Virus record (IMG/VR): IMGVR_UViG_3300032213_001070
Location: 1 to 64,000 of that record
Strand: one strand, 5' to 3'
DNA length: 64,000 nt
Origin: a virus
In this document: positions 1-64,000 of the stretch, piece after piece
Position numbering within the stretch: the stretch's first letter is position 1
Layout: each line of letters starts with the position of its first letter
Program-made: the position numbers and the translations under genes
The notes under the pieces: model-generated
Seen by the model: the letters and a program-made list of their open reading frames with translations, nothing else
Database searches by the model: none
Told to the model about the DNA's origin: nothing

Positions 1-423
1 ATCACTGGTAAAGGTATGGACTTGAACTTTGGATTTGCATACACTTCTTATGTGATTCCTTTCTTGGCAAATGTTAAGTTTGTATTGAACCCAGCATTTG
101 ACAATGTTCATACTAATGATATTGAGAACCCAATCATTGATGGTTTCCCATTATCATCTTACTCATTCATTATCTTTGATATCACTGACAATACTAATGA
201 CAACATATTCTTGTTGAAATTGTCTTGGGATAATCAATTGAAATGGTGGTATCAAAATGGTACTATGGACTACATGGGACGTACACAAGGATTCCAGTCT
301 TCTGGACAATTCAATGGGTACCGTGTTATGATGTCTCAAACAATGCCAGCTATCTGGGTTAAGGATCCTACTAAAGTCCTTAAGATTGTTATGAGAAACC
401 CAATCACTGGTGGATCATTCTAA
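1..423 (+). CDS. C-terminal part of a virion structural protein, probably the major capsid protein
   Basis: The reading frame is open from base 1, so this is the 3' end of a gene that starts left of the window; the ATG at 16 is internal. About 140 residues are visible, rich in aromatic and beta-type sequence, ending in the conserved-looking block DPTKVLKIVMRNPITGGSF. A strong terminator follows directly, as expected for an abundant late protein. The position, just upstream of small virion proteins and neck genes, is where crAss-like phages carry the major capsid protein, and the sequence recalls C-termini of capsid proteins from uncultured Bacteroidota phages. That identity is inferred from context and memory, with no catalytic or diagnostic motif. 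Another abundant head protein is the main alternative. Confidence 0.55.
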   Translation: MTGKGMDLNFGFAYTSYVIPFLANVKFVLNPAFDNVHTNDIENPIIDGFPLSSYSFIIFDITDNTNDNIFLLKLSWDNQLKWWYQNGTMDYMGRTQGFQSSGQFNGYRVMMSQTMPAIWVKDPTKVLKIVMRNPITGGSF

Positions 424-442
424 CCAGGACACTATAAAAAAC

Positions 443-470
443 AGGGAGGGGTTTGACTCCTCCCTTTTTT
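443..470 (+). terminator. Rho-independent terminator after the capsid-type gene
   Basis: A 7-bp stem, AGGGAGG with CCTCCCT, encloses a 9-nt loop and is followed by a run of T. It lies about 20 bases after the stop codon at 423 and ends 47 bases before the next start at 518. Confidence 0.85.
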
Positions 471-479
471 TAATTAAAA

Positions 480-493
480 AGTATTATATTTAA
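480..493 (+). promoter_or_regulatory. Possible promoter, variant of the TTAGTATATT motif
   Basis: The stretch AGTATTATATTTAA sits between the terminator at 443-470 and the start at 518. It resembles, with an insertion, the TTAGTATATT element seen before four other transcription units in this window. It is the weakest copy, so treat it as tentative. Confidence 0.3.
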
Positions 494-517
494 CCAACAA
501 AATAAAAACCAACAACA

Positions 518-1534
518 ATGGAAAATTTCACAATGGTTGAGACCGGTAAGGGCTCAGTAAGAAAAACGGCAATTGCAGTCCGTCCGTTCTTTGACAGCAG
601 ATCTTCTAACATGGGATTAGAAGAATATGGTATGACTCTATTTGATGGAGTTACACATACAGAGCAACTTGCTTGCTTAGAAAACAATGGTGTGACCAGG
701 TATATTACCGGTCTTAATGAATATGCACCAGAGATAAAACTATTAGATCCTGATACAAGAGAATCTAAAGTAAAAGCAATCAGAGAAGCTGTAGCTGAAC
801 TTGAAAAAGAATTAGCTGCAAATATGATTAATGCAGAAGATGTAGATTTTTGGAATAAAGTAAAATTGCTTTCTCCAAGTAACTCTGACTTCTGGAACAA
901 AATAACTCTAGCATGTGGTAATGAACCAGTATACTTGGATCCAAAAGATCCATTTGATAGAATCAAGCTTTATGCTATTGAAGCCGGTGGCTTTTCAATT
1001 GTAGCAAAAAGTTTTGATGATGCTAGATCAAAACCAGTACCACCAAAGTTTTATCTTGATAAAGAAGAAGAAACAGTAATGGTAAGAACTGAATACAAGA
1101 AGTTGCGTAACAAAGCACTTTCTGAACTTCAGAAACTATTTGACAAAAACAGTACTAAGTTATTCTACATTGCTAAAGTTGTAGATATTAGTAGTACACA
1201 ATATAGAAAATCCACTCCAACTGATGTTCTGTATGAGAATATGGATATGTATATCAACGGGGATGGGGGAGAAACCAACAAAGAAAGAGCTGCCAAATCA
1301 TTTATGGAAGCAGCAAATATGGACATGGAAACACTAAAAATTAAATCAATTGTACGTGATTCCAGTTTTTTTAAGTATATTATAAGTAAGCCAGATGGTT
1401 ATTTATATCATAATAAGTCTAGTAGCTTATTAGGTAGAAATGTATCAGATGTAATTGAGTACTTGAAGAACCCTCTAAATGAGGATATTTTAAAGGATCT
1501 CAATGCTGCTTGTGAGAAGTATTGGAATTCTTAA
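518..1534 (+). CDS. Conserved hypothetical protein, 338 aa, next to the capsid gene
   Basis: I do not recognise this protein. It is soluble in character, of mixed charge, with no signal peptide or membrane segment. Residues about 88-110 form a charged helix (KVKAIREAVAELEKELAANM). Two short repeats, DFWNKVKLLSPSN and DFWNKITLACGNE, follow each other at roughly residues 115-140. The start at 518 follows the A-rich leader AACCAACAACA, which recurs before other genes here and suits Bacteroidota translation initiation without Shine-Dalgarno pairing. It is the first gene after the capsid terminator and heads the run of small basic virion-type proteins. A head-completion or capsid-associated role is possible from position alone. 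Confidence 0.75.
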   Translation: MENFTMVETGKGSVRKTAIAVRPFFDSRSSNMGLEEYGMTLFDGVTHTEQLACLENNGVTRYITGLNEYAPEIKLLDPDTRESKVKAIREAVAELEKELAANMINAEDVDFWNKVKLLSPSNSDFWNKITLACGNEPVYLDPKDPFDRIKLYAIEAGGFSIVAKSFDDARSKPVPPKFYLDKEEETVMVRTEYKKLRNKALSELQKLFDKNSTKLFYIAKVVDISSTQYRKSTPTDVLYENMDMYINGDGGETNKERAAKSFMEAANMDMETLKIKSIVRDSSFFKYIISKPDGYLYHNKSSSLLGRNVSDVIEYLKNPLNEDILKDLNAACEKYWNS

Positions 1535-1546
1535 ATTTAAAATAAA

Positions 1547-1915
1547 ATGAAAACTAAAATGAAAAAGTACCAGGATGGTGGACCAGCTGATGCAATGCAA
1601 AAAGCAATGGGTCAGAAACCTACATCTACTAAAAAAACAATGAAGTATGTAAAAAAGCATGGTTCAGGTTATATTCCACCTGCTGGTAAGAAAATGCAAT
1701 CAGGTGGTACTAGTGGTGGATACCCTACTACAGGTGGTGGTAAAAAAATGAAAACTGGTGGAATGGTAAATCCTAATGCTAAATTACAAGCTGGTAAAAA
1801 AGCTGGTAGTAAAGGTGTTATGCATAGTTTGAGTGCTAAGGCAGTTGTACAAAAGAAAGCTAAAGGTAGATCAGGTGGTACTAATAAATCAGTAGCAAGA
1901 CCTAAAAAAGGATAA
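1547..1915 (+). CDS. Small Lys/Gly-rich protein with repeated KxxGG motifs, 122 aa
   Basis: This is a very basic, low-complexity protein with no predicted fold. It carries three copies of a short Gly-Gly motif: KKYQDGG near residues 6-12, KKMQSGG in the middle and KKMKTGG shortly after. The same type of motif recurs in at least seven other genes of this window, including the large cargo-type proteins. The gene is packed 12 bases after the previous stop and overlaps the next start by one base (TAATG), so translation is probably coupled. Composition suggests nucleic-acid binding or an intrinsically disordered internal virion peptide. No enzymatic role is visible. Confidence 0.8.
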   Translation: MKTKMKKYQDGGPADAMQKAMGQKPTSTKKTMKYVKKHGSGYIPPAGKKMQSGGTSGGYPTTGGGKKMKTGGMVNPNAKLQAGKKAGSKGVMHSLSAKAVVQKKAKGRSGGTNKSVARPKKG

Positions 1916-2253
1916 TGCCTAAAGATGCTTGTTATAGTAAAGTAAAAGCACAGTATGCTGTGTTTCCTTCTGCTAGGGCTTCTCAAGCTATTGCCAAATG
2001 CCGTAAAGGTAAAGGCACTGTTAGAAAGACTGAGAAAGGAACAGAGCTTAAAAGATGGCAAGCCGAGAAATGGCAAGATACAAAATCTGGAAAACCTTGT
2101 GGTGCCGGTGGTTCTAATGAATACTGCCGGCCTACCAAGAGGGTTTCTAGTAAGACACCTAAAACTAAATATGAACTAACTCCTTCTAAACTAGCTGCTA
2201 AGAAAGCTGAGAAGTCTAAAGTAGGTATGGGAAGAAGAGTTAAAAAAGTATAA
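1915..2253 (+). CDS. Small basic protein of the DUF5872-like family, 112 aa
   Basis: The N-terminus reads ACYSKVKAQYAVFPSARASQ and continues into AIAKCRK. It is followed by a segment with LKRWQAEKWQD and then a CGAGGSNEYCRPTKRVS block. This order (Cys-Tyr-x-Lys-Val-Lys, Pro-Ser-Ala, Lys-Cys-Arg, then Trp..Lys-Trp and Tyr-x-Pro-Thr) is what I remember of the DUF5872 family found in phages and some large viruses; the family number is from memory. The function is unknown. The tail is Lys-rich. The start overlaps the previous stop (TAATG), which supports translational coupling in the small-protein operon. Confidence 0.85.
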   Translation: MPKDACYSKVKAQYAVFPSARASQAIAKCRKGKGTVRKTEKGTELKRWQAEKWQDTKSGKPCGAGGSNEYCRPTKRVSSKTPKTKYELTPSKLAAKKAEKSKVGMGRRVKKV

Positions 2254-2255
2254 CC

Positions 2256-2498
2256 ATGGCAATTAAAAAAACAACAACTAAAAAATCAACACCAGCTAAG
2301 AAAAGTTCTTCAGTTGGTATTTCCATTTTTGGTGGGGGTAAAGCAGAACAAAGAAAATGGGAAATTGAATCTGCTATGTCTACATTACAAAGAGCTTCTG
2401 AGATTCAGAAGAATACAAAGCTTATGAATGATGTAAAGAAAATGGCTGCTGAAAAGGCAAAAGAATTTAACAGCATTGCTGCTGGTAAAAAGATTTAA
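2256..2498 (+). CDS. Small basic hypothetical protein, 80 aa
   Basis: The N-terminal 20 residues are Lys/Thr/Ser-rich, like a histone tail (KKTTTKKSTPAKKSSS). They lead into a short glycine patch, SIFGGGKAE, and then a single amphipathic, probably coiled-coil helix covering residues about 33-75. The layout of a basic tail plus one helix would suit a DNA- or capsid-lining peptide. I do not recognise a family. It lies three bases after the preceding stop, within the same run of small proteins. Confidence 0.7.
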   Translation: MAIKKTTTKKSTPAKKSSSVGISIFGGGKAEQRKWEIESAMSTLQRASEIQKNTKLMNDVKKMAAEKAKEFNSIAAGKKI

Positions 2499-2523
2499 TT
2501 TGTAATATTTAAAACTATATAAA

Positions 2524-2853
2524 ATGCAATCTCCAAAAAAAGGTACTGTTAAAAAAACAGTTAAGAAAGAACCACAGTCTGATAGAAAACTAAAAGATCA
2601 AGCAAGCCGTGCTATAAAAGACTTTAAAAAAGGATTTACAGATTCTTATAAACCAATTGTTGAAGGTATAAAAATGGCTGTACCCTCTAAGAGCACTAGA
2701 GAAGGTTTTGTTAAAGGTCTTAATACTGCAGTTCCAAAGAGCAAGTATATTAGAAAAGCTATTGAAGGTACACCTGAATACAAAGTAGCCAAAGGTATTA
2801 AAAAAGCTGCCGGATTTAAAAAAGGTGGAATGATTAAAACTAAGAAAAAATAA
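2524..2853 (+). CDS. Small Lys-rich protein ending in a KKGGMIKTKKK tail, 109 aa
   Basis: The protein is strongly basic throughout, with predicted short helices between residues 20 and 95 and a Lys-rich N-terminus (SPKKGTVKKTVKKE). The C-terminus, FKKGGMIKTKKK, carries the Gly-Gly motif shared with neighbouring genes. No enzymatic motif or membrane segment is present. Its composition resembles histone H1-like or phage internal proteins. I do not recognise a named family. Confidence 0.75.
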   Translation: MQSPKKGTVKKTVKKEPQSDRKLKDQASRAIKDFKKGFTDSYKPIVEGIKMAVPSKSTREGFVKGLNTAVPKSKYIRKAIEGTPEYKVAKGIKKAAGFKKGGMIKTKKK

Positions 2854-2855
2854 TC

Positions 2856-3146
2856 ATGACACAGGCAAAGGCTAAGAAAGTAAAAGTTACTGCCGGTGGT
2901 GAAAAGCATGTAGTATATAAAAAGACTACTAAGAAAGGTGAGGGAAAGGTTGGCCACATAATGGTCAACCATCCTACCAAAGACAAAGGTCAGTGGGATA
3001 CAATAGATCTTACTGCAAAAGGTAGAGCTAAGACTGTTAAACAAGGAGTAGCCGCTACAAAGAAATGGCATAAGGATAACCCGGATTATAAATATAAAGG
3101 TAAAGGTAATGGCAAAGTCACCAGCATGGCAAAGAAAAGAAGGTAA
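2856..3146 (+). CDS. Small conserved phage protein with a GHIMVNHPTKDKGQWDTIDL core, 96 aa
   Basis: A Lys-rich N-terminus (residues 1-30) precedes a conserved-looking core around residues 32-75 with GHIMVNHPTKDKGQWDTIDL, then an AKTVKQGVAATKKWHKDNP helix and a basic tail. I recall this core from uncultured Bacteroidota phages, always without function. The last 38 bases overlap the next gene in a different frame, an unusually long overlap for this operon. The next gene's start at 3109 is supported by its conserved N-terminus, so both frames appear to be used. Confidence 0.75.
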   Translation: MTQAKAKKVKVTAGGEKHVVYKKTTKKGEGKVGHIMVNHPTKDKGQWDTIDLTAKGRAKTVKQGVAATKKWHKDNPDYKYKGKGNGKVTSMAKKRR

Positions 3147-3381
3147 GAATCCAGAAGGAGGTCTTAATGCTAAAGGAGTAGCAAGTTATAGAGCAGCTAA
3201 TCCAGGTAGTAAACTTCAGACAGCTGTAACTACTAAACCTTCTAAGTTAAAACCTGGAAGTAAAGATGCTAAGAGACGCAAGAGCTTCTGTAGCAGAATG
3301 TCTGGGATGCCTGGACCTATGAAAGATGAAAAAGGAAGACCTACAAGAAAAGCTCTTTCTTTAAGAAAATGGAACTGTTAA
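3109..3381 (+). CDS. Small basic phage protein (DUF6321-like), 90 aa
   Basis: The protein reads SPAWQRKEGKNPEGGLNAKG near the N-terminus. The C-terminal half has RRKSFCSRMSGMPGPMKDEK and ends with RKALSLRKWNC. This combination (NPxGGLNAKG, then SFCxRMxGMPGPMKDxxGRPTRKALxLRKWNC) is a recurrent phage family that I associate with DUF6321, from memory. Two Cys residues and many Arg/Lys residues suggest nucleic-acid or virion binding, but no function is established. The gene overlaps the end of the previous one by 38 bases, and no alternative downstream start would preserve the conserved N-terminal block. Confidence 0.8.
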   Translation: MAKSPAWQRKEGKNPEGGLNAKGVASYRAANPGSKLQTAVTTKPSKLKPGSKDAKRRKSFCSRMSGMPGPMKDEKGRPTRKALSLRKWNC

Positions 3382-3391
3382 ATTATATATA

Positions 3392-3787
3392 ATGAAAAAG
3401 GTAGTTAAAAAGTCAGCAACTAAAAAAGCTTTACCAAAAGCACAATTAGGTCTTATTACTAAAACAATTAAAGGAGCTGCTAAAGGAGCTGTCAAAGGTG
3501 GTAAGAGTGCACTTAAAGCTGCTAGAAAAGAAGCAAGTGCTGCTAAATCAAAAGGATTTGGTGAGAGTGGGCAGTATGCAAGAGCAAGTGATATGCGTAA
3601 AAGTGATAACTATAGAGCTGGAAGAGGTTATTCAGATCCAGTAGGTGATAGAGATGATGCTAACAAAGTTAAATTAGTAGGTATGGCTGCAATAGGAACA
3701 GCAGCAGGAGCCGGAATGTTAGCTAACAGAAAAAGCGGACCTTCAAAAAAATCAACTACTAATAAGAAAACTAAAAAAAATAAATAA
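3392..3787 (+). CDS. Small H1-like basic protein with an LPKAQLG motif, 131 aa
   Basis: This Lys/Ala-rich protein has the motif LPKAQLG at residues 14-20, one of eight copies of an [LI]xxAQxG-type motif found in five proteins of this window. Residues about 25-55 (AAKGAVKGGKSALKAARKEA) resemble the Lys/Ala-rich tails of histone H1. A short hydrophobic stretch around residues 93-110 (KLVGMAAIGTAAGAGMLANR) could touch a membrane or pack as a helix. A Lys/Thr tail follows. I infer an internal virion or DNA-condensing role from composition only. Confidence 0.75.
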   Translation: MKKVVKKSATKKALPKAQLGLITKTIKGAAKGAVKGGKSALKAARKEASAAKSKGFGESGQYARASDMRKSDNYRAGRGYSDPVGDRDDANKVKLVGMAAIGTAAGAGMLANRKSGPSKKSTTNKKTKKNK

Positions 3788-3788
3788 A

Positions 3789-4451
3789 ATGAAAACTTGT
3801 AAATCAGGATGTGGAGGCAAAATGAAAGCCGGAGGATCTGTAAAGAAAATAAAGAAAATGGCTCATGGTGGTCAAGCTCTAAATAAAGCTAAAGGATTTG
3901 CCCCTGCACAAAAAGGCGGTGACAATGTATCTAAACAAATTTATGGTATACCTAATGCTGGTACTACTGGTCCAAATAGAACTGCTGGATATGACTATAA
4001 AAAAGGTGGCTCAGTTAAAAAATTAAAGAAAGCACAAAACGGTGCTGAAGTTGATCTTGATGCTCCACCATTTAAAACTAGAAGTTCTAAAATTGGTGTT
4101 GGTCTTATAGGTTCTGGAATAGCCGGTATGGCAACAAAAGCTATTGCAGATAAAGTAAAAGCTAGAAAAGCTGCTAAAAAAGCTTCTGAAGAAAAAAAGA
4201 AAAATGAAACTACTAAAGCTAAATTTGGTGCAGAAGTAAAAGTGCAAAGAGGTTATCCAGGTAAAATCAGATCTTCTGAAGCTCAAGGATACACAGCTGT
4301 TGGTAAAAGAGAGCCAGGAAGAACTAAGTTTCCTAAACTTGCTAAAGGTGGTTTTCCAGATCTAACAGGAGATGGTAAAGTAACTAAAGCGGATGTTCTT
4401 AAAGGTAGAGGTGTTATCAAGAAAAAAGGTGGTGCAGTTAAAAAGAAATAA
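3789..4451 (+). CDS. Basic multi-motif protein with GG motifs, KKAQNG motif and an EF-hand-like loop, 220 aa
   Basis: The N-terminus has a small Cys pair (CKSGCGG) followed by several Gly-Gly motifs (KMKAGGS, KMAHGGQ, YKKGGS). LKKAQNG is at residues 79-85. A short Gly/Ala hydrophobic stretch (VGLIGSGIAGMATKAIA) lies near residue 105. Near the C-terminus, after KLAKGGF, is DLTGDGKVTKAD, which matches the spacing of an EF-hand or dockerin calcium loop (Asp at 1, 5 and 12, Gly at 6, Val at 8). The protein ends with KKKGGAVKKK. It therefore collects all the dispersed motifs of this locus. I infer a scaffold-like or packaged internal protein; no enzyme motif is present. Confidence 0.8.
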   Translation: MKTCKSGCGGKMKAGGSVKKIKKMAHGGQALNKAKGFAPAQKGGDNVSKQIYGIPNAGTTGPNRTAGYDYKKGGSVKKLKKAQNGAEVDLDAPPFKTRSSKIGVGLIGSGIAGMATKAIADKVKARKAAKKASEEKKKNETTKAKFGAEVKVQRGYPGKIRSSEAQGYTAVGKREPGRTKFPKLAKGGFPDLTGDGKVTKADVLKGRGVIKKKGGAVKKK

Positions 4452-4453
4452 TC

Positions 4454-4618
4454 ATGGCAACTAAAAAGAAGTCAGATAAAAACTGGATACAGAAAGCTAC
4501 AGCCTCTATTAAACGTAGAGGCACTGCAGGTAAGTGTACTCCAATAACTAAACCTGGTTGCACAGGAAAAGCTAAGGCTCTTGCTAAAACATTTAAGAAG
4601 ATTGCTAAAAATAGATAA
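4454..4618 (+). CDS. Small phage protein with CTPxTKPGCTG motif, 54 aa
   Basis: The gene starts with ATG at 4454 and ends with TAA at 4616-4618, two bases before the next start. The product begins MATKKKSDKNWIQKA, continues with IKRRGTAGKCTPITKPGCTG and ends AKALAKTFKKIAKNR. The pattern of a Trp-containing start, a CTP...C block and KALAxTFKK is one I recall from many uncultured phages as a conserved small virion-cluster protein of unknown function. The two Cys residues may bind metal or form a disulfide. High Lys/Arg content links it to the surrounding cluster. Confidence 0.8.
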   Translation: MATKKKSDKNWIQKATASIKRRGTAGKCTPITKPGCTGKAKALAKTFKKIAKNR

Positions 4619-4620
4619 TA

Positions 4621-5319
4621 ATGCTTAATAGTACTATTACCATAAAAGTTAAAGAACGTCTCAATAAGTTAGACAGCCAAGACTATGACAACATAGAATG
4701 CTGGACTATTGTTGAGGCTTTCAACAAGGCTCAGGTTGAGTGGGCTAGAAGACAGCTGCATGGTATTAACCAAGTAAGAGAAGGTGATGAGCAGTCTACC
4801 CGTAGAAAAGATGACTTACAAATCTTACTAGTTACAGAAACATTAGCTGCAGTTGATAAAGAGTACTATTACCGTGGTGTTATTCCACAGGATTATCTAC
4901 AGTGGAAAAGAGTTGACATCTTTGCTAACAAAGAATGCTGTGATAAAAGAAGAATGACTGTATATTTAGCAGAAGAAGGAAATCTTAATCAACTTCTCAG
5001 AGATAAAGCTAAACAACCTAACTTTGAATGGGCAGAAACATTTGCTACACTTAAAGGTGGTAATGTTAATGTATATACTAATGGTGAGTTTGATATAAAT
5101 AACATTGATCTTATTTATTATAGGCAACCTATTAAGATACAGATTCAAGGATGTGTAGATCCTTACACCAATATTACATCTACTGCAAATGTAGAATGTG
5201 AGTTTAAAGATGATATAATAGAATTAATAATTGATGAGGCTGTAAGTATTATAGCTGGAGATATTGAGTCAGGAAACCAATTCTCTAGAGGTACGGATAC
5301 AGCTGAACGTAACAACTAA
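4621..5319 (+). CDS. Conserved structural protein, probable neck/connector component, 232 aa
   Basis: The N-terminal half is helical (residues 5-95) and contains LNKLDSQDYDNIECWTIVEA, then VEWARRQLHG. The second half is beta-rich, with EFDINNIDLIYYRQPI and CVDPYT, and ends in an acidic helix with FKDDIIELIIDEAVSIIAGD. I recognise the pattern as a family conserved in uncultured Bacteroidota phages near the capsid genes. The helical-then-beta layout and the position, between head and tail genes, suit a head-tail connector or adaptor. That role is inferred; no experimental assignment is known to me. Confidence 0.7.
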   Translation: MLNSTITIKVKERLNKLDSQDYDNIECWTIVEAFNKAQVEWARRQLHGINQVREGDEQSTRRKDDLQILLVTETLAAVDKEYYYRGVIPQDYLQWKRVDIFANKECCDKRRMTVYLAEEGNLNQLLRDKAKQPNFEWAETFATLKGGNVNVYTNGEFDINNIDLIYYRQPIKIQIQGCVDPYTNITSTANVECEFKDDIIELIIDEAVSIIAGDIESGNQFSRGTDTAERNN

Positions 5320-5324
5320 TAATA

Positions 5325-5777
5325 ATGGAAAAACCTAGAATGTTAAAAAGAGATACTGCAGCAAATGCCTCATACTCAAGTGCTCCAGCAGGAGGTTCTG
5401 TAGATACTATGACAGCAGCATGTGTATCAGAACTAATGAATGCTGCAACAAGTATTCACAAGCTACATTTAAAAGTAACTGGTACTGGATCATATGCAGC
5501 ACATAAAGCTCTTAATGATTTATATGATGCATTACCTGGACATGCTGATGATTTAGCAGAAGGATATCAAGGAGCAGCAGAGAAGTTACTTACTTATTCA
5601 GAAGTAGCTCCAAGAGTACTTAATTCAGTAGATGAAGCTTTAGGATATATTAGAGAGATGGCAACTATGGTATCTGGTTTACAAGCTAAGATGCCATACT
5701 CAGAATTAGTAAATGATCTAGATACTATTAAGTCTACACTTAATTCTGCTAAGTATAAATTACTTTTCTTAAAATAA
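5325..5777 (+). CDS. Dps/ferritin-like protein, 150 aa
   Basis: The region of residues 25-95 reads as the first helices of a Dps-type four-helix bundle. It has LHLKVTGTGSYAAHKALNDL followed by YDALPGHADDLAEGYQG, matching the Dps pattern HW...G..F...H..ldelYdel.d..D.iAER. His48, His60, Asp75 and Glu79 have the same spacing as the ferroxidase residues His51, His63, Asp78 and Glu82 that I remember for E. coli Dps; the position of Dps Asp67 is Asn64 here. Phage members may be catalogued as DUF5856. Two further helices follow to residue 150. The gene sits in the virion block five bases after the neck-type gene, so the protein may be packaged. Possible roles are iron or oxidant handling, or DNA compaction. 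The fold is a confident guess; activity is not known. Confidence 0.75.
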   Translation: MEKPRMLKRDTAANASYSSAPAGGSVDTMTAACVSELMNAATSIHKLHLKVTGTGSYAAHKALNDLYDALPGHADDLAEGYQGAAEKLLTYSEVAPRVLNSVDEALGYIREMATMVSGLQAKMPYSELVNDLDTIKSTLNSAKYKLLFLK

Positions 5778-5807
5778 TTTGGATTATTGAAAAACTTTTA
5801 CTATATT

Positions 5808-5819
5808 ATAGTATATTTA
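5808..5819 (+). promoter_or_regulatory. Putative phage promoter ATAGTATATTTA
   Basis: The motif is shared with sites at 10607, 13323 and 23274. It lies 27 bases before the start at 5844 in the only sizeable gap (66 bases) since base 518, and the gene it precedes is closed by its own terminator. That suggests a separately transcribed unit. Confidence 0.45.
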
Positions 5820-5843
5820 TTTATTAACTAAAACAAAAAAACA

Positions 5844-7382
5844 ATGAGTTATTTTAATCATGCTTTTCAAAAGACGTTTGTTGGAACCAATGGTTTTGTA
5901 AACACGCTTTCTGGAAAATTAGGCTCACCTGGTAATATACTTACTGGTGGTCAATTTGCATTTGTAGATGCAAAAACTTGGACTCTACAAACAGCTGCTC
6001 CTGGAGGATGTTGTCCTTTAGTTCTTGCTGCAGGTTCAATCTATCAAAGAGATAAGATTGGTCCTTTCCATGGTGGATACTTAGAGACTAACAAATCTAA
6101 AGTAATCAATCCTAAATATGTTAGCAAATTCTACCGTGTAGATCCATGTTTACCACAAAATGAAGTAGTTCATTTAGGTAATACAGCTTACACAGATGAC
6201 GTTGCTTTAACATTGGCTATTGATACTGCTGGAGCAAATCTTGTTGATGGTGTTTACTCTGATGTTGAATTATGTCCTGCAGGAGCTGCTCCAGGTGGAC
6301 AAAATGCTTATGCTAATATTACTGTAGTAGATGGTGAAGTTACATTTGTTGAATTAACAAATGGTGGTTCAGGATTTACAACAGGTGATCTTATTCTTCC
6401 ATGTGTTGATTTACCAAATACAGGTGAAGATACACAACCTGAGTTTGAAGTAACTGCTGGTGTAGGTGCTAACTGTTGTAAAAAATTCTATTGTGGTGAA
6501 ACATATACATTACGTGTTGATGTTAAAGGTTCTCCTGCATTAAGATTACTTAACCACAACTCTTATATCATTGCTTCTGCATATGGTGGATGTTGTCCAG
6601 AAGGATCTATTGCTCCAGTAGAAATTGATTCAACATTAATTTTTATTCAATGGGCTACTGCAATTGTAAGATATCCTGTTATATCTCCATTCTTGTTACC
6701 AATTGTTATTGACCAAACTGGTACTCCTTGGTATGCTCCAGGAACAGATGCTGCTTTCTTAGCTGATGAGGGTGTTGATACTTGGGATCACTATGTATCT
6801 CCAGGATATATTGAAGATGCATGTGCTGGTTTAGTATTAGTAGGTGCTTATGTAGATACTAAGTTTGAAAACTGTACATTCCAATTGACTGACTTCTATG
6901 AAGTTGAGCCAGTTAGAATCTATGCATCTGAAGTTGATCTTAATGGTGATCCATGTTTGTTTGACGGAGTATGTGTTATCAAAGAATGTGAAGGAAGACA
7001 AGCTATGGGATTAGGTGAATCAGTTGCACGTGATGTAATCTTATCTGAGCAATACAGACAAAACTTCTTCCACAGTGATTTCAGGATTCGTGAGATTACA
7101 CAAGGATACAGTGTGTTTGATTACATTAACCGTAACAACTTGTATACAAGATATTACTTGTTACATAATGTTCCACGCTTCAATAACCCAACTAGTACAT
7201 TTGATAATGATCAATACTTGTTAGAGATCATCACTGATGGTATAGAAAGTGATTTTCAAGGGTTTGTTAACACTTGGTTAGGAAGCTGCGGATCACCTTG
7301 TGTTACTTTGGAAAATGAATCTTGTGTTCAAGATGCATGTTGTGCAATTTATCCTTATCCAGGACAAGTTTGTCCAGACTAA
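5844..7382 (+). CDS. Cys-rich, beta-rich virion protein, 512 aa
   Basis: I recognise this as a family seen in uncultured Bacteroidota phages, without assigned function. The N-terminus has FVGTNGFVNTLSGKLGSPGN, then IGPFHGGYLETNKSKVINPK near residue 75. Adjacent cysteine pairs recur (GGCCPL, ANCCKK, GGCCPEG, DACCAIYP), and a Gly/Thr-rich segment around residues 150-200 resembles a beta-sandwich insertion. The C-terminus is CGSPCVTL...CVQDACC. There is no signal peptide. The gene has its own putative promoter and a strong terminator, so it is probably expressed at high level alone. An abundant appendage, head-fibre or tail-tube-like protein is plausible. Confidence 0.7.
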   Translation: MSYFNHAFQKTFVGTNGFVNTLSGKLGSPGNILTGGQFAFVDAKTWTLQTAAPGGCCPLVLAAGSIYQRDKIGPFHGGYLETNKSKVINPKYVSKFYRVDPCLPQNEVVHLGNTAYTDDVALTLAIDTAGANLVDGVYSDVELCPAGAAPGGQNAYANITVVDGEVTFVELTNGGSGFTTGDLILPCVDLPNTGEDTQPEFEVTAGVGANCCKKFYCGETYTLRVDVKGSPALRLLNHNSYIIASAYGGCCPEGSIAPVEIDSTLIFIQWATAIVRYPVISPFLLPIVIDQTGTPWYAPGTDAAFLADEGVDTWDHYVSPGYIEDACAGLVLVGAYVDTKFENCTFQLTDFYEVEPVRIYASEVDLNGDPCLFDGVCVIKECEGRQAMGLGESVARDVILSEQYRQNFFHSDFRIREITQGYSVFDYINRNNLYTRYYLLHNVPRFNNPTSTFDNDQYLLEIITDGIESDFQGFVNTWLGSCGSPCVTLENESCVQDACCAIYPYPGQVCPD

Positions 7383-7403
7383 TCTTATAGACTAAAAACA
7401 ACT

Positions 7404-7438
7404 AAGGGGAGCTGAGTTTCATACTCCTCCCCTTTTTT
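7404..7438 (+). terminator. Rho-independent terminator after the 512-aa Cys-rich protein
   Basis: AAGGGGAG (7404-7411) pairs with CTCCCCTT (7427-7434). Inner GAGT and ACTC extend the stem, and six Ts follow. The T run ends only about 11 bases before the next start at 7450, which leaves no room for a promoter between them. Confidence 0.88.
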
Positions 7439-7449
7439 ATTATTTCACT

Positions 7450-7992
7450 ATGGCTAATCATATACTAAGTTTAGAGGTTCCAACTGTAATGAATTCTTGT
7501 ATCTTAAAGATATTTGATACAAGTGTTTATACTACACTGCTTCCGGTAACATGTCCAACATTAAATATAACAGTACCCGGATTTGGATACTCTGTACAAC
7601 TAGATACTACACAAGATTTTGTAGAGACTATAACAGCATGTGACTTACAGCTACAAACAACAGATTGTGGAACAGTTACTGTAGATATACCTGATGGTGT
7701 ATACATTATTAAGTATAGTGTATCTCCTAATGATACAGTATATGTAGAGTATAATCATATGAGAATCACTCAGGCATTGAATAAGTATTATAACATCCTA
7801 TGTGATGTAGATGCTGCAGCATGTGATCCTCCCTTCAAAATAAAACAAAAACTTGAAGAGTTAAGATTAATTTTTATGTATCTTCAAGCTGCAAAAGGTA
7901 AAGTAGAGTTTTGTCATGAGCCACAGAAAGGTATGAGCTTGTACAATTATGCTTTAAAACTTTTGAATAAAATGAATTGTACTAATTGTTAA
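7450..7992 (+). CDS. Conserved phage protein with a beta N-domain and Cys-rich helical C-domain, 180 aa
   Basis: The N-terminal part (to about residue 100) is beta-rich with ILKIFDTSVY, CPTLNITVPGFGYSVQL and VDIPDGVYIIKYSVSPNDTV. The C-terminal part is helical with YNHMRITQALNKYYNILCDV and AAKGKVEFCHEPQKGMSLYN, ending LLNKMNCTNC. I recall the same order in Bacteroidota phage genomes beside the preceding gene, with no known function. The two genes probably act together, for instance as a fibre and its adaptor. Paired Cys residues in the helical part could form disulfides or bind metal. Confidence 0.7.
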   Translation: MANHILSLEVPTVMNSCILKIFDTSVYTTLLPVTCPTLNITVPGFGYSVQLDTTQDFVETITACDLQLQTTDCGTVTVDIPDGVYIIKYSVSPNDTVYVEYNHMRITQALNKYYNILCDVDAAACDPPFKIKQKLEELRLIFMYLQAAKGKVEFCHEPQKGMSLYNYALKLLNKMNCTNC

Positions 7993-8012
7993 CTAATTAA
8001 AACCAACAACTT

Positions 8013-8219
8013 ATGGCAACTTGTGCAAACTGTGGAGCTAGTCTATCATGCGGATGTCAGAAAAGAACACTACCAAATGGTAAAAGCGGATGTGCTAACT
8101 GTGCTAATAAAGTAAACCAACAATCAAAAGTAGAACAAAAAAAACCAGTAACTCCAACTACTAATAAAGTTTGGGGACCTGATAGATATAAACATTTACA
8201 AAAGTTTATTAAGAAATAA
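8013..8219 (+). CDS. Small zinc-ribbon-like protein, 68 aa
   Basis: The first 32 residues contain CANCGASLSCGCQKRT and then CANC, a set of CxxC and CxC motifs suited to binding one zinc ion. The rest is a Lys/Pro/Thr linker and a helix, WGPDRYKHLQKFIKK. The final base of the stop codon is the first base of the next gene's ATG (TAATG), so the two are translationally coupled. It probably works with the Cys-rich 793-aa protein downstream. The role is unknown. Confidence 0.7.
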   Translation: MATCANCGASLSCGCQKRTLPNGKSGCANCANKVNQQSKVEQKKPVTPTTNKVWGPDRYKHLQKFIKK

Positions 8220-10600
8220 TGGCTGCAATAACTACTACATATTATACTTTAAATGATTGTTGTACCGGTCAACCTTATATTGTAAATGACCAAATATTAT
8301 GTTTTGTATATACAGGACTTTGTGAACCAGGAACATGTCCTCAGGACTTGTTATCATTAATAATTACTAGTGTATCAAGTGAAGCCACACCAGACTATAT
8401 AACTGGCTGTTTTAACTTAACACAAGTACAATCAGTTCCTCCGGGAGCCTTTACAACTAACTACCTTAATGCTATTGCATCTGTAGAAACTGTATCCATA
8501 TGTGAAGAATGTCAAACTTGTCCGGTTTATTATACTTTAAATGATTGTTGTACAAATCAGCCAATTAATTGGCCACCTAATGAAGGAGGTCTTCAAGGAA
8601 CATTATATTTAGAGTTTGATGGAACATGTTATGAGGGTGAATTTGATAACACACCTTGTCCAAATGATCTTACTAATTTAATAATAACTGAAGTTCTTAA
8701 TGAGGCGCAAGTAAATATAACAGGTTGTTTAAAACTAACTAGCGTTTCAATAACAGAAATTCCAGTTGGTGCTGATATTGATGAATGGGAAAATATTATG
8801 TCAGAGGTATCAACAGTACCTACATGTGCTGAATGTCAAGAGTGTTGTTATAAACTTACTAACTGTGAAACTGATGAAATTATATACAGTAATACTAGCA
8901 CATTAATTCAACATTTTGGTAACACAGTAACTTTAAATGGACAAGAAGGTTGTTGGGAAGTTGGTATATCAGCTGGTAATTGTGATTGTCTAACAGTTAC
9001 TATAACAACTGCTGAAACTTCTGGAAACTATACAGCAAATGCAATAGGCACATATTCTGGATATAATCTATATGAATATCAAATTGGAGAAGAAACTTAT
9101 TATATATGGAGTGTTGCACAAGCAGAAGTATGGTACATAACCCAAGGTGGTTATGGTGAAGATGAAGATTGGCCTTTAATTGCTGAAATTAAATTTAATG
9201 GTGAATGTCCTGATTCAATTACTGAAGGTTTTAGTTGGATCTATTATATATCAGGAGATACTCTGACAACAGAACAATGTCCAGCAGAATGTGATTGTCC
9301 AATACCTGTAACTGTATTACAATCTTTTGAGGATTGTCCATCTTGTTTACCAATAGTAGCTTATAAGTTTACTAACTGTAATAATCAAACTTTAGTACAA
9401 TACAGTACAGAAGATTACTCAGAATATGTTGGTAAAACAGTAGAATTAGAATGTGGTGATTGTTGGTTTGTATCTCAAATAGATTACACACCGCCCTCAA
9501 CTCAGACTATAACTATACTATATACATTTGATTCATGTATTGCATGTAATAGAACTTACTATAAACTTACAGACTGTTTAGATCCTAATAATGTAACTTA
9601 TACTTATACTGATCTGTCAGCCCTTTTTGTTTCAACAGTACAACAAGATTGTACAGAATGTATCAATGTTGCATTCAAATGTAATAATGTTGATTATTCA
9701 TTTGACTTACCAGTTACAGGAACAAATGATGGAAAAAGAAAATTTAGAATTACAAACATAAGTATATGTAATTATGCTAATGCAGATATTGAAATTCTTT
9801 GGGCTCAAGATCCAATACCTCACTGGTCATTTGCAGTTTTAGGTACTGAGATTTCATCAATATCTAATGATACAGAATGTCCTTTTGGTTCATATCCAAA
9901 TTCATCGGCTATAGAAGTTCCTTTTACAAATATTGTAGTTGCCCCCTGTGCTGTTCCTCCTGTAATAAAAATTAAAGGATGTGATAGTTGTTTTACAGTA
10001 GAAGAAACTAGAGAGCCTATTAATGCTGGTATAGTAACTGTAACAGATTCATTTATTGATTGTCCAGAATGCTTAGAAACATTTCCATGTGTATGCAATA
10101 GAATTACAAATCAAGATACTATAGCTAAAGACTTTACATACTTAGATTGTTTATTTGAAGAAGTAACTATTAATCTACAACCAAATGAAACAAGTGATAA
10201 AGTATGTTTAATTAATTGGGTGCTTAGTCCAGAAGAAGAAGCATTAGTATATATTGAACACTTTGGAGACTGTGTAAATGGACAATGTTCAGCAGAGCCT
10301 CTTCCAAAAAGAAAAGTAAAACCAGGATACTCAACACCTTCATGTGATATAGAAAAGTATGAAAAGATTACATGTAAGTCATCAGAGATTTATTACAAGC
10401 AAGTCCTAAGACTTAGATATGGATTATCTAACTGTTGTCCAGAGGATGAAGAAAAATGGTTAGTTAAGAAAGAACTTATTGATCTTGATGCCTTAAGAGA
10501 TCCGGATTATGTATGTCAACCAGTAACAAGCTGTTGTGGACAGACAATTAATACATGTGGGTGCGGATGTAATCAAACACTCAAAACTTGCAATTCTTAA
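8219..10600 (+). CDS. Large Cys-rich modular protein, probable tail fibre or appendage, 793 aa
   Basis: The protein is built from at least five modules of roughly 70-130 residues. Each opens with Tyr-x-(Leu/Phe)-x-(Asp/Asn)-Cys: YYTLNDCCTGQPY, YYTLNDCCTNQPI, CYKLTNCETDE, YKFTNCNNQTL and YYKLTDCLDPN. The preceding module typically ends in a CxxC-like pair (CEECQTC, CAECQEC, CPSC, CIAC, CPEC). Most of each module is beta-type and Thr/Asn-rich. The C-terminal 130 residues are different, with CNRITNQDTIAKDFTYLDC, then YYKQVLRLRYGLSNCC and a Cys cluster TCGCGCNQTLKTCNS. There is no signal sequence. Repeated Cys-anchored beta modules suit an extended fibre; host binding is inferred from this only. 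Confidence 0.7.
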   Translation: MAAITTTYYTLNDCCTGQPYIVNDQILCFVYTGLCEPGTCPQDLLSLIITSVSSEATPDYITGCFNLTQVQSVPPGAFTTNYLNAIASVETVSICEECQTCPVYYTLNDCCTNQPINWPPNEGGLQGTLYLEFDGTCYEGEFDNTPCPNDLTNLIITEVLNEAQVNITGCLKLTSVSITEIPVGADIDEWENIMSEVSTVPTCAECQECCYKLTNCETDEIIYSNTSTLIQHFGNTVTLNGQEGCWEVGISAGNCDCLTVTITTAETSGNYTANAIGTYSGYNLYEYQIGEETYYIWSVAQAEVWYITQGGYGEDEDWPLIAEIKFNGECPDSITEGFSWIYYISGDTLTTEQCPAECDCPIPVTVLQSFEDCPSCLPIVAYKFTNCNNQTLVQYSTEDYSEYVGKTVELECGDCWFVSQIDYTPPSTQTITILYTFDSCIACNRTYYKLTDCLDPNNVTYTYTDLSALFVSTVQQDCTECINVAFKCNNVDYSFDLPVTGTNDGKRKFRITNISICNYANADIEILWAQDPIPHWSFAVLGTEISSISNDTECPFGSYPNSSAIEVPFTNIVVAPCAVPPVIKIKGCDSCFTVEETREPINAGIVTVTDSFIDCPECLETFPCVCNRITNQDTIAKDFTYLDCLFEEVTINLQPNETSDKVCLINWVLSPEEEALVYIEHFGDCVNGQCSAEPLPKRKVKPGYSTPSCDIEKYEKITCKSSEIYYKQVLRLRYGLSNCCPEDEEKWLVKKELIDLDALRDPDYVCQPVTSCCGQTINTCGCGCNQTLKTCNS
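8240..8553 (+). repeat. Direct repeat within the fibre-like gene (8240-8265 and 8528-8553)
   Basis: A 26-base sequence starting TATTATACTTTAAATG is identical at 8240-8265 and 8528-8553, 288 bases apart. That spacing is 96 codons, in frame. It marks the start of the first two protein modules (YYTLNDCCT) and indicates a recent or conserved module duplication. Confidence 0.85.
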
Positions 10601-10606
10601 TAATAA

Positions 10607-10616
10607 TTAGTATATT
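10607..10616 (+). promoter_or_regulatory. Putative regulatory motif TTAGTATATT before the start at 10622
   Basis: The site is an exact copy of the motif at 13323 and 23274. Here it ends only five bases before the ATG (sequence continues ATAATATG). If it is a -10-like element the transcript would be leaderless or nearly so; alternatively it acts at the translation level. Confidence 0.4.
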
Positions 10617-10621
10617 ATAAT

Positions 10622-12316
10622 ATGAGACCTTTAAACTTAGATAACAGACCATGCAGCCCAATATCAAGTAACTGTGTTATTTGGCAAGGTCCAGACATTC
10701 CATGTATTAAATTATGTACAGGAGATACAGTATCTGATATAATAGCAAGCTTAGGTGCTGAGTTATGTACAATAATGGATCAGTTAAAAGTAAGTAACTA
10801 TGATCTATCTTGTCTTAACTTAACTGCTTGTCCTCCAGAAGATTTCCAAGCTTTAATTCAATTATTGATAAATAAGATTTGTGAACTTAATGGTATACCA
10901 GCAGGTGAAGAAAAAGCTGCTGGATGTCCAGATTGTGTTGTATCTGTAGCACCTTGTTTTGTTGAAGGTAATCAAACTACTATGCAATTAATTGATTATG
11001 TTCAAATGATTGCAAATAGAATATGTGATATATTAGATCAGATAGATGTAATAAATAATCAAATTACAAATCTAGATAATAGAGTTACTGTATTAGAAAA
11101 CACACCTCCACCAACATTTACTTTACCAAGTATTGATACAAATTGTTTGGCAAATTACATGCCAATACCAGGTACTACATCTGCTCCAATAGATCAAGTT
11201 CTTGATGCATTGTTAAGTAATAGTACAAATGGTTACTGTTCACTTATTGAAGCTACAGGGCTACCGGCAGATTTAGCTAGTGCTGTTATAAGTCAATGTA
11301 TTGATTCAACAGATTTATCTTTAAAATCAGAATCAGAAGGAGATTCACCTGTACAAACAATGGCTCAAGAATATTTTGGTTCATGGATTAATACTCCAAC
11401 AACTGTAGGAGATGCTATTACTAATCTTTGGATTTCATTATGTGATATGTATAATTATTTAATAAACGGTTTTCCAAAAACAGTTGTAGCAGCAGGTACA
11501 AATGTTACTGTAACTTCTTCTGTAGTTGGTGCTGTCACTACATATACTGTAAATGCCGATGATCCTTATGATAGTGGTTGGAAAGATATTCCATTTTATG
11601 ATGCTATAAAAGGATACGGACTTGCACCATTAACTGTAGCCGGACCCAAAATTAGAATTGTAGGAAGAGTAGTGACAATTAATGGTTTATATCCATTACC
11701 CTTAGCAACAAATAATACAGGTCTGACTTTGGTAAATAATGTTACTAGTTGGACAACAACAAACTCTCCATATATATTTAGAGGATCTAATGGAGGTTAT
11801 GAAAAACTTGCTACAACTGCAAGAATGGAATCTATTAATCCGATCTTACCAACTGTATTAAGACCGGATATATTTCATTATTTAAATTCTGTAGCACATT
11901 TAATGTACCGCTCATTGCAAGTTGATCCAGCAGGAGCTCCTCCAGAACTGAGACCGATTTTGCAAGCATTTTGTCCATATTTTTATATTACACCTGCTGG
12001 TAAATTTGGATTTGGAACAGCAGAAGAAAGAGAAGGATTTGGTGATGTATCTCTTGGTTTCCCAGGACAATTAGCTGAATCATGTTCAATATATACAGCA
12101 GGAGATTTTGTACCTAACTATGCAGCATATGGTTCAGGTTATACAGGTGCTGTAAATAATAGAACAAGTCCTGCTAGTGTATATGAAATTCCATTTGATG
12201 TTGATACAAGAGATGGATATCAGCTTGGAGGATTTTATGCTTACTTTAATAATAGATATCATTTAAGTAAAACAACACCTATGCAAGATATTATTGACGC
12301 ATTTAATAATTTATAA
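10622..12316 (+). CDS. Probable tail fibre or appendage protein, 564 aa
   Basis: The N-terminal module contains NCVIWQGPDIPCIKLCTGDT followed by a helix-rich Cys segment (LCTIMDQLKVSNYDLSCLNL). A related module opens the next gene (CVIYNGADIICNE). Around residues 120-170 is a predicted coiled coil (IANRICDILDQIDVINNQIT, NLDNRVTVLEN), typical of trimeric phage fibres. The rest (residues 300-564) is beta-rich with Gly/Asn/Thr-rich loops and a C-terminal globular domain ending QDIIDAFNNL. This layout of anchoring head, coiled coil and beta receptor domain supports a fibre. The receptor is unknown. Confidence 0.7.
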   Translation: MRPLNLDNRPCSPISSNCVIWQGPDIPCIKLCTGDTVSDIIASLGAELCTIMDQLKVSNYDLSCLNLTACPPEDFQALIQLLINKICELNGIPAGEEKAAGCPDCVVSVAPCFVEGNQTTMQLIDYVQMIANRICDILDQIDVINNQITNLDNRVTVLENTPPPTFTLPSIDTNCLANYMPIPGTTSAPIDQVLDALLSNSTNGYCSLIEATGLPADLASAVISQCIDSTDLSLKSESEGDSPVQTMAQEYFGSWINTPTTVGDAITNLWISLCDMYNYLINGFPKTVVAAGTNVTVTSSVVGAVTTYTVNADDPYDSGWKDIPFYDAIKGYGLAPLTVAGPKIRIVGRVVTINGLYPLPLATNNTGLTLVNNVTSWTTTNSPYIFRGSNGGYEKLATTARMESINPILPTVLRPDIFHYLNSVAHLMYRSLQVDPAGAPPELRPILQAFCPYFYITPAGKFGFGTAEEREGFGDVSLGFPGQLAESCSIYTAGDFVPNYAAYGSGYTGAVNNRTSPASVYEIPFDVDTRDGYQLGGFYAYFNNRYHLSKTTPMQDIIDAFNNL

Positions 12317-12317
12317 T

Positions 12318-13223
12318 ATGGCAACAACAAATACATGTAAAAAATGCGGATGTGAGGATAGCTTTATGCCAAGTCCTGCTCCATGTCCTACTCCGATAGG
12401 ATGTCCTACACCACAACCTTGTTCTGAAGTATTTGATGCACAGTGTGTAATATATAATGGTGCAGACATTATTTGTAATGAACAGATTGTTTTAGCACAA
12501 GGTACTACAGTTGCACAAGCTTTAACAGATTTGATTACATACATTCAAACACTTACTAATACTAAATGTGATCCACTTACATGTGTAAATGCTTATGACT
12601 ACCTGACTGAATATTCTTTAGAAAATGCAGGACCGATTGTATCTCCAGCAAATGTTTTTGATTTAGCTTTAGATACAGGAATAATAATTCCAATTGATGA
12701 AAACTCAGTTTGTTGTCCTAAGTGTGGACCTTATGTGCTTGCTTCAGTAGAAACATTTTTAAAATTTGCTGATGCATGGTGTATTACTGATGGCCTAGCT
12801 TGTGCAGTAAGCTGCTGTATAAATGTATATGCAGGTACAATAACATATGAACAATATATAGATGCTATGGGTCAAGAGTACACATGTCAAAATGGATTTG
12901 CTCAAGAAACACTTGCATTAACTAGTTTATTTACAACACCAGCAGATCAACAAAGAATACTAGATAAAGGTATTGTTGAACATGGAAGTTTAAATGAAGA
13001 TTTAACATCTAACATATCTAACTTAACAACAATGATTCAAGCATTTTTTGCTTCAGAATATAATGAGAGTAGTCTTAGTGAAATACTTGATAGAATATTA
13101 GATAAAGGTTTGGTAGTTTACTGTACAGCTGATAATGTTATTATAGCTTCAGTTGAAACATTTTTATCATACAGTGATAATGTAGGTATTATACCAAGAC
13201 CTTGCTGTACACCACTAGCTTAA
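12318..13223 (+). CDS. Cys-rich appendage protein with shared CVIYNGADI module, 301 aa
   Basis: I chose ATG at 12318, giving MATTNTCKKCGCEDSFMP. An in-frame TTG at 12294 lies inside the previous gene and would add eight unconserved residues. The N-terminus is Cys/Pro-rich (CPTPIGCPTPQPC). CVIYNGADIICNEQIVLAQG follows and is related to CVIWQGPDIPC of the preceding gene. Two internal copies of ASVETFL (near residues 145 and 285) and of RILDKG(I/L)V point to duplicated subdomains. The start sits two bases after the previous stop (TAATATG). It probably assembles with the preceding fibre-like protein. Confidence 0.7.
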   Translation: MATTNTCKKCGCEDSFMPSPAPCPTPIGCPTPQPCSEVFDAQCVIYNGADIICNEQIVLAQGTTVAQALTDLITYIQTLTNTKCDPLTCVNAYDYLTEYSLENAGPIVSPANVFDLALDTGIIIPIDENSVCCPKCGPYVLASVETFLKFADAWCITDGLACAVSCCINVYAGTITYEQYIDAMGQEYTCQNGFAQETLALTSLFTTPADQQRILDKGIVEHGSLNEDLTSNISNLTTMIQAFFASEYNESSLSEILDRILDKGLVVYCTADNVIIASVETFLSYSDNVGIIPRPCCTPLA

Positions 13224-13262
13224 AGAAGTTGCAGGTTTGTTGGTTTCTGTAACAACAAAGGC

Positions 13263-13295
13263 AAAGCCCTCACACTTGTGGGGGTTTTGTTTTTT
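13263..13295 (+). terminator. Rho-independent terminator closing the appendage gene cluster
   Basis: Bases AAAGCCCTCAC (13263-13273) pair with GTGGGGGTTTT (13278-13288) with two wobble pairs around a 4-base loop, and a T-rich tail follows. It separates the Cys-rich appendage genes from the neck/tail genes. Confidence 0.88.
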
Positions 13296-13322
13296 ACTTA
13301 CATTTGTTAAAGTCATTTATTT

Positions 13323-13332
13323 TTAGTATATT
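13323..13332 (+). promoter_or_regulatory. Putative promoter TTAGTATATT before the neck/tail operon
   Basis: An exact copy of the motif lies between the terminator at 13263-13295 and the start at 13336, which it precedes by only three bases (then AAT-ATG). It is the best candidate for initiating the long operon of five genes that follows. Confidence 0.45.
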
Positions 13333-13335
13333 AAT

Positions 13336-13917
13336 ATGAAGGAATTTAAGAAACCAAATGTTAAAGCACCAAGGTTCAGACCTAGTGTGTATAACTTACT
13401 TAATAAAGAGTTCTTTGAAAGTTTTAGAGAAAGATACCCAAAGTATAAAGATCTTGATGATGATCAGTTAAAAAACATAATTAAACTATTTAATCAGATC
13501 ATGTGGCAAAATGTAATTGACAATAGAGACGGAGTCCAAATACCAGAACAAATTGGTTGGTTATTTATAGGATCATGTCCAGCAAGTAAAAAGAATAATA
13601 TAGATTTTGCTAAGTCAAAACAATATGGAGTAACTGTTACTAATAAGAATTGGGCTACAGATGGTAAACTAGCTAAAATATTCTTTTCAAACTTTGCACC
13701 AAAACATAAGATAAGAAATAGAGAGTTTTGGATGTTTGTAGCTTGTAGAGATTTTAAGAGAGCTGTTGCAAAGTCATATCCAGAAAATTGGCAAATGTAT
13801 ATTGCAGCAGATCCAAAGAAGCAAGCTAGATTACTTTATACAAAATCTGAATACAAGGATATAAAAAGAAAAGAACAAGCTAAAACTTTAGAAACATATA
13901 ATGAATTTGAACTATGA
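13336..13917 (+). CDS. Conserved crAss-like phage protein, 193 aa
   Basis: The sequence includes FNQIMWQNVIDNRDGVQIPE, then IGWLFIGSCPASKKNNIDFA, KNWATDGKLAKIFFSNFAPK, NREFWMFVACRDFKRAVAKS and YPENWQMYI. I recall this combination as a small protein conserved in crAss-like phages just upstream of the ring-type proteins. Its function has not been assigned to my knowledge. It is basic and globular with no membrane segment. It overlaps the next gene by 4 bases (ATGA), so the two are probably made in fixed ratio. A small tail or neck component, or an assembly factor, is plausible. Confidence 0.7.
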   Translation: MKEFKKPNVKAPRFRPSVYNLLNKEFFESFRERYPKYKDLDDDQLKNIIKLFNQIMWQNVIDNRDGVQIPEQIGWLFIGSCPASKKNNIDFAKSKQYGVTVTNKNWATDGKLAKIFFSNFAPKHKIRNREFWMFVACRDFKRAVAKSYPENWQMYIAADPKKQARLLYTKSEYKDIKRKEQAKTLETYNEFEL

Positions 13918-14579
13918 CAACAATTGGTGAAGCTATATCAAGAGTTAGAAATACACTAAAAGCTGTTAAGGAAGATCCATTCTTAACAGATAGGACTATA
14001 TATTTCTCTCTTCAAAAATATGCTCAAACTCTTATTAAGAGAGAAGATAATCAATTCAGACTTATGAAGATGAGTCAGATCTTTAAAGTATTACCTTATG
14101 TAGAACTTATTGATGTTGATAGAGTAGAAGCTGGTTGTATTGGAGTATATTCAGAATGTTATTTTAAAAGATCTAAAGAAAAACTACCTACCATACTTAA
14201 TGGTATGTTTGGTCCTATTATCCGTACAGTATCTTCTATAGATGGATCTATAGAGATGTTTAGAACAGATCCGGGTACTTGGGTTTCTATAACTAAATCA
14301 ACTACATTTAAATATAACAAAAGACCATATTTCTGGTTTATAAATGGATATCTCTACTGTCCTAATGTAGACTGGGATGCAATAAGAGTAGAAGCAATAT
14401 TTGAAGGAGTATTAGATACATGTGATACAAAAGATCAATGTTTAATAAGACAAGATGATCCTTTTGTTTTACCAGAATATTTATTCTCAGAAGTAGAGCA
14501 ATTTGTAGTAAAAGAATTAACTATGTCTATGTCAGTTCCAACAGATGGTCCTGATGATAGTCAAAACGCACTTAGATAA
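13914..14579 (+). CDS. Ring/tail-stabilisation-type protein, 221 aa
   Basis: An N-terminal helical pair reads TTIGEAISRVRNTLKAVKED and then FLTDRTIYFSLQKYAQTLIK. A beta-rich domain follows (residues 60-190) with YVELIDVDRVEAGCIGVYSE and YNKRPYFWFINGYLYCPNVD. A helical C-terminus ends the protein. Two helices followed by a beta domain, placed directly before the next ring-type protein and the muzzle-like gene, resemble the ring or tail-stabilisation proteins of crAss-like and P22-like phages. The assignment rests on order and general fold. Its start overlaps the previous stop by four bases and its stop overlaps the next start by one. Confidence 0.65.
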   Translation: MTTIGEAISRVRNTLKAVKEDPFLTDRTIYFSLQKYAQTLIKREDNQFRLMKMSQIFKVLPYVELIDVDRVEAGCIGVYSECYFKRSKEKLPTILNGMFGPIIRTVSSIDGSIEMFRTDPGTWVSITKSTTFKYNKRPYFWFINGYLYCPNVDWDAIRVEAIFEGVLDTCDTKDQCLIRQDDPFVLPEYLFSEVEQFVVKELTMSMSVPTDGPDDSQNALR

Positions 14580-15613
14580 TGGATTTTAATTACACACTCC
14601 GCTATAGAACATTTGATCAACTCTTAGAAGATGTAACAATTGATCTAAACACATTTGCTCTAGAAAATATGATAGAGCCTCAGCAGCTTATTAAATTAGT
14701 TAGAAAACTAAACTATGAGCTTGGTCTTAGAATCAATCAACAGAAAGAAGTTGTTCTAGAGATATGTCATGGTAATGTAAAACTGCCAGATGATTTTAAT
14801 GTATGGAACTATGCTTTGGTATGTTCTGAAGTAACTGAACATGTTGGTTATGATATGGGCGGTACTAATATTCAAGAAGTACCCTACAAAGAAGTACCTA
14901 GCACTGTAAATACTTGTGCTCCTGATACAGTTAATTGTAGAACATGTAATTCTAATCCATGTAATAAAACTGCAGCATGTGATCTTAATCATCCTATAGT
15001 AGATCCTATACCTACAGAGTATGATCCTAATAATCCTTATGGTAATACCTGTATTGCTCCTAGAGTATTCATGAACTGTAAGAATGAAAAGTATGAATTA
15101 ATACAAGTAATTAATCCAGCTGTTACAAGAATCTATAGATCTCTTACTCCATTGAGAATGAAAAGAAGTCAAGAGATAGAATGTGATTGTCCTAATCTGT
15201 ATTATAACACACTTGATCAAGGGTGGTTAAAGAATGGATATTTATTTACTACATTCCAAACCGGAAAAGTATATGTTAATTATATGGGTGAGTTAGAAGA
15301 TGAGAATGGAAACTTAATGGTTCCTGACCATCCATTAATTAATGAATACTATGAGTATGCTCTTAAGAAAAGAATTATAGAAAACTTAGCTCTTAATGGA
15401 GAGGATGTAGCACAAAGACTTAACATAATTATACCTGATTATAAAGCTGCTAGAAACAATGCATTAAGTCTCGTTAATACACCAAACTTCAGAGAAATGG
15501 AAGAACTATGGTGGCAGAATAGAAGAGCTCAGTATGCTAAGTATTATGATATGTTTAAATCATATCAAAGAGGAAATTATTCAAGAACTTGGAATGATAA
15601 TAGAGTAATCTAA
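14579..15613 (+). CDS. Second ring/tail-type protein with a Cys-rich insertion, 344 aa
   Basis: The N-terminal region contains LRYRTFDQLLEDVTIDLNTF and KLVRKLNYELGLRINQQKEV, which I recall from crAss-like phage neck/tail proteins. A beta strand pair follows (EICHGNVKLPDDFNVWNYAL). Residues about 115-150 form a Cys-rich insertion (CAPDTVNCRTCNSNPCNKTA) that is probably disulfide-bonded or metal-bound. The C-terminal third is helical, with HPLINEYYEYALKKRIIENL, and ends in a basic Tyr/Arg-rich tail. One-base overlaps on both sides (TAATG) tie it to its neighbours. The role is inferred as part of the tail ring stack that holds the muzzle. Confidence 0.65.
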   Translation: MDFNYTLRYRTFDQLLEDVTIDLNTFALENMIEPQQLIKLVRKLNYELGLRINQQKEVVLEICHGNVKLPDDFNVWNYALVCSEVTEHVGYDMGGTNIQEVPYKEVPSTVNTCAPDTVNCRTCNSNPCNKTAACDLNHPIVDPIPTEYDPNNPYGNTCIAPRVFMNCKNEKYELIQVINPAVTRIYRSLTPLRMKRSQEIECDCPNLYYNTLDQGWLKNGYLFTTFQTGKVYVNYMGELEDENGNLMVPDHPLINEYYEYALKKRIIENLALNGEDVAQRLNIIIPDYKAARNNALSLVNTPNFREMEELWWQNRRAQYAKYYDMFKSYQRGNYSRTWNDNRVI

Positions 15614-18600
15614 TGGCTAAGAGTAACATTCAAAATACAACAGATAATCAAACTAAATCATTTGTTAAAGGTCTTAACAAAGATTCAGAACCTTCATATA
15701 TAACTGATGGTATGTGGACACATGCTGTTAATGCAATGAATAATACAGCTGAAGGTGATGTAGGTACTTTATCAAATGAGAACTCAAATTTTTTATGCGC
15801 TACTGCTGGTGATACAATGCCTGCAATTATTACACACAAATATATTGTAGGAGCTATACAAATATTTTCAGATAAGTGGGCAATATTTACCGCAGGTCAT
15901 AATGCACAGGGACAACCTGTTATGTCTGAGGTTGGTTTATTTGAAGAAGATGTATGTAGATATAGACCTATTGTTCAAGATATCTGTTTAAGATTTGATA
16001 AAAGATATCTTATCTCTGGATCAGCTAGAGAAAAAGAAGATTGTACTTGGCAAGTATATTGGGCAGATGGTAATAATCCAGATAGGTATTTAAATATTGG
16101 TGATCCAAAAACATGGCCAGGACCAGATTATAGTTGGTTAGGCGGTGGTGCATCTAGTATGAACTACTATTCTAATGGTACAGTAATAGATTTTTTATGG
16201 CCTGGGGTAGCATGGAATGAAGTAGCACAAACAGTAAATAACTGTACTACATTTATAAAACAAAACTCTCTTGATTGTGATCAAACAAGGTTAGCAAGAT
16301 TAATGAAGACACCATGTCTTAAGTTAACTAGAGGTCAGCAAGGGGGGACAATGGCAAATGGAACTTACTTTGCAGTTATAGCTTATACCATAAAGGGTCA
16401 AAAAGTAACAGATTATTTTGCTCCTAGTAACAATCAGTTTTTATTTACCCCAAATGATCTTGAGAGTTCATTAACACTTGAAGTATCAGCAGACTTTGAA
16501 AACTTTGATGAGTTTGTATTAGTTATGGTGCAAAATATAAATCAAGGTACAGTTGCAAAACAAATTGGATTTTATTCTACTAGAACAAGTGTAATTGCAC
16601 TTGATCAAATTGACCCAAGTCTGGTAACTATCCCAATAGAGCAGTTACCTATTCAGACACCGGTTTTTGAAAAGTCGGATCAAATGACTGATGTAAATAA
16701 CTATTTACTCAGAGTAGGGCCTACATCAAAGTTTGATTTTAACTATCAACCGCTTGCTAATCTTATTAGAGCCAAGTGGGCTTCAGTAGAATATCCAGCA
16801 GACTATTATATGAATGGAGGTAGTAATACTAATTATCTTAGAGATGAGGTATATGCTTTCTTTATACGTTGGGTATATGACACTGGGGATAAATCTGCAT
16901 CATATCATATTCCGGGAAGAGCTCCTAATCCAACTGGCTTTACTATTCCGGGTACATCAACTGTAGTAGCAGAAACACAAGATATTAATGTAGCCAACGC
17001 ATTAGCTACAGATGATAGAGCATTTGAAGTTTATAATACTGCATATTCTACAGCTAGTATATATACAGGAACAACACTTGCTGATGGAGGTGTAGTTATT
17101 GGTGCCGGAGATATGGGCTATTGGGAATCTACTGAAGTGTACCCAGATGACAGACCTGATATATGGAATTCAAGTTATTATTGTTGGACAACACCAGCTG
17201 GTCAAAGTCCGCAGCATGATTTATGTGGTCAACCTATAAGACATCATAAGTTTCCAGAAAACTTTTTAAATAATAGTTCTAGTACTGTTACAACACATTT
17301 TAGAAATAACGCAAACCCTTCTACTATTGGTAATGATTATTTCATAAGACTAATGGGTGTATACTTTGAGAATATAATATTACCTAAAGACCAAGATGGT
17401 AATGATATACCAGGTATAGTTGGTTATGAAATCCTTAGAGGTTCAAGAGAAGGTAACAAGACAATAGTTGCTAAAGGTATGCTAAATAACTTTAGAACTT
17501 ATGATATAAAAGGATCGGCTGCAAAAGGAAGAACAGGTTTATATGCTAACTATCCTTTTAATACAATTGAACCCATAGGACCTAATGCAGGTGATATGGT
17601 GGGAGTTGATGATCCTTATTTTCACAATATGGCTCAAAGCATTCCAACTGATATCATATCTTTTCATTCACCTGATACAATGTTTAGAACTCCGTTCTTA
17701 AATACAACAGAGTTAAAATTATATGGTAACTTATTTGGATACAGTACACAGCAATTTATAGAACCAGATAAACATCCTAAGTTTAAACTATTAGGTGATG
17801 CTGCTTTATTTCCTATGTTTCTTTTGGGTATTGCTGAAGCAATCATTTCCGCAACAGGTAAAAGAACATATGACTTACCTGCAATTGCTCCTGCTAGTGG
17901 TGTAAGTGATGCATTTGGAGCTGTTCCTGCTGCATATGTTACTGCAGCAACAGCATTAGGACTACCTGTTACGGGTCCATTAGCTATTTATAATACTTTT
18001 TTAGATACATACTATGCTTCAGGAGTTGCATTAGCCGATGCAGGTTTGGCTATAATAGGTGCTCCAACAGCAGCAGGTTTAGCTGAAGCAGCATTAGTTA
18101 ATGCTCTTAATGTATCTGCAATAGCACAAGTAAATGCTCCTATAGTTCAAACAGGTACTATTGAGTTTCCAAAGTATGCATATCTACCAACACCACTTAG
18201 AGCTTTAGGTGCAGTTAATCAGCTAATCTTTTATTTTTCAGAAGGTGCAAGTGTTGTTTTAGATTTAATGTATGCTTTAGGACCATATAGACAATATGCA
18301 TTACAACAAATAGCCCATGGATTTTATAGCAGTATAAATAGAAATGCTGTTAATGATTTATTTAGATTTAAGATTGAAGAAAGTTTCTATATGAGAGACA
18401 ATATTCAAGAAGTATCAAGATATCAAGATGCTATATCTGGACTATATAAATCTTATAGTATTAATAATCTTAAAAGACCTGACTCAGTTGTAATAAGAAC
18501 CAAGACAGGTCCTTACTTTGCTCCAGCTTACCCAAATGGTATAAACATAGGACCAAGTTTATTAAATACAGATAAATCTCTTGTAACTTTAGGTACTGTT

Positions 18601-20988
18601 GAACAAGCAAATGATTTTTTACAAGGTGGTTTTTTTGCTCCCGGGCCTAGACCTGATTTTGATAATACTGAAGTTCCTTTTAGTTTGCCTATTGGTAGTC
18701 ATTATGCGGCTATTAAAGGAAGAGTAAGAAATCAATATGGACAGTTAACAGGTATTAAGCAAATTGTAATAACACCATGTGAACAAAAATTCAATCCATT
18801 AACAATACCGACTTTAGGTCCTTATTCATTAGCAGGATGCACAGGTACGTTTACTTATAAAGTAATTAATCAAAGTCCAATATTATTTAATGGTGATACA
18901 TATGTAAACAGATATACTGAAAAAAACACAATGTGTTTTTATTATGATTGGTTATATGGGCAACCCGATGGTTTTGAATACAACTACTACATAAGACAGC
19001 TTATACCTAATGTAAGATTTAATGTAAATAGCATTAGATATGATGTATCAGATTTAGGAGCATTAATAAACTTTAATAGCCCATCTCTTCCTGGAACAGG
19101 GGGTAATCCAACTGACTTTTATAATTTAGATTATTACAGAAATAGTTCTAGAAAATATAATTATGTTACAGATCAACCACAGGGTATACCAGATACATAC
19201 CCTGGTGTATTCTTTGCAAAAGAATCTAAGTTCTATATAGCAAACTCTTCTGTTAGAGATTTCTTTGTAGAATCAGAAGTACTTATAGACTTTAGAAAAC
19301 AAGGAGACTATGACTGGGAAAAACATTATGATCCTTATAGATTTACTAATTATCAAGTATTCTTTAATGCAGATCCACAAATACTAGGAAGAGGTAATGT
19401 ATATATCTATGACTACTCATTGAGTGTATCTAAGTTATATAATCAGTATTTTTCATCAGGTATAGTACAAAGTAAATACTATGATCCTACAGTTGCTAAG
19501 TTATGTTATACATACTTTCCTGATAGAATTATATACTCTTTACCACAACAGGATGAGTCTATGAAAGATAGTTGGTTTGTATTCTTAGCAAACAACTATA
19601 AAGAATTTAAGTCTCAGATTTCTGGAGTTAAGTCTATAAACAAATCCGGTATCTTTATTACTTTCAAAAATGATAGTCCTTTAATGTATCAGGGTGTTGA
19701 TACTTTACAGACAGATCTAGGTACTAAGATTACTATAGGTGACGGAGGTTTATTTAGTCAACCACAACAGTCAATTACAAATGCTGATAGACCATATGAA
19801 TATGGTTCATCACAAAACAGACTCTCTGTAATTTCATCTCCTGCTGGATTATTTTATACATCTCAAAACCAAGGAAAAATATTTAGTTATTCTGGTGGTT
19901 TAGATGAGATATCTCAAAATGGTATGAAGTGGTGGTTTATTTTGTTTATGCCTTACAAACTTACAGAGGATTTTCCTGACTACCCATGGCAAGACAATCC
20001 AGTAGCTGGAATTGGTATGCAAGCAGTATATGATAACAATAATACTATCTTATACTTTGCTAAGAAAGATTACAAAGTTAAAGAACAATATAAAGATAAA
20101 TTAGAATATGTACCATTAGAAGCTAAAGGAAAAGGTGATTACTTTAGGTTATCAGATCAACCGGCATCAAGATTTTTACTAGGAGATCCAACTGTATTTG
20201 ATAATGCATCATGGACAATGAGCTATGATCCTAAGAATAAGTTCTGGATTAGTTTCCATGACTGGCACCCGGATCTTACAATTCCTACAAAAGATGTGTT
20301 CTTAACTAGTAAGAATAATACTATATGGAAACATAATTTGCTATGTAATGATTACTGTAAGTTCTATGGAGTTAACTATCCATTTGAAATAGAAATTCCA
20401 ATACCTACTGGACAGTCAGTTACAACAGTAAAGTCTATAGAGTATATACTAGAATGCTATAGAAGATCTGCCTTTAACTGTGTAGATCAATTCCATGTAT
20501 TAGACTTTAACTTTGATCATGCTGTTATCTATAATACAGAACAAGTTTCCGGATATCTAAATCTTAATCTATTCCCTAAGAATAATATATCTTTGAGTCT
20601 ACAGTATCCTAAGTTAAATCCTAACCTAGCATCTTATGATGTACTTTATTCTAAAGAAGAACAGAAGTATAGAATAAATCAATTCTGGGATATAACTAGA
20701 GATAGAGCAGAGTTTCCTATTGGGTCTAATTACCCTCCAACGGGACCTCTAATTCCAGGAACTACAATCTTGCAAGGTAATTATGATGATCAATATATTT
20801 GGTTAACTGGTCCTGATGGATATAGCAGAACTCTTAATCCGGCAAATATGGATTATACTAAACCATTATTGCAAAGAAAAAAATTCAGACATTACTTAAA
20901 TTACATAACTTTAAGAAAAGATATTTCTGGAGATGTAAACATGATCTTCAAATTACTTAATACAAAGAATCAGCAATCACCTAGATAA
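15613..20988 (+). CDS. Muzzle/nozzle-like tail protein, 1,791 aa
   Basis: The N-terminus reads SFVKGLNKDSEPSYITDGMW and then AVNAMNNTAEGDVGTLSNEN. This is the opening pattern of beta-propeller tail nozzle proteins, which I associate with the crAss-like muzzle and, more distantly, the P22/T7 nozzle. Most of the chain is beta-rich. Residues about 735-850 form an Ala-rich hydrophobic stretch (for example PTAAGLAEAALVNALNVSAI), unusual in a propeller and a candidate membrane-interacting or channel-plugging segment. The place in the order (ring proteins before, cargo-type proteins after) matches crAss-like phages. Individual domain borders cannot be set by eye. Confidence 0.7.
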   Translation: MAKSNIQNTTDNQTKSFVKGLNKDSEPSYITDGMWTHAVNAMNNTAEGDVGTLSNENSNFLCATAGDTMPAIITHKYIVGAIQIFSDKWAIFTAGHNAQGQPVMSEVGLFEEDVCRYRPIVQDICLRFDKRYLISGSAREKEDCTWQVYWADGNNPDRYLNIGDPKTWPGPDYSWLGGGASSMNYYSNGTVIDFLWPGVAWNEVAQTVNNCTTFIKQNSLDCDQTRLARLMKTPCLKLTRGQQGGTMANGTYFAVIAYTIKGQKVTDYFAPSNNQFLFTPNDLESSLTLEVSADFENFDEFVLVMVQNINQGTVAKQIGFYSTRTSVIALDQIDPSLVTIPIEQLPIQTPVFEKSDQMTDVNNYLLRVGPTSKFDFNYQPLANLIRAKWASVEYPADYYMNGGSNTNYLRDEVYAFFIRWVYDTGDKSASYHIPGRAPNPTGFTIPGTSTVVAETQDINVANALATDDRAFEVYNTAYSTASIYTGTTLADGGVVIGAGDMGYWESTEVYPDDRPDIWNSSYYCWTTPAGQSPQHDLCGQPIRHHKFPENFLNNSSSTVTTHFRNNANPSTIGNDYFIRLMGVYFENIILPKDQDGNDIPGIVGYEILRGSREGNKTIVAKGMLNNFRTYDIKGSAAKGRTGLYANYPFNTIEPIGPNAGDMVGVDDPYFHNMAQSIPTDIISFHSPDTMFRTPFLNTTELKLYGNLFGYSTQQFIEPDKHPKFKLLGDAALFPMFLLGIAEAIISATGKRTYDLPAIAPASGVSDAFGAVPAAYVTAATALGLPVTGPLAIYNTFLDTYYASGVALADAGLAIIGAPTAAGLAEAALVNALNVSAIAQVNAPIVQTGTIEFPKYAYLPTPLRALGAVNQLIFYFSEGASVVLDLMYALGPYRQYALQQIAHGFYSSINRNAVNDLFRFKIEESFYMRDNIQEVSRYQDAISGLYKSYSINNLKRPDSVVIRTKTGPYFAPAYPNGINIGPSLLNTDKSLVTLGTVEQANDFLQGGFFAPGPRPDFDNTEVPFSLPIGSHYAAIKGRVRNQYGQLTGIKQIVITPCEQKFNPLTIPTLGPYSLAGCTGTFTYKVINQSPILFNGDTYVNRYTEKNTMCFYYDWLYGQPDGFEYNYYIRQLIPNVRFNVNSIRYDVSDLGALINFNSPSLPGTGGNPTDFYNLDYYRNSSRKYNYVTDQPQGIPDTYPGVFFAKESKFYIANSSVRDFFVESEVLIDFRKQGDYDWEKHYDPYRFTNYQVFFNADPQILGRGNVYIYDYSLSVSKLYNQYFSSGIVQSKYYDPTVAKLCYTYFPDRIIYSLPQQDESMKDSWFVFLANNYKEFKSQISGVKSINKSGIFITFKNDSPLMYQGVDTLQTDLGTKITIGDGGLFSQPQQSITNADRPYEYGSSQNRLSVISSPAGLFYTSQNQGKIFSYSGGLDEISQNGMKWWFILFMPYKLTEDFPDYPWQDNPVAGIGMQAVYDNNNTILYFAKKDYKVKEQYKDKLEYVPLEAKGKGDYFRLSDQPASRFLLGDPTVFDNASWTMSYDPKNKFWISFHDWHPDLTIPTKDVFLTSKNNTIWKHNLLCNDYCKFYGVNYPFEIEIPIPTGQSVTTVKSIEYILECYRRSAFNCVDQFHVLDFNFDHAVIYNTEQVSGYLNLNLFPKNNISLSLQYPKLNPNLASYDVLYSKEEQKYRINQFWDITRDRAEFPIGSNYPPTGPLIPGTTILQGNYDDQYIWLTGPDGYSRTLNPANMDYTKPLLQRKKFRHYLNYITLRKDISGDVNMIFKLLNTKNQQSPR

Positions 20989-23243
20989 TGTTTAATAAAA
21001 AAGTTTTACAACAAGCAGTTAAGGATTTAGATAAGGCTAAGAAACCAGCTAAGTCAAAAGATATTATTGTAGACCCTAGAGGTCAATGGGCTTTCCCGGG
21101 AGAAGTAACTAGAATACCTTCTAATACAATTACTATGGAAGGAGTAGATTATCCTGTACTTGGTATACCCAATTATGGAGAACCAAAGATAATGATGCCG
21201 GGACAGTACTATGAGTTTCCAGAAGCTGACTATGTTGATGAGTATCCTGAGTTTGCTGAAGGCGGTAGTGCAGGATGCCCTAAAGGATTTTATTATAATG
21301 GAAAAGAATGTGTTAAAAGTTTTGTTCCTGTAGCAAAACAAACACCAAAAGCAAAATCAGTTACAAAAAATAAAAAAGAACAAGAATTACTTGATTACGG
21401 TAAAAAAACTTTACCTAATAAAAAAGTTACAAGTAAACCTATTGACAATATACCTTTTTATGGTGATATTAGTAATGCTGTGCAACCTGATGATTTAATA
21501 GAAAATATAGTAGAAGTTGCAGACCCTACTGGAGTTTTTTCTTGGGATGATGCTTATAGAGCAAAAACAGCATGGGATAAATCAGGTTCTAAATATCCTA
21601 GTGCAAATCAAGTTTTAGATATGTTTGGAGCCGTTCCAGGCTTAGGTAAATTAGGAAAACTAAAGTATTTAAAAAATGCAAGTGCTATAAAAAATTCTAT
21701 GAAATATGTAGCACCTGCATTTGGAGTTATTCCTTGGCAACAAATAGTAAACGCAGTTGATACAGGTCAAGATATTAATCAAGACAATATTAAATTTCAA
21801 GATGGTGGAGAATATGTAGAACTAGATCTTACTCCAGAAGAAATACAAGAGTATGCTAAAGGAGGTTACATTGTAGAAGATATCTCTGTACCTTTATTAA
21901 CAAAAGCACAAAGAGGTTTATTTAAGAAAAAAGATAAACAAGACCCAAACAAGTTAGAATATAGAGAACCTGTAAAAGTAGAAGATGATCTTGTAGAATC
22001 AGTAACTCCTTTTCCAGAGGCTCCTGAAGATTTTAAAAAAGGTGTAGCTAACTTAAAAGAAGTAGAAGCAGGTCCTTATTGGCTTGGTATATCAAGAGAA
22101 TATTCTGGTAAACATAATAAACAAGCATATATAGATAAAAAGAAAAGACAATATCTTAGAAATACCAATAGAGGTTTAGCAAAAGCTGCTGGGCTTAATA
22201 TGGAAAATTTTCCTAAAGATGTAGAAAAGAACTTTATCAATGAATACAACTACAAGAGAAATAACTATGTAGTAAAGAATCTTTTTAAAAATGCAGGTGT
22301 ATCACCTAATAAGAGAGAAGAATGGGTTGATACAATAAATTCAGATAATAATGCAGATGTAAGAGCATTAATTAAAAATTCTAAATATGGTAATAAACTT
22401 AAACCAAGTATTTGGGCTAGAACCTTAGCAGGTCTTGGTACAATGGCTTCTAAGTTTAGTCCAGAGATTGCTGATGCAATGGAGCGGGGTGATTTACCTG
22501 GTTTAACTAGAGAAGAACAAAGAGCTATTAAAAATGCAAATATTAAAGGCATTCCTGTAGGAGGCATAGAAGCATTAGCAGGAGCAGACGCAGTTGGTGT
22601 AGCACTGGCTAATGCAGTAGAAGCATCTGGTAATGAATCATACGGAGGTGATTATAAAAAAGCACCCGGATTATTATCAGGAGATGTAATGCCAAAGATT
22701 ACTGATGATCAGATAGCTGTATTAAATCCGTCTACATATACTGTTGGTTATGATTTGGCTCCTGTAGGAAAAGGTCTTTTAAAAGGTGTAACTAAAATTG
22801 GTAAAGCAAGTGTTAAAGCTGGAAAAGCCGGTATTAAATCAGGTAAGAAATTTGGAAAAAGTATATCTGAAATAGATTTAAAACCTGCTATGGGAAAGTT
22901 ACAAGCTCATTTTGACAGACCTCCCGGACCACTTATGCTTGGTATGTCTAAAGGTGCTATCTTTGATAAAGAAATTAAGAACCCTGATTACTTTACTGAT
23001 TTAATGAAGATTAATAAATATAGTCCAAAGCAAAAGAAGTATTATGAAGGGCTTGTTAACTCAGTTAAGAAGCAAGGTAACATGGCTAGTCAAAAACAAT
23101 ATGATGAACTTCAAAGGCTTAAAACTGGAGATACTAATTATGGTAAAAAAGGTTATGCAAAAGGAGGAATTGTATCTGATTTATCCAGAAAAGAAATTGA
23201 TAAGCTTGTAGCTCAAGGTTATATAGTAGAAACTGTGGACTAA
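20988..23243 (+). CDS. Putative packaged (cargo) protein with GGYIVE and TKAQRG motifs, 751 aa
   Basis: The start overlaps the muzzle-like gene stop by one base (TAATG). Near the N-terminus is GCPKGFYYNGKECVKSF, a small Cys-bounded module. Residues 281-298 read LTPEEIQEYAKGGYIVED and are followed by LLTKAQRG (303-310). A degenerate copy, LSRKEIDKLVAQGYIVETVD, forms the last 20 residues (732-751). A Gly/Ala region near residues 520-560 (GGIEALAGADAVGVALANAV) and a Lys/Gly repeat (KAGKAGIKSGKKFGKSI) lie between. No enzyme motif is visible. The motifs are shared with the next two genes, so I infer a common fate inside the virion. Confidence 0.7.
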   Translation: MFNKKVLQQAVKDLDKAKKPAKSKDIIVDPRGQWAFPGEVTRIPSNTITMEGVDYPVLGIPNYGEPKIMMPGQYYEFPEADYVDEYPEFAEGGSAGCPKGFYYNGKECVKSFVPVAKQTPKAKSVTKNKKEQELLDYGKKTLPNKKVTSKPIDNIPFYGDISNAVQPDDLIENIVEVADPTGVFSWDDAYRAKTAWDKSGSKYPSANQVLDMFGAVPGLGKLGKLKYLKNASAIKNSMKYVAPAFGVIPWQQIVNAVDTGQDINQDNIKFQDGGEYVELDLTPEEIQEYAKGGYIVEDISVPLLTKAQRGLFKKKDKQDPNKLEYREPVKVEDDLVESVTPFPEAPEDFKKGVANLKEVEAGPYWLGISREYSGKHNKQAYIDKKKRQYLRNTNRGLAKAAGLNMENFPKDVEKNFINEYNYKRNNYVVKNLFKNAGVSPNKREEWVDTINSDNNADVRALIKNSKYGNKLKPSIWARTLAGLGTMASKFSPEIADAMERGDLPGLTREEQRAIKNANIKGIPVGGIEALAGADAVGVALANAVEASGNESYGGDYKKAPGLLSGDVMPKITDDQIAVLNPSTYTVGYDLAPVGKGLLKGVTKIGKASVKAGKAGIKSGKKFGKSISEIDLKPAMGKLQAHFDRPPGPLMLGMSKGAIFDKEIKNPDYFTDLMKINKYSPKQKKYYEGLVNSVKKQGNMASQKQYDELQRLKTGDTNYGKKGYAKGGIVSDLSRKEIDKLVAQGYIVETVD

Positions 23244-23257
23244 ACTTTATAAGTTTA
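23241..23257. repeat. Inverted repeat TAAACTT-TAT-AAGTTTA overlapping a stop codon
   Basis: A perfect 7-bp palindrome with a 3-base centre begins at the stop codon of the preceding gene. A close copy, TAAACTTTATATGTTTA, occurs in the same place after the gene ending at 29123. No T run follows, so it is a weak terminator candidate or a protein-binding site. Confidence 0.45.
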
Positions 23258-23273
23258 CCCATTAAATTAAAAA

Positions 23274-23283
23274 TTAGTATATT
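23274..23283 (+). promoter_or_regulatory. Putative promoter TTAGTATATT
   Basis: An exact copy of the shared motif lies 17 bases upstream of the start at 23301, in the 57-base gap after the first cargo-type gene. It could start transcription of the next large genes. Confidence 0.45.
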
Positions 23284-23300
23284 TAATTATAAACACAATT

Positions 23301-26054
23301 ATGGCAAAAGTAAGAATACGCAAAGCCGGTCCAGGAGAGAAACCTGGATATTATAATAAAACAGCAATGTTCTTGAAAAAGGCACAGGACGGAATGCAAG
23401 TAGAATCATATGCTCCTACTAGCCAAGAAGAAATGCTCCAAGCTTATTATATGTATGCATATGGTCAACTAGTTAATGATGTTGAACCAGATAATGTGTA
23501 TAATGAATTAGTTGACAAAGGTCTACCGCAACAAATTGCAGTTAGACTTATTGACTCTCTCATGGATAGATTAACAGAAGAAGGAGAAATCAGTCCAGAG
23601 TATAAACAAAACAAAGAGGCACAAGCACAAGCAGAAGCAAAACAAGAACAACCTGCAGAAGAGACATCAGAAGAAGAAACACCTGCAGAAGCAGAAGATG
23701 AGTCTATGTATGAAGAAGATCAAGAGATGGCTGACTTAGAAGAAGGCTATGCTGATGATAGATCATACATGCAAGATGGAGGTGAGCAAGAGGAAGAAGA
23801 TGTTGAATATAGTGAAGATGGTGCATCAGCTGTAATAGATCAGTATGATGAAGTAAAGCAAGGATCACAAGATGAAGTTACAAACATTGATGAGTTGATT
23901 GCAAATACTCCAGGTATACAACCTGGTTTAAACTTTCCTGGTTTAGCAGAATATGTTCCAGATTATCAAGAGATAGAGTGGCAACCAATTGATGCTTTAG
24001 AAACTTCTCAAGCTGAAGTACCGCAAGAAATGAAGCATGGTGGTGCTCATAATAAAAGAAACTTTGTAAAAAATGTAATGTCTCTTCTAAAAAAACAAGA
24101 TGGTGGTGAAGGAGAAGAGGAGCAAAAAGAAGATAAATCATTAGGCAAAGGTAATCCTATGGATACTATAACTGATGATGTAAAAAAACATAAGAACAAT
24201 TTCCTAGATGCTATTAAGACTAAAGCTACTAAAGTTAAGACAGAAGAGATGTATGATAAGATGATGAAGTCAAATGACCCATCATTACAGCAAATGGCAA
24301 TGCAAGGAGAACAGCCTGAAGAACAACCATATCAAATGGGTGGAATGACAGGTGGTGAAGATCCATTATACAAATTTTTTGGTGGTGGTGAAGAAGATCC
24401 TGATTACTATGAAGCAGACTTTTTACCAGAAGCTCAGTATGGAGCTAATGTTCCAAATGCAACTGAGATTAATGACTATATTAAAAAAGTCATTGAACAA
24501 AATAAAAAAAATAACAAGGGTAATAAATCAACAGTAGTACCTAAGGCTACAATTAAATATGTACCTAGATATCATACTGGACCTGGATCATTCCGTAATG
24601 TTATGCTACCTTGGAATCCTATATTTGGTAACAGATATATGTTACAAGGTAGTCCGTACATGTTAGGATCACGTATGCCATATATGGATCCATTAACTGG
24701 AATGAAACCTGTTGCTAGACACGTCAGCAAAAGAGGAATCTTAGGTAGACCAAAACAATGGACAGATATATACTCTGTAGATGCTATGGGTAAATTACCT
24801 AATATGGATCCTAGTGTATTTAAATATTTAGGATTATCTAATAACTCAACTCCTAATAAGGTTTTACCAACAAGTGGTAGGTCAGATACTTCAGGACTTA
24901 CTCTTCCTTCTAAAACAGCTATAAAAGCTGGTGAAAGAGAAATGGCTAGAAATGCTAGAAGATTAGCTAGAAATCCAGAGTTACTTGAAGTTGGACCTCC
25001 TGCAGCTAAAACAGTTCCTGATAACTCTGAGACAGAAAAATTCTTACATCAAAGAAAACAACAAGGATATGTTTTAGATGAGAATGGTAACTGGATAAAG
25101 ATAGGTACTCCAAAAATGGAAATCAGAAAACCAGAGAGAGAATCTAAACTAGCAGGAGTTGATAGAATTAATTATGAGAAAACAATTAGAGAATCTGGTT
25201 CTAGAGCTGATCAGGAAAGACCAATTGGTAATAGAGCATATGAGGAAAGAAACAGAAGAATATCTCCTTCAAAAGAAAAACTGAATGAGCTCTATAGTAG
25301 AGATGTAATGGAAGAGCAAAGATATGGAGGAATACATAGATTTATCCCAAAAGCAAATAATGGTTTAACTATTAATAATCCTAATCTTCCACAGCCAGGT
25401 CCAGCTAATCCTGATCTTGCTGTAGGAAATCAAGCAGGAATGTTAACTATGCAACCACAACAACAAGCATGGTCATCATTAACACCTAATGTACCACAAC
25501 AACAATCTAATCAACCTATATCATTACCAACCAGAAGTTCTAAAGAAGTTGGTCAACAATTAATGGACAGTAGTAAAAAGAAACTAGAAGGTGAAGCTGA
25601 CATGGATCCTAAAGGTAACTTAGTAGGAGTTGACTATAAAAGAAAACGTAACTTTGATGGTGAAGCAGCAGTAAACATATTTAATGCAGGTATGAGAGGT
25701 GTAACAGGATTCTTAAATAGAAGAGATGATAAGAGAAAAGAAGCACAAATGTATGATAATATGACATCTGACAATCTTTATGCAGCACAAGCTACTAAAC
25801 ACCGTGGTGACTGGGTAGACTTAGGTTCTCAAATGGGTCAATTCCGTTTTGATCAAATGGGTCAAGACAGAAGCGGTTTCTCATCATATGGTAAATATGG
25901 TGGTTACATGCAGGATGGTGGAGAAATGGACTATGCTCCTGAAGAAGATTACCAAGATTTTACACCTAGTTATGAAGAGGGTGATGAAGTTTATATGACT
26001 GAGGATGACATTCAACAATTTATGGCCAATGGTGGTCAAATAGAATATATATAA
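23301..26054 (+). CDS. Putative packaged (cargo) protein with three [LI]xxAQxG-type motifs, 917 aa
   Basis: LKKAQDG lies at residues 25-31, LPEAQYG at 375-381 and IPKANNG at 682-688. Gly-Gly motifs recur between them (YMQDGGE, MKHGGAH, KKQDGGE, YQMGGM, YMQDGGE). Residues about 95-170 are extremely Glu/Gln-rich, probably disordered. The C-terminus reads VYMTEDDIQQFMANGGQIEYI and matches the LTxxEIxxYxxGGYIVE motif of the preceding gene. A central segment with PKQWTDIYSVDAMGKLPN looks folded. No catalytic motif is seen. Strong charge and repeated short motifs suggest a largely flexible internal virion protein, processed or anchored at the motifs. Confidence 0.7.
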   Translation: MAKVRIRKAGPGEKPGYYNKTAMFLKKAQDGMQVESYAPTSQEEMLQAYYMYAYGQLVNDVEPDNVYNELVDKGLPQQIAVRLIDSLMDRLTEEGEISPEYKQNKEAQAQAEAKQEQPAEETSEEETPAEAEDESMYEEDQEMADLEEGYADDRSYMQDGGEQEEEDVEYSEDGASAVIDQYDEVKQGSQDEVTNIDELIANTPGIQPGLNFPGLAEYVPDYQEIEWQPIDALETSQAEVPQEMKHGGAHNKRNFVKNVMSLLKKQDGGEGEEEQKEDKSLGKGNPMDTITDDVKKHKNNFLDAIKTKATKVKTEEMYDKMMKSNDPSLQQMAMQGEQPEEQPYQMGGMTGGEDPLYKFFGGGEEDPDYYEADFLPEAQYGANVPNATEINDYIKKVIEQNKKNNKGNKSTVVPKATIKYVPRYHTGPGSFRNVMLPWNPIFGNRYMLQGSPYMLGSRMPYMDPLTGMKPVARHVSKRGILGRPKQWTDIYSVDAMGKLPNMDPSVFKYLGLSNNSTPNKVLPTSGRSDTSGLTLPSKTAIKAGEREMARNARRLARNPELLEVGPPAAKTVPDNSETEKFLHQRKQQGYVLDENGNWIKIGTPKMEIRKPERESKLAGVDRINYEKTIRESGSRADQERPIGNRAYEERNRRISPSKEKLNELYSRDVMEEQRYGGIHRFIPKANNGLTINNPNLPQPGPANPDLAVGNQAGMLTMQPQQQAWSSLTPNVPQQQSNQPISLPTRSSKEVGQQLMDSSKKKLEGEADMDPKGNLVGVDYKRKRNFDGEAAVNIFNAGMRGVTGFLNRRDDKRKEAQMYDNMTSDNLYAAQATKHRGDWVDLGSQMGQFRFDQMGQDRSGFSSYGKYGGYMQDGGEMDYAPEEDYQDFTPSYEEGDEVYMTEDDIQQFMANGGQIEYI

Positions 26055-26063
26055 TTTTATATT

Positions 26064-29000
26064 ATGTTAAGAAGAGTAAGAATTAAAAAGCTACCCCAAG
26101 CTAAAACAGGATACCAAGTAAGAGGATCATTATATAATGATGTACCTTCTATGGGTGGTGGCGCAGACTATAATGCATATATAGGTGAACCACATTTAAA
26201 AGCTAGTAAATATATTACTGCTGTTCCTAGAGAAGAAGCTAACTTAGAAGCAGAAGGTGGTGAAACTGTATTTGGTGATATCAATGGAGATGGTATGCCA
26301 GAACATAAAACTATCAAAGGCCCTAGACACTCTGAAGGCGGAGTACCTTTAAAACTTCCTGATGATAGTTTTATTTTCAGTGATACTAAGTCAATGAAAA
26401 TGAAAGAACCAAACTTCCTTGCTATGTTTGGTAAAAAAACCGGATCATATACACCAGCAGAACTTGCTAAACAGTATGATGTAGAAAGATATAGAAAGAT
26501 ACTACAGGATCCTAATTCAGATATGTTAGATAAAAAGACAGCTGAATTAATGTTAAAAAACTATACACTTAAGTTAGGAGCTTTAGCATTAGCACAAGAA
26601 AGCAAGAAAGGATTCCCGCAGGGTATACCGGCAGTAGCTAGACCATATATGGAAGCTATGGGTATTAAAGATGAAGATGTATTACCTGATCAACAAATTA
26701 CTTCTACTATTAAGGAATTAGATCAACAACAAAAGAATAATCAAAGAAGTGCTGCTACTATGGCTTCACCTACTGAAGAACAAGATGAAGAGTATGGTGA
26801 TGAAGCTGAAGAAGCACAAATGATGAATAGTGATAGACCTGTTGCAACACCAGAACCTATGGAAGATGAAGCTGCAGGAATGACACCAGAAGAAGCTGAA
26901 ATGCAGTTTGGTGGCATGTTATCATCTGATAGAGCATTTGCTTTCCAAAATGGTGGATGGCTTCCAGAAGAAGTTGCAGTATTTACAGGTACTGTACCTT
27001 ATGCTGAATATGGTATGGCTATGGGGGTTAATCCTCAAAACTATGAAGGTAGAAAAAAACATATCCATGGAGCAACAAGATTTTTCCAAAATGGAGGTAA
27101 CTTACCAAAAGCTCAAGGAGGAATAGAAGTTGATATAACTGGTATGACACCTCAACAAAGAGATAAAGCCTTAGATGAAGCAAGAACTAAAAATCCAGGT
27201 AAAGAAATCAATGTTATTGAAAATGGTAAAAAGAAATCAGCTAAGTATAAAAAGTTAAAAGCACAAGAGCTTACAGATATAGAAGGAGTGGATATGAAGA
27301 CATTTGGAAATACTCCAAACTCTGTAGCTGCTGCTGCTCAATATAAACTTCTTGAGAAGAACTTAAAAGATCCTAAAGTAATGAACAAGCTTTATGAAGA
27401 AACAATAAGTTCATTAAAAGATAAAAGATCTTATGTGGGTAAAGATGGTGTACAAGGAAAAACTTGGGAAGAAAGAGGAAATGCTTTACCATCTCCTGCA
27501 GAAGTAAGAGATCAGTTCTTAACACATCAGAAAAGAAACTTATCATTCCGTGGACAAAATATAGATCCTAACTTATTTACAGATACTGGTGCAGGATTAG
27601 CTCCTGCTGCAGAACTTATAAAAAGAGGTGCTATTAATCCTAAGACTGGTAAAAAAATTACTAATGAAGAAGAAGCAAAAGAAGCTAAAGAACATATGCG
27701 TCAAACATATGGTGGTGGAAGAAAAGGTTATACTAAAGATGGTGAAATAATTGATGTTTCTATAGATGAGGTATCAGGTAAGATTGGTATACCATTAGAG
27801 AAAGATGAAAAATCAAGAGCCTTGCAACAAGCTACTTTCCATGGTTATACACATATGGCAGAGAATAAAGGTAATTATGATGCAGATACTCAATATGCAC
27901 TTAAGAACTTTATTCCAGAATCATTACAAGCTGGAGTGGGAGATGAGATAAGTATGGGTAAAGGTTTGTTTAAAAATAAAGGTGTACAGATATCTCCTAT
28001 TGATGACTTTTATAAACTTGATGATGAAGAATATAAATCTAAAGCTGGTAACACTACATTAGGTCACTTAGCAGGTGCTGGTCTTGAAGAGTATACTTTT
28101 GAAGATATAAATGAAGGACCTTGTGAATGTGAAGATGGGTCTAAACCACAACGTAAAGAAGATGGTACATGTCCATGTGAAACTAAACCTAAAGGTGAAA
28201 AACCATGCCCATGTGAAAAATCTGATGGTACAAAAATTGATGTTGGTGTTAATCCTAATACTGGAGAATGTAATCCATGTGTAGAAGAACAACCCGTTGA
28301 TATTGAACAACCAGCTGAATGGTGGTTACAAGATACTATTAAAACTGCCGGAGCATTTGGAGATTTAATGAGTATTAAGAAACATATGCCTTGGGCACCA
28401 AGAGTTGATCTTGAAACACCAAGACCTACATTCTTAGATCCTACTAGAGAGTTAGCTGCTAATGCTGAACAAGCAAATATTCAGACACAGGCTGCTGCAC
28501 AATTTGCAGGACCTCAAGCATTATCCGCAAGAGCATCTAGTATTCAAGGTACTGCTGCTAAAAATGCCGCAGATGTATTATCTAAATATAACAATGCTAA
28601 TGTTAATATAGCAAATCAGTTTGAGACACAAGCAACTAATATCCGGAATCAAGAACAGATGATGAATCAAGCTGGTACTCAAAGACTGTATGATCAAAAC
28701 ACAGTAGCTAATCAGCAGTTTGATAATGCTAAGCTTGCTATGAGAAGTAACTTGAGAAATCAGTATACTAATGCTATTACTAATAGAGCTAAGACAGCTG
28801 CTCTTAATGATCTGTATCCTCAGTATGCGGTTAGCCCGGCTACCGGTGGATTTAATAGATTCCAGAATCCAAAAGATTTTACTGGAGAAAAAACCAGTAC
28901 TACTAAAACATATGATGAATGGCTTAAGTATTATATAGACCAAGGTAACACACCTGAACAAGCTTCTACAAATGCAAAGAATGCAGTAAATACTCAAGCT

Positions 29001-29123
29001 TCTAGTGGTGGAACTACTGACAAAGCAGCTATGGCAAAACAAATGGGTTATGGAGCATATGGAGGTCAGTTAAAGAAAGGTGGATTTGTGTATGCCGATG
29101 TTATCTATCCATTTATACTATAA
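26064..29123 (+). CDS. Putative packaged (cargo) protein with RHSEGG domain, 1,019 aa
   Basis: LPQAKTG lies at residues 10-16 and LPKAQGG at 347-353. Residues about 65-120 form a recognisable phage module: EAEGGETVFGDINGDGMPEH, then IKGPRHSEGGVPLKLPDDSF and IFSDTKSMKM. DINGDG resembles a calcium-binding loop. Around residues 685-755 is a Cys-rich stretch (CECEDGS, CPCETK, CPCEKS, CNPC). The segment after it has LDPTRELAANAEQANIQTQA and a long Gln/Asn/Ala-rich helix with NANVNIANQFETQATNIRNQ. The C-terminus ends with AYGGQLKKGGF. I remember this arrangement from other Bacteroidota phage cargo-region proteins. No catalytic residues are visible. Confidence 0.7.
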   Translation: MLRRVRIKKLPQAKTGYQVRGSLYNDVPSMGGGADYNAYIGEPHLKASKYITAVPREEANLEAEGGETVFGDINGDGMPEHKTIKGPRHSEGGVPLKLPDDSFIFSDTKSMKMKEPNFLAMFGKKTGSYTPAELAKQYDVERYRKILQDPNSDMLDKKTAELMLKNYTLKLGALALAQESKKGFPQGIPAVARPYMEAMGIKDEDVLPDQQITSTIKELDQQQKNNQRSAATMASPTEEQDEEYGDEAEEAQMMNSDRPVATPEPMEDEAAGMTPEEAEMQFGGMLSSDRAFAFQNGGWLPEEVAVFTGTVPYAEYGMAMGVNPQNYEGRKKHIHGATRFFQNGGNLPKAQGGIEVDITGMTPQQRDKALDEARTKNPGKEINVIENGKKKSAKYKKLKAQELTDIEGVDMKTFGNTPNSVAAAAQYKLLEKNLKDPKVMNKLYEETISSLKDKRSYVGKDGVQGKTWEERGNALPSPAEVRDQFLTHQKRNLSFRGQNIDPNLFTDTGAGLAPAAELIKRGAINPKTGKKITNEEEAKEAKEHMRQTYGGGRKGYTKDGEIIDVSIDEVSGKIGIPLEKDEKSRALQQATFHGYTHMAENKGNYDADTQYALKNFIPESLQAGVGDEISMGKGLFKNKGVQISPIDDFYKLDDEEYKSKAGNTTLGHLAGAGLEEYTFEDINEGPCECEDGSKPQRKEDGTCPCETKPKGEKPCPCEKSDGTKIDVGVNPNTGECNPCVEEQPVDIEQPAEWWLQDTIKTAGAFGDLMSIKKHMPWAPRVDLETPRPTFLDPTRELAANAEQANIQTQAAAQFAGPQALSARASSIQGTAAKNAADVLSKYNNANVNIANQFETQATNIRNQEQMMNQAGTQRLYDQNTVANQQFDNAKLAMRSNLRNQYTNAITNRAKTAALNDLYPQYAVSPATGGFNRFQNPKDFTGEKTSTTKTYDEWLKYYIDQGNTPEQASTNAKNAVNTQASSGGTTDKAAMAKQMGYGAYGGQLKKGGFVYADVIYPFIL

Positions 29124-29137
29124 ACTTTATATGTTTA
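29121..29137. repeat. Near-copy of the post-stop inverted repeat
   Basis: TAAACTTTATATGTTTA starts at the stop codon at 29121, as the related palindrome does at 23241. The 83-base gap that follows has no clear promoter motif; it is A/T-rich, with AAACTTTAAAAATTTTAAT. Confidence 0.4.
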
Positions 29138-29206
29138 TTAAACTTTAAAAATTTTAATAGCTTTACAACAAAGAAAAAACAAAACAACTTTTAAATACTT
29201 ATAAAT

Positions 29207-32200
29207 ATGGCGACCTATTTAAGTGGCGTTACTGATTATATTCCGGACTACCAGCCATTTCAGCCAGACCTGAACTTTTATGCTAATGTGTTACAAACAA
29301 AGCAAAGTCAGTATGATACAAACTGGAAGCAGGTAAATAATCTATATGCTGAATTACACAATTCTGATCTTACACATGACTTAAATGTTAAGAAAAAAGA
29401 TGAGCTATTAAAACAAATAGACTTCAACTTAAAAAGAGTTAGTGGACTTGATTTATCATTAGAACAAAATGTAAACCAAGCTACCCAAGTATTTAGACCA
29501 TTCTATGAGGATAAGTACTTGATGAAAGATATGGCTTGGACAAAAAACTATAATTCAACATTAAGTAGAGCATTGAATCTTAATAACTCTCAGGATGAAA
29601 AGATGAGATCTCAATACTGGGATGAAGGTGTTAAAGAAATGCAATACCGCAAACAAGAGTTTAAAGACTCTACACTAGATGAAACACTAAACTTTGGTAA
29701 TGTTAAATATACTCCAAAGGTTGATGTTTTATCTAAGTATCAAGAAATATTTAAAAAGTCAGGCTTATCAGTTGATATTAAAGATGTAGATGCTTCAGGA
29801 ATGTATTTTGTAAGAGAGAAGAATGGAAAAGTATTACTTGCTCCTTTACAAAAGTTGTTTATGACATCATATATAAATGATCCGGCAACACAAGCTTTCT
29901 ATGCAACTCAAGCATATGTAAAAAGAAAAGACTATGCAGAACAAAATGCATCTAAATTTAATGGTAACAAAGCTGAAGCTGAAAAAGAATACTTAAGAGA
30001 TCAGTATAAGTGGTTACAGAACAAAGCTAAAGAAGAAAATGTAGATGCTAAAGATGCTGTATCTGTAAATAAAAACAAAACAGCAACTGTTGAAAAACAA
30101 ATTCTTGATAAAGATGCAAATCCTTATAGTGAGTCTTATTTAGATACTTTAAATAAAGCAATGGCTATTGATGAAACAGTAGCTAATCATGCTGATAAAA
30201 TAAATAAAGAAGTAAATGGAGATGGTACATCTTCAGTAACAATGTCTAGACCACAAGGAGATCCTTCTCAGTTAGACTTTTCTAATATGACGTTAGCTAG
30301 GCTTAAAGTTGATTCAGCTTTTGCATCTTCATTAGCTGAGAGAGACATTAATGCAGCTGCTGATATTTATTCATATACAAATTATGTTTATGAAAAATCA
30401 GTTAATCCGGTAGGACTAGAAGGATTAAGACATAGAAACTCTATTGCAAGACTTGACTATGCTAGTCAACTTAAAATGCGTGAAATTGATTATAAGTCAC
30501 AAAAAGATATAGAAAAAGCTAGGGTAGAGCAAGGCCTTGCAGATGGTACCATCTGGTATGATAAAGATAATAAGATGCATATAGATTACGGTGATGCTTA
30601 CAAAGCTAACTGGGGATCTACATCAGGACAAGTAGGCAGTGAATATAATGTCATGGCTAAAAATGTTAAAGATAGAGATGAGGTAGTATCAAGTTTAACA
30701 GGAGACTATATTGGCCGAACACTTACACATCTTAATAATCTTGCAGAGGGTGATTCACAAATAACTAGCAAAGAACTTTGGAATGCTGTATCATTCTTAG
30801 ATCCTAATAGTAAAGAAGCAAAAGATAGATATAAGACTAGAGATGGTAAACAACTAGTTGCTCAACTTTATAAAAAGTATCAAGAGAACCCAGGCAAGTT
30901 TGTATTAGAATTTTCTAAGACCAATCAAGTTCTTAAACTTAAAAAGTTTATGGACTCATGGTCATCAAGAAATGCAGGGCATCCGATTGCATATGAATAT
31001 AACTCTGATGCAAGTAATGTTAAAATTGAAAGGTTTAAAAGATTTAATGAAGCTTCAAAAATAGTAGATCAACATAACTATAACAAGATAAGTAAGAATC
31101 TTATTTCAACATTAGAGTCAAATGAAGACTTTAAGAATCTAAAAGATGAAACAAAACAAAAGATAGTTGATGTATATATTAAAAACCTAAAGACTGGTAA
31201 ACAACCTGAAAAAGGTAAACAAACCTGGTCTGGTAAAACAAGAGATGAAAGTGAGCAAGAGGTTTTTGAAAAGTTTTTAGATCAGCAATTAGGGTATAAT
31301 AAGTTTGCAACTAAAAGACACATTGCTACAAGAGGTGAAATTGAAGCAGGTATAGAAAGTGGTGACAGACCGTACCGTAGTGGATTCAGAAATAAAACAG
31401 GAATAAATATTGGTAACCTCTTTGATGTTATGACTAATGCTTATAATAAAACTATAAACCAAACAGGTGATGATGGTTTAATGAGTTATGCAGGTGTTGT
31501 AAGAAAACAAGGTGGTAGATATGCATTAGCCACAAATGATCTTGTAGCTAAAGATGTTATTCTTTCTAAACCAGGTTACGGAGGTTTCCGTGATTTTCAG
31601 CAAGCTATGCAAGATATAAGCAGAATCCGATTTAGCCAGGATCCTAGTAAGTATGCAGTTACTTATGGTGGCACAACTATATCAGCTGCTGAAAAGAATA
31701 GATTAGATCCGGGTAAAGTAAAAGCAATGCTAAAAGAATTGCAGTTATCAGCCGGCAAAAAGAGTACAACTAAGTTTACAATTGCTAGAGATGGTATGGC
31801 TTTAGAAAATCTAGACTTAAGAGCATTTAGAATTAAACCTTCTAAGGAAATATTAGATAAGTATTTTAAAACAGCTGATGGTAAAGTAAACACATCTGTA
31901 GTAAATGATATACTTAAAAATGGTATAAGCTTTATTGCACCTAAAAGTGAGTGGACAAATGATTTTATACTTGAGAATGAACTGACTCCAACTGAAATGA
32001 TACTTAATGCCAAAAAGAAAATTGAGTATGTTCAAGGTAATGGAGCTGGTAAGTATATAATAGAAAAAGTTAATAATGTACCTGGAGTAGATTATAGAGT
32101 TAATTATACAGGCTATTATATAAATAGAGATGGAACAGTAAGAACTTTAACTGATTACCTTCCATTGCAAAAATCAGGAAATAAAGTTGATGACAGTGAA

Positions 32201-32344
32201 GATACTTTACAAAATATGCTTAGAGAAATTGATGAAAAAAATAAAGAAACTTATAAGCAAATTCAAATGAGTGGAGACACTGAAGCAATGAGAAGAGTAA
32301 AAGAATTTTTTGCAAACCCTGTAAAAGGAGGTTATCAATATTAA
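29207..32344 (+). CDS. Large helical virion protein, probable ejected cargo, 1,045 aa
   Basis: The N-terminus reads VTDYIPDYQPFQPDLNFYAN, then VLQTKQSQYDTNWKQVNNLY and LKRVSGLDLSLEQNVNQATQ. This opening is conserved in many uncultured phages (a DYIP.xQPFQPD...FY...LQ.KQ.xYD pattern) in the region of large internal proteins. The chain is mostly helical and highly charged with no membrane segment and no visible active site. It has an 83-base leader, the longest in this part. By position it probably belongs to the proteins packaged with or ejected alongside the virion RNA polymerase. The exact role is unknown. Confidence 0.7.
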   Translation: MATYLSGVTDYIPDYQPFQPDLNFYANVLQTKQSQYDTNWKQVNNLYAELHNSDLTHDLNVKKKDELLKQIDFNLKRVSGLDLSLEQNVNQATQVFRPFYEDKYLMKDMAWTKNYNSTLSRALNLNNSQDEKMRSQYWDEGVKEMQYRKQEFKDSTLDETLNFGNVKYTPKVDVLSKYQEIFKKSGLSVDIKDVDASGMYFVREKNGKVLLAPLQKLFMTSYINDPATQAFYATQAYVKRKDYAEQNASKFNGNKAEAEKEYLRDQYKWLQNKAKEENVDAKDAVSVNKNKTATVEKQILDKDANPYSESYLDTLNKAMAIDETVANHADKINKEVNGDGTSSVTMSRPQGDPSQLDFSNMTLARLKVDSAFASSLAERDINAAADIYSYTNYVYEKSVNPVGLEGLRHRNSIARLDYASQLKMREIDYKSQKDIEKARVEQGLADGTIWYDKDNKMHIDYGDAYKANWGSTSGQVGSEYNVMAKNVKDRDEVVSSLTGDYIGRTLTHLNNLAEGDSQITSKELWNAVSFLDPNSKEAKDRYKTRDGKQLVAQLYKKYQENPGKFVLEFSKTNQVLKLKKFMDSWSSRNAGHPIAYEYNSDASNVKIERFKRFNEASKIVDQHNYNKISKNLISTLESNEDFKNLKDETKQKIVDVYIKNLKTGKQPEKGKQTWSGKTRDESEQEVFEKFLDQQLGYNKFATKRHIATRGEIEAGIESGDRPYRSGFRNKTGINIGNLFDVMTNAYNKTINQTGDDGLMSYAGVVRKQGGRYALATNDLVAKDVILSKPGYGGFRDFQQAMQDISRIRFSQDPSKYAVTYGGTTISAAEKNRLDPGKVKAMLKELQLSAGKKSTTKFTIARDGMALENLDLRAFRIKPSKEILDKYFKTADGKVNTSVVNDILKNGISFIAPKSEWTNDFILENELTPTEMILNAKKKIEYVQGNGAGKYIIEKVNNVPGVDYRVNYTGYYINRDGTVRTLTDYLPLQKSGNKVDDSEDTLQNMLREIDEKNKETYKQIQMSGDTEAMRRVKEFFANPVKGGYQY

Positions 32345-32349
32345 TCAAT

Positions 32350-35300
32350 ATGGCTGAAGAAACAAATATACCAGATGATGGAGTAAATGAGCTTTCACAA
32401 AAAAGTCCATTTATTGCACCAGCTTCTATAGGAATGACTGAATATAAACCTATTACTCCTCCAGTACTTGATATTCATGATCTTAACTTAAAATCTAATA
32501 TTGATAATCCAGCATTAAGAGTTAAAGATACTACTACCGGATCTGCACCATATCATCCAAAAAGAGTTGATTCAAGTGATGCTCCTAAGTTTGGAGGTCT
32601 TGATGGAATATTTGCAAAAACAAAAGCTCAGTTAGTACAGAATGTAGATAATAAAGTATACAATAAAATGTACGCTTATGACTCTTCACCAAAAGGAGCA
32701 CATAAAGCTAGGTATAAAGCATATGGTCAAGAGACATATGATAAGATTGGTTTCTCACCGGAGATAGATAATGAAACATGGTTTAATGCAAACACAACCA
32801 TGTATGATGATTGGAAGCGTATGGCTACCAATGCAGCATGGCCAATGATGAAACTTGGTTTTATTAGTCCTATAAAATCATATGGTAAACTTTTTGGTCA
32901 AGCTGATATAGGTCAGGACTTAGCAGAGGCTAGAGATTATGAAGAATACAATGCTATAGGTTATTCTACTAAAGGTGGTATAGGTGGATTTGCAATTAAC
33001 TTGCAGAATTCAGCAGCATACTCTGTGGGTATAATCACTGAGTCTGTAGTTGAAGGAGCTCTTATTGGAGCTGCTGTAGGTGCAGTAGCAGGAGAAGGAA
33101 TTGGAGCAGCCCCAGGAGCTGCACTTGGTGGTATATTTGAAGGTATATCAGCAATAGGAAGATTACCAAAGACTCTGTATCAAATGAGCAAGAATCTTGG
33201 TAAGATGACTATGAATCTTAAAAAGCTTCAGAATCTTTCAGAGGTTAAGAATGTATTTGCAAATGCAGGTAGAACTATGGGGAATTTTGTAAATCCTTTT
33301 ACAAATACCACAGAAGCTGCAATGAAATATGTATTTAAAAATCCTGATGATCTTACCAACTTAGCTAGAAGTGCAAGAACAGCTGGAGCTATGTGGCATG
33401 ATGTAAAGAATATAAATGCTGCATTATCTGAAGGAAGACTTGAAGGAGGATTTACAGAACAAAGAGTATATGATGATCTCTATAACAAATACTATGATAA
33501 GTACGGAGTAGCTCCTACAGATGAGTTACAAAAAGATATGCGTAAGCAAGCAAAAGTAGCTGGATTCCAAAACACTTGGAAGAACACATTGCTTGTAAAC
33601 TATAGTAATAAGATAGCTTTCCCGTCAATCACTAGAGCAGGTTTTATGAAAGGTCTTCCAACCTTCAGTAAAACATTCGGAACAGTAGGACCTTATCAGT
33701 TAATATATGACCCGGCTAAGAAAGTTGCAAAAGAAGCTTACCGTATTGAAAAGGTATCTTTAAAGAATGCTGCTAAGTCATTAGTTAAACCAGCTACATA
33801 TGGTAAAACTGCTCTTAATTACTTTAAGGCAAATCTAGTAGAAGGTTTTCAAGAGACTGCACAGGATGTATTGTCAAATGCAACAGAAGAGTATTACACA
33901 AACAGCTTTAAAAATAAAGACCGACAGAACTTTGATTACTCAATGGCTACTCTTGGTTCAGCATTAAAGAAACAAATCAGTGCTCAAGGTGCTGAAACAT
34001 TTGCTTCTGGATTTGCTATGGGTACCATACTTGGTATTCCCGGAGGAGTAAAAGAATATTTAAGTGTAGGATACAATAAGTATTTTAAGAACCGTGCTAA
34101 CTATGATCAGTATGTTGCTGAAAGAGAAGGTGAAGCACAAAGCATTGTTGATGCATTAAATACAATGGACAAGAATGCTAAACACTTCTTTGATCCTAGA
34201 CTTAATAATTATGTTAATCAGATGCTTGTAGGTAAAGTAGCTGATGACCCGGATAATGTTTCTGCTAAAGAAGCTAAAGATGCAAGCTTTGCAGGTTTTA
34301 AATCTGCTGTGAGAACTGCATTAAGAACCGGTACCTTTGATATGTTCATTGATAACTTTCAAGGATACAAACAAGCTAGCCCAGAAGACATTGAAGCAGC
34401 ATGGAGTCTAGAACCTGGACAAGGTACAAAAGCATTAGAGTATATTGATAGTGCAACAAAGACTGCAAAAGATATTGCTTCTAGATGGCAATTCTCTAAA
34501 AATAAATTTAAAGAAGTTGTTAATCCAAATCAGTTTGCTGAAGATACGCCAGAGAGACAAATGGCTGATATTTATAATGAAGCTTACTTGACTGGATTAG
34601 ACAATCTTGTATTTATGGGCTCAGCATTTGATAATAACTCTGAGAGATTGTCAAAGATGTATACCAAGCTTTCTTCTTTATCTGCTATACAAAATTCAAG
34701 ATTCTCAAACTTTGCAAACATTGTAGAGCCAGAAAAACTGCAGAAAGAGATTGCTATGCTCCGTACAGATGTAGAGTTAGGAAAAAATGCTACAACTCCA
34801 GAAGCAAAAGAACAGTATAAAAAACAAAAAGATTTATTAGAAAAACTAGAAAACTATCAATCACAACAGTTTGGAGCTACAGTACAGTTTCTTAAAAAAC
34901 TAAGAGATACTCAGAAGAGTATAATGGAATCTGAGGAAGGTATTTCTGCAAGTGAAGCTCAACAAAAAGCTTTAGATCAAGTTGTTGAAGAGTATGATGA
35001 ACAAGGATTAAATTCTTTTGAAGACTATAAAAATAGTTATAGAGAGTTACTAGACACTCTTGCTGGGTCAGAAGAAGACAAAGTAAAATTAAATAGAGAG
35101 TTAGATGATGCTGGAGGCTTTGATGAGTTTTTTCAAATGCTTATGGATTCATATCTACTTAGAAATGAAAATACTAACCTTAATAAGTTTATCAATCTAT
35201 TGAATGATCCAAAAGGTTTCTATGAGCATGTTCAGAGAAACTTTGACTGGATGAAAAAGCTGTATGATAACAGACAAGACTATTATACTGATGTTGTAAA

Positions 35301-38300
35301 TAATTCTATGTTGGCTATCCAGAGAAACAGTCTTTTGGAAGAGTTAGCTGAAAAAGGTATTTATGTAGACTTAGAAGAGTTTGCTGAATGGACAGAAGAT
35401 AATAACAACCTACCAACTTACTTTATTGATCAGGTAAATAACAGAATCATAAACCAAGATAGTTATTTGTATGATCAGTACATACAACTATTTGTTGATG
35501 CTTCTCAGATTGATAGTAAAAACCCACCGGTAAAGAAATCTGACAAAGATCAAAAGCTACAGAAGATAGTTGATGATTATAATGATCAAAGAGATGGTGA
35601 ACTTGAAACTGTTAAGAATACATATGACCGCACATTAAAAGAACTAGTTGGATATACTCAGGAAGAGATTGATGAGATGATCAGTCAAGCAACAGCAGAG
35701 TCTGAGATGTCAGAAGATGATGTTAAAGATGAAGTTAAGCTTATAGAAAAAGCATTAAAGCAACTTGATTCAAATAATGTAGTTGAGATACAAGCAGTGT
35801 TTGATATTGCTGTAGACAAAAATATGTTTACCGCACAAGAGTATAATCTTAAAAAAGAAGATATATTCAGTGATGATGCTTTACTAGAAGAAATGCAAGC
35901 TATTTCAGAAAGATTTACTGATGTAGATGAAGTAGAAGCACAAGATGCCGCAGCAAATGTAATGATCTTAAAACCATTACTTGAATCAAGACTTGAAGTA
36001 TTAAATACATATGATCAAACAAAAGGTCTAGAAGGTGTACCACAGTATGAAGACACAAAGCCATATGCTGACTATACTAAAGCTGTAGATGAGATAAACA
36101 AAAAGTATGACAATCTTATTGATGAGGCTGAAGGTAGATTAGCTGCAGAAACAAGAGCTGATGTAGAGGCTAAGAGACCAGAAGCAATGAAGAAAACTAT
36201 TAAGCAAATCAGAGACTTAATAGAAACCAAAGAAGATATAGTTCAGACTAAGAGAAACTATATTGTAGATGGTGAGCTTCATGATAGAATGTCTAATAGA
36301 ATCAAGACTGGATATGATACTTATGGATACACCGGTGAATCTGATTTAGTTGATGTATATGATAGTACTATTGGTGCTGCTTTAGAAGGTACTGCTGATA
36401 CTAAAGCTGATCTAGAAGCTCAGAAAGCTGATATAGAAAAACAGAAAGAAGTCTATAAAAAAATGACTAAAGGTACTCCCATTATTAAAGATAACATTAA
36501 AGGCACCAAGATAGGAGATAAATATGATGATAGATTAAAAGTGATAGTTATTGATGAAAGTTTAGCAGATAACTTTGATCCTAAAATTGCTGATGATAAT
36601 GGACAAGGTTATGAGGTTATAAGTAAAATTAAAGAATATGGTGAGATGGAAAATGGTGTTCAGACAAAAGCACCAAAAGTTGAAATTATAATTTTTAACA
36701 ATAAAGAAGATGCAAACGCCTTTTTTGAAGCAAGAAAAATTAAATTAGATAAAAATATAGCTGATGCAGAACTAGCTGCTTTAGAACAACCAACTCCTCC
36801 GGGAGTTCTTACTCAAAATGTCATTGATGCCTTTATAAAAGAACTAGTTGATGCAGACCTACCAGGAGTAAACACTAATAAGTTTACTGTAGATATAGTA
36901 AGAGATGAGTTAGAAACTTTAATAGCTCCTGAAGGAACTAGGCTGACTAAGAAAACTCAAAAACAAATTGATAGCTTAAACTCTCAATTAGCTGATGTTG
37001 AATCTAAGTTAGCTTCAGTAAAAGACAAGAAGAGATTAGCTACTCTTGAGAAGCAAAAGAAAAGACTTGAAGAAGTTATTAAGGATGAAGAGACTGGTAA
37101 ATACCGGGAGCCTTTTGAAATGACAAATGATAACATTAAATCATTTGTACTCAACACAGTAAAAGAAAATGCATTTGAAGAATCAAGAGATGCCGGAAAT
37201 ATTCTAGATCCTATGCTTAAAAACTTCTTAGATACTGAAACATCTAAGAAACCTGCATATGATCCTAAGCTTATGAGTAAGGAAGCATATGATAACTTAT
37301 TTGATGATGAGACAGGCTACTTAACTAAGTTTAAAAAGATGGCAGATGCTGGTGAAATATATATTTTCACTAAGAATCTTTATGTACATTCTAACAATCT
37401 AGTAGATGAGAATGGTAAAAAGTTACCTCCAGTTGCTGGTGAGATTGATATGATTATAGTAGACCGCAAAGGTAGAGCTTTCATAGCAGACTTAAAGACC
37501 GGTAAAGTAGCTAAGTGGCTTAACTATAAAACAAGAGGTACTAAGTCATTTGAAAAACAAATAGAGAATACTATGCAACAAACCGGTTACTCTAACTTGT
37601 TAGAGAACATGGGTACTACTGTTGATGGTATAATGATATTCCCGCTTGAGATTGGCTTTGATAGCAAAGGTTTTATCAAATCTGCTAATGCTCCTACTAA
37701 TCCGTCATTGTTTGCTGGAGAAGAAGTTATTGGAGATGAAGGTACACTACCTTACACAATCCAATTAGACAAAGGAAACAACACACAGATCAAGAATGAA
37801 GAGACTGGGCAATATGAGAATATATCTATTGATCAGTTTATGCAGAGATTGATTCCTGTAAAAGGTAAGAAGACTACACAAATAAAAACTAAACCGGCAC
37901 CAACAGATGTAATTCCTGAAGAAGAAAGAGCACTTGCTGATGAGTTCATGCTTAAGATGGCTAATGCTAAAGAGTTTGATGACCTTACAGAAGTAGCATT
38001 GGAGCTTGATGAAATGAAACCTAACTTAAGCAAAGAAACATATAACATGCTTAAGTATCAGTTGGATACTAGAATGTCAATGGATCTAAATATCCCTAAT
38101 GATATTATTCTAAATACCGATGAAATTTATATCTTTACACAGCCGGTAAAAGCCCTTAAAATAACTGAAGGATATAGAGTTAAAATTGATATGTTAGATC
38201 CTGAAACTCAAAAAGTTATAATATCAAGAGTAGGTCCCGGAAGAACAAGAAGTATTGAAATGAGTATTAAAGATTTTACAGAAAATACCATGACAGAAGA

Positions 38301-38502
38301 ACAATTAAATAACCTTCCAAAAGAAGAACCTACATATCAACCTTCTCAAGAAGAGATAGATATGTTAAATGAAAGTCTTGAAAATACAAATGAAGGTTTA
38401 TCTGAGTTTGAACAACTTGCAAAGTTAGAGGCGGATGCATATGCAGAAGGTGTAACACTTGATTCTTTAGAAAACAATTTCCTTAATAATATTAAATGTT
38501 AA
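32350..38502 (+). CDS. Giant cargo-type protein with an internal PD-(D/E)XK nuclease domain, 2,050 aa
   Basis: The N-terminal 300 residues include a Gly/Ala hydrophobic stretch (residues about 230-275, ALIGAAVGAVAGEGIGAAPG) that could insert into a membrane. A second one, FAMGTILGIPGGVKEYL, lies near residue 560. Long charged helices and coiled coils follow. At residues 1698-1716 is GEIDMII, then FIADLK, giving E1698, D1700 and the D1714-x-K1716 pair with correct spacing for a PD-(D/E)XK nuclease. QIENTMQQTGYSNLLE follows as the usual helix with Gln. The chain ends NNIKC. Membrane-active and nuclease parts in one ejected protein would suit delivery of an enzyme into the host to degrade DNA, but that is inference. 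Confidence 0.7.
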   Translation: MAEETNIPDDGVNELSQKSPFIAPASIGMTEYKPITPPVLDIHDLNLKSNIDNPALRVKDTTTGSAPYHPKRVDSSDAPKFGGLDGIFAKTKAQLVQNVDNKVYNKMYAYDSSPKGAHKARYKAYGQETYDKIGFSPEIDNETWFNANTTMYDDWKRMATNAAWPMMKLGFISPIKSYGKLFGQADIGQDLAEARDYEEYNAIGYSTKGGIGGFAINLQNSAAYSVGIITESVVEGALIGAAVGAVAGEGIGAAPGAALGGIFEGISAIGRLPKTLYQMSKNLGKMTMNLKKLQNLSEVKNVFANAGRTMGNFVNPFTNTTEAAMKYVFKNPDDLTNLARSARTAGAMWHDVKNINAALSEGRLEGGFTEQRVYDDLYNKYYDKYGVAPTDELQKDMRKQAKVAGFQNTWKNTLLVNYSNKIAFPSITRAGFMKGLPTFSKTFGTVGPYQLIYDPAKKVAKEAYRIEKVSLKNAAKSLVKPATYGKTALNYFKANLVEGFQETAQDVLSNATEEYYTNSFKNKDRQNFDYSMATLGSALKKQISAQGAETFASGFAMGTILGIPGGVKEYLSVGYNKYFKNRANYDQYVAEREGEAQSIVDALNTMDKNAKHFFDPRLNNYVNQMLVGKVADDPDNVSAKEAKDASFAGFKSAVRTALRTGTFDMFIDNFQGYKQASPEDIEAAWSLEPGQGTKALEYIDSATKTAKDIASRWQFSKNKFKEVVNPNQFAEDTPERQMADIYNEAYLTGLDNLVFMGSAFDNNSERLSKMYTKLSSLSAIQNSRFSNFANIVEPEKLQKEIAMLRTDVELGKNATTPEAKEQYKKQKDLLEKLENYQSQQFGATVQFLKKLRDTQKSIMESEEGISASEAQQKALDQVVEEYDEQGLNSFEDYKNSYRELLDTLAGSEEDKVKLNRELDDAGGFDEFFQMLMDSYLLRNENTNLNKFINLLNDPKGFYEHVQRNFDWMKKLYDNRQDYYTDVVNNSMLAIQRNSLLEELAEKGIYVDLEEFAEWTEDNNNLPTYFIDQVNNRIINQDSYLYDQYIQLFVDASQIDSKNPPVKKSDKDQKLQKIVDDYNDQRDGELETVKNTYDRTLKELVGYTQEEIDEMISQATAESEMSEDDVKDEVKLIEKALKQLDSNNVVEIQAVFDIAVDKNMFTAQEYNLKKEDIFSDDALLEEMQAISERFTDVDEVEAQDAAANVMILKPLLESRLEVLNTYDQTKGLEGVPQYEDTKPYADYTKAVDEINKKYDNLIDEAEGRLAAETRADVEAKRPEAMKKTIKQIRDLIETKEDIVQTKRNYIVDGELHDRMSNRIKTGYDTYGYTGESDLVDVYDSTIGAALEGTADTKADLEAQKADIEKQKEVYKKMTKGTPIIKDNIKGTKIGDKYDDRLKVIVIDESLADNFDPKIADDNGQGYEVISKIKEYGEMENGVQTKAPKVEIIIFNNKEDANAFFEARKIKLDKNIADAELAALEQPTPPGVLTQNVIDAFIKELVDADLPGVNTNKFTVDIVRDELETLIAPEGTRLTKKTQKQIDSLNSQLADVESKLASVKDKKRLATLEKQKKRLEEVIKDEETGKYREPFEMTNDNIKSFVLNTVKENAFEESRDAGNILDPMLKNFLDTETSKKPAYDPKLMSKEAYDNLFDDETGYLTKFKKMADAGEIYIFTKNLYVHSNNLVDENGKKLPPVAGEIDMIIVDRKGRAFIADLKTGKVAKWLNYKTRGTKSFEKQIENTMQQTGYSNLLENMGTTVDGIMIFPLEIGFDSKGFIKSANAPTNPSLFAGEEVIGDEGTLPYTIQLDKGNNTQIKNEETGQYENISIDQFMQRLIPVKGKKTTQIKTKPAPTDVIPEEERALADEFMLKMANAKEFDDLTEVALELDEMKPNLSKETYNMLKYQLDTRMSMDLNIPNDIILNTDEIYIFTQPVKALKITEGYRVKIDMLDPETQKVIISRVGPGRTRSIEMSIKDFTENTMTEEQLNNLPKEEPTYQPSQEEIDMLNESLENTNEGLSEFEQLAKLEADAYAEGVTLDSLENNFLNNIKC

Positions 38503-38506
38503 TTAG

Positions 38507-41500
38507 ATGATTACTTGTCCAATTACCCGGCAGCCTCTTGAAGATTTTTACAAGTATGTATACCGTGCTATTAATGATAAATTAAAAGACAATAAGACAT
38601 TTGATGTAAATCAATTTATGGAAGATTTATTTAAAAAGTCTTCTGAAAAGTCTGATCCTGAAACTGCAGCTAAGTGGTTACAGAGTACCCCAAGAGTAAT
38701 TAATCTAATTGTTACTAAATCATTCAGTGATAAGATTCCTTTAGTTAAAGGTCTAGATGGCATCTATGGTTTAATGACTGACTTTTCTAAACCAGACGGA
38801 GAAGGTCTTAAGAATGTACTAGCTAAGTATGTAAAGAAACAAGATGTAAAAGATCTTAAACCTGTGATAGCTCATCAGTTATCATTAGAGTTTAGTACTG
38901 AAGAAGATGAGCCGGAGGGAGAAGATATACCAAAGAATTCACCTTCAGTTACTGCAAGACTTAAATCTACAATTCCATTTTCCGGAACCTTACCATCATT
39001 TACACCAGTAGATCCAAAGCAAAAGTCAGATACTTATATAGAGAAACTAGATAAACCAAGAGCACAGATATTAACCAATCTAACCAGGTTAGCAAATGCT
39101 TTTAATTCTACTGATCCTTTTTCTGATTTTGTTTATCAAAATAAAAAGATCAGAATAAAAGCTGTTAACCTATATGCATTCTCACAACAGAACTTTAATG
39201 ATCTAGATCCTACTACTCAGGAAGAGATAAGGCTATCTGGAGTTATGGTGGCTATAGGTAATGCACAAGCCAATGTTACTCAAGCTGACAAAAGAGTATT
39301 ATTAGTTGTTACAGATGATAGTGGTCAGAATCTTTACTTTGATGAAGAGGGTAATATAACCAACAAAGGCAATGGGAAACTATTGTATCAGTTTATGCGG
39401 GATGTTAGAAACACAGCAAAAGGATATGTGGTTACTGATATCTATGGTAATGAAGAACAATTGATGCCTATTTCAGAGTATGTGGCAAAAAACTATAACT
39501 CTGAGATTGATGGAGATCTTAATACCTTTACTGAGAAGGTTAAAGACCAACGGGAGAAAGAACTTAAGAGACTGTTTGAATTACGGGAAAAAGCATTGGG
39601 GTCAGAAGTTATGTTAGAGTTTGAGGGCCTAACGGAGGGAGTATCATCTGAAGTTACTGCAACAAGGTTACCTCTATCTGATTTCTTAAAAATACCAGGT
39701 TCTACTAAAGCTAACTTGAAGACAATTAGAACTCTTAAAAAAGCAGAGGGTAAGTTTTTTAAAGGTTATGCTGTAATAAATCTAAATGGAACAGAGTTTC
39801 AAGTTAGAAGATCATCTATGCCTGATTCTGTAGCTGACCAAATTGCTGCAGTTATGTTTGATCCTAACATACCTTTTGAAACTAAAAAGGATTTTTACTC
39901 ACAGTTTATTCCAGAAGATAGTGACACTAAACTGGCATATACTATGCGTAAGCATGAGATCATACCTGACATGGAGAAGAAGTCATTTAGAATTAAACTC
40001 TATGATCAAGTAGGAGAGAAAGAAGGGTTCATGACAAAGCCTACTCATGATTTTAAAATTTCTGAAGCTTCATTGAAAAAAGCTAGTGAAGAGTCATTAG
40101 CAAATGGTAGAAAACTACTTAGTGATATATTTAAAACTGGTAGATCAAACGGTAAAGCTACATACATGTCATACAAATCTGATCTACTAAATAGTGAAGA
40201 TTACCTTGTATATGATACTCAGACAAAACAGATTGATGTTGCAAACTATATTAATTTCTTATCAGGACTAGATGGTTATGTAATGTTGGTTGATGGAGAC
40301 CCAGGGTTTTATAATAAAACATTACTCTTTAATGAACCTACAGAACTTTCTAAAGATTTAAAAGAACAACCAGAAGAAGAAGAAGACTGGTTTGATCAGC
40401 AAATAAGAGAAGCTAGAGAATTTGCTGAAAAGCAAAAAGCATTAGAAAATGCAAGCAAGACTCCTGTAGAGATAGAGTTTGACTTTATTATTGATAGAGC
40501 ATTATCTCCAGAATACAAAGCTCAACTGGAGCAGCAAGGTGTAAAAGCAAAAAGTAATAATTACTATTATGCAGCTAGTCTCATCCAATCTATAAATACA
40601 GACAGAAGATATAGTAGAGAAGTAGCAGAACAACTCCGAGACATGCTCTCAGGTTATATTGGAGCTTTATCTGATGCACAGATAAAAACAATTAACTCAG
40701 CAATAAATGCTGCATTTCCGCAACTTAGTACACCTGTACAAAATGCAGTTGATATAATACAGAAAACTATTGAGCCGGAGATGCCGGATCCAACTACTGG
40801 TATTATAGAACCAGGTAGCAATCTTACACAAGATGAGCAAGATACACTTGATGAATTTGGTTTATTCCGTGCAGGTTATATTGCTGATGAAATTGGAGCT
40901 AAGGATTTAAAGAATGTACTTAACTGGTGGAACAAAACTAAGATAGGCAAAGAACTACAAAAGCATATTAAACTAGAGCATGCTTATAATCTAGCTAACT
41001 CAGATGTATTTGCAAAGTTTGTAGTTAGTGGTGCCACTCTTACCAATCCGGATATTAAAGCACAGATCCAGATTAATCCAAACAAAGGTACCTTGGTAGA
41101 TATCTATCATGAGGCTTTCCATGCATTCACACAGTTATATCTTACCCGTCAAGAGAAATACAATCTTTATGATGAGGTAAAAAACTATACAGATGCTAAT
41201 GGTAAAGAGCCATATAAAAACTTTTCATATAAGGATATAGATGAACTTCTTGCTGAAGACTTCAGAACCTATATGAAAACTAATTATATCAAGAAAGGTT
41301 CTCCTGTAAGAAATAGATTGTTTAGAAAGATCTTAAACTTTATCCGGGCTTTATTTGGTAAAAAACCAATCAATCCTACTGAAGTTGTTACAGAAACTAT
41401 GAATGTTCCAGCTGTTAGAGAGTTGTTTGAAAACTTAAATTACTCTTCAAACAAAAAATCATTTGTAAGAAAATATCAGGCTAACATAAGTAATGTAGAT

Positions 41501-44500
41501 TGGTTTGAGCTTGACCGGGGTATCAGCAAACTAAATAGACCAACAGATACGGCATTAAGCACACAAGACTCTCAGCTTATATCTGACTCAATGGATATGA
41601 TTATCTCAGATATAGTTGATGATTATTACAAAGCTAGATTAAAGACAGGTAAAGTTACAAAGTCTGGTACTATTGGATTATTGCTTGATCCTGAAAAAAG
41701 ACATGGTACTTATAAGATTATAGAAAAAAGATTACAGAAAAAACTTGATGAGTTTAAAACTAAATTACATTCTCAACCTGGTATAGCTCCATTTAGTGAG
41801 ATAAAGAATTTAGAAGATATCCAAGAGAATGCTGTAGCTGTTTTAAAATCTGCTAAAGGTGAGGATAAATATGTATTCCTTAAGTCACAGATTGATGGTT
41901 TTGATAATCTTAATCCTGAAATCAAAAAAGGTACAAGGATTAAAGGTGAATCTTGGCGCGGTATAAAAATAGTAGGTGACTTCTATTCACATAAATCTAT
42001 TAAAAAAGATAAAACACCTGTAAGTATTCTTGTTGTATCTAGTTTAGAAGATGCAAGACAACAGTTTGAAAATTATGTAGCAGGTGGTGCTAAAGAATAT
42101 ACTGACTTTGAAGAGAAAGATGTTCCTGATTACATGCTATCTGCAGAACAAGAGTTACTGTTAGATAATGTAAGAATACTACAAGCTGCATTAGATAACT
42201 ATGGTGACCCAGAATGGGAACTAAAAGGTATCCCACCTACTGGTACAATTGCATTCCACTTACAAAATTCTGACTTTGAACTTTCTAAAACTAAATATGA
42301 GTTAGATAAGAGCTTGCTAAATGAAGAAAATGAAGAAGAAGATGACCAAGAAAAAGATCAGTCACGTGATTCTGAAACTCCATTTGGTGGTGAAGCATCT
42401 AACAAAAAGTCTTTACTGCAACTTGCATCTAAAGAAGTTATATACATACTTAAGAGTCTTAGTAAAGTTAATAGAGAGGGAGAAGTGTCTTATAACAGAC
42501 TTGGGTTCAAAGAGCGCGCAGACTTTAGAAAAGTTTGGAATATAGTTACTAAAACTATTGGAGGTTTAAGAGATAGAGTTGATGCATATGATAAGTTAAT
42601 GGAAGAAGCTAAGAACTTCTCAGAGATAGCACAACTTATTGAAACTAAACTTCCGGATCCAAAAGCTATTTCAAGTATATTTGAGCAAGGTGTTAGTAAT
42701 TCATTCTGGCAAACATTTGCAAAACCATCTGTAAAGTATTGGCAGTTTACTGTATTTCCTCAGTATGAGTCAGTAACAAATGAACTAACAGGTGAATCAG
42801 AAAATATTATTACTAGTTATGAATCTGAGGTAACTCAATCATCAATAGAAGTAGACAGTACTGTTAGAAAGTTTGAAGCTTTGTTTAAAAGCAGTCTTGC
42901 TAATGATTACATAGAAAAGAATTCTGCTAATCAATCACAGTTGAAACTAGCCAATCTAGTTAAGGGCTTTGAAGATAAATCTAATCCGGGACAACTAGAT
43001 AAGAATAGATCATTTGAATTTGCAGCAGCATTAGGTATAAAGTTAGATGATTTACCAGTAATTAGAAAGAGTCTTGAGACTAAGTCTGATTATTATGGCC
43101 TACCTTATATATATGATATTGCCAAAGATTTTTTAGCTATACAGTCTGCAGAGAAAAAGATAGGACAGCAAGAAGAGTTCTTAAATAAGTTTATTAGTAA
43201 TCCTATTGGAACCCTCCGTGGGGAAATACCAAAAGGAGTATTAAAAACATTTAAGAAAGAAGTAACAGAGAAGAACATCTTAAAGAGACTAGCAGAACTG
43301 CAGTCTCAGTATGGATATGATTCTGCTAATCCAGGAGTATTGCTTCCTGATGGAAACAGAGTATTTGAGAATGTAAATCATAGTGAGGTAACTGTAACTG
43401 TTGATGCACTTAACAGAGTTACTAAATTAAGTGACTTATGGGAATCAGATGAATTCGGTTATATGGATCATTTAAAACCTGGTAAATCATTCTTTACTCT
43501 AAGATCAAAAGTCTTTGGGGCCCTGTTTGATATGTCTAAAAATACATCTGAAGAAAATTTATTTGATAAGAAGAGCAACAGATCCTTAGAACTTATTCAG
43601 ACAGCAGGTACACAAATAGCTGATGTTGAAGGTGTTAACACATCTGACTTAGATAAAGCTGGTAAGTTTATGCAGGAGTTTCATACTTTCTTATTAAATG
43701 GTGTAGCTGAGTTTATCCGACATGCTGAGAAAAAATCTGCATTTGGTATAAGACAAGTAGGTGGAAAACAGAAAGTGATTGTTAACGGTATTACAAATGG
43801 TGTTGATCAAAGCTTGTACATTGATATGAACAAGTTTATAAAACCAGGAGAAACACAACTAAGTCCAGGTGAGATAGTTGCTGTTGGTGGGTACTTCTTA
43901 GATTATATTGCTGTTGAGTTTGATAGAATCAGATACTTTAAACAAAACCCTAATGTTCTTGAAACTATAAAAGGTTATAACAGAGAGATCAAAGATGAAC
44001 AAGGAAATGTTATTGCCCGTGCTGGTGAATTGTTTACTGTGTTTGATAACATCTTAAGAGATAAGACCAAGAAAGACTTATACAAGCTTACTTCAGATCC
44101 GGCATTAGATTTACCTACATATGTAAGAAACAATCAAGAGTTATTCCTTAAAATACAAACAGATATTACTGATTACTTTAATGAGAAACTTGAGTCTCTT
44201 ACTAAAGAGTATGTAGATAACTTAAATTTCATGGATGAGAAACTCTATGAAAAAGCAGGCATTTTAGAAAAAGATAGAAAAGGTGGATTAGCTACAGAAC
44301 CGTTAGTTAAAGCATATCTTTATAACAGCTGGATTCATAAGTTTGAGATGTTTAATATCTTTAATGGTGATGCATCTCAATTTAATCATGATAAACAAGA
44401 GGTACAGAAAAGAGCTCCGGGATCTACATCAGATGGTGATGCATTCTTGAATGATAAGTACATGCATAAGTTTATTAATAGTGTACTAAATAATAAAACA

Positions 44501-47500
44501 TATGCTAAAGCTTTAGCTAAAGAACTTGGCAGAGATGACCTAGATAAATTTGTTTCTAATGGTAAGTTAAACACTGGAGTAATTGCGGATGCTGAAAGAA
44601 AATCTGTATATCTAGATGAAATGCTTGGAGCATGGGAGGAAAAATACCGTAAGGATTTAACTCCTATAATCAAAAATAAAACAGAATTAGAAAAAGCAAT
44701 TAGTAAAAAGCTAGCTAAAGATGCTAAGGCTTATAAAGAAATGAAAGAGTCTGATGGTGCTGCATTTGTTACATTTGATGCATACCGTATTCTTAAGATT
44801 CAAGGTAACAGCTGGGCTCCTGCACAAGAGGAGTTATACCAAAAGATTATTGCTGGTGAAGAAGTAGACCCTTTAAAAGTAAAAGAGTTCTTCTCTATAT
44901 ATAAATTACACTACTATGGGGCAATTGCAAATTCTCCCATAGCAGCAACAGCAATGCATAAGTTTGCGGTAGCTCCTATAATACCTAGCTTAGCAACTAA
45001 AGGAACACAGCTCTATAATTTACATGTTAAAATGTTAGAAAACAATTTACAGTATGTAACATTTGGTTCTGGTTCTAAAGTATCTACTCTTACTACTACT
45101 GGTAGCTTTGATAACATATTTGCTGATGCCAATCAAAAAGCGGTATCAATGGATGCTCCTATTAAAACTAATCAAATACACATTGAGTATCTTAAAGATG
45201 TGACTAAAGTAGCTACTAAACTTAAGAAAGAAATTAGCTACCCAACACAAAAAAGGGTATTGTTGTTAGATGGTTTATTTAATGTAGGTGAAGCAATCAA
45301 TAAAACAAGTGGAGAAATAGCTTCTAATTATAAAGCAGCAGTAGATAACTACACTGAAGTATTAACTCTTGACTTATTAAATAAAATAGGTTATGAGTTT
45401 GATAAAAATACAGGAAGCTATGTTGGTAAACTTGATAAGTTTATTGAACTTATTAGAGATGAATTAGGAGCCAAAGAAGTTCCTGATCATTTAATTAAAC
45501 TACTAGACACAACATTAGCAGGTAATCTGACAATGGATTTTTCTATTCACCCAGAGGCTGATACACTGGAAAAGGTTATTGTTAACCGTATTCAGAAGAG
45601 TGTGATTACTCAGAAGACTAAAGGTGAATCAATGGTTCAGGCACCATCTACATTCTATAATGGAGTATGGGATACTGCATTTGAAAGAGATGAAGCTATC
45701 AAAAAGAATGATGAGTTAATTAAAAAATTCTTAGGTTCAAATGTTTTACCTTTCTATAGAACAGGGTTTGATGAAAAGGGTAACAGAATAGCTACTCAAG
45801 CTATGAAGGTTGCTATTCCATTCAATGGTGACTTTTTAAATTTATTAAATTTAAAGCACCCGGATGGAGAACCAATTGGAAACAGAGACCGCCTAAATGA
45901 TTTAATTAAGAATGATGCTTGGTTAAATGAAAACAAAGACTTAATTACTATTGCTGGTCCAAGGATCCCGACTGATGCTGCCAACACAATGGAATTTGCT
46001 GAAGTATGGCACTTTATTGACCCTGCTCAAGGTAATACAGTAATTGTACCAACAGAGATAGTTGCAAAAGCTGGATCTGACTTTGACGTTGATAAGATAT
46101 ATTTCATGATGCCTAATATCAATTCAAAAGGAGAATTAGTAAAGGCACCTGCTGAAAGTATGGAAGATCTTAAAGCTTTGGTAGATAAATCTAATAAAGC
46201 AAGTAAGAAAGAAAGAAAAGAAAAAGGATTGATGAATCCTCAAGCTTTAATAGATCAGTATAAGAAAGCAGCTCAAAATAAACTTATTGAAAGTACAAAG
46301 GCAATCCTTTCATTACCAGACAATTATGCTAGCTTAACTAAACCAAATAATACATACTTGGTAGAAGATGAGGTAGAGTTCTATGACACATATGCTAGAG
46401 GTTATAACAATAAGTTAAATGCCCATCAAGAAGGTGTAAGAATGAATGGTAAAGATGAAGTTATGAGCCCATCAAGAATATTTGATGAGGACTATAACTT
46501 AAGTGTCCATGAGTCTAACTTATCGGGAAGCTTACCATTAGGTATAATGGCTAAGAAAAATAAAGTACATAGTTTGTTTAAGAGTATAGGTGCTCTTATG
46601 CCTAAGTCATACAGAGCTACTGTATGGAATGATGAAACAAAAAGATATGATGAGTTAGAGGCAGAGTATGATGTTGTTATCAATATGAAGCATAACAAAA
46701 CTAGAAATGCTAAAGGACAAGAAGTAGTTTCTCTATCTAATGAAAACAATGTAGATGGTGAAAAAATTGGTGATATATTCTCACATGGTCTTCAGGGATT
46801 ACTTGACCGAGCTAAGAATCCTTTTCCATTTAAATTGCAGATTGTAAAAGAAGCATTATCTACTATCAACCATCTTATTGAAGCTGGTGTAAGTGTACCA
46901 GAAACATTTGCATTTGTTAATAACCCATGGATTGTTAAGTATATTGAATACCAAATGCGTTTTGGTGGTTCAACATCTAAGTTCATGTCTATACCAATTC
47001 TTAAACATCAGGTTAAGGCTGCAGCAATGAAGCAAACTATTGATGATATGATTTCAGCCGGTGGTACTAGTATGAAAAAGTTTATAAGTGAGCTAGTTAA
47101 TATTGCAAATCAAAAAAGATTAGCTGACACAGTTACAATGCTAAAAAAACAAGAGAAGTCAAAGAAATATAATTACATGCTAGAAGGTATTGATGTACCA
47201 TTTACAGCAACTGTAGAAGATATGGTTTTCAAAAAAGGCTTCCAGTTAAATAAGATTGCGCTTTTAAAAGAAGTTGATCCTACTAAAGGGTTTGATAAAC
47301 AGAAGGTAGTATTCAGTAAATCAAAAAGTATAACAAACAATGATAACTTTTACTATGCTGCACAGGCTGCATGGCAAAAAACTTTTGGAAATACTTATGC
47401 TAATGAATCAGAATTAAAATCTCTTGTAAGAGGTGGATTGTCTCCAACACCACAGAACCTAGCTATCTTGTTACATATGTTGCAATTAGAAAAGCAATTC

Positions 47501-49720
47501 AAAGGAATGGATGAGCTAGAAATGGCATTTAGTCCGGATACTGGATTACTTGATACTACATTACAAGTTAAAAAAAGAGATCAAGCTTTGAAATTATTCT
47601 CAGAAGGTTCTAAGATTGATAAAGATTTCTTAAATAGATTAAGATATGATTCCATTCTATCATCATTCTACAAGAGTGATATGATAATGGATTTAGTAAC
47701 ACCATTATTCTCATTAAGATTGAATGACCAAATATCAAACTTTATTGAGAAGAAGATTAATCTAAACAAAGATATCATAGCTCAAAAGTATGGCCCAGGA
47801 ATTAAAGGTCAAGAGAGATTTATTAACATGTACAATAATGCAGTAGTAAATTACATCTTCCAAAACACTATGTCTAATTATCCTGATGAGTCTGGACAAC
47901 CAGTTCTTATTCCAGATACAATACATACCTTTCCTGTTACTCAAGTAGAAAAAGGTCCTGCGGTTATATTAAATGAAAAAGGCTTTAGAGTAAATTTTAA
48001 AAAAGCTCAGGAAGATTATAAAAACAAAATCTTCTTAACTACTAACAATACAGATGAGAGCTATGCTAAAACTGGTCAGGATGCATTTACTCCACGGGAG
48101 AATCCTTTCCCAACATTCTCAAGCTACTTAAAGTTCATTACAGAAAAAGAATATTTAAGCAGTATATACCCTGATCAGACTGATGTCTTTTTAACTCAGA
48201 CAGCACTTATGAATAACTTTAACCGTGCTTTTATTATGGGTACAACAAAGTATTCATATACTAATATGGTTATGGATATCATTAGTGAGTTTGAAGATCA
48301 AAACATAAAAGAAAACTATCCGGTATTAGCTCAGCTAGCACCAGCTAAGTTTGTTAAAGATGTAAATGTTATTGAGTTAAATGATAAGGCAACAGCCAAA
48401 GGAGTTATTGCAGAAGATTATTATAAGAATCTAAAACAATTAGCGGATCCAACAGTAAGAAAAGTTACCTATACAGATAAGACTAAACAAAAACAAGATA
48501 ACCAAAGAATAACTGATGTATTCAAGGACTTCTCACTGCTTATGTTTTATCAACATGGTACAGGATATTCTAGATTAGGTTTTGGAAAAGTATTAGATCC
48601 AGAATCTTTTGTAAAAAAAATGCAGTATGCTTCTAATGCTTTCTTGAATAACAATCTATCAGAAGAAACATTTGAAAGAATCTATAACAGATTCATTACT
48701 AAGTCACAGTTTAAAGATTATACTATTGACCCAAGTAATCCAGATGCTTTTGAATCTTCAGAAGATATACTAAGTGAATTCTCTGAAGAAGACTTGATAG
48801 AAATGGGATTACTACAACCAGGACAAAAACCTACTCAACCATCTACTAGTATTAAACCTTCTGATTTTACTAATCATTCTGGTGGTGCATATGGAGGGGA
48901 TACTTTCTGGGATATTATTGGTAGAGAATTTGGAGTTACTAATCATAAACACTATAAAGATGCGGGTAATCCTAATTTATCTCAAAAATTAAGAAATGCA
49001 GGTGTTAAAGCTACAATTCTTACTAAAGAACAGATGGATACTGCAAGAATTGAGGTGGAAAAATTACTTGGAGAAAAATATCCTGATACTTTACAAGGAA
49101 ACTTACAAGTAAGAAATTATTATCAAGTAGCTAATGCAGATGCTGTATTTGCTGTTGCTGAAATAGATTCTGGTACAAAGCCTGGAGTTTTTGGTGGAAC
49201 AAATACTGCTGTTCAATTAGGTATAAAACTAGGTAAACCTGTATATGTATTTGATTTAGATACCAAGAAATGGTATACACAAGATACAGAGTATCTTGAA
49301 ACTGGTTATGATAAAACTAAACATGAATGGAATTACAATGGTTGGATAGAAATACCTACACCTACTCTTACTAAAAACTTTGCTGGTGTAGGATCAAGAG
49401 ATATTGAATCTTATAATGTACAAAAGGATGGTAAATGGGTGCCAAGAGATAAATACAAAGGTAAAGAAACTGAAGAAGCTGCTAAACAAGCTATTAGAGA
49501 TGTATATACTAATACATTTGCAACTCCTACCACTCAACCTACAGCTATTCAGACTGCTGCAGCAACACCGTTAGATAAAATAAATGAATTTTATAACAGT
49601 CTTACTCAGGAACAAAAAGATAAATTAGGTAACTTAGATGACTTGATTGCTGAGTATAATGATGTTCCGTTTGACTATCCGGTAGAAGATTATATTGAAA
49701 GTATTAAATGTAAGTTATAA
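38507..49720 (+). CDS. Giant virion protein: zincin motif, crAss-like virion RNA polymerase core and SLOG-like C-terminal domain, 3,737 aa
   Basis: Three parts can be seen. HEAFH at residues 868-872, within DIYHEAFHAFTQLYL, is a HEXXH zinc site, and Glu in LLAEDFRTYM about 45 residues on is a candidate third ligand. RIQKSVITQKTKGESMVQAP (about 2360) and AGSDFDVDKIYFMMP, with D2525, D2527 and D2529, match the DxDxD metal loop of the two-barrel RNA polymerases carried in crAss-like virions. Residues about 3453-3635 have SGGAYGGDTFWDIIG, NYYQVANADAVFAVAE, GKPVYVFD and FAGVGSRDI, a Rossmann-like SLOG-type nucleotide-binding domain. The chain starts MITCP and ends ESIKCKL. As an ejected polymerase it would transcribe the first phage genes. 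The zincin may process virion proteins. The role of the SLOG part is unknown. Confidence 0.75.
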   Translation: MITCPITRQPLEDFYKYVYRAINDKLKDNKTFDVNQFMEDLFKKSSEKSDPETAAKWLQSTPRVINLIVTKSFSDKIPLVKGLDGIYGLMTDFSKPDGEGLKNVLAKYVKKQDVKDLKPVIAHQLSLEFSTEEDEPEGEDIPKNSPSVTARLKSTIPFSGTLPSFTPVDPKQKSDTYIEKLDKPRAQILTNLTRLANAFNSTDPFSDFVYQNKKIRIKAVNLYAFSQQNFNDLDPTTQEEIRLSGVMVAIGNAQANVTQADKRVLLVVTDDSGQNLYFDEEGNITNKGNGKLLYQFMRDVRNTAKGYVVTDIYGNEEQLMPISEYVAKNYNSEIDGDLNTFTEKVKDQREKELKRLFELREKALGSEVMLEFEGLTEGVSSEVTATRLPLSDFLKIPGSTKANLKTIRTLKKAEGKFFKGYAVINLNGTEFQVRRSSMPDSVADQIAAVMFDPNIPFETKKDFYSQFIPEDSDTKLAYTMRKHEIIPDMEKKSFRIKLYDQVGEKEGFMTKPTHDFKISEASLKKASEESLANGRKLLSDIFKTGRSNGKATYMSYKSDLLNSEDYLVYDTQTKQIDVANYINFLSGLDGYVMLVDGDPGFYNKTLLFNEPTELSKDLKEQPEEEEDWFDQQIREAREFAEKQKALENASKTPVEIEFDFIIDRALSPEYKAQLEQQGVKAKSNNYYYAASLIQSINTDRRYSREVAEQLRDMLSGYIGALSDAQIKTINSAINAAFPQLSTPVQNAVDIIQKTIEPEMPDPTTGIIEPGSNLTQDEQDTLDEFGLFRAGYIADEIGAKDLKNVLNWWNKTKIGKELQKHIKLEHAYNLANSDVFAKFVVSGATLTNPDIKAQIQINPNKGTLVDIYHEAFHAFTQLYLTRQEKYNLYDEVKNYTDANGKEPYKNFSYKDIDELLAEDFRTYMKTNYIKKGSPVRNRLFRKILNFIRALFGKKPINPTEVVTETMNVPAVRELFENLNYSSNKKSFVRKYQANISNVDWFELDRGISKLNRPTDTALSTQDSQLISDSMDMIISDIVDDYYKARLKTGKVTKSGTIGLLLDPEKRHGTYKIIEKRLQKKLDEFKTKLHSQPGIAPFSEIKNLEDIQENAVAVLKSAKGEDKYVFLKSQIDGFDNLNPEIKKGTRIKGESWRGIKIVGDFYSHKSIKKDKTPVSILVVSSLEDARQQFENYVAGGAKEYTDFEEKDVPDYMLSAEQELLLDNVRILQAALDNYGDPEWELKGIPPTGTIAFHLQNSDFELSKTKYELDKSLLNEENEEEDDQEKDQSRDSETPFGGEASNKKSLLQLASKEVIYILKSLSKVNREGEVSYNRLGFKERADFRKVWNIVTKTIGGLRDRVDAYDKLMEEAKNFSEIAQLIETKLPDPKAISSIFEQGVSNSFWQTFAKPSVKYWQFTVFPQYESVTNELTGESENIITSYESEVTQSSIEVDSTVRKFEALFKSSLANDYIEKNSANQSQLKLANLVKGFEDKSNPGQLDKNRSFEFAAALGIKLDDLPVIRKSLETKSDYYGLPYIYDIAKDFLAIQSAEKKIGQQEEFLNKFISNPIGTLRGEIPKGVLKTFKKEVTEKNILKRLAELQSQYGYDSANPGVLLPDGNRVFENVNHSEVTVTVDALNRVTKLSDLWESDEFGYMDHLKPGKSFFTLRSKVFGALFDMSKNTSEENLFDKKSNRSLELIQTAGTQIADVEGVNTSDLDKAGKFMQEFHTFLLNGVAEFIRHAEKKSAFGIRQVGGKQKVIVNGITNGVDQSLYIDMNKFIKPGETQLSPGEIVAVGGYFLDYIAVEFDRIRYFKQNPNVLETIKGYNREIKDEQGNVIARAGELFTVFDNILRDKTKKDLYKLTSDPALDLPTYVRNNQELFLKIQTDITDYFNEKLESLTKEYVDNLNFMDEKLYEKAGILEKDRKGGLATEPLVKAYLYNSWIHKFEMFNIFNGDASQFNHDKQEVQKRAPGSTSDGDAFLNDKYMHKFINSVLNNKTYAKALAKELGRDDLDKFVSNGKLNTGVIADAERKSVYLDEMLGAWEEKYRKDLTPIIKNKTELEKAISKKLAKDAKAYKEMKESDGAAFVTFDAYRILKIQGNSWAPAQEELYQKIIAGEEVDPLKVKEFFSIYKLHYYGAIANSPIAATAMHKFAVAPIIPSLATKGTQLYNLHVKMLENNLQYVTFGSGSKVSTLTTTGSFDNIFADANQKAVSMDAPIKTNQIHIEYLKDVTKVATKLKKEISYPTQKRVLLLDGLFNVGEAINKTSGEIASNYKAAVDNYTEVLTLDLLNKIGYEFDKNTGSYVGKLDKFIELIRDELGAKEVPDHLIKLLDTTLAGNLTMDFSIHPEADTLEKVIVNRIQKSVITQKTKGESMVQAPSTFYNGVWDTAFERDEAIKKNDELIKKFLGSNVLPFYRTGFDEKGNRIATQAMKVAIPFNGDFLNLLNLKHPDGEPIGNRDRLNDLIKNDAWLNENKDLITIAGPRIPTDAANTMEFAEVWHFIDPAQGNTVIVPTEIVAKAGSDFDVDKIYFMMPNINSKGELVKAPAESMEDLKALVDKSNKASKKERKEKGLMNPQALIDQYKKAAQNKLIESTKAILSLPDNYASLTKPNNTYLVEDEVEFYDTYARGYNNKLNAHQEGVRMNGKDEVMSPSRIFDEDYNLSVHESNLSGSLPLGIMAKKNKVHSLFKSIGALMPKSYRATVWNDETKRYDELEAEYDVVINMKHNKTRNAKGQEVVSLSNENNVDGEKIGDIFSHGLQGLLDRAKNPFPFKLQIVKEALSTINHLIEAGVSVPETFAFVNNPWIVKYIEYQMRFGGSTSKFMSIPILKHQVKAAAMKQTIDDMISAGGTSMKKFISELVNIANQKRLADTVTMLKKQEKSKKYNYMLEGIDVPFTATVEDMVFKKGFQLNKIALLKEVDPTKGFDKQKVVFSKSKSITNNDNFYYAAQAAWQKTFGNTYANESELKSLVRGGLSPTPQNLAILLHMLQLEKQFKGMDELEMAFSPDTGLLDTTLQVKKRDQALKLFSEGSKIDKDFLNRLRYDSILSSFYKSDMIMDLVTPLFSLRLNDQISNFIEKKINLNKDIIAQKYGPGIKGQERFINMYNNAVVNYIFQNTMSNYPDESGQPVLIPDTIHTFPVTQVEKGPAVILNEKGFRVNFKKAQEDYKNKIFLTTNNTDESYAKTGQDAFTPRENPFPTFSSYLKFITEKEYLSSIYPDQTDVFLTQTALMNNFNRAFIMGTTKYSYTNMVMDIISEFEDQNIKENYPVLAQLAPAKFVKDVNVIELNDKATAKGVIAEDYYKNLKQLADPTVRKVTYTDKTKQKQDNQRITDVFKDFSLLMFYQHGTGYSRLGFGKVLDPESFVKKMQYASNAFLNNNLSEETFERIYNRFITKSQFKDYTIDPSNPDAFESSEDILSEFSEEDLIEMGLLQPGQKPTQPSTSIKPSDFTNHSGGAYGGDTFWDIIGREFGVTNHKHYKDAGNPNLSQKLRNAGVKATILTKEQMDTARIEVEKLLGEKYPDTLQGNLQVRNYYQVANADAVFAVAEIDSGTKPGVFGGTNTAVQLGIKLGKPVYVFDLDTKKWYTQDTEYLETGYDKTKHEWNYNGWIEIPTPTLTKNFAGVGSRDIESYNVQKDGKWVPRDKYKGKETEEAAKQAIRDVYTNTFATPTTQPTAIQTAAATPLDKINEFYNSLTQEQKDKLGNLDDLIAEYNDVPFDYPVEDYIESIKCKL

Positions 49721-50646
49721 TGAGTTGTATTAATAAGGCAGATAAAGCATATAAAGCTCTCCAAAATGTTTATGGAGATGCACTGGCAGAAGCTTTTGTA
49801 CGGGCTCATCCTTTTAATAAAGGTAAGTCTGAAGATATAAACTTTGATATACCTAGTAAAAAGGAAGTTAAAGATTGGCTTACTGAACAAAAACAAAACA
49901 TACCAAAGAATATTAAGAGAGCCTTAGAACTTAACCCATATCTTTCTGAGACTGCACTTAAAAGCATGCTTAAAGGTGTTGTTAGTACATTTAAAGACAG
50001 AATGTTTATAACTACAGGTTGGTTGTTTTCCGGATCCAGTGCATTAGGTCAAGAGGTATTTGAAACTATCTATAAGCCTAACATGGCTGTTATGAATAAT
50101 CTAGCAGACAACTACCCGGATATCTTCAGATTAATCCCTACTAAGAATGCATATACAACTATGGTTGAAATAACACCAAGAGTTAAAGCAGAAGAAGAGG
50201 CAGAAGAAGGTGAGGTTCTAGAAGATGATGAACTTAAAACAGATGAGCCTGCAATAGTTGAAAGCATAAGAACATACAGGTCAATTGTAGATAATAACAA
50301 TGGCCGTAAACCTATAGAGTTTATGGCTGGTGACTTAAAGTGGCAGTTAAACAATAAAGGTTTATACAATCTTGTAGATAAGTTTACTAATGCTGTATAT
50401 GTTAGAAATATAAATTTAGAAACTGGTGAAATGATTCCTGAAGTATTACCAGAGACCCCGGTAGATGAAGCAAAAAGAGATAGAATCTTTAGATCAGTTA
50501 TGCAAATGATTAAAGAACAAAAACTAGATGAGTATCTTGCTGTAAAAGGTATTGACACTGCAGATATATATGAAGCTTTAAGAGATGCTGAAACTGATAA
50601 TGATTTGAATAAAGTTATAGAAACAATATTAAAAGCAGTATGTTAA
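49720..50646 (+). CDS. Virion-block protein with N-terminal Cys/KAL module, 308 aa
   Basis: The gene starts on the last base of the previous stop (TAATG). The N-terminus, MSCINKADKAYKALQNVYGD followed by ALAEAFVR, resembles the opening of the next gene (MLSCPRKNSREWQAILAETH). It looks like a short module that begins large proteins in related phages. Residues 90-130 contain VVSTFKDRMFITTGWLFSGS. A Glu-rich linker near residue 155 separates this from a C-terminal part ending ETILKAVC. I do not recognise a function. By coupling it belongs with the giant polymerase and may be a detached segment of a longer ancestral polyprotein. Confidence 0.65.
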   Translation: MSCINKADKAYKALQNVYGDALAEAFVRAHPFNKGKSEDINFDIPSKKEVKDWLTEQKQNIPKNIKRALELNPYLSETALKSMLKGVVSTFKDRMFITTGWLFSGSSALGQEVFETIYKPNMAVMNNLADNYPDIFRLIPTKNAYTTMVEITPRVKAEEEAEEGEVLEDDELKTDEPAIVESIRTYRSIVDNNNGRKPIEFMAGDLKWQLNNKGLYNLVDKFTNAVYVRNINLETGEMIPEVLPETPVDEAKRDRIFRSVMQMIKEQKLDEYLAVKGIDTADIYEALRDAETDNDLNKVIETILKAVC

Positions 50647-53600
50647 GTTGTCCTAGAAAAAATAGTAGAGAGTGGCAAGCTATTCTTGCAGAAACTCACG
50701 GTAATGAGGAAGAGGCTCAAAGACTATGGGTTGAAAGAGAGTTTGATACTAATCCTGATCTTAATGAAGTAGTTAAAGATGAGAACTATGAGGATGAAAG
50801 ACAAGGTGAACCAGGGCAGGAAGAGCTAGAACCTAATGATGATTTTTCTAGATTAATACAGAGAATCAAGATATATATCAATAGACAGATTGAGATTCTT
50901 AACAGTAAGAAAATTGCTAATAAAAAGTATAAGCAATCTAAACTTAAAAAACTTCTTACTGAGATGGAGGCATTAGAAGGTGTAGCATCTATAAATATAT
51001 TTGTAAAAGATGCTTATGATAAATCTCTACAGGTAAGAGCTAGAATGAATAAGCTACTTGCTAATAAAGGTAAGATGTCTTCTAAAGAGGTAATGATTGA
51101 GCTTACCGGATTAAATGATTTTGCAAATAGCTACTCTATATTAGATGAGATTGACTCAGCTGATATTTTAAATTACTTTACCACAGCTTCAGAACAAGAA
51201 ATGATGGGTCCAATAACTCCACAAAAAATGTTAACGGATGCTATTTCAATAAGACAAAAGGTAAAAGAAAAAGTAATTACTCAGGGTATACCTTTATTAG
51301 CAGAGTTCTTAGTAGAATACAAATCTACTTTACAAGATACTACTATTGCAGATACTGTTGCTGCTCTTGAAAAAGAAATAGAAGATATACAGAATAATGC
51401 TAAGATGCCAGATGAGAAAAAAGAAAAGCTCATCAAAGAAAAACAAGATAGGATTAAAACATTTGAGACATTTGATGTTGACCAAGCTTCTATTGAAAAG
51501 ATACTTAAAGAAGCATCAAGTGATATTGGTGTGCTTGATTTCTTAATCTCCCCTCTTATTACATCTTCTGACAGTGCATTAGCATTATTTGCTAAAGCAA
51601 TCAAGAGCCAGTTAGAATTTGCTAGACAAAAAGATATTAAAGTCAGAGACAGTTTGGTAAAAGCTTTTGAAAAATATAGAGCTGTTGCCCCGGCAAGTTC
51701 TGATAATACTGCAAAGTTTAATGAAGGTATCTATGAGGAAGTAGATATACCTATCTATGATGAAAAGGATGAGATATCCGGCTATAGAAAAGAAGTTCAG
51801 TTTGTACAGAAGTATGACATGAGTAAATTTAATAAAGCCAGAAGTGAGTTCTTTAAACAACTTGGTGCTTTACCAAAACCTGTAGGAGAAAAACCTACTA
51901 AAGAAGAGAAAGCCAAAAGCAAAGCTTGGTGGGAGGCTAGAAATAAATGGTATAAAGAAAATACTCAACCTAGACCAAAAGCAGAAAGAGATGCTATAAT
52001 TCTTCAGATGCAGACTGATAGAGACAATAAACTCATTAGTCAAGAAGATTATGAAAAATGGGAAAGAAAAAACATTAGAGAATACAAAGGTGAAGTGACT
52101 TACTTTGAAGATTTAGCTGTACCTGCAGATAAATATAAAAGTGATAAATGGAATGCCATGTATGATTCTAATGATGTTGCAAAGAATGAGAAAGGTAGAT
52201 ATCATGCTGAGTTACTTAGAATATATCAAGAAGCTCAGGATAAATTACCAGAATCACAACAACCAGGATTCAGAGTACCATCTGTATCTAAGTCTGACTT
52301 AGAAAGATTAATGCAGAACGGTATCAAAGATTTAATAAAAACTAATGTTAGTGAAGCAGTTAGACTTCAGTCATGGGATACAGAGTTTGCATTAGGAACT
52401 TTATCAGAAGAAGATGCTAAGTTCTTACCGGTATACTATAATCAACCCATAGATGCAAAAGATGTAACATTAGATTTAGCTTCTTCAGTATTGTTATTTA
52501 GTGCAATGGCAAATAAATATGAGGCACTTAACAATGTAAATGCTGAGATATCTTTAATGAAAACTATTGTTGGTGCCCGCAGTGTACCTGTTACAAATAG
52601 TAAAGGACAAGCTGTACTAGATGCTTTTGCTAACAAGCTAGGTTATGAGGAGTACATCCGGCAGAATGGAGAATCTTATTCTAAAAAACACTTGAATGCA
52701 TTTATAGATATGGTTATCTATGGTGAAATGCAAAAAGCTGAAGAAATCTTTGGTGGTTTATCACTTACTAAGATTACTAATACTGCTATGTCTTATTCAG
52801 CTATCACAACTATTGCTGCTGACTTGCTTAAAGGTGTAGCTAATAACCTACAGGGAAACATTCAAGTACTTATAGAAGCGGTAGGTGGTCAGTTCTTTAA
52901 CCGCGCCAACTTAAGAAGAGGTAAATCTTTTCTAGCAAAAAATCTACCTAGTATATTAGGAGACTTTGGTAAACCTGCACCAACAAGTTTAGTTGGAAAA
53001 CTAGTAGAGAAGTATGATCCTATGCAAGGTAACTTCAAAGATAACTATGGTAAAAAGATAAGTATGGGTGTAGCTAATAAACTTTTCCGTACAGATACAT
53101 TATTCTTTAACCAGCACTTTGGGGAATATGAGATTCAAGTATCTACTATGTTAGCTTTATTTGATAATATCAAAGTACTAGATACTCAAACTAATGAAGA
53201 GATAACTTTACTACAAGCCTATAATATCTATGGTGCTGATGAAGCACAAAGCAAAATAAAAATTGCTAAAATGGATAGCAAAGGTCAACCGGTTACAGAT
53301 GACCAAGGTAATCAGGTATATGTACCATTTGGAGAAACCCAGAGACAAGATATACAAAATAGACTACATGGATTAAACAAATACATGCATGGTGTCTATA
53401 ATGACTTTGACAAAGGCACATTACAAAAGTATTCATTAGGTAGACTAGCAATCATGTGGAGAAAGCATGTTGTTCCTGGATATAAAAGAAGATTTAAAAG
53501 AGTATCCATGGACCATGAAATTGGGACACCAACAGAAGGATACTATAGAACTTTTATTATGACAATGAGATCAGATCTTAAACAGTATAAATATAATATT

Positions 53601-54071
53601 ATTAAGAACTGGTCAACTTATACACCATTTCAAAAAGCTCAGATTTCAAAAGTACTTACTGAGATAAGTATAATCTTAGCACTAACAACATTAGGGTTTG
53701 TATTAACTAGATTGCTGGTTAATCCTGATGATGATGAAAGAGATCCAATCCAAAATAACTATGCTTATAACTTTTTACTTTATGAGACATTAAGGATGAG
53801 ATCTGAGACTGCATCTTATATTAATCCTATAGATGCTATCCGTGTAATGAGATCACCATCAGCTATGACAAGTACTATAGATAGACTTATTAAGTTTGTC
53901 AATCAAGTATTACCTTGGAATATAACTGAAGAATATAAAAGAGAATCAGGTGTGTGGAATAAAGGAGATAATAAAGCTTGGGCTGCATTTGTAAAACTAA
54001 TGGGTATCTCAGGTTATAATATGGATCCTGAACAAGCATACAAATCATTTGAGGCAAGTTTCTTTAAATAA
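50640..54071 (+). CDS. Large virion protein with a C-terminal membrane-type helix, 1,143 aa
   Basis: The start overlaps the previous gene by seven bases. The N-terminal module SCPRKNSREWQAILAETHGN resembles repeated modules in other phage cargo proteins. A long helical, coiled-coil region (residues 60-330, for example LEKEIEDIQNNAKMPDEKKE) follows. The C-terminal third has DKGTLQKYSLGRLAIMWRKH and VVPGYKRRFKR around residues 920-955. A hydrophobic helix, ISIILALTTLGFVLTRLLV, lies at about residues 1009-1029, and FVNQVLPWNI lies near the end. I recall the LGRLAxMxRKxxxPG pattern from other phages. A role in crossing or anchoring at the host membrane during ejection is inferred from the helix and the Arg/Lys-rich flank. 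Confidence 0.65.
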   Translation: MLSCPRKNSREWQAILAETHGNEEEAQRLWVEREFDTNPDLNEVVKDENYEDERQGEPGQEELEPNDDFSRLIQRIKIYINRQIEILNSKKIANKKYKQSKLKKLLTEMEALEGVASINIFVKDAYDKSLQVRARMNKLLANKGKMSSKEVMIELTGLNDFANSYSILDEIDSADILNYFTTASEQEMMGPITPQKMLTDAISIRQKVKEKVITQGIPLLAEFLVEYKSTLQDTTIADTVAALEKEIEDIQNNAKMPDEKKEKLIKEKQDRIKTFETFDVDQASIEKILKEASSDIGVLDFLISPLITSSDSALALFAKAIKSQLEFARQKDIKVRDSLVKAFEKYRAVAPASSDNTAKFNEGIYEEVDIPIYDEKDEISGYRKEVQFVQKYDMSKFNKARSEFFKQLGALPKPVGEKPTKEEKAKSKAWWEARNKWYKENTQPRPKAERDAIILQMQTDRDNKLISQEDYEKWERKNIREYKGEVTYFEDLAVPADKYKSDKWNAMYDSNDVAKNEKGRYHAELLRIYQEAQDKLPESQQPGFRVPSVSKSDLERLMQNGIKDLIKTNVSEAVRLQSWDTEFALGTLSEEDAKFLPVYYNQPIDAKDVTLDLASSVLLFSAMANKYEALNNVNAEISLMKTIVGARSVPVTNSKGQAVLDAFANKLGYEEYIRQNGESYSKKHLNAFIDMVIYGEMQKAEEIFGGLSLTKITNTAMSYSAITTIAADLLKGVANNLQGNIQVLIEAVGGQFFNRANLRRGKSFLAKNLPSILGDFGKPAPTSLVGKLVEKYDPMQGNFKDNYGKKISMGVANKLFRTDTLFFNQHFGEYEIQVSTMLALFDNIKVLDTQTNEEITLLQAYNIYGADEAQSKIKIAKMDSKGQPVTDDQGNQVYVPFGETQRQDIQNRLHGLNKYMHGVYNDFDKGTLQKYSLGRLAIMWRKHVVPGYKRRFKRVSMDHEIGTPTEGYYRTFIMTMRSDLKQYKYNIIKNWSTYTPFQKAQISKVLTEISIILALTTLGFVLTRLLVNPDDDERDPIQNNYAYNFLLYETLRMRSETASYINPIDAIRVMRSPSAMTSTIDRLIKFVNQVLPWNITEEYKRESGVWNKGDNKAWAAFVKLMGISGYNMDPEQAYKSFEASFFK

Positions 54072-54077
54072 ATAACT

Positions 54078-54218
54078 ATGGCAAAGACAGCAACATCAAC
54101 AGTAAAAGCATATACCAAGGTTAAAAAATCTAGACCAGGTGTGCATAGCAAAACCAAGAATTCTAGAATGAAAGGTGCTAAGCACTACAAGAAGGCTTAT
54201 AGAGCACAAGGGAGGTAG
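54078..54218 (+). CDS. Small basic phage protein, 46 aa
   Basis: The gene starts with ATG at 54078, six bases after the previous stop, and ends with TAG at 54216-54218. The product is MAKTATSTVKAYTKVKKSRP, then GVHSKTKNSRMKGAKHYKKA and YRAQGR. The HSKxKxSxxKGAKxYxKxYRxQGR pattern recurs at the end of structural blocks in crAss-like and related phages, as I remember. Its strong positive charge suggests nucleic-acid binding. The function is unknown. It is the last gene of the plus block. Confidence 0.75.
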   Translation: MAKTATSTVKAYTKVKKSRPGVHSKTKNSRMKGAKHYKKAYRAQGR

Positions 54219-54225
54219 CAGAAAG

Positions 54226-54253
54226 AAAAAAAAGGGGAACCCGAAAGTTCCCC
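54226..54253 (-). terminator. Terminator for the minus-strand replication block
   Basis: GGGGAAC (54234-54240) pairs with GTTCCCC (54247-54253) around a CCGAAA loop. Read on the minus strand the stem is followed by eight Ts (54226-54233). There is no T run in the plus direction, so it terminates the minus block only, seven bases before the end of the plus block. Confidence 0.85.
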
Positions 54254-54255
54254 AA

Positions 54256-54429
54256 TTAATCTTCTTCACAACAGTCACATTCTTCTGACTCTAATTGTCC
54301 ATACTCATTATCAAACCAGTCTTTGGCTTCTTGTTTTGTTGGATAATCTTTAAGTCCTGCTTCTATAGCAGCTGCAAATCCTGCCATATAGGCTTCCATC
54401 ATTGCTTTTCTGAATGCTACTGGATGCAT
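54256..54429 (-). CDS. Small hypothetical protein with a Cys/Glu tail, 57 aa
   Basis: ATG at 54429 follows the MazG-like stop by one base (TAA-C-ATG), and TAA is at 54258-54256, just before the terminator. The product begins MHPVAFRKAMMEAYMAGFAA, has a helical body with KDYPTKQEAKDWFDNEYGQL and ends ESEECDCCEED. The three closely spaced Cys residues in an acidic tail could bind metal. I recognise no family. Tight coupling to the upstream gene and the terminator spacing support a real gene. Confidence 0.65.
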   Translation of the reverse strand: MHPVAFRKAMMEAYMAGFAAAIEAGLKDYPTKQEAKDWFDNEYGQLESEECDCCEED

Positions 54430-54430
54430 G

Positions 54431-54817
54431 TTAATCTACTTTAATAAATTTACTGATATCAGGTCTGAAGTATCCCGGACCTTTTAATATTTTTCCATCT
54501 TCTCTAAGAATAGGCTTACCATCTTCACCTAATTTACTCATATTACTTTCTTGTATTTCATCAAATACATCTTGTATAATATACTGCATACCATGTTTAA
54601 GTATAGTTCCGCATAATATATATAGCTTATCACCTAGTGCATCTGCTATATCTACTAGTGAGTTTTTGTGACATGCTTCAAGATACTCATCATTCTCTTC
54701 AGCCATCAGTCTATGTCTTAGTACTGCTTCATCTTTCTCAAGATTCTGTGGCCATTGACCATCTATTTGATTAAAGGCTCTATGAAATTCTGCTACTGCT
54801 TTTAATTGTTTTTCCAT
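54431..54817 (-). CDS. MazG-like nucleotide pyrophosphohydrolase, 128 aa
   Basis: The all-alpha NTP-PPase fold is indicated by the metal-binding pattern AEENDEYLEA (E40, E41, E44) and DIADALGDKLY (D56, D59, D63). The C-terminal block has VFDEIQESNMSKLGEDGKPI and then GYFRPDI, typical of phage-encoded members of this group. Such enzymes split a nucleoside triphosphate or related nucleotide into the monophosphate and pyrophosphate. In phages they are thought to clean nucleotide pools or lower alarmone levels; the substrate is not known here. The gene lies after the DUF932-like gene and a terminator-like hairpin, and shares its end with a 57-aa gene. Confidence 0.88.
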   Translation of the reverse strand: MEKQLKAVAEFHRAFNQIDGQWPQNLEKDEAVLRHRLMAEENDEYLEACHKNSLVDIADALGDKLYILCGTILKHGMQYIIQDVFDEIQESNMSKLGEDGKPILREDGKILKGPGYFRPDISKFIKVD

Positions 54818-54828
54818 AATGTAAATTT

Positions 54829-54859
54829 AAAAAAAAAGGGGACACATTGCTGCATCCCC
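54829..54859 (-). terminator. Terminator after the DUF932-like gene
   Basis: On the minus strand GGGGA (54859-54855) pairs with TCCCC (54842-54838), followed by a long T run (54837-54829). The T run ends 11 bases before the start of the MazG-like gene at 54817, so that gene must rely on read-through or on a promoter upstream of the hairpin. Confidence 0.8.
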
Positions 54860-54895
54860 GGATTGATTATTGTTCCTATATTAACTATAGGGCAA

Positions 54896-56128
54896 TTAGA
54901 AGAAATCTGGAATGCTGCTTCCATCATCTTCTGTTTCTTCATCATTACTTAAATCTAATTCAAAATCTACACTAGATTCTTTTTTCTCTACAGGAATAGA
55001 ATCTAGATCAGCTACTGCTGGTGTACCCACAGAAGATTCTGTAGCCTCAAGCATTTCATAATCGGCAGGACTAGCACTTAAGCTAAAGTCATCTACACTA
55101 TATTCAAATGCATTATTCTCAGGTTCAGGTGCCGGCATTTGAGGAATATCCTCATCATCTTCTGGATCTGGTTCTGGAACAACCGGTGCTTCAAATGTGT
55201 TACCTGCAGGATCAGTGTAGTGTATTACTTCATCATTCACCCATGGTAATTCTTCTTCTGTAACTTCAATAGTATCTTCTTCAACAAATGAATCTTCTAC
55301 AGCTTCAGTTTCCTCTAGAATGATTTCTTCTGATTGGTGCAGATCATCTGCACAGTTATCTTCTTCTTGCACCACTTGATTATCAGGCACTTGCGTAACT
55401 GGAGCAGTAGCCGGTGCAAAATTACATATGGTCCCTATAAAGTAATGTAATATTCTCTGATCTTCCATCCAAGTTTTAGGATGTGAATGCTGTAATGAGT
55501 TAGTTACAAAGTTATAGAATGCCCACAAGCTATCTGTATTAGCAAATACTTGTTGTGGTTTCTTCATTTGATCTCTAATCATACTAGCTTGTTCAGTAGT
55601 AAGAATTTCATACTCTGCAAACAGGACACCCAAAAGTTGTGCTTGTCTTCTTTTGTTCAAGCTTACTCCTTCCATAGAAGCTTTATCAGCACATAACTGA
55701 TTATAATACATATGTGCATTAGAAATATATTGGTCTATAGTATCTTTTACTTCAGTATCTGCAGTACCAGTATGCTTTCTAACCCAGCTACCTATATCCC
55801 CGGAGATCATAACTGATCCGCTTTGATTGATATAAGCACCAACTACACATTTAAATTTCACTTGTTTGTTATAACTGTTTGTCCATGCAAACATCATTGA
55901 CAACTCAGGATCCTGATTGAAGTTCAATCTATAGATACCTTGAGCTATTTGTCCATCGGCAGTACATCTATACTCCTCTTCTACAATTCCAAATCCTGCA
56001 GTAGCAAGAGCTTGGTATGCATAATCCATTACAAATTGGTGGCTAATTACAGTATAACTAGCACCATGGTTTGGTAAAGGCACACTAACTAGGTGCGCCT
56101 TTGTTGTGTTCTGTATTTTCTTTGGCAT
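54896..56128 (-). CDS. DUF932-like phage protein with an acidic C-terminal tail, 410 aa
   Basis: The N-terminal 240 residues read like the phage/plasmid DUF932 group, with YRCTADGQIAQGIYRLNFNQ, MMFAWTNSYNKQVKFKCVVG, SGSVMISGDIG and a helical part with DSLWAFYNFVTNSLQHSHPK. From about residue 245 to the end the chain is strongly acidic and disordered, finishing EETEDDGSSIPDFF. The end resembles the acidic tip with a terminal aromatic residue found in single-stranded DNA-binding proteins. The gene begins at the base immediately following the polymerase gene, so the two are almost certainly co-translated. I infer a replication or recombination role; a true ssDNA-binding activity is not shown. 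Confidence 0.65.
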   Translation of the reverse strand: MPKKIQNTTKAHLVSVPLPNHGASYTVISHQFVMDYAYQALATAGFGIVEEEYRCTADGQIAQGIYRLNFNQDPELSMMFAWTNSYNKQVKFKCVVGAYINQSGSVMISGDIGSWVRKHTGTADTEVKDTIDQYISNAHMYYNQLCADKASMEGVSLNKRRQAQLLGVLFAEYEILTTEQASMIRDQMKKPQQVFANTDSLWAFYNFVTNSLQHSHPKTWMEDQRILHYFIGTICNFAPATAPVTQVPDNQVVQEEDNCADDLHQSEEIILEETEAVEDSFVEEDTIEVTEEELPWVNDEVIHYTDPAGNTFEAPVVPEPDPEDDEDIPQMPAPEPENNAFEYSVDDFSLSASPADYEMLEATESSVGTPAVADLDSIPVEKKESSVDFELDLSNDEETEDDGSSIPDFF

Positions 56129-58033
56129 TTAAAATAATTTTAATTGATTTCTATTTGGCTCTAACCCAGCTATCTCTTTCTTTATCTTATCTAGATAATA
56201 GCTTAGATTAATCTTGTAATCATCAAATGGTTTTTCTTCATGGTCAATATAAATAGTCTGCATCCATTGGCCGGATTCTATTTGAGTTTCTCTACCATCA
56301 AACAAGTTAGTCTTAATAACCTTACAGCCGGAGTTAGATACATAATATCTAATAGTATCCTGCAGTTTTGTCTTCTCATACTCACCATTAACAATAGCAT
56401 GTGAATAAAATTCCCAGTCACCTTTTATCTTTTTACCACCACAATAATCAAATATGTTTTGGTTTTGTTTTAGATAATCTTCAGGCTCAATACCATCTAC
56501 AAAATATGCATGTAGAGCTTTAGGAACTATCAGGAAACTTTTATTCTTATGCAACGCCAGGTTTTCATACTCAAATCTACCTTTACATTTAGATTTACCA
56601 TCTTCAGTAACTGCTATGTAGTTATTTACATCACCCAATACAAACTTAGAATACTTATCATGTTCCAGTTGTAGATTAGTAATCCTTTCCCATTCTGCAC
56701 ATATCTCCATATACTTATCTACTTTGTCTCTTGGAATCAGAGTTTCCAAACCATCTGTATTCTGAGCTAACGGTATAGATCCTGGTATACCTTCAGTAAG
56801 CATTTCATACAGTAGAGTTAGACTCAACTGACCATTAATTGTAATCCTCATGGTAAACTCTGGATCATATAGAAAACTATTCTCATCATTACTGAGTCCA
56901 TAAGTTGAGTTAAGAATAATCTTATATACATAATTCTTAGGATCCTTCTTAGGTATCTTCTTTCTTTCTTCAAAAAACCACTCATATAGTTCACAAAAAT
57001 CTGCTTGTGGTAAATGTCCCGGAGCCCATCCATTTCTAATAGCTAGATTAGGATAGAAACTAGTAACATCTGAAGTCATGATGATCATATCATCAGTAGA
57101 CTCATACACTCTACTAGTTCTAGCACCATGGATACCACCAAGACCATAATCAGTTTTAACTCCTTTATACTGCACTGAATACTTAAATCCTCCTTTAGTC
57201 TCACCTGGATAAATAACAACTTCCCTAAATTTCTTTAACAGGTTCTGAAATGTAGCTGTCTTAAATTCTATATAAGGTAGTATGATATCATTAACAACAA
57301 TCTGAGGTCTATGAGTTCTCATCTGTCTCAGTTCATATTTCTTTATACCAGTCTGTTTACTCAAGAAATGTAGAAACAATTCTTTAGATATCCGTGGCTC
57401 AGAGGCTGAGAACAAATCAATATTATATTCATCTGTCAAAGCTCTCCTAAGATTAATCTGCTCTTTACTGAGCTGCATAATCTGTTTAGTAGACCTAACA
57501 TCATTAATACAGTAATTGATAATATCCGGAATCTGTTCCGCTACTACTTCAGTAGTATGATGAATAGGCATATCTATGATATTCTTCCAATCCATTGTAT
57601 ACTGAATCCATTTCAAGCTAGATCTCTTAGCTGGATTATCCCAGTGGTTAAGTTTAAATACATCTACCTGTCTGATGTGTAAATCTCTAGGACTAAATTC
57701 TAAGAACTCTCCATCACTCTGTCTTCTGATTACATCTTGTGCTTTAGAATATATGAACCTAGCAATCTCATCACCAGTCATATCAAGTAAGTCATGACCT
57801 TTAGCCAAGCAGTGTTCAGTGATTTGACTGTCAAATCCTAAACCATTAAAGCTAATATGCCATTCATTATTATTTACATTATGCATTAAGAAAGTTAAGA
57901 AAGGAACAATGTCATTTCTAGACTCATGCATTACAAATATCTCTCTGTCTTCAGATTTTATATCTTCAAAGACTGCAATGAAACAATTAGATAATGTTTC
58001 ATAATCCATTACATAGTGTGTTTTCATACCCAC
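56129..58033 (-). CDS. Family B DNA polymerase with 3'-5' exonuclease domain, 634 aa
   Basis: The exonuclease motifs are MDYET (D10, E12), NGLGFDSQI near residue 63 and YCINDVRST near residue 180. The polymerase motifs are DVTSFYPNL with D322 (motif A) and KIILNSTYGLS with K371, N375, Y378 and G379 (motif B). Motif C reads QNTDGLET around N425-T426-D427, where the first Asp of the usual DTD is Asn. At 634 residues the enzyme is short, with no room for large accessory domains. It has the compact size expected for phage replicative PolB and matches PolB use in some crAss-like groups. A terminator lies upstream, so it has a separate transcript start or depends on read-through. Confidence 0.9.
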   Translation of the reverse strand: MGMKTHYVMDYETLSNCFIAVFEDIKSEDREIFVMHESRNDIVPFLTFLMHNVNNNEWHISFNGLGFDSQITEHCLAKGHDLLDMTGDEIARFIYSKAQDVIRRQSDGEFLEFSPRDLHIRQVDVFKLNHWDNPAKRSSLKWIQYTMDWKNIIDMPIHHTTEVVAEQIPDIINYCINDVRSTKQIMQLSKEQINLRRALTDEYNIDLFSASEPRISKELFLHFLSKQTGIKKYELRQMRTHRPQIVVNDIILPYIEFKTATFQNLLKKFREVVIYPGETKGGFKYSVQYKGVKTDYGLGGIHGARTSRVYESTDDMIIMTSDVTSFYPNLAIRNGWAPGHLPQADFCELYEWFFEERKKIPKKDPKNYVYKIILNSTYGLSNDENSFLYDPEFTMRITINGQLSLTLLYEMLTEGIPGSIPLAQNTDGLETLIPRDKVDKYMEICAEWERITNLQLEHDKYSKFVLGDVNNYIAVTEDGKSKCKGRFEYENLALHKNKSFLIVPKALHAYFVDGIEPEDYLKQNQNIFDYCGGKKIKGDWEFYSHAIVNGEYEKTKLQDTIRYYVSNSGCKVIKTNLFDGRETQIESGQWMQTIYIDHEEKPFDDYKINLSYYLDKIKKEIAGLEPNRNQLKLF

Positions 58034-58068
58034 TTGTTCAGTTAAGCTGTTCCCCCGTTTTAGTTAAT

Positions 58069-58098
58069 AAAAAAAGAGGGTGTTTGGTACCCACCCTC
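58069..58098 (-). terminator. Terminator between two replication-block genes
   Basis: On the minus strand GAGGGTG (58098-58092) pairs with CACCCTC (58082-58076), followed by seven Ts. It lies between the 131-aa gene and the DNA polymerase gene, whose start is 35 bases further on. Confidence 0.85.
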
Positions 58099-58118
58099 CC
58101 TTTTAATTTAGAAGAACG

Positions 58119-58514
58119 CTACTTTGTAGCTTTTTTACCTAGGCTTTCTGTTTCACCCAAGAATTTTTTGTAATCAAACTTCTTTGCATTTACTGCAAAC
58201 AAAGATATAACATCTTCCATAGCTGCTTTGTCTTCTACATAGAACTCTTGGAATACTTCAATCTTATGTCTTTCTTCTCTAAAGTTTCTACCATTGGTTC
58301 TTGCACTTTTTACTGTCATTGGATCACCATTGTCATCCAACTTAGGTAGCATATGCAAAGCCTGCTTGGTTATTTTAGAAATTATTACAAAGACTTTAGT
58401 ATCCGGATCAAAGATACATTCTACATAAGGACATGAATCCGCTATAGGAATCAATCTAAAAGTTTGCTTATCATTCCAAGTTGCTTGGATAAGCATCATT
58501 GTGTTTTCACTCAT
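58119..58514 (-). CDS. Hypothetical protein, 131 aa
   Basis: I do not recognise this protein. It is a compact beta-then-alpha protein with MLIQATWNDKQTFRLIPIAD, YVECIFDPDTKVFVIISKIT and a basic helix near NGRNFREERHKIEVFQEF. The C-terminal helix ends KKFLGETESLGKKATK. The first 60 residues have the alternating pattern of a small beta barrel, so a single-strand binding or accessory role near the polymerase is conceivable but unsupported. The start at 58514 follows an A-rich leader (AAAACCAACTAAAAA). A terminator follows the gene. Confidence 0.7.
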   Translation of the reverse strand: MSENTMMLIQATWNDKQTFRLIPIADSCPYVECIFDPDTKVFVIISKITKQALHMLPKLDDNGDPMTVKSARTNGRNFREERHKIEVFQEFYVEDKAAMEDVISLFAVNAKKFDYKKFLGETESLGKKATK

Positions 58515-58534
58515 TTTTTAGTTGGTTTTAATTT

Positions 58535-59107
58535 TTACAAAGATAATCTAGAATTATTAATATTCTCAAAATTTGCAACAGCAGTTAGTAACATTTCTTT
58601 ATCTAGATTTGGTTTGTCACATAGTTCCCCTACTTCTTCTAATAGTTTTTGAGGTACATCAAGTAACTCAGCATATCTCTTAAAGAACTTTTCAGGAAAC
58701 ATATAGCTTGTTACATAAATATAATTACCACTATGTTTGTCAAAAAAATTAACTATTTTACGCTTTATATCATCACTTATTTTACTATATCTACCATTTA
58801 TCATATGGTCCCAATCATTACCTAAATCAACAAAATCAAATACAAATACAGCTTGATTATCATGTAGTTTGCTATAATTGCAAAGTCTACTATGTTTTAT
58901 TAAAACATCATTTTCAAAATCTGCATAATCATCATCTGTTGTATCATACACACAAATAAGTTTTTTATCCTCAGAGGAGTACATCTCTGCCCAAGCAAAA
59001 TAAGTTTCTACTGGAACAATCTGTGTACCTCTTTTAATGTCTAAGAGCGGATAAACAAATATCTTAGACTTTTGGAAATACTTTCTATAAAGCGCATTAA
59101 TTACCAT
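58535..59107 (-). CDS. Hypothetical protein, 190 aa
   Basis: I do not recognise this protein. The sequence looks like an alpha/beta domain with strand-like segments (KIFVYPLLDI, KKLICVYDTTDDD, AVFVFDFVD, GNYIYVTSYMFP) alternating with charged helices. It contains no Walker, nuclease or metal motif that I can find. It lies five bases after the RecE-like nuclease gene and 20 bases before the next gene, so it is part of the same transcript. An accessory recombination or replication role is suggested by position only. Confidence 0.7.
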   Translation of the reverse strand: MVINALYRKYFQKSKIFVYPLLDIKRGTQIVPVETYFAWAEMYSSEDKKLICVYDTTDDDYADFENDVLIKHSRLCNYSKLHDNQAVFVFDFVDLGNDWDHMINGRYSKISDDIKRKIVNFFDKHSGNYIYVTSYMFPEKFFKRYAELLDVPQKLLEEVGELCDKPNLDKEMLLTAVANFENINNSRLSL

Positions 59108-59112
59108 AAATA

Positions 59113-60117
59113 CTACAATTTTATATTACCTAATGCTAGCTCATATGGTAGATCATACCTCTTGTTTTCATAGTGCCACTTAATCTTTTGCACTATATCT
59201 TCAAACTGATCAGCCCATTTGGCTAGTGTTTCTGAAGAAACTTGGTAAGGATAAACTTGATTGTACTTATCAATTACTATAAAAGTAACTTGTACATTCC
59301 AATCATCGGTAATACTGAACCTTTCTTTAGCTAGTAGTACATAGATAACGGCCTGGACCCAATATCTATAATACTCCACAGAGTCAGGAAAGTCTTGTAT
59401 TGACTTACCAAGAGTCTTTAAGTCATTAATAAAGATAGTTTTTGAGTTATGATCAACAACTACATTGTCAAGGACACCGTGGAAACCAAAAGGTAGATTG
59501 TCTAGTTCAGCTTTTACAAACAACTCATTGTAAGCTTCAATAGATTTGTCTTCTACATCTCTGTCTAGTTGTAGCAATGCCCGCACATTACTGTTATTCT
59601 TTAGTATTTCAACTGAAACTTTACAGCCATCTAAAGTTGGTTGATCTACTGTTGTTTTATCTAGACTAAGTTTAAGAAATTCAAAATACTCTGTGTTCTC
59701 TGATGTCAGAATCTTGTCAAGTCTTTGCTGATCTGTTTTGAGTGTCTGATAGAGATTTGCTGTAAGTAGCTGTGTGAGTATATCTTGTGAGTAGTCTGAC
59801 AAATTTAATGTATTATTTCCAACTGTCAAGTGATATTTAAAAATATTATCAATAATTTTTCTCTGACTATCAGTAGGAAACTTACCCGGCATAGTTACAA
59901 AATGCTCATCATACTTATCTGGCTCAAACAAAAGACAGTGCAGAACGCGCCCTCCTACAAGATGCGCGTCTGTACCATCTTCCCTCTGATTCAAAACATA
60001 ATGATTATAAAACATGGCCGGTGAAAACAATAACTTGTTGATGCCGCTATAACTGAAGTAAAACTTCTGTCTATAGAATCTATCTAGTTCCTCAGAACCA
60101 ATCAAAGTCTGTATCAT
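59113..60117 (-). CDS. PD-(D/E)XK exonuclease, RecE/Cas4-like, 334 aa
   Basis: The N-terminal conserved helix and turn, HLVGGRVLHCLLFEPDKYD (H60), correspond to the G.xxH.LLLEPE motif of phage RecE-type and PDDEXK-12-like exonucleases. The core is ELF (E198), GVLDNVVVD (D217) and INDLKT (D232, K234), followed by QAVIYVLLAKE (Q256). Together they form the usual metal site. Such enzymes resect double-stranded DNA ends to make single strands for annealing or recombination. The start at 60117 overlaps the end of the upstream gene by 26 bases. No partner annealing protein is recognised in this window; the DUF932-like or 422-aa proteins are candidates only. Confidence 0.85.
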   Translation of the reverse strand: MIQTLIGSEELDRFYRQKFYFSYSGINKLLFSPAMFYNHYVLNQREDGTDAHLVGGRVLHCLLFEPDKYDEHFVTMPGKFPTDSQRKIIDNIFKYHLTVGNNTLNLSDYSQDILTQLLTANLYQTLKTDQQRLDKILTSENTEYFEFLKLSLDKTTVDQPTLDGCKVSVEILKNNSNVRALLQLDRDVEDKSIEAYNELFVKAELDNLPFGFHGVLDNVVVDHNSKTIFINDLKTLGKSIQDFPDSVEYYRYWVQAVIYVLLAKERFSITDDWNVQVTFIVIDKYNQVYPYQVSSETLAKWADQFEDIVQKIKWHYENKRYDLPYELALGNIKL

Positions 60118-61360
60118 CTTGTTTTATTTGATTGTTATTTGTCTCTAGTTCAGGCTCCGGTTTTTCCTCTTCAAGTTCTATTGGATCTGATACAGCTTCA
60201 GTTGTCTCTAATACTGTTAAATCAGCTTCTATGTCTTCATTAGCTATTTCAACCTCATTAGCCACCCTAGCCACCCTAGGAGAGTTATCCTCAGGCACCT
60301 CAGGAATAAAGTCATCAACATGTTCATAGATATAATTTGCATTTAACTGTTTGAGTAAGTCTTCACTAATAGTAACAGTTTTAACTTTAAAGTAATCAGT
60401 GTCTCCAGTTTTTCCAATTTCATTAGAATACCTTCTCATCAAAACATCTAGTTTATCTGTAGTTAAGACACCTTTGTCAATAAGAGACTTGACAATGTCA
60501 TCTATATCAGTACCTAAATAGCTTTTGTTTTTCTTAAGAAATCCAATAAGAGACTTAAAATTCACATGGTTCTTAGTATGACAACTAGATATCTGGTAAC
60601 TATATTCTTTAAACAACATCTCTAAAAACAGCAAAGACTCAATGTAATTAGAATTAGCCATAATCTCCATAGCCAAGATATGATTATCATTATCATTACT
60701 CTCAAACATTTGGCTTATCTGTTCATACATAGCTTCATCTATAATAGTAGCATCATCACCATTTATATGCTTTAGAATTGACATCTCATCATATACAGTA
60801 GCACCTACCATCTTATGACATAAGTCAGCATGATCATCATCAATAGCATTATACCACTTAGAAGAATTCATATTATCACTGTGTGATTTTAGAGCTGCAT
60901 TATCCCCATGTCTAATGTCATTATATACAGAATAATCAAACAATACTTTGTCTTCTTGATAGTTTTCTAATGCTTCTCGGATGTTTTCTCTGTACCTGTC
61001 ATCCATATACATATTTGGATCATTCATTAACTCATTGAAGTCTGTAAGATCCATGCTGTATCTCCATACACCACTAGTAATTTTATCCTTTGTATTCTTT
61101 GCAGCAAATATATGTGTTGCTTCATCTATATTTCTTACAGTTCTTATCCCATGTTGTAAAGCTAGATCTTTAAGCTTTATTCTTGGAACATTGACTCCTG
61201 GTAGAAAATAAAGTTTGTCACCTTTTGTAGGAACATATTCATCAAGATATGTGGGAAACATATCTTCAGTCCTATCTTCCATACAGAATAAAGGTTCTAC
61301 TTTAATCATTACCTCTCTTTCACTTGATTCTACTTCTGATATTACAATATATCTTTTCAT
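60092..61360 (-). CDS. Conserved hypothetical protein with acidic C-terminal tail, 422 aa
   Basis: The first 75 residues form a beta-rich domain (RYIVISEVESSEREVMIKVE, then KGDKLYFLPGVNVPRIKLKD). A helical middle part follows, containing LGTDIDDIVKSLIDKGVLTT and LDVLMRRYSNEIG. The last 75 residues are acidic and disordered and end QDDTDFDWF. Such an acidic tail with aromatic end resembles tips by which single-strand binding proteins dock partners. Its neighbours are the MoxR-type ATPase upstream and the RecE-like nuclease downstream. I do not recognise the family, and no catalytic motif is visible. Confidence 0.65.
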   Translation of the reverse strand: MKRYIVISEVESSEREVMIKVEPLFCMEDRTEDMFPTYLDEYVPTKGDKLYFLPGVNVPRIKLKDLALQHGIRTVRNIDEATHIFAAKNTKDKITSGVWRYSMDLTDFNELMNDPNMYMDDRYRENIREALENYQEDKVLFDYSVYNDIRHGDNAALKSHSDNMNSSKWYNAIDDDHADLCHKMVGATVYDEMSILKHINGDDATIIDEAMYEQISQMFESNDNDNHILAMEIMANSNYIESLLFLEMLFKEYSYQISSCHTKNHVNFKSLIGFLKKNKSYLGTDIDDIVKSLIDKGVLTTDKLDVLMRRYSNEIGKTGDTDYFKVKTVTISEDLLKQLNANYIYEHVDDFIPEVPEDNSPRVARVANEVEIANEDIEADLTVLETTEAVSDPIELEEEKPEPELETNNNQIKQDDTDFDWF

Positions 61361-61370
61361 AGTTTAAAAA

Positions 61371-61395
61371 TTAATAAGGGGAGTATTACCTCCCC
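61371..61395 (-). terminator. Terminator after the MoxR/VWA pair
   Basis: On the minus strand GGGGAG (61395-61390) pairs with CTCCCC (61383-61378) around GTAATA. A T/A-rich tail follows (TTATTAATTTTT) and runs to the start of the next gene at 61360. The tail is less pure than in the other terminators. Confidence 0.65.
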
Positions 61396-61454
61396 CTATG
61401 TTTGTTTGTATTTAAATTATTTTTCTTTAAAAGGGAAAAAGCTTAATGCTTCAA

Positions 61455-62624
61455 TTACTTGACAGCCATCTTCACCACGTCCTTATTCATCATAAGTTGT
61501 GCAAACTTAACCTTGTTTCCATTGACAATCTCCTTGATGATATAGTATCTAAGGTCATCAGTAAATGCATCACAGTCTGTAGTAAGCTTGATTAGTCTTT
61601 GAGTCATTCCGCTCGGAACAGGCTTAGTATCTGCAAACACCAATGAATAATTTATTAATCTGGTTGCAATCACACTAGATATGTCTGCTCTAAAGTCATC
61701 ATCTTTACCTACAGCATTTGTTAATGCATTCATTACATATTGCTCATCTTTAGTAAGTGTATCTTCAGGTGAGATAATCTTATCCAACTTGTTGTTAATG
61801 AACATAGTAAACATAGAACTAAAGTCTACACCAACAGAACCCTCACCAATCATTTGAATTAGAGGCAGGTCTGCTTCAAACTTAGGAATAGAGCTAATAG
61901 CATTAAAGAAAGTAGTAATAGATCTTGGATTAACTCTTTGAGTTACCAATTCTGGGTGCATCAACATAAAGTTAATACATCTACCATCTATTCCTGCAGT
62001 CTCAGCCCACTTAGCCCATACGTTTACATCATACTTCAACTCCACAGATACAAATCTTGTCTTCTGAGCTACATCCAAGCTAGTTACATTATAGTCACCA
62101 TTGTCCGGATTAGTAGTCAAGATCACATGCCAGTTCTTAGGAAGCTTCCATGATACATATTCCTGTCTATCTAAGATCTCCATAGTAGCTTGCATAAATC
62201 TATGGTCAGCCCGGGTATAGTCATCAAGAATCAAGAAACCACCTTCTCCTTTACCTTGAATCCATTCAGGAGCAGCATGTGACATACGCTTACCAATAAC
62301 TTTGTAACCTTTCTTAATGGCTGCATCTATCTGAGCTTCATTAATCCAAGTAGTTTTACCTTCTGCATTCTGTATTTCAAATTCTTTTACAGGAAAACCA
62401 ACTAAGTCACCTAATTCTTCCAACTGAGATAAATTCAGCTTTACTACTTGCATGTCCATTTCTTTACCCAACTGCATGATAGCAGAAGTCTTACCCAGAC
62501 CAGCATCACCCTCAATATTAATAGCTACGGGAACCTTACCCTCTGCTTGAATATACTGATTGTTGTTAACCATGTGCTTAATAAAGCTCTTTAACTCTTC
62601 TACATTCAATTGTACTTGACTCAT
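61455..62624 (-). CDS. MoxR-type AAA+ ATPase, 389 aa
   Basis: Walker A is GDAGLGKTS (K45, T46). Walker B is FLILDDYTRAD (D134, D135). Sensor 1 lies in HVILTTNPDNGDYNVTSLD with N172, and the helix after it, VAQKTRFVSVELKYD, has the Arg expected of the arginine finger region. The pattern fits the MoxR/AAA_5 group, whose members usually work with a von Willebrand factor A protein as chaperone or metal-inserting pairs. That partner is encoded immediately upstream, with the start of this gene 11 bases after it. The role in the phage is unknown; remodelling a replication or host complex is plausible. Confidence 0.88.
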   Translation of the reverse strand: MSQVQLNVEELKSFIKHMVNNNQYIQAEGKVPVAINIEGDAGLGKTSAIMQLGKEMDMQVVKLNLSQLEELGDLVGFPVKEFEIQNAEGKTTWINEAQIDAAIKKGYKVIGKRMSHAAPEWIQGKGEGGFLILDDYTRADHRFMQATMEILDRQEYVSWKLPKNWHVILTTNPDNGDYNVTSLDVAQKTRFVSVELKYDVNVWAKWAETAGIDGRCINFMLMHPELVTQRVNPRSITTFFNAISSIPKFEADLPLIQMIGEGSVGVDFSSMFTMFINNKLDKIISPEDTLTKDEQYVMNALTNAVGKDDDFRADISSVIATRLINYSLVFADTKPVPSGMTQRLIKLTTDCDAFTDDLRYYIIKEIVNGNKVKFAQLMMNKDVVKMAVK

Positions 62625-62634
62625 AATCTTTAAT

Positions 62635-63642
62635 TTATAATTCTAATTTAATTACTTTACCTGGTAAATCATTATTCATATAGGACTGCTCTGATAAAAC
62701 CCATAGGATGTTCCCTTTTGGTTTTACAGAATAACCACATTCACCATCAGTAAAATACACCAGGCTAGTATATTTCTTTAGGTTTTCATTATAATATTCC
62801 AGGACGGGATCAAACTCAGTCCCACCTCTTCCGTGTATATTCATTTCATGCTTTCCTGTATAAGGTTTGATAGAATGTATTTTAGTATCACATTGTACTA
62901 TAGTAATATCAACACCTGCCTTATAGATATGATGAATCTCATTCATAAACTCTTTGAGCTCATCATCACTTACAGAACCTGAAGTATCTATAGCTAAAAG
63001 CATATGTTGTTTCATCTTAATCTTGAGACCCGGATTGTCACTAAATCTTCTATTCTCTTTCCGCCTGATTTTCTTGGTAAATACTTTTGTACTGATTCCA
63101 GTAAACCTACGGATATACCCTCTCCAGTCAAACTTAGGTGGTACAATCTCCTCAACTACAATAACTCCTTCTATCTCACCAGGAACAGTACCACGTTTCT
63201 TAACAGTTTGCTCCTTAGCATCACTAAGCACTTTCTGCAATTGCTTTTCAATTAACTTTTGCTCAGCTTCAGTAAGATTATCAAACTCTTCCCAGGTACC
63301 ATGATCAGGAACATTACCCATATCAATATTGTCAAGAAGATTGTCCATTGCTTGATTACCGCAAGTACCATTCTTCTCTTTCTCATCTTTAAACTCTTTA
63401 AGCTTGTCATAGTAATATCTACAACCTGCTCTAAGTTCAAGATTCATATCAGCATAGTCTTCTATAAAAATACCTCTACCAGGAGCATTCTTAAGTATCT
63501 CAGCTATTTCTTCAGGACTAGCTCCTGTTTCTATAGCTGCAGACATTTCAAGTTTTAGTTTTTCATTCAATGCTTCATATTCTTCTTTAGAATATTCTCC
63601 GCCCGGCAACCAAGACTTTTCAATGTACTGATTGATTTCCAT
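62635..63642 (-). CDS. VWA-domain protein (DUF2201/CoxE-like), exon 2
   Basis: This is the 3' exon of a split gene. It begins at 63642 with MEINQYIEKSWLPGGEYSKE and is joined by splicing to the exon at 63952-64000. A charged helical region precedes the VWA domain (residues about 200-330 of this exon). MIDAS residues are seen as LLAIDTSGSVSDDEL (DxSxS), GRGGTEF (Thr) and VYFTDGE (Asp). The 5' part of such proteins is usually a putative metallopeptidase domain and would lie beyond base 64000. The protein is the probable partner of the MoxR-type ATPase downstream. An ATG at 63660 would give six extra residues but lies in the intron. Confidence 0.85.
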   Translation of the reverse strand: MEINQYIEKSWLPGGEYSKEEYEALNEKLKLEMSAAIETGASPEEIAEILKNAPGRGIFIEDYADMNLELRAGCRYYYDKLKEFKDEKEKNGTCGNQAMDNLLDNIDMGNVPDHGTWEEFDNLTEAEQKLIEKQLQKVLSDAKEQTVKKRGTVPGEIEGVIVVEEIVPPKFDWRGYIRRFTGISTKVFTKKIRRKENRRFSDNPGLKIKMKQHMLLAIDTSGSVSDDELKEFMNEIHHIYKAGVDITIVQCDTKIHSIKPYTGKHEMNIHGRGGTEFDPVLEYYNENLKKYTSLVYFTDGECGYSVKPKGNILWVLSEQSYMNNDLPGKVIKLEL

Positions 63643-63951
63643 CATTTGTGTTAGCTGCATGTTTCCCTGCAGATCGGACTATACCTTCACCCCAGTAGGG
63701 TGGCTTATTGTAGTCTCTGAACCTCTTTCTTTAAAATAGTTTTCAAATTTATTCTTCTTTCTGTCTAACTTTTTAAAGAAATTTGGCTGCGGATCACCCA
63801 TTTGGACATCTCTATCTTTTTTACTATACCTGAATAATTAGTTCAGCCACATACTACCTCACGGTGCATGCTTAGTAGATAGAGCTTTAGGATTTTCCCG
63901 TCAATTTAAAGCTTTCTCTTACACATTACTGTGCAACGGGACTAGGAATTA
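63643..63951 (-). ncRNA. Group I self-splicing intron without an ORF, 309 nt
   Basis: On the minus strand P1 is formed by exon GCAATGGAT (63960-63952) with internal guide AGTCCCGTTGC, leaving the required U:G pair (63952 with 63942) at the 5' splice site. The four core elements are P (AAATTGACGGGAAAATCC, about 63908-63891), Q (GATCCGCAGCC, 63795-63785), R (GTTCAGAGACTACA, 63722-63709) and S (AAGGTATAGTCC, 63687-63676). P5 is CTCTATCT with AGATAGAG, P6a is TTTCTTTAAAA with TTTTAAAGAAA, P7 is GACTA with TAGTC, P8 is CACCC with GGGTG and P9 is CTGCA with TGCAG. The intron ends in G at 63643. P10 pairs GGAA of the 3' exon with TTCC of the guide. Confidence 0.88.
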
Positions 63952-64000
63952 ATCCATTGCAACATTTGCAAGTCTCTTATCACTAAACTTAAAGTAAGTA
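63952..64000 (-). CDS. VWA-domain protein, end of exon 1 (partial, runs off the window)
   Basis: The minus-strand frame reads TYFKFSDKRLANVAMD up to base 63952. Joined to exon 2 it gives LANVAMD-MEINQYIEKSW, which restores the continuous AxDxxINQ(Y/L)I-type segment I know from DUF2201/VWA proteins. The exon ends at an intact codon (GAT), so splicing is in phase 0. The start of the gene, and probably a metallopeptidase-like domain, lies beyond base 64000. Confidence 0.8.

Follow-up and report, generated by a model that had tools for sequence, protein, structure and literature searches.

A predicted Dps-type miniferritin of the DUF5856 family encoded directly behind a tail-ring gene in a crAss-like phage

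A small gene for a Dps/ferritin-like protein lies between a tail-ring gene and a probable appendage gene in the phage DNA studied here, which raises two questions: whether its product is an iron-handling enzyme and whether it belongs to the phage particle. The stretch analyzed, which we call the window, covers the leading 64 kb of a virus record of 84,214 bases that is itself incomplete. We take the phage to be of freshwater origin, an assumption based on IMG/VR sample types. The gene and its surroundings are as follows.

4621 to 5319, plus strand: ring protein of the tail barrel, homologous to gp34 (ring protein 4/5) of PhicrAss001, E = 1.4e-5 over nearly the full length
5325 to 5777, plus strand: Dps-like DUF5856 protein of 150 aa, assigned by DUF5856, PHROG 858, AlphaFold2, and Foldseek
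5778 to 5843, plus strand: intergenic stretch with a promoter-like AT-rich element, conserved in most relatives, preceding the appendage gene
5844 to 7382, plus strand: 512-aa Cys-rich conserved protein, a probable appendage, found after the Dps-like gene in 77 of 80 relatives

The open reading frame at 5325-5777 has an ATG start, 150 codons, and no internal stops, and the strand opposite it is full of stops; it is a genuine, conserved gene. By gene content, the phage is crAss-like: a gp34-like ring gene lies near head genes, with a match to the major-head-protein PHROG at 16-423, at the left edge of the window. Since gp34 makes up tail-barrel rings 4 and 5 in PhicrAss001 (PMC10172136), the upstream gene, which the earlier note had called neck type, can be specified as that of a crassvirus tail-barrel ring protein. 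Ring or neck PHROG matches were obtained at 4621-5319 and at 13914-14579. Giant open reading frames follow downstream, and a 1,791-aa protein of the window is akin to the csAssE-Sib muzzle and to large virion proteins of Cellulophaga phages. Sequence searches of the PDB gave no matches for this large putative muzzle protein or for the appendage gene product. The replication genes begin at 54 kb and are encoded on the minus strand, with DNA polymerase at 56129-58033, so that the Dps-like gene is far from replication functions in the window, as the earlier note had said; this does not hold in other phages that carry the gene.

Several further features of the window were recorded. A MazG-type nucleotide pyrophosphohydrolase gene (54431-54817) opens the minus-strand replication block. 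G+C-rich hairpins with T runs, resembling intrinsic terminators, lie between genes at about 430-475, 7395-7440, and 13260-13300. Eight short Lys-rich open reading frames run from 1547 to 4451, in the interval that separates the ring gene from a 338-aa gene; within this run, 1915-2253 matches DUF5872 (E = 5e-13) and 3109-3381 matches DUF6321 (E = 6.7e-25). A basic open reading frame of 54 codons (4454-4618) fills the gap ahead of the ring gene. The motifs K-A-Q-(D/N/L)-G or K-Y-Q-D-G recur at 1547-1915, 3392-3787, 3789-4451, and 23301-26054, mostly near the N termini of probable virion proteins, where they may be a processing or targeting signal.

We compared the protein with family profiles. 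It belongs to Pfam DUF5856 (PF19174), with 57.6 bits against a curated cutoff of 34.6 (E = 2.7e-15), and it matches PHROG 858, annotated as "starvation-inducible transcriptional regulator" (E = 2.7e-21). All 49 aligned members matched the DUF5856/PHROG 858 profile. There are at least 187 close relatives in IMG/VR, and wider scans confirmed at least 574 to 592 relatives. Among those with names are rI.-1 of T4-like phages, g280 of phiR1-37, Kuttervirus proteins, and proteins of podophage-type genomes in which a portal gene lies directly upstream. The protein stayed below the curated cutoffs of the ferritin and Dps profiles, scoring 15.4 bits with Pfam Ferritin (PF00210; cutoff, 24.5) and 12.6 bits with the NCBIfam Dps profile (cutoff, 114). 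When the DUF5856 family profile was searched against the PDB, Dps/NAP was the top match (E = 2e-4), and HMM-HMM comparison with nine Dps sequences gave an E value of 3.2e-6 and kept each of the five ligand columns in register. One contig (IMGVR_UViG_3300042526_000402, 135,860 bases, loci L056 and L080) carries two differing copies of the gene near its ends, and these are either paralogous blocks or the product of a chimeric contig.

The predicted structure agrees with this assignment. An AlphaFold2 monomer model, built with 49 sequences, reached a mean pLDDT of 89.9, with a core at about 97 and low confidence for residues 1 to 22. It contains helices at 26-48, 56-85, 102-122, and 126-148, which form a four-helix bundle. 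The earlier note had named a predicted structure lacking such a bundle as grounds for rejecting its proposal, and the model gave no such grounds. The short BC helix of Dps is absent from the model, in which residues 86 to 101 are nonhelical. The best 50 Foldseek matches in the PDB were nearly all Dps, with a probability of 0.99 to 1.00, TM scores of at most 0.67, and E values of 0.005 to 0.03; at a TM of about 0.65, the similarity to the Dps fold is moderate. Against viral models, Foldseek found phage DUF5856-like proteins and entries called Dps, some of them crAss-like, and the BFVD matches included Dps entries of the gut crAss-like phages cr106_1, cr108_1, and ctDAq1. The Dps/ferritin-like identity first proposed from the sequence is thus supported by fold, ligand set, and family membership.

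The predicted metal site accounts for most of the likeness to Dps. The earlier note had pointed out that H48, H60, D75, and E79 keep the spacing of the Dps ferroxidase residues and that Asn64 replaces Dps Asp67. The codons concerned, together with three that it had passed over (the invariant H45 and Y67 and the helix-D residue D133), are listed here.

5457 to 5459, plus strand: H45, invariant, equivalent to HP-NAP His22
5466 to 5468, plus strand: H48, predicted ferroxidase ligand, equivalent to E. coli Dps H51 and HP-NAP His25
5502 to 5504, plus strand: H60, predicted ferroxidase ligand, equivalent to Dps H63 and HP-NAP His37
5514 to 5516, plus strand: N64, at the Dps Asp67 position; the family column holds Q, N, G, E, and R
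5523 to 5525, plus strand: Y67, invariant, equivalent to HP-NAP Tyr44, at the site
5547 to 5549, plus strand: D75, predicted ferroxidase ligand, equivalent to Dps D78 and HP-NAP Asp52
5559 to 5561, plus strand: E79, predicted ferroxidase ligand, equivalent to Dps E82 and HP-NAP Glu56
5721 to 5723, plus strand: D133, start of helix D, 98% conserved in 46 sequences

Both observations held. HMM-HMM pairing aligned H48, H60, N64, D75, and E79 with H51, H63, D67, D78, and E82 of E. coli Dps, and the spacing of 12, 4, 11, and 4 residues is the same in the two proteins. In 46 family sequences at less than 70% identity, H45, H48, H60, A62, Y67, D75, E79, and G83 were 100% conserved. The core ferroxidase ligands His, His, Asp, and Glu are therefore present in Dps register and invariant. 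HP-NAP aligns without gaps through the ferroxidase motif, which pairs H45, H48, H60, Y67, D75, and E79 with His22, His25, His37, Tyr44, Asp52, and Glu56, all six of which have been placed at the ferroxidase center (PMC4192664). Whether the residues meet at one site was judged by alignment with Dps, which puts them in the same register. His22 of HP-NAP forms a salt bridge to Asp52 in the apo form (PMC4192664), and a role of H45 as a new, phage-only ligand was discarded given this HP-NAP counterpart.

The pattern H-x11-H-x14-D-x3-E occurred in 43 of 200,000 shuffles of the protein and in 3 of 13,905 unrelated open reading frames from the fetched loci. It is present in 251 of 252 family members, although in those whose A-B loop has three residues fewer, the first His matched is the H45 equivalent; the stricter HxxH-x11-H form is found in 83 of the 252. 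A chance motif is ruled out by the conservation and the shuffles. Many non-crAss members have the shorter A-B loop, and for this reason the exact Dps spacing from H48 to H60 is restricted to the crAss-type group and a small number of other members.

Not all of the Dps site is retained. There is no carboxylate at Dps position 67, and since position 64 varies across the family, its loss is a family trait; a specific functional swap to Asn64 is excluded by the same variation. An Asn at this position can coexist with activity, judging by Nostoc Dps4, which has Asn67-Asp68 (N64-D65 in the phage protein) and still oxidizes Fe2+ with O2 although Asn67 is not a ligand (PMC6675082). Nostoc Dps4, TeDpsA, and TlDps1, the Dps proteins with a His-type ferroxidase center, likewise have no carboxylate ligand at position 67. 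However, they have His78 where the phage protein has the canonical Asp75, which rules out assignment to that class (the His164 position was not aligned). The Trp that follows the first ligand in Dps is also lost; L49 takes its place, in a family column of 80% Leu, 11% Phe, and 9% Trp. HP-NAP thus differs from the phage protein in having Glu41, Trp26, and a BC helix where the phage protein has Asn64, Leu49, and, in the model, no BC helix. E. coli Dps shares the four-helix bundle and the ligand spacing, but its D67, K48, and W52 are not matched, and identity is about 18%. Counting against the Dps reading, then, are the losses at Asp67 and Trp, the absent BC helix, and the missed curated cutoffs. 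Even so, a Dps-type fold with a metal site is very likely, and iron oxidation is likely.

We then considered what the position of the gene implies. The ring gene ends 5 nt before the Dps-like gene, which leaves no room for a promoter, and it lies directly upstream in all 80 close relatives, with gaps of 2 to 17 nt. Downstream, the gap is 41 to 73 nt among relatives and contains a conserved AT-rich element. Given the short upstream gap and the conserved element behind the gene, the ring and Dps-like genes probably form one transcript, with late expression. The simple form of the late-promoter-like element after the gene occurs at chance frequency in the window.

The place of the gene is less constant across the family, so the idea that it sits in a virion block stands here, next to the ring gene, and does not extend to the family as a whole. 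In 82 loci, mostly of one lineage and picked by similarity, the family gene comes after portal or connector genes, and at locus L103 it follows the portal. Elsewhere its neighbors are RusA, HNH, methyltransferase/ParB, or terminase genes; in T4-like phages it lies beside the rI lysis gene and in Kuttervirus beside primase. Relatives in Kuttervirus, T4-like, and small phages often have non-virion genes around them. A general rule that the gene always occurs in virion blocks is excluded by these neighbors, and because they vary, position alone is no proof of a virion role. FpV4 and a Leptolyngbya phage have related ring genes and lack the family gene, and phi17:2 and csAssE-Sib gave no matches to the family.

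Direct evidence on virions comes from distant relatives. Sajous1, a Vi01-like Kuttervirus, encodes gp217, which was detected by LC-MS/MS with 10 spectra in CsCl-purified virions; Phyre2 predicted a ferritin with 96.7% confidence, and the authors proposed iron-mediated entry (PMC10892097). They also warned that low spectral counts may be contaminants, and these 10 spectra could be such a case (PMC10892097). We found that gp217 is a DUF5856 protein (E = 1.3e-28) with the same ligand set as the window protein, although it is 117 aa long, has no tail, and is encoded two genes from a tail-completion gene, just before the primase region. In addition, the note to g280 in its phiR1-37 record reads "phage structural protein." For the window's phage, the proposed virion association thus draws its support from homology, and we consider it somewhat the likelier alternative.

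The rI.-1 protein of T4-like phages, g280, and the Kuttervirus proteins share the invariant residues of the window protein as members of the same family. The crAss-type proteins differ from them in an N-terminal tail of about 25 to 28 residues with an LKR motif, in a longer A-B loop of Dps length, and in the location of the gene behind the ring gene. Dps-type proteins are also encoded by Gratiaviridae, Lactobacillus, and Streptomyces phages; those were found by canonical Dps searches, whereas DUF5856 is a more divergent branch. As the family occurs in hundreds of phages and one relative was found in virions, the protein is probably a phage-borne iron-handling protein and not wholly new.

Taken together, the reading that we favor, with reasonable though far from complete confidence, is that of a late-expressed miniferritin. 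The product of the open reading frame would be a Dps-type miniferritin, divergent and of the DUF5856 lineage, made late from a transcript shared with the tail-ring gene. We infer that it would assemble as a Dps-like dimer and probably as a shell of 12 subunits. At the two-fold interface, one subunit would contribute H48 and H60 and its partner D75 and E79 to a di-metal site, with H45 and Y67 as a second shell. Presumably the metal is iron: Fe2+ would be bound and oxidized, which would remove iron and peroxide and spare the phage DNA from damage. A fraction of the protein would probably be carried by the virion, inside or on its surface. The best single purpose that can be proposed is protection against Fenton chemistry, for the DNA or for the particle under assembly. 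A stronger and broader version seems to us rather doubtful: in it, the virions of crAss-like phages and of many further tailed phages would contain an active Dps-superfamily ferroxidase, located beside the tail barrel or portal, that clears iron and peroxide from the surroundings of the genome in packaging, in storage, or on entry.

The miniferritin could instead work only inside the cell, controlling iron and peroxide and protecting replicating phage DNA with no functional part in the virion; its place behind the ring gene would then reflect late expression. Neighbors with roles in DNA metabolism, packaging, or lysis in many lineages (RusA, methyltransferase/ParB, HNH, rI, and primase) fit this account, and phage Dps and Mn-catalase have been argued to act during infection (PMC8008677). 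The detection of gp217 in purified Sajous1 virions (PMC10892097), the structural-protein note on g280, and the strict linkage to the ring gene in 80 of 80 relatives speak against it, and we regard it as unlikely but a serious competitor. Reuse of the Dps fold in an accessory of the neck, portal, or head, where the metal site, possibly for zinc, would only stabilize the assembly, is improbable. It would suit the location directly after the ring gene here, after portal or connector genes in podophage-type loci, and after the portal in L103; ring proteins form 12-fold rings (PMC10172136), and the loss of Asp67 and Trp would be tolerated. However, FpV4, phi17:2, and csAssE-Sib do without a family match, text searches of the PhicrAss001 structure paper found no such component, and full conservation of four ligands plus the His22 and Tyr44 equivalents exceeds what a structural site needs.

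Still less probable is a nucleoid protein whose basic N-terminal tail binds and compacts DNA in place of an HU/IHF protein. The LKR-type tail is conserved in most of 81 close relatives, with a net charge of +1 to +3, and Lys-rich open reading frames adjoin the locus. HU/IHF was not detected in the window's genome or in five of six relatives, and FpV4, which has no Dps-like gene, has one; the record searched is incomplete, at 84 kb, which weakens this point. Moreover, the short tail is no more than weakly basic, in most of the rest of the family it is missing or acidic, and DNA compaction does not need a conserved metal site. Finally, a "ferrojan horse," in which tail-borne iron exploits host iron uptake for entry, was proposed for Sajous1 in the same family, but tonB and feoB mutants showed no clear loss of infection by Vi01-like phages (PMC10892097), which had already weakened the idea, and with a tail-tip location unsupported here, we give it very little credence.

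The finding is sound but has precedents: DUF5856 members had already received Dps-like names automatically, and a published study had proposed that virions contain a ferritin of this family. What is added is that an explicit connection is drawn, in hundreds of phages, between DUF5856 and the ferroxidase residues of Dps, that Sajous1 gp217 is identified as a member of the family, and that in this group of crAss-like phages the gene consistently follows the tail-ring gene. DUF5856, formally listed as a domain of unknown function, spans T4 relatives, jumbo phages, and crAss-like phages. The link to Dps through the fold and the invariant ferroxidase set gives all of DUF5856 a testable function. 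The mass spectrometry match in virions, for its part, means that cultivable phages of the laboratory, T4-like ones for instance, can be used to ask directly whether phage particles contain a functional iron enzyme. If a virion ferroxidase is indeed present, the phage particle would carry its own antioxidant enzyme.
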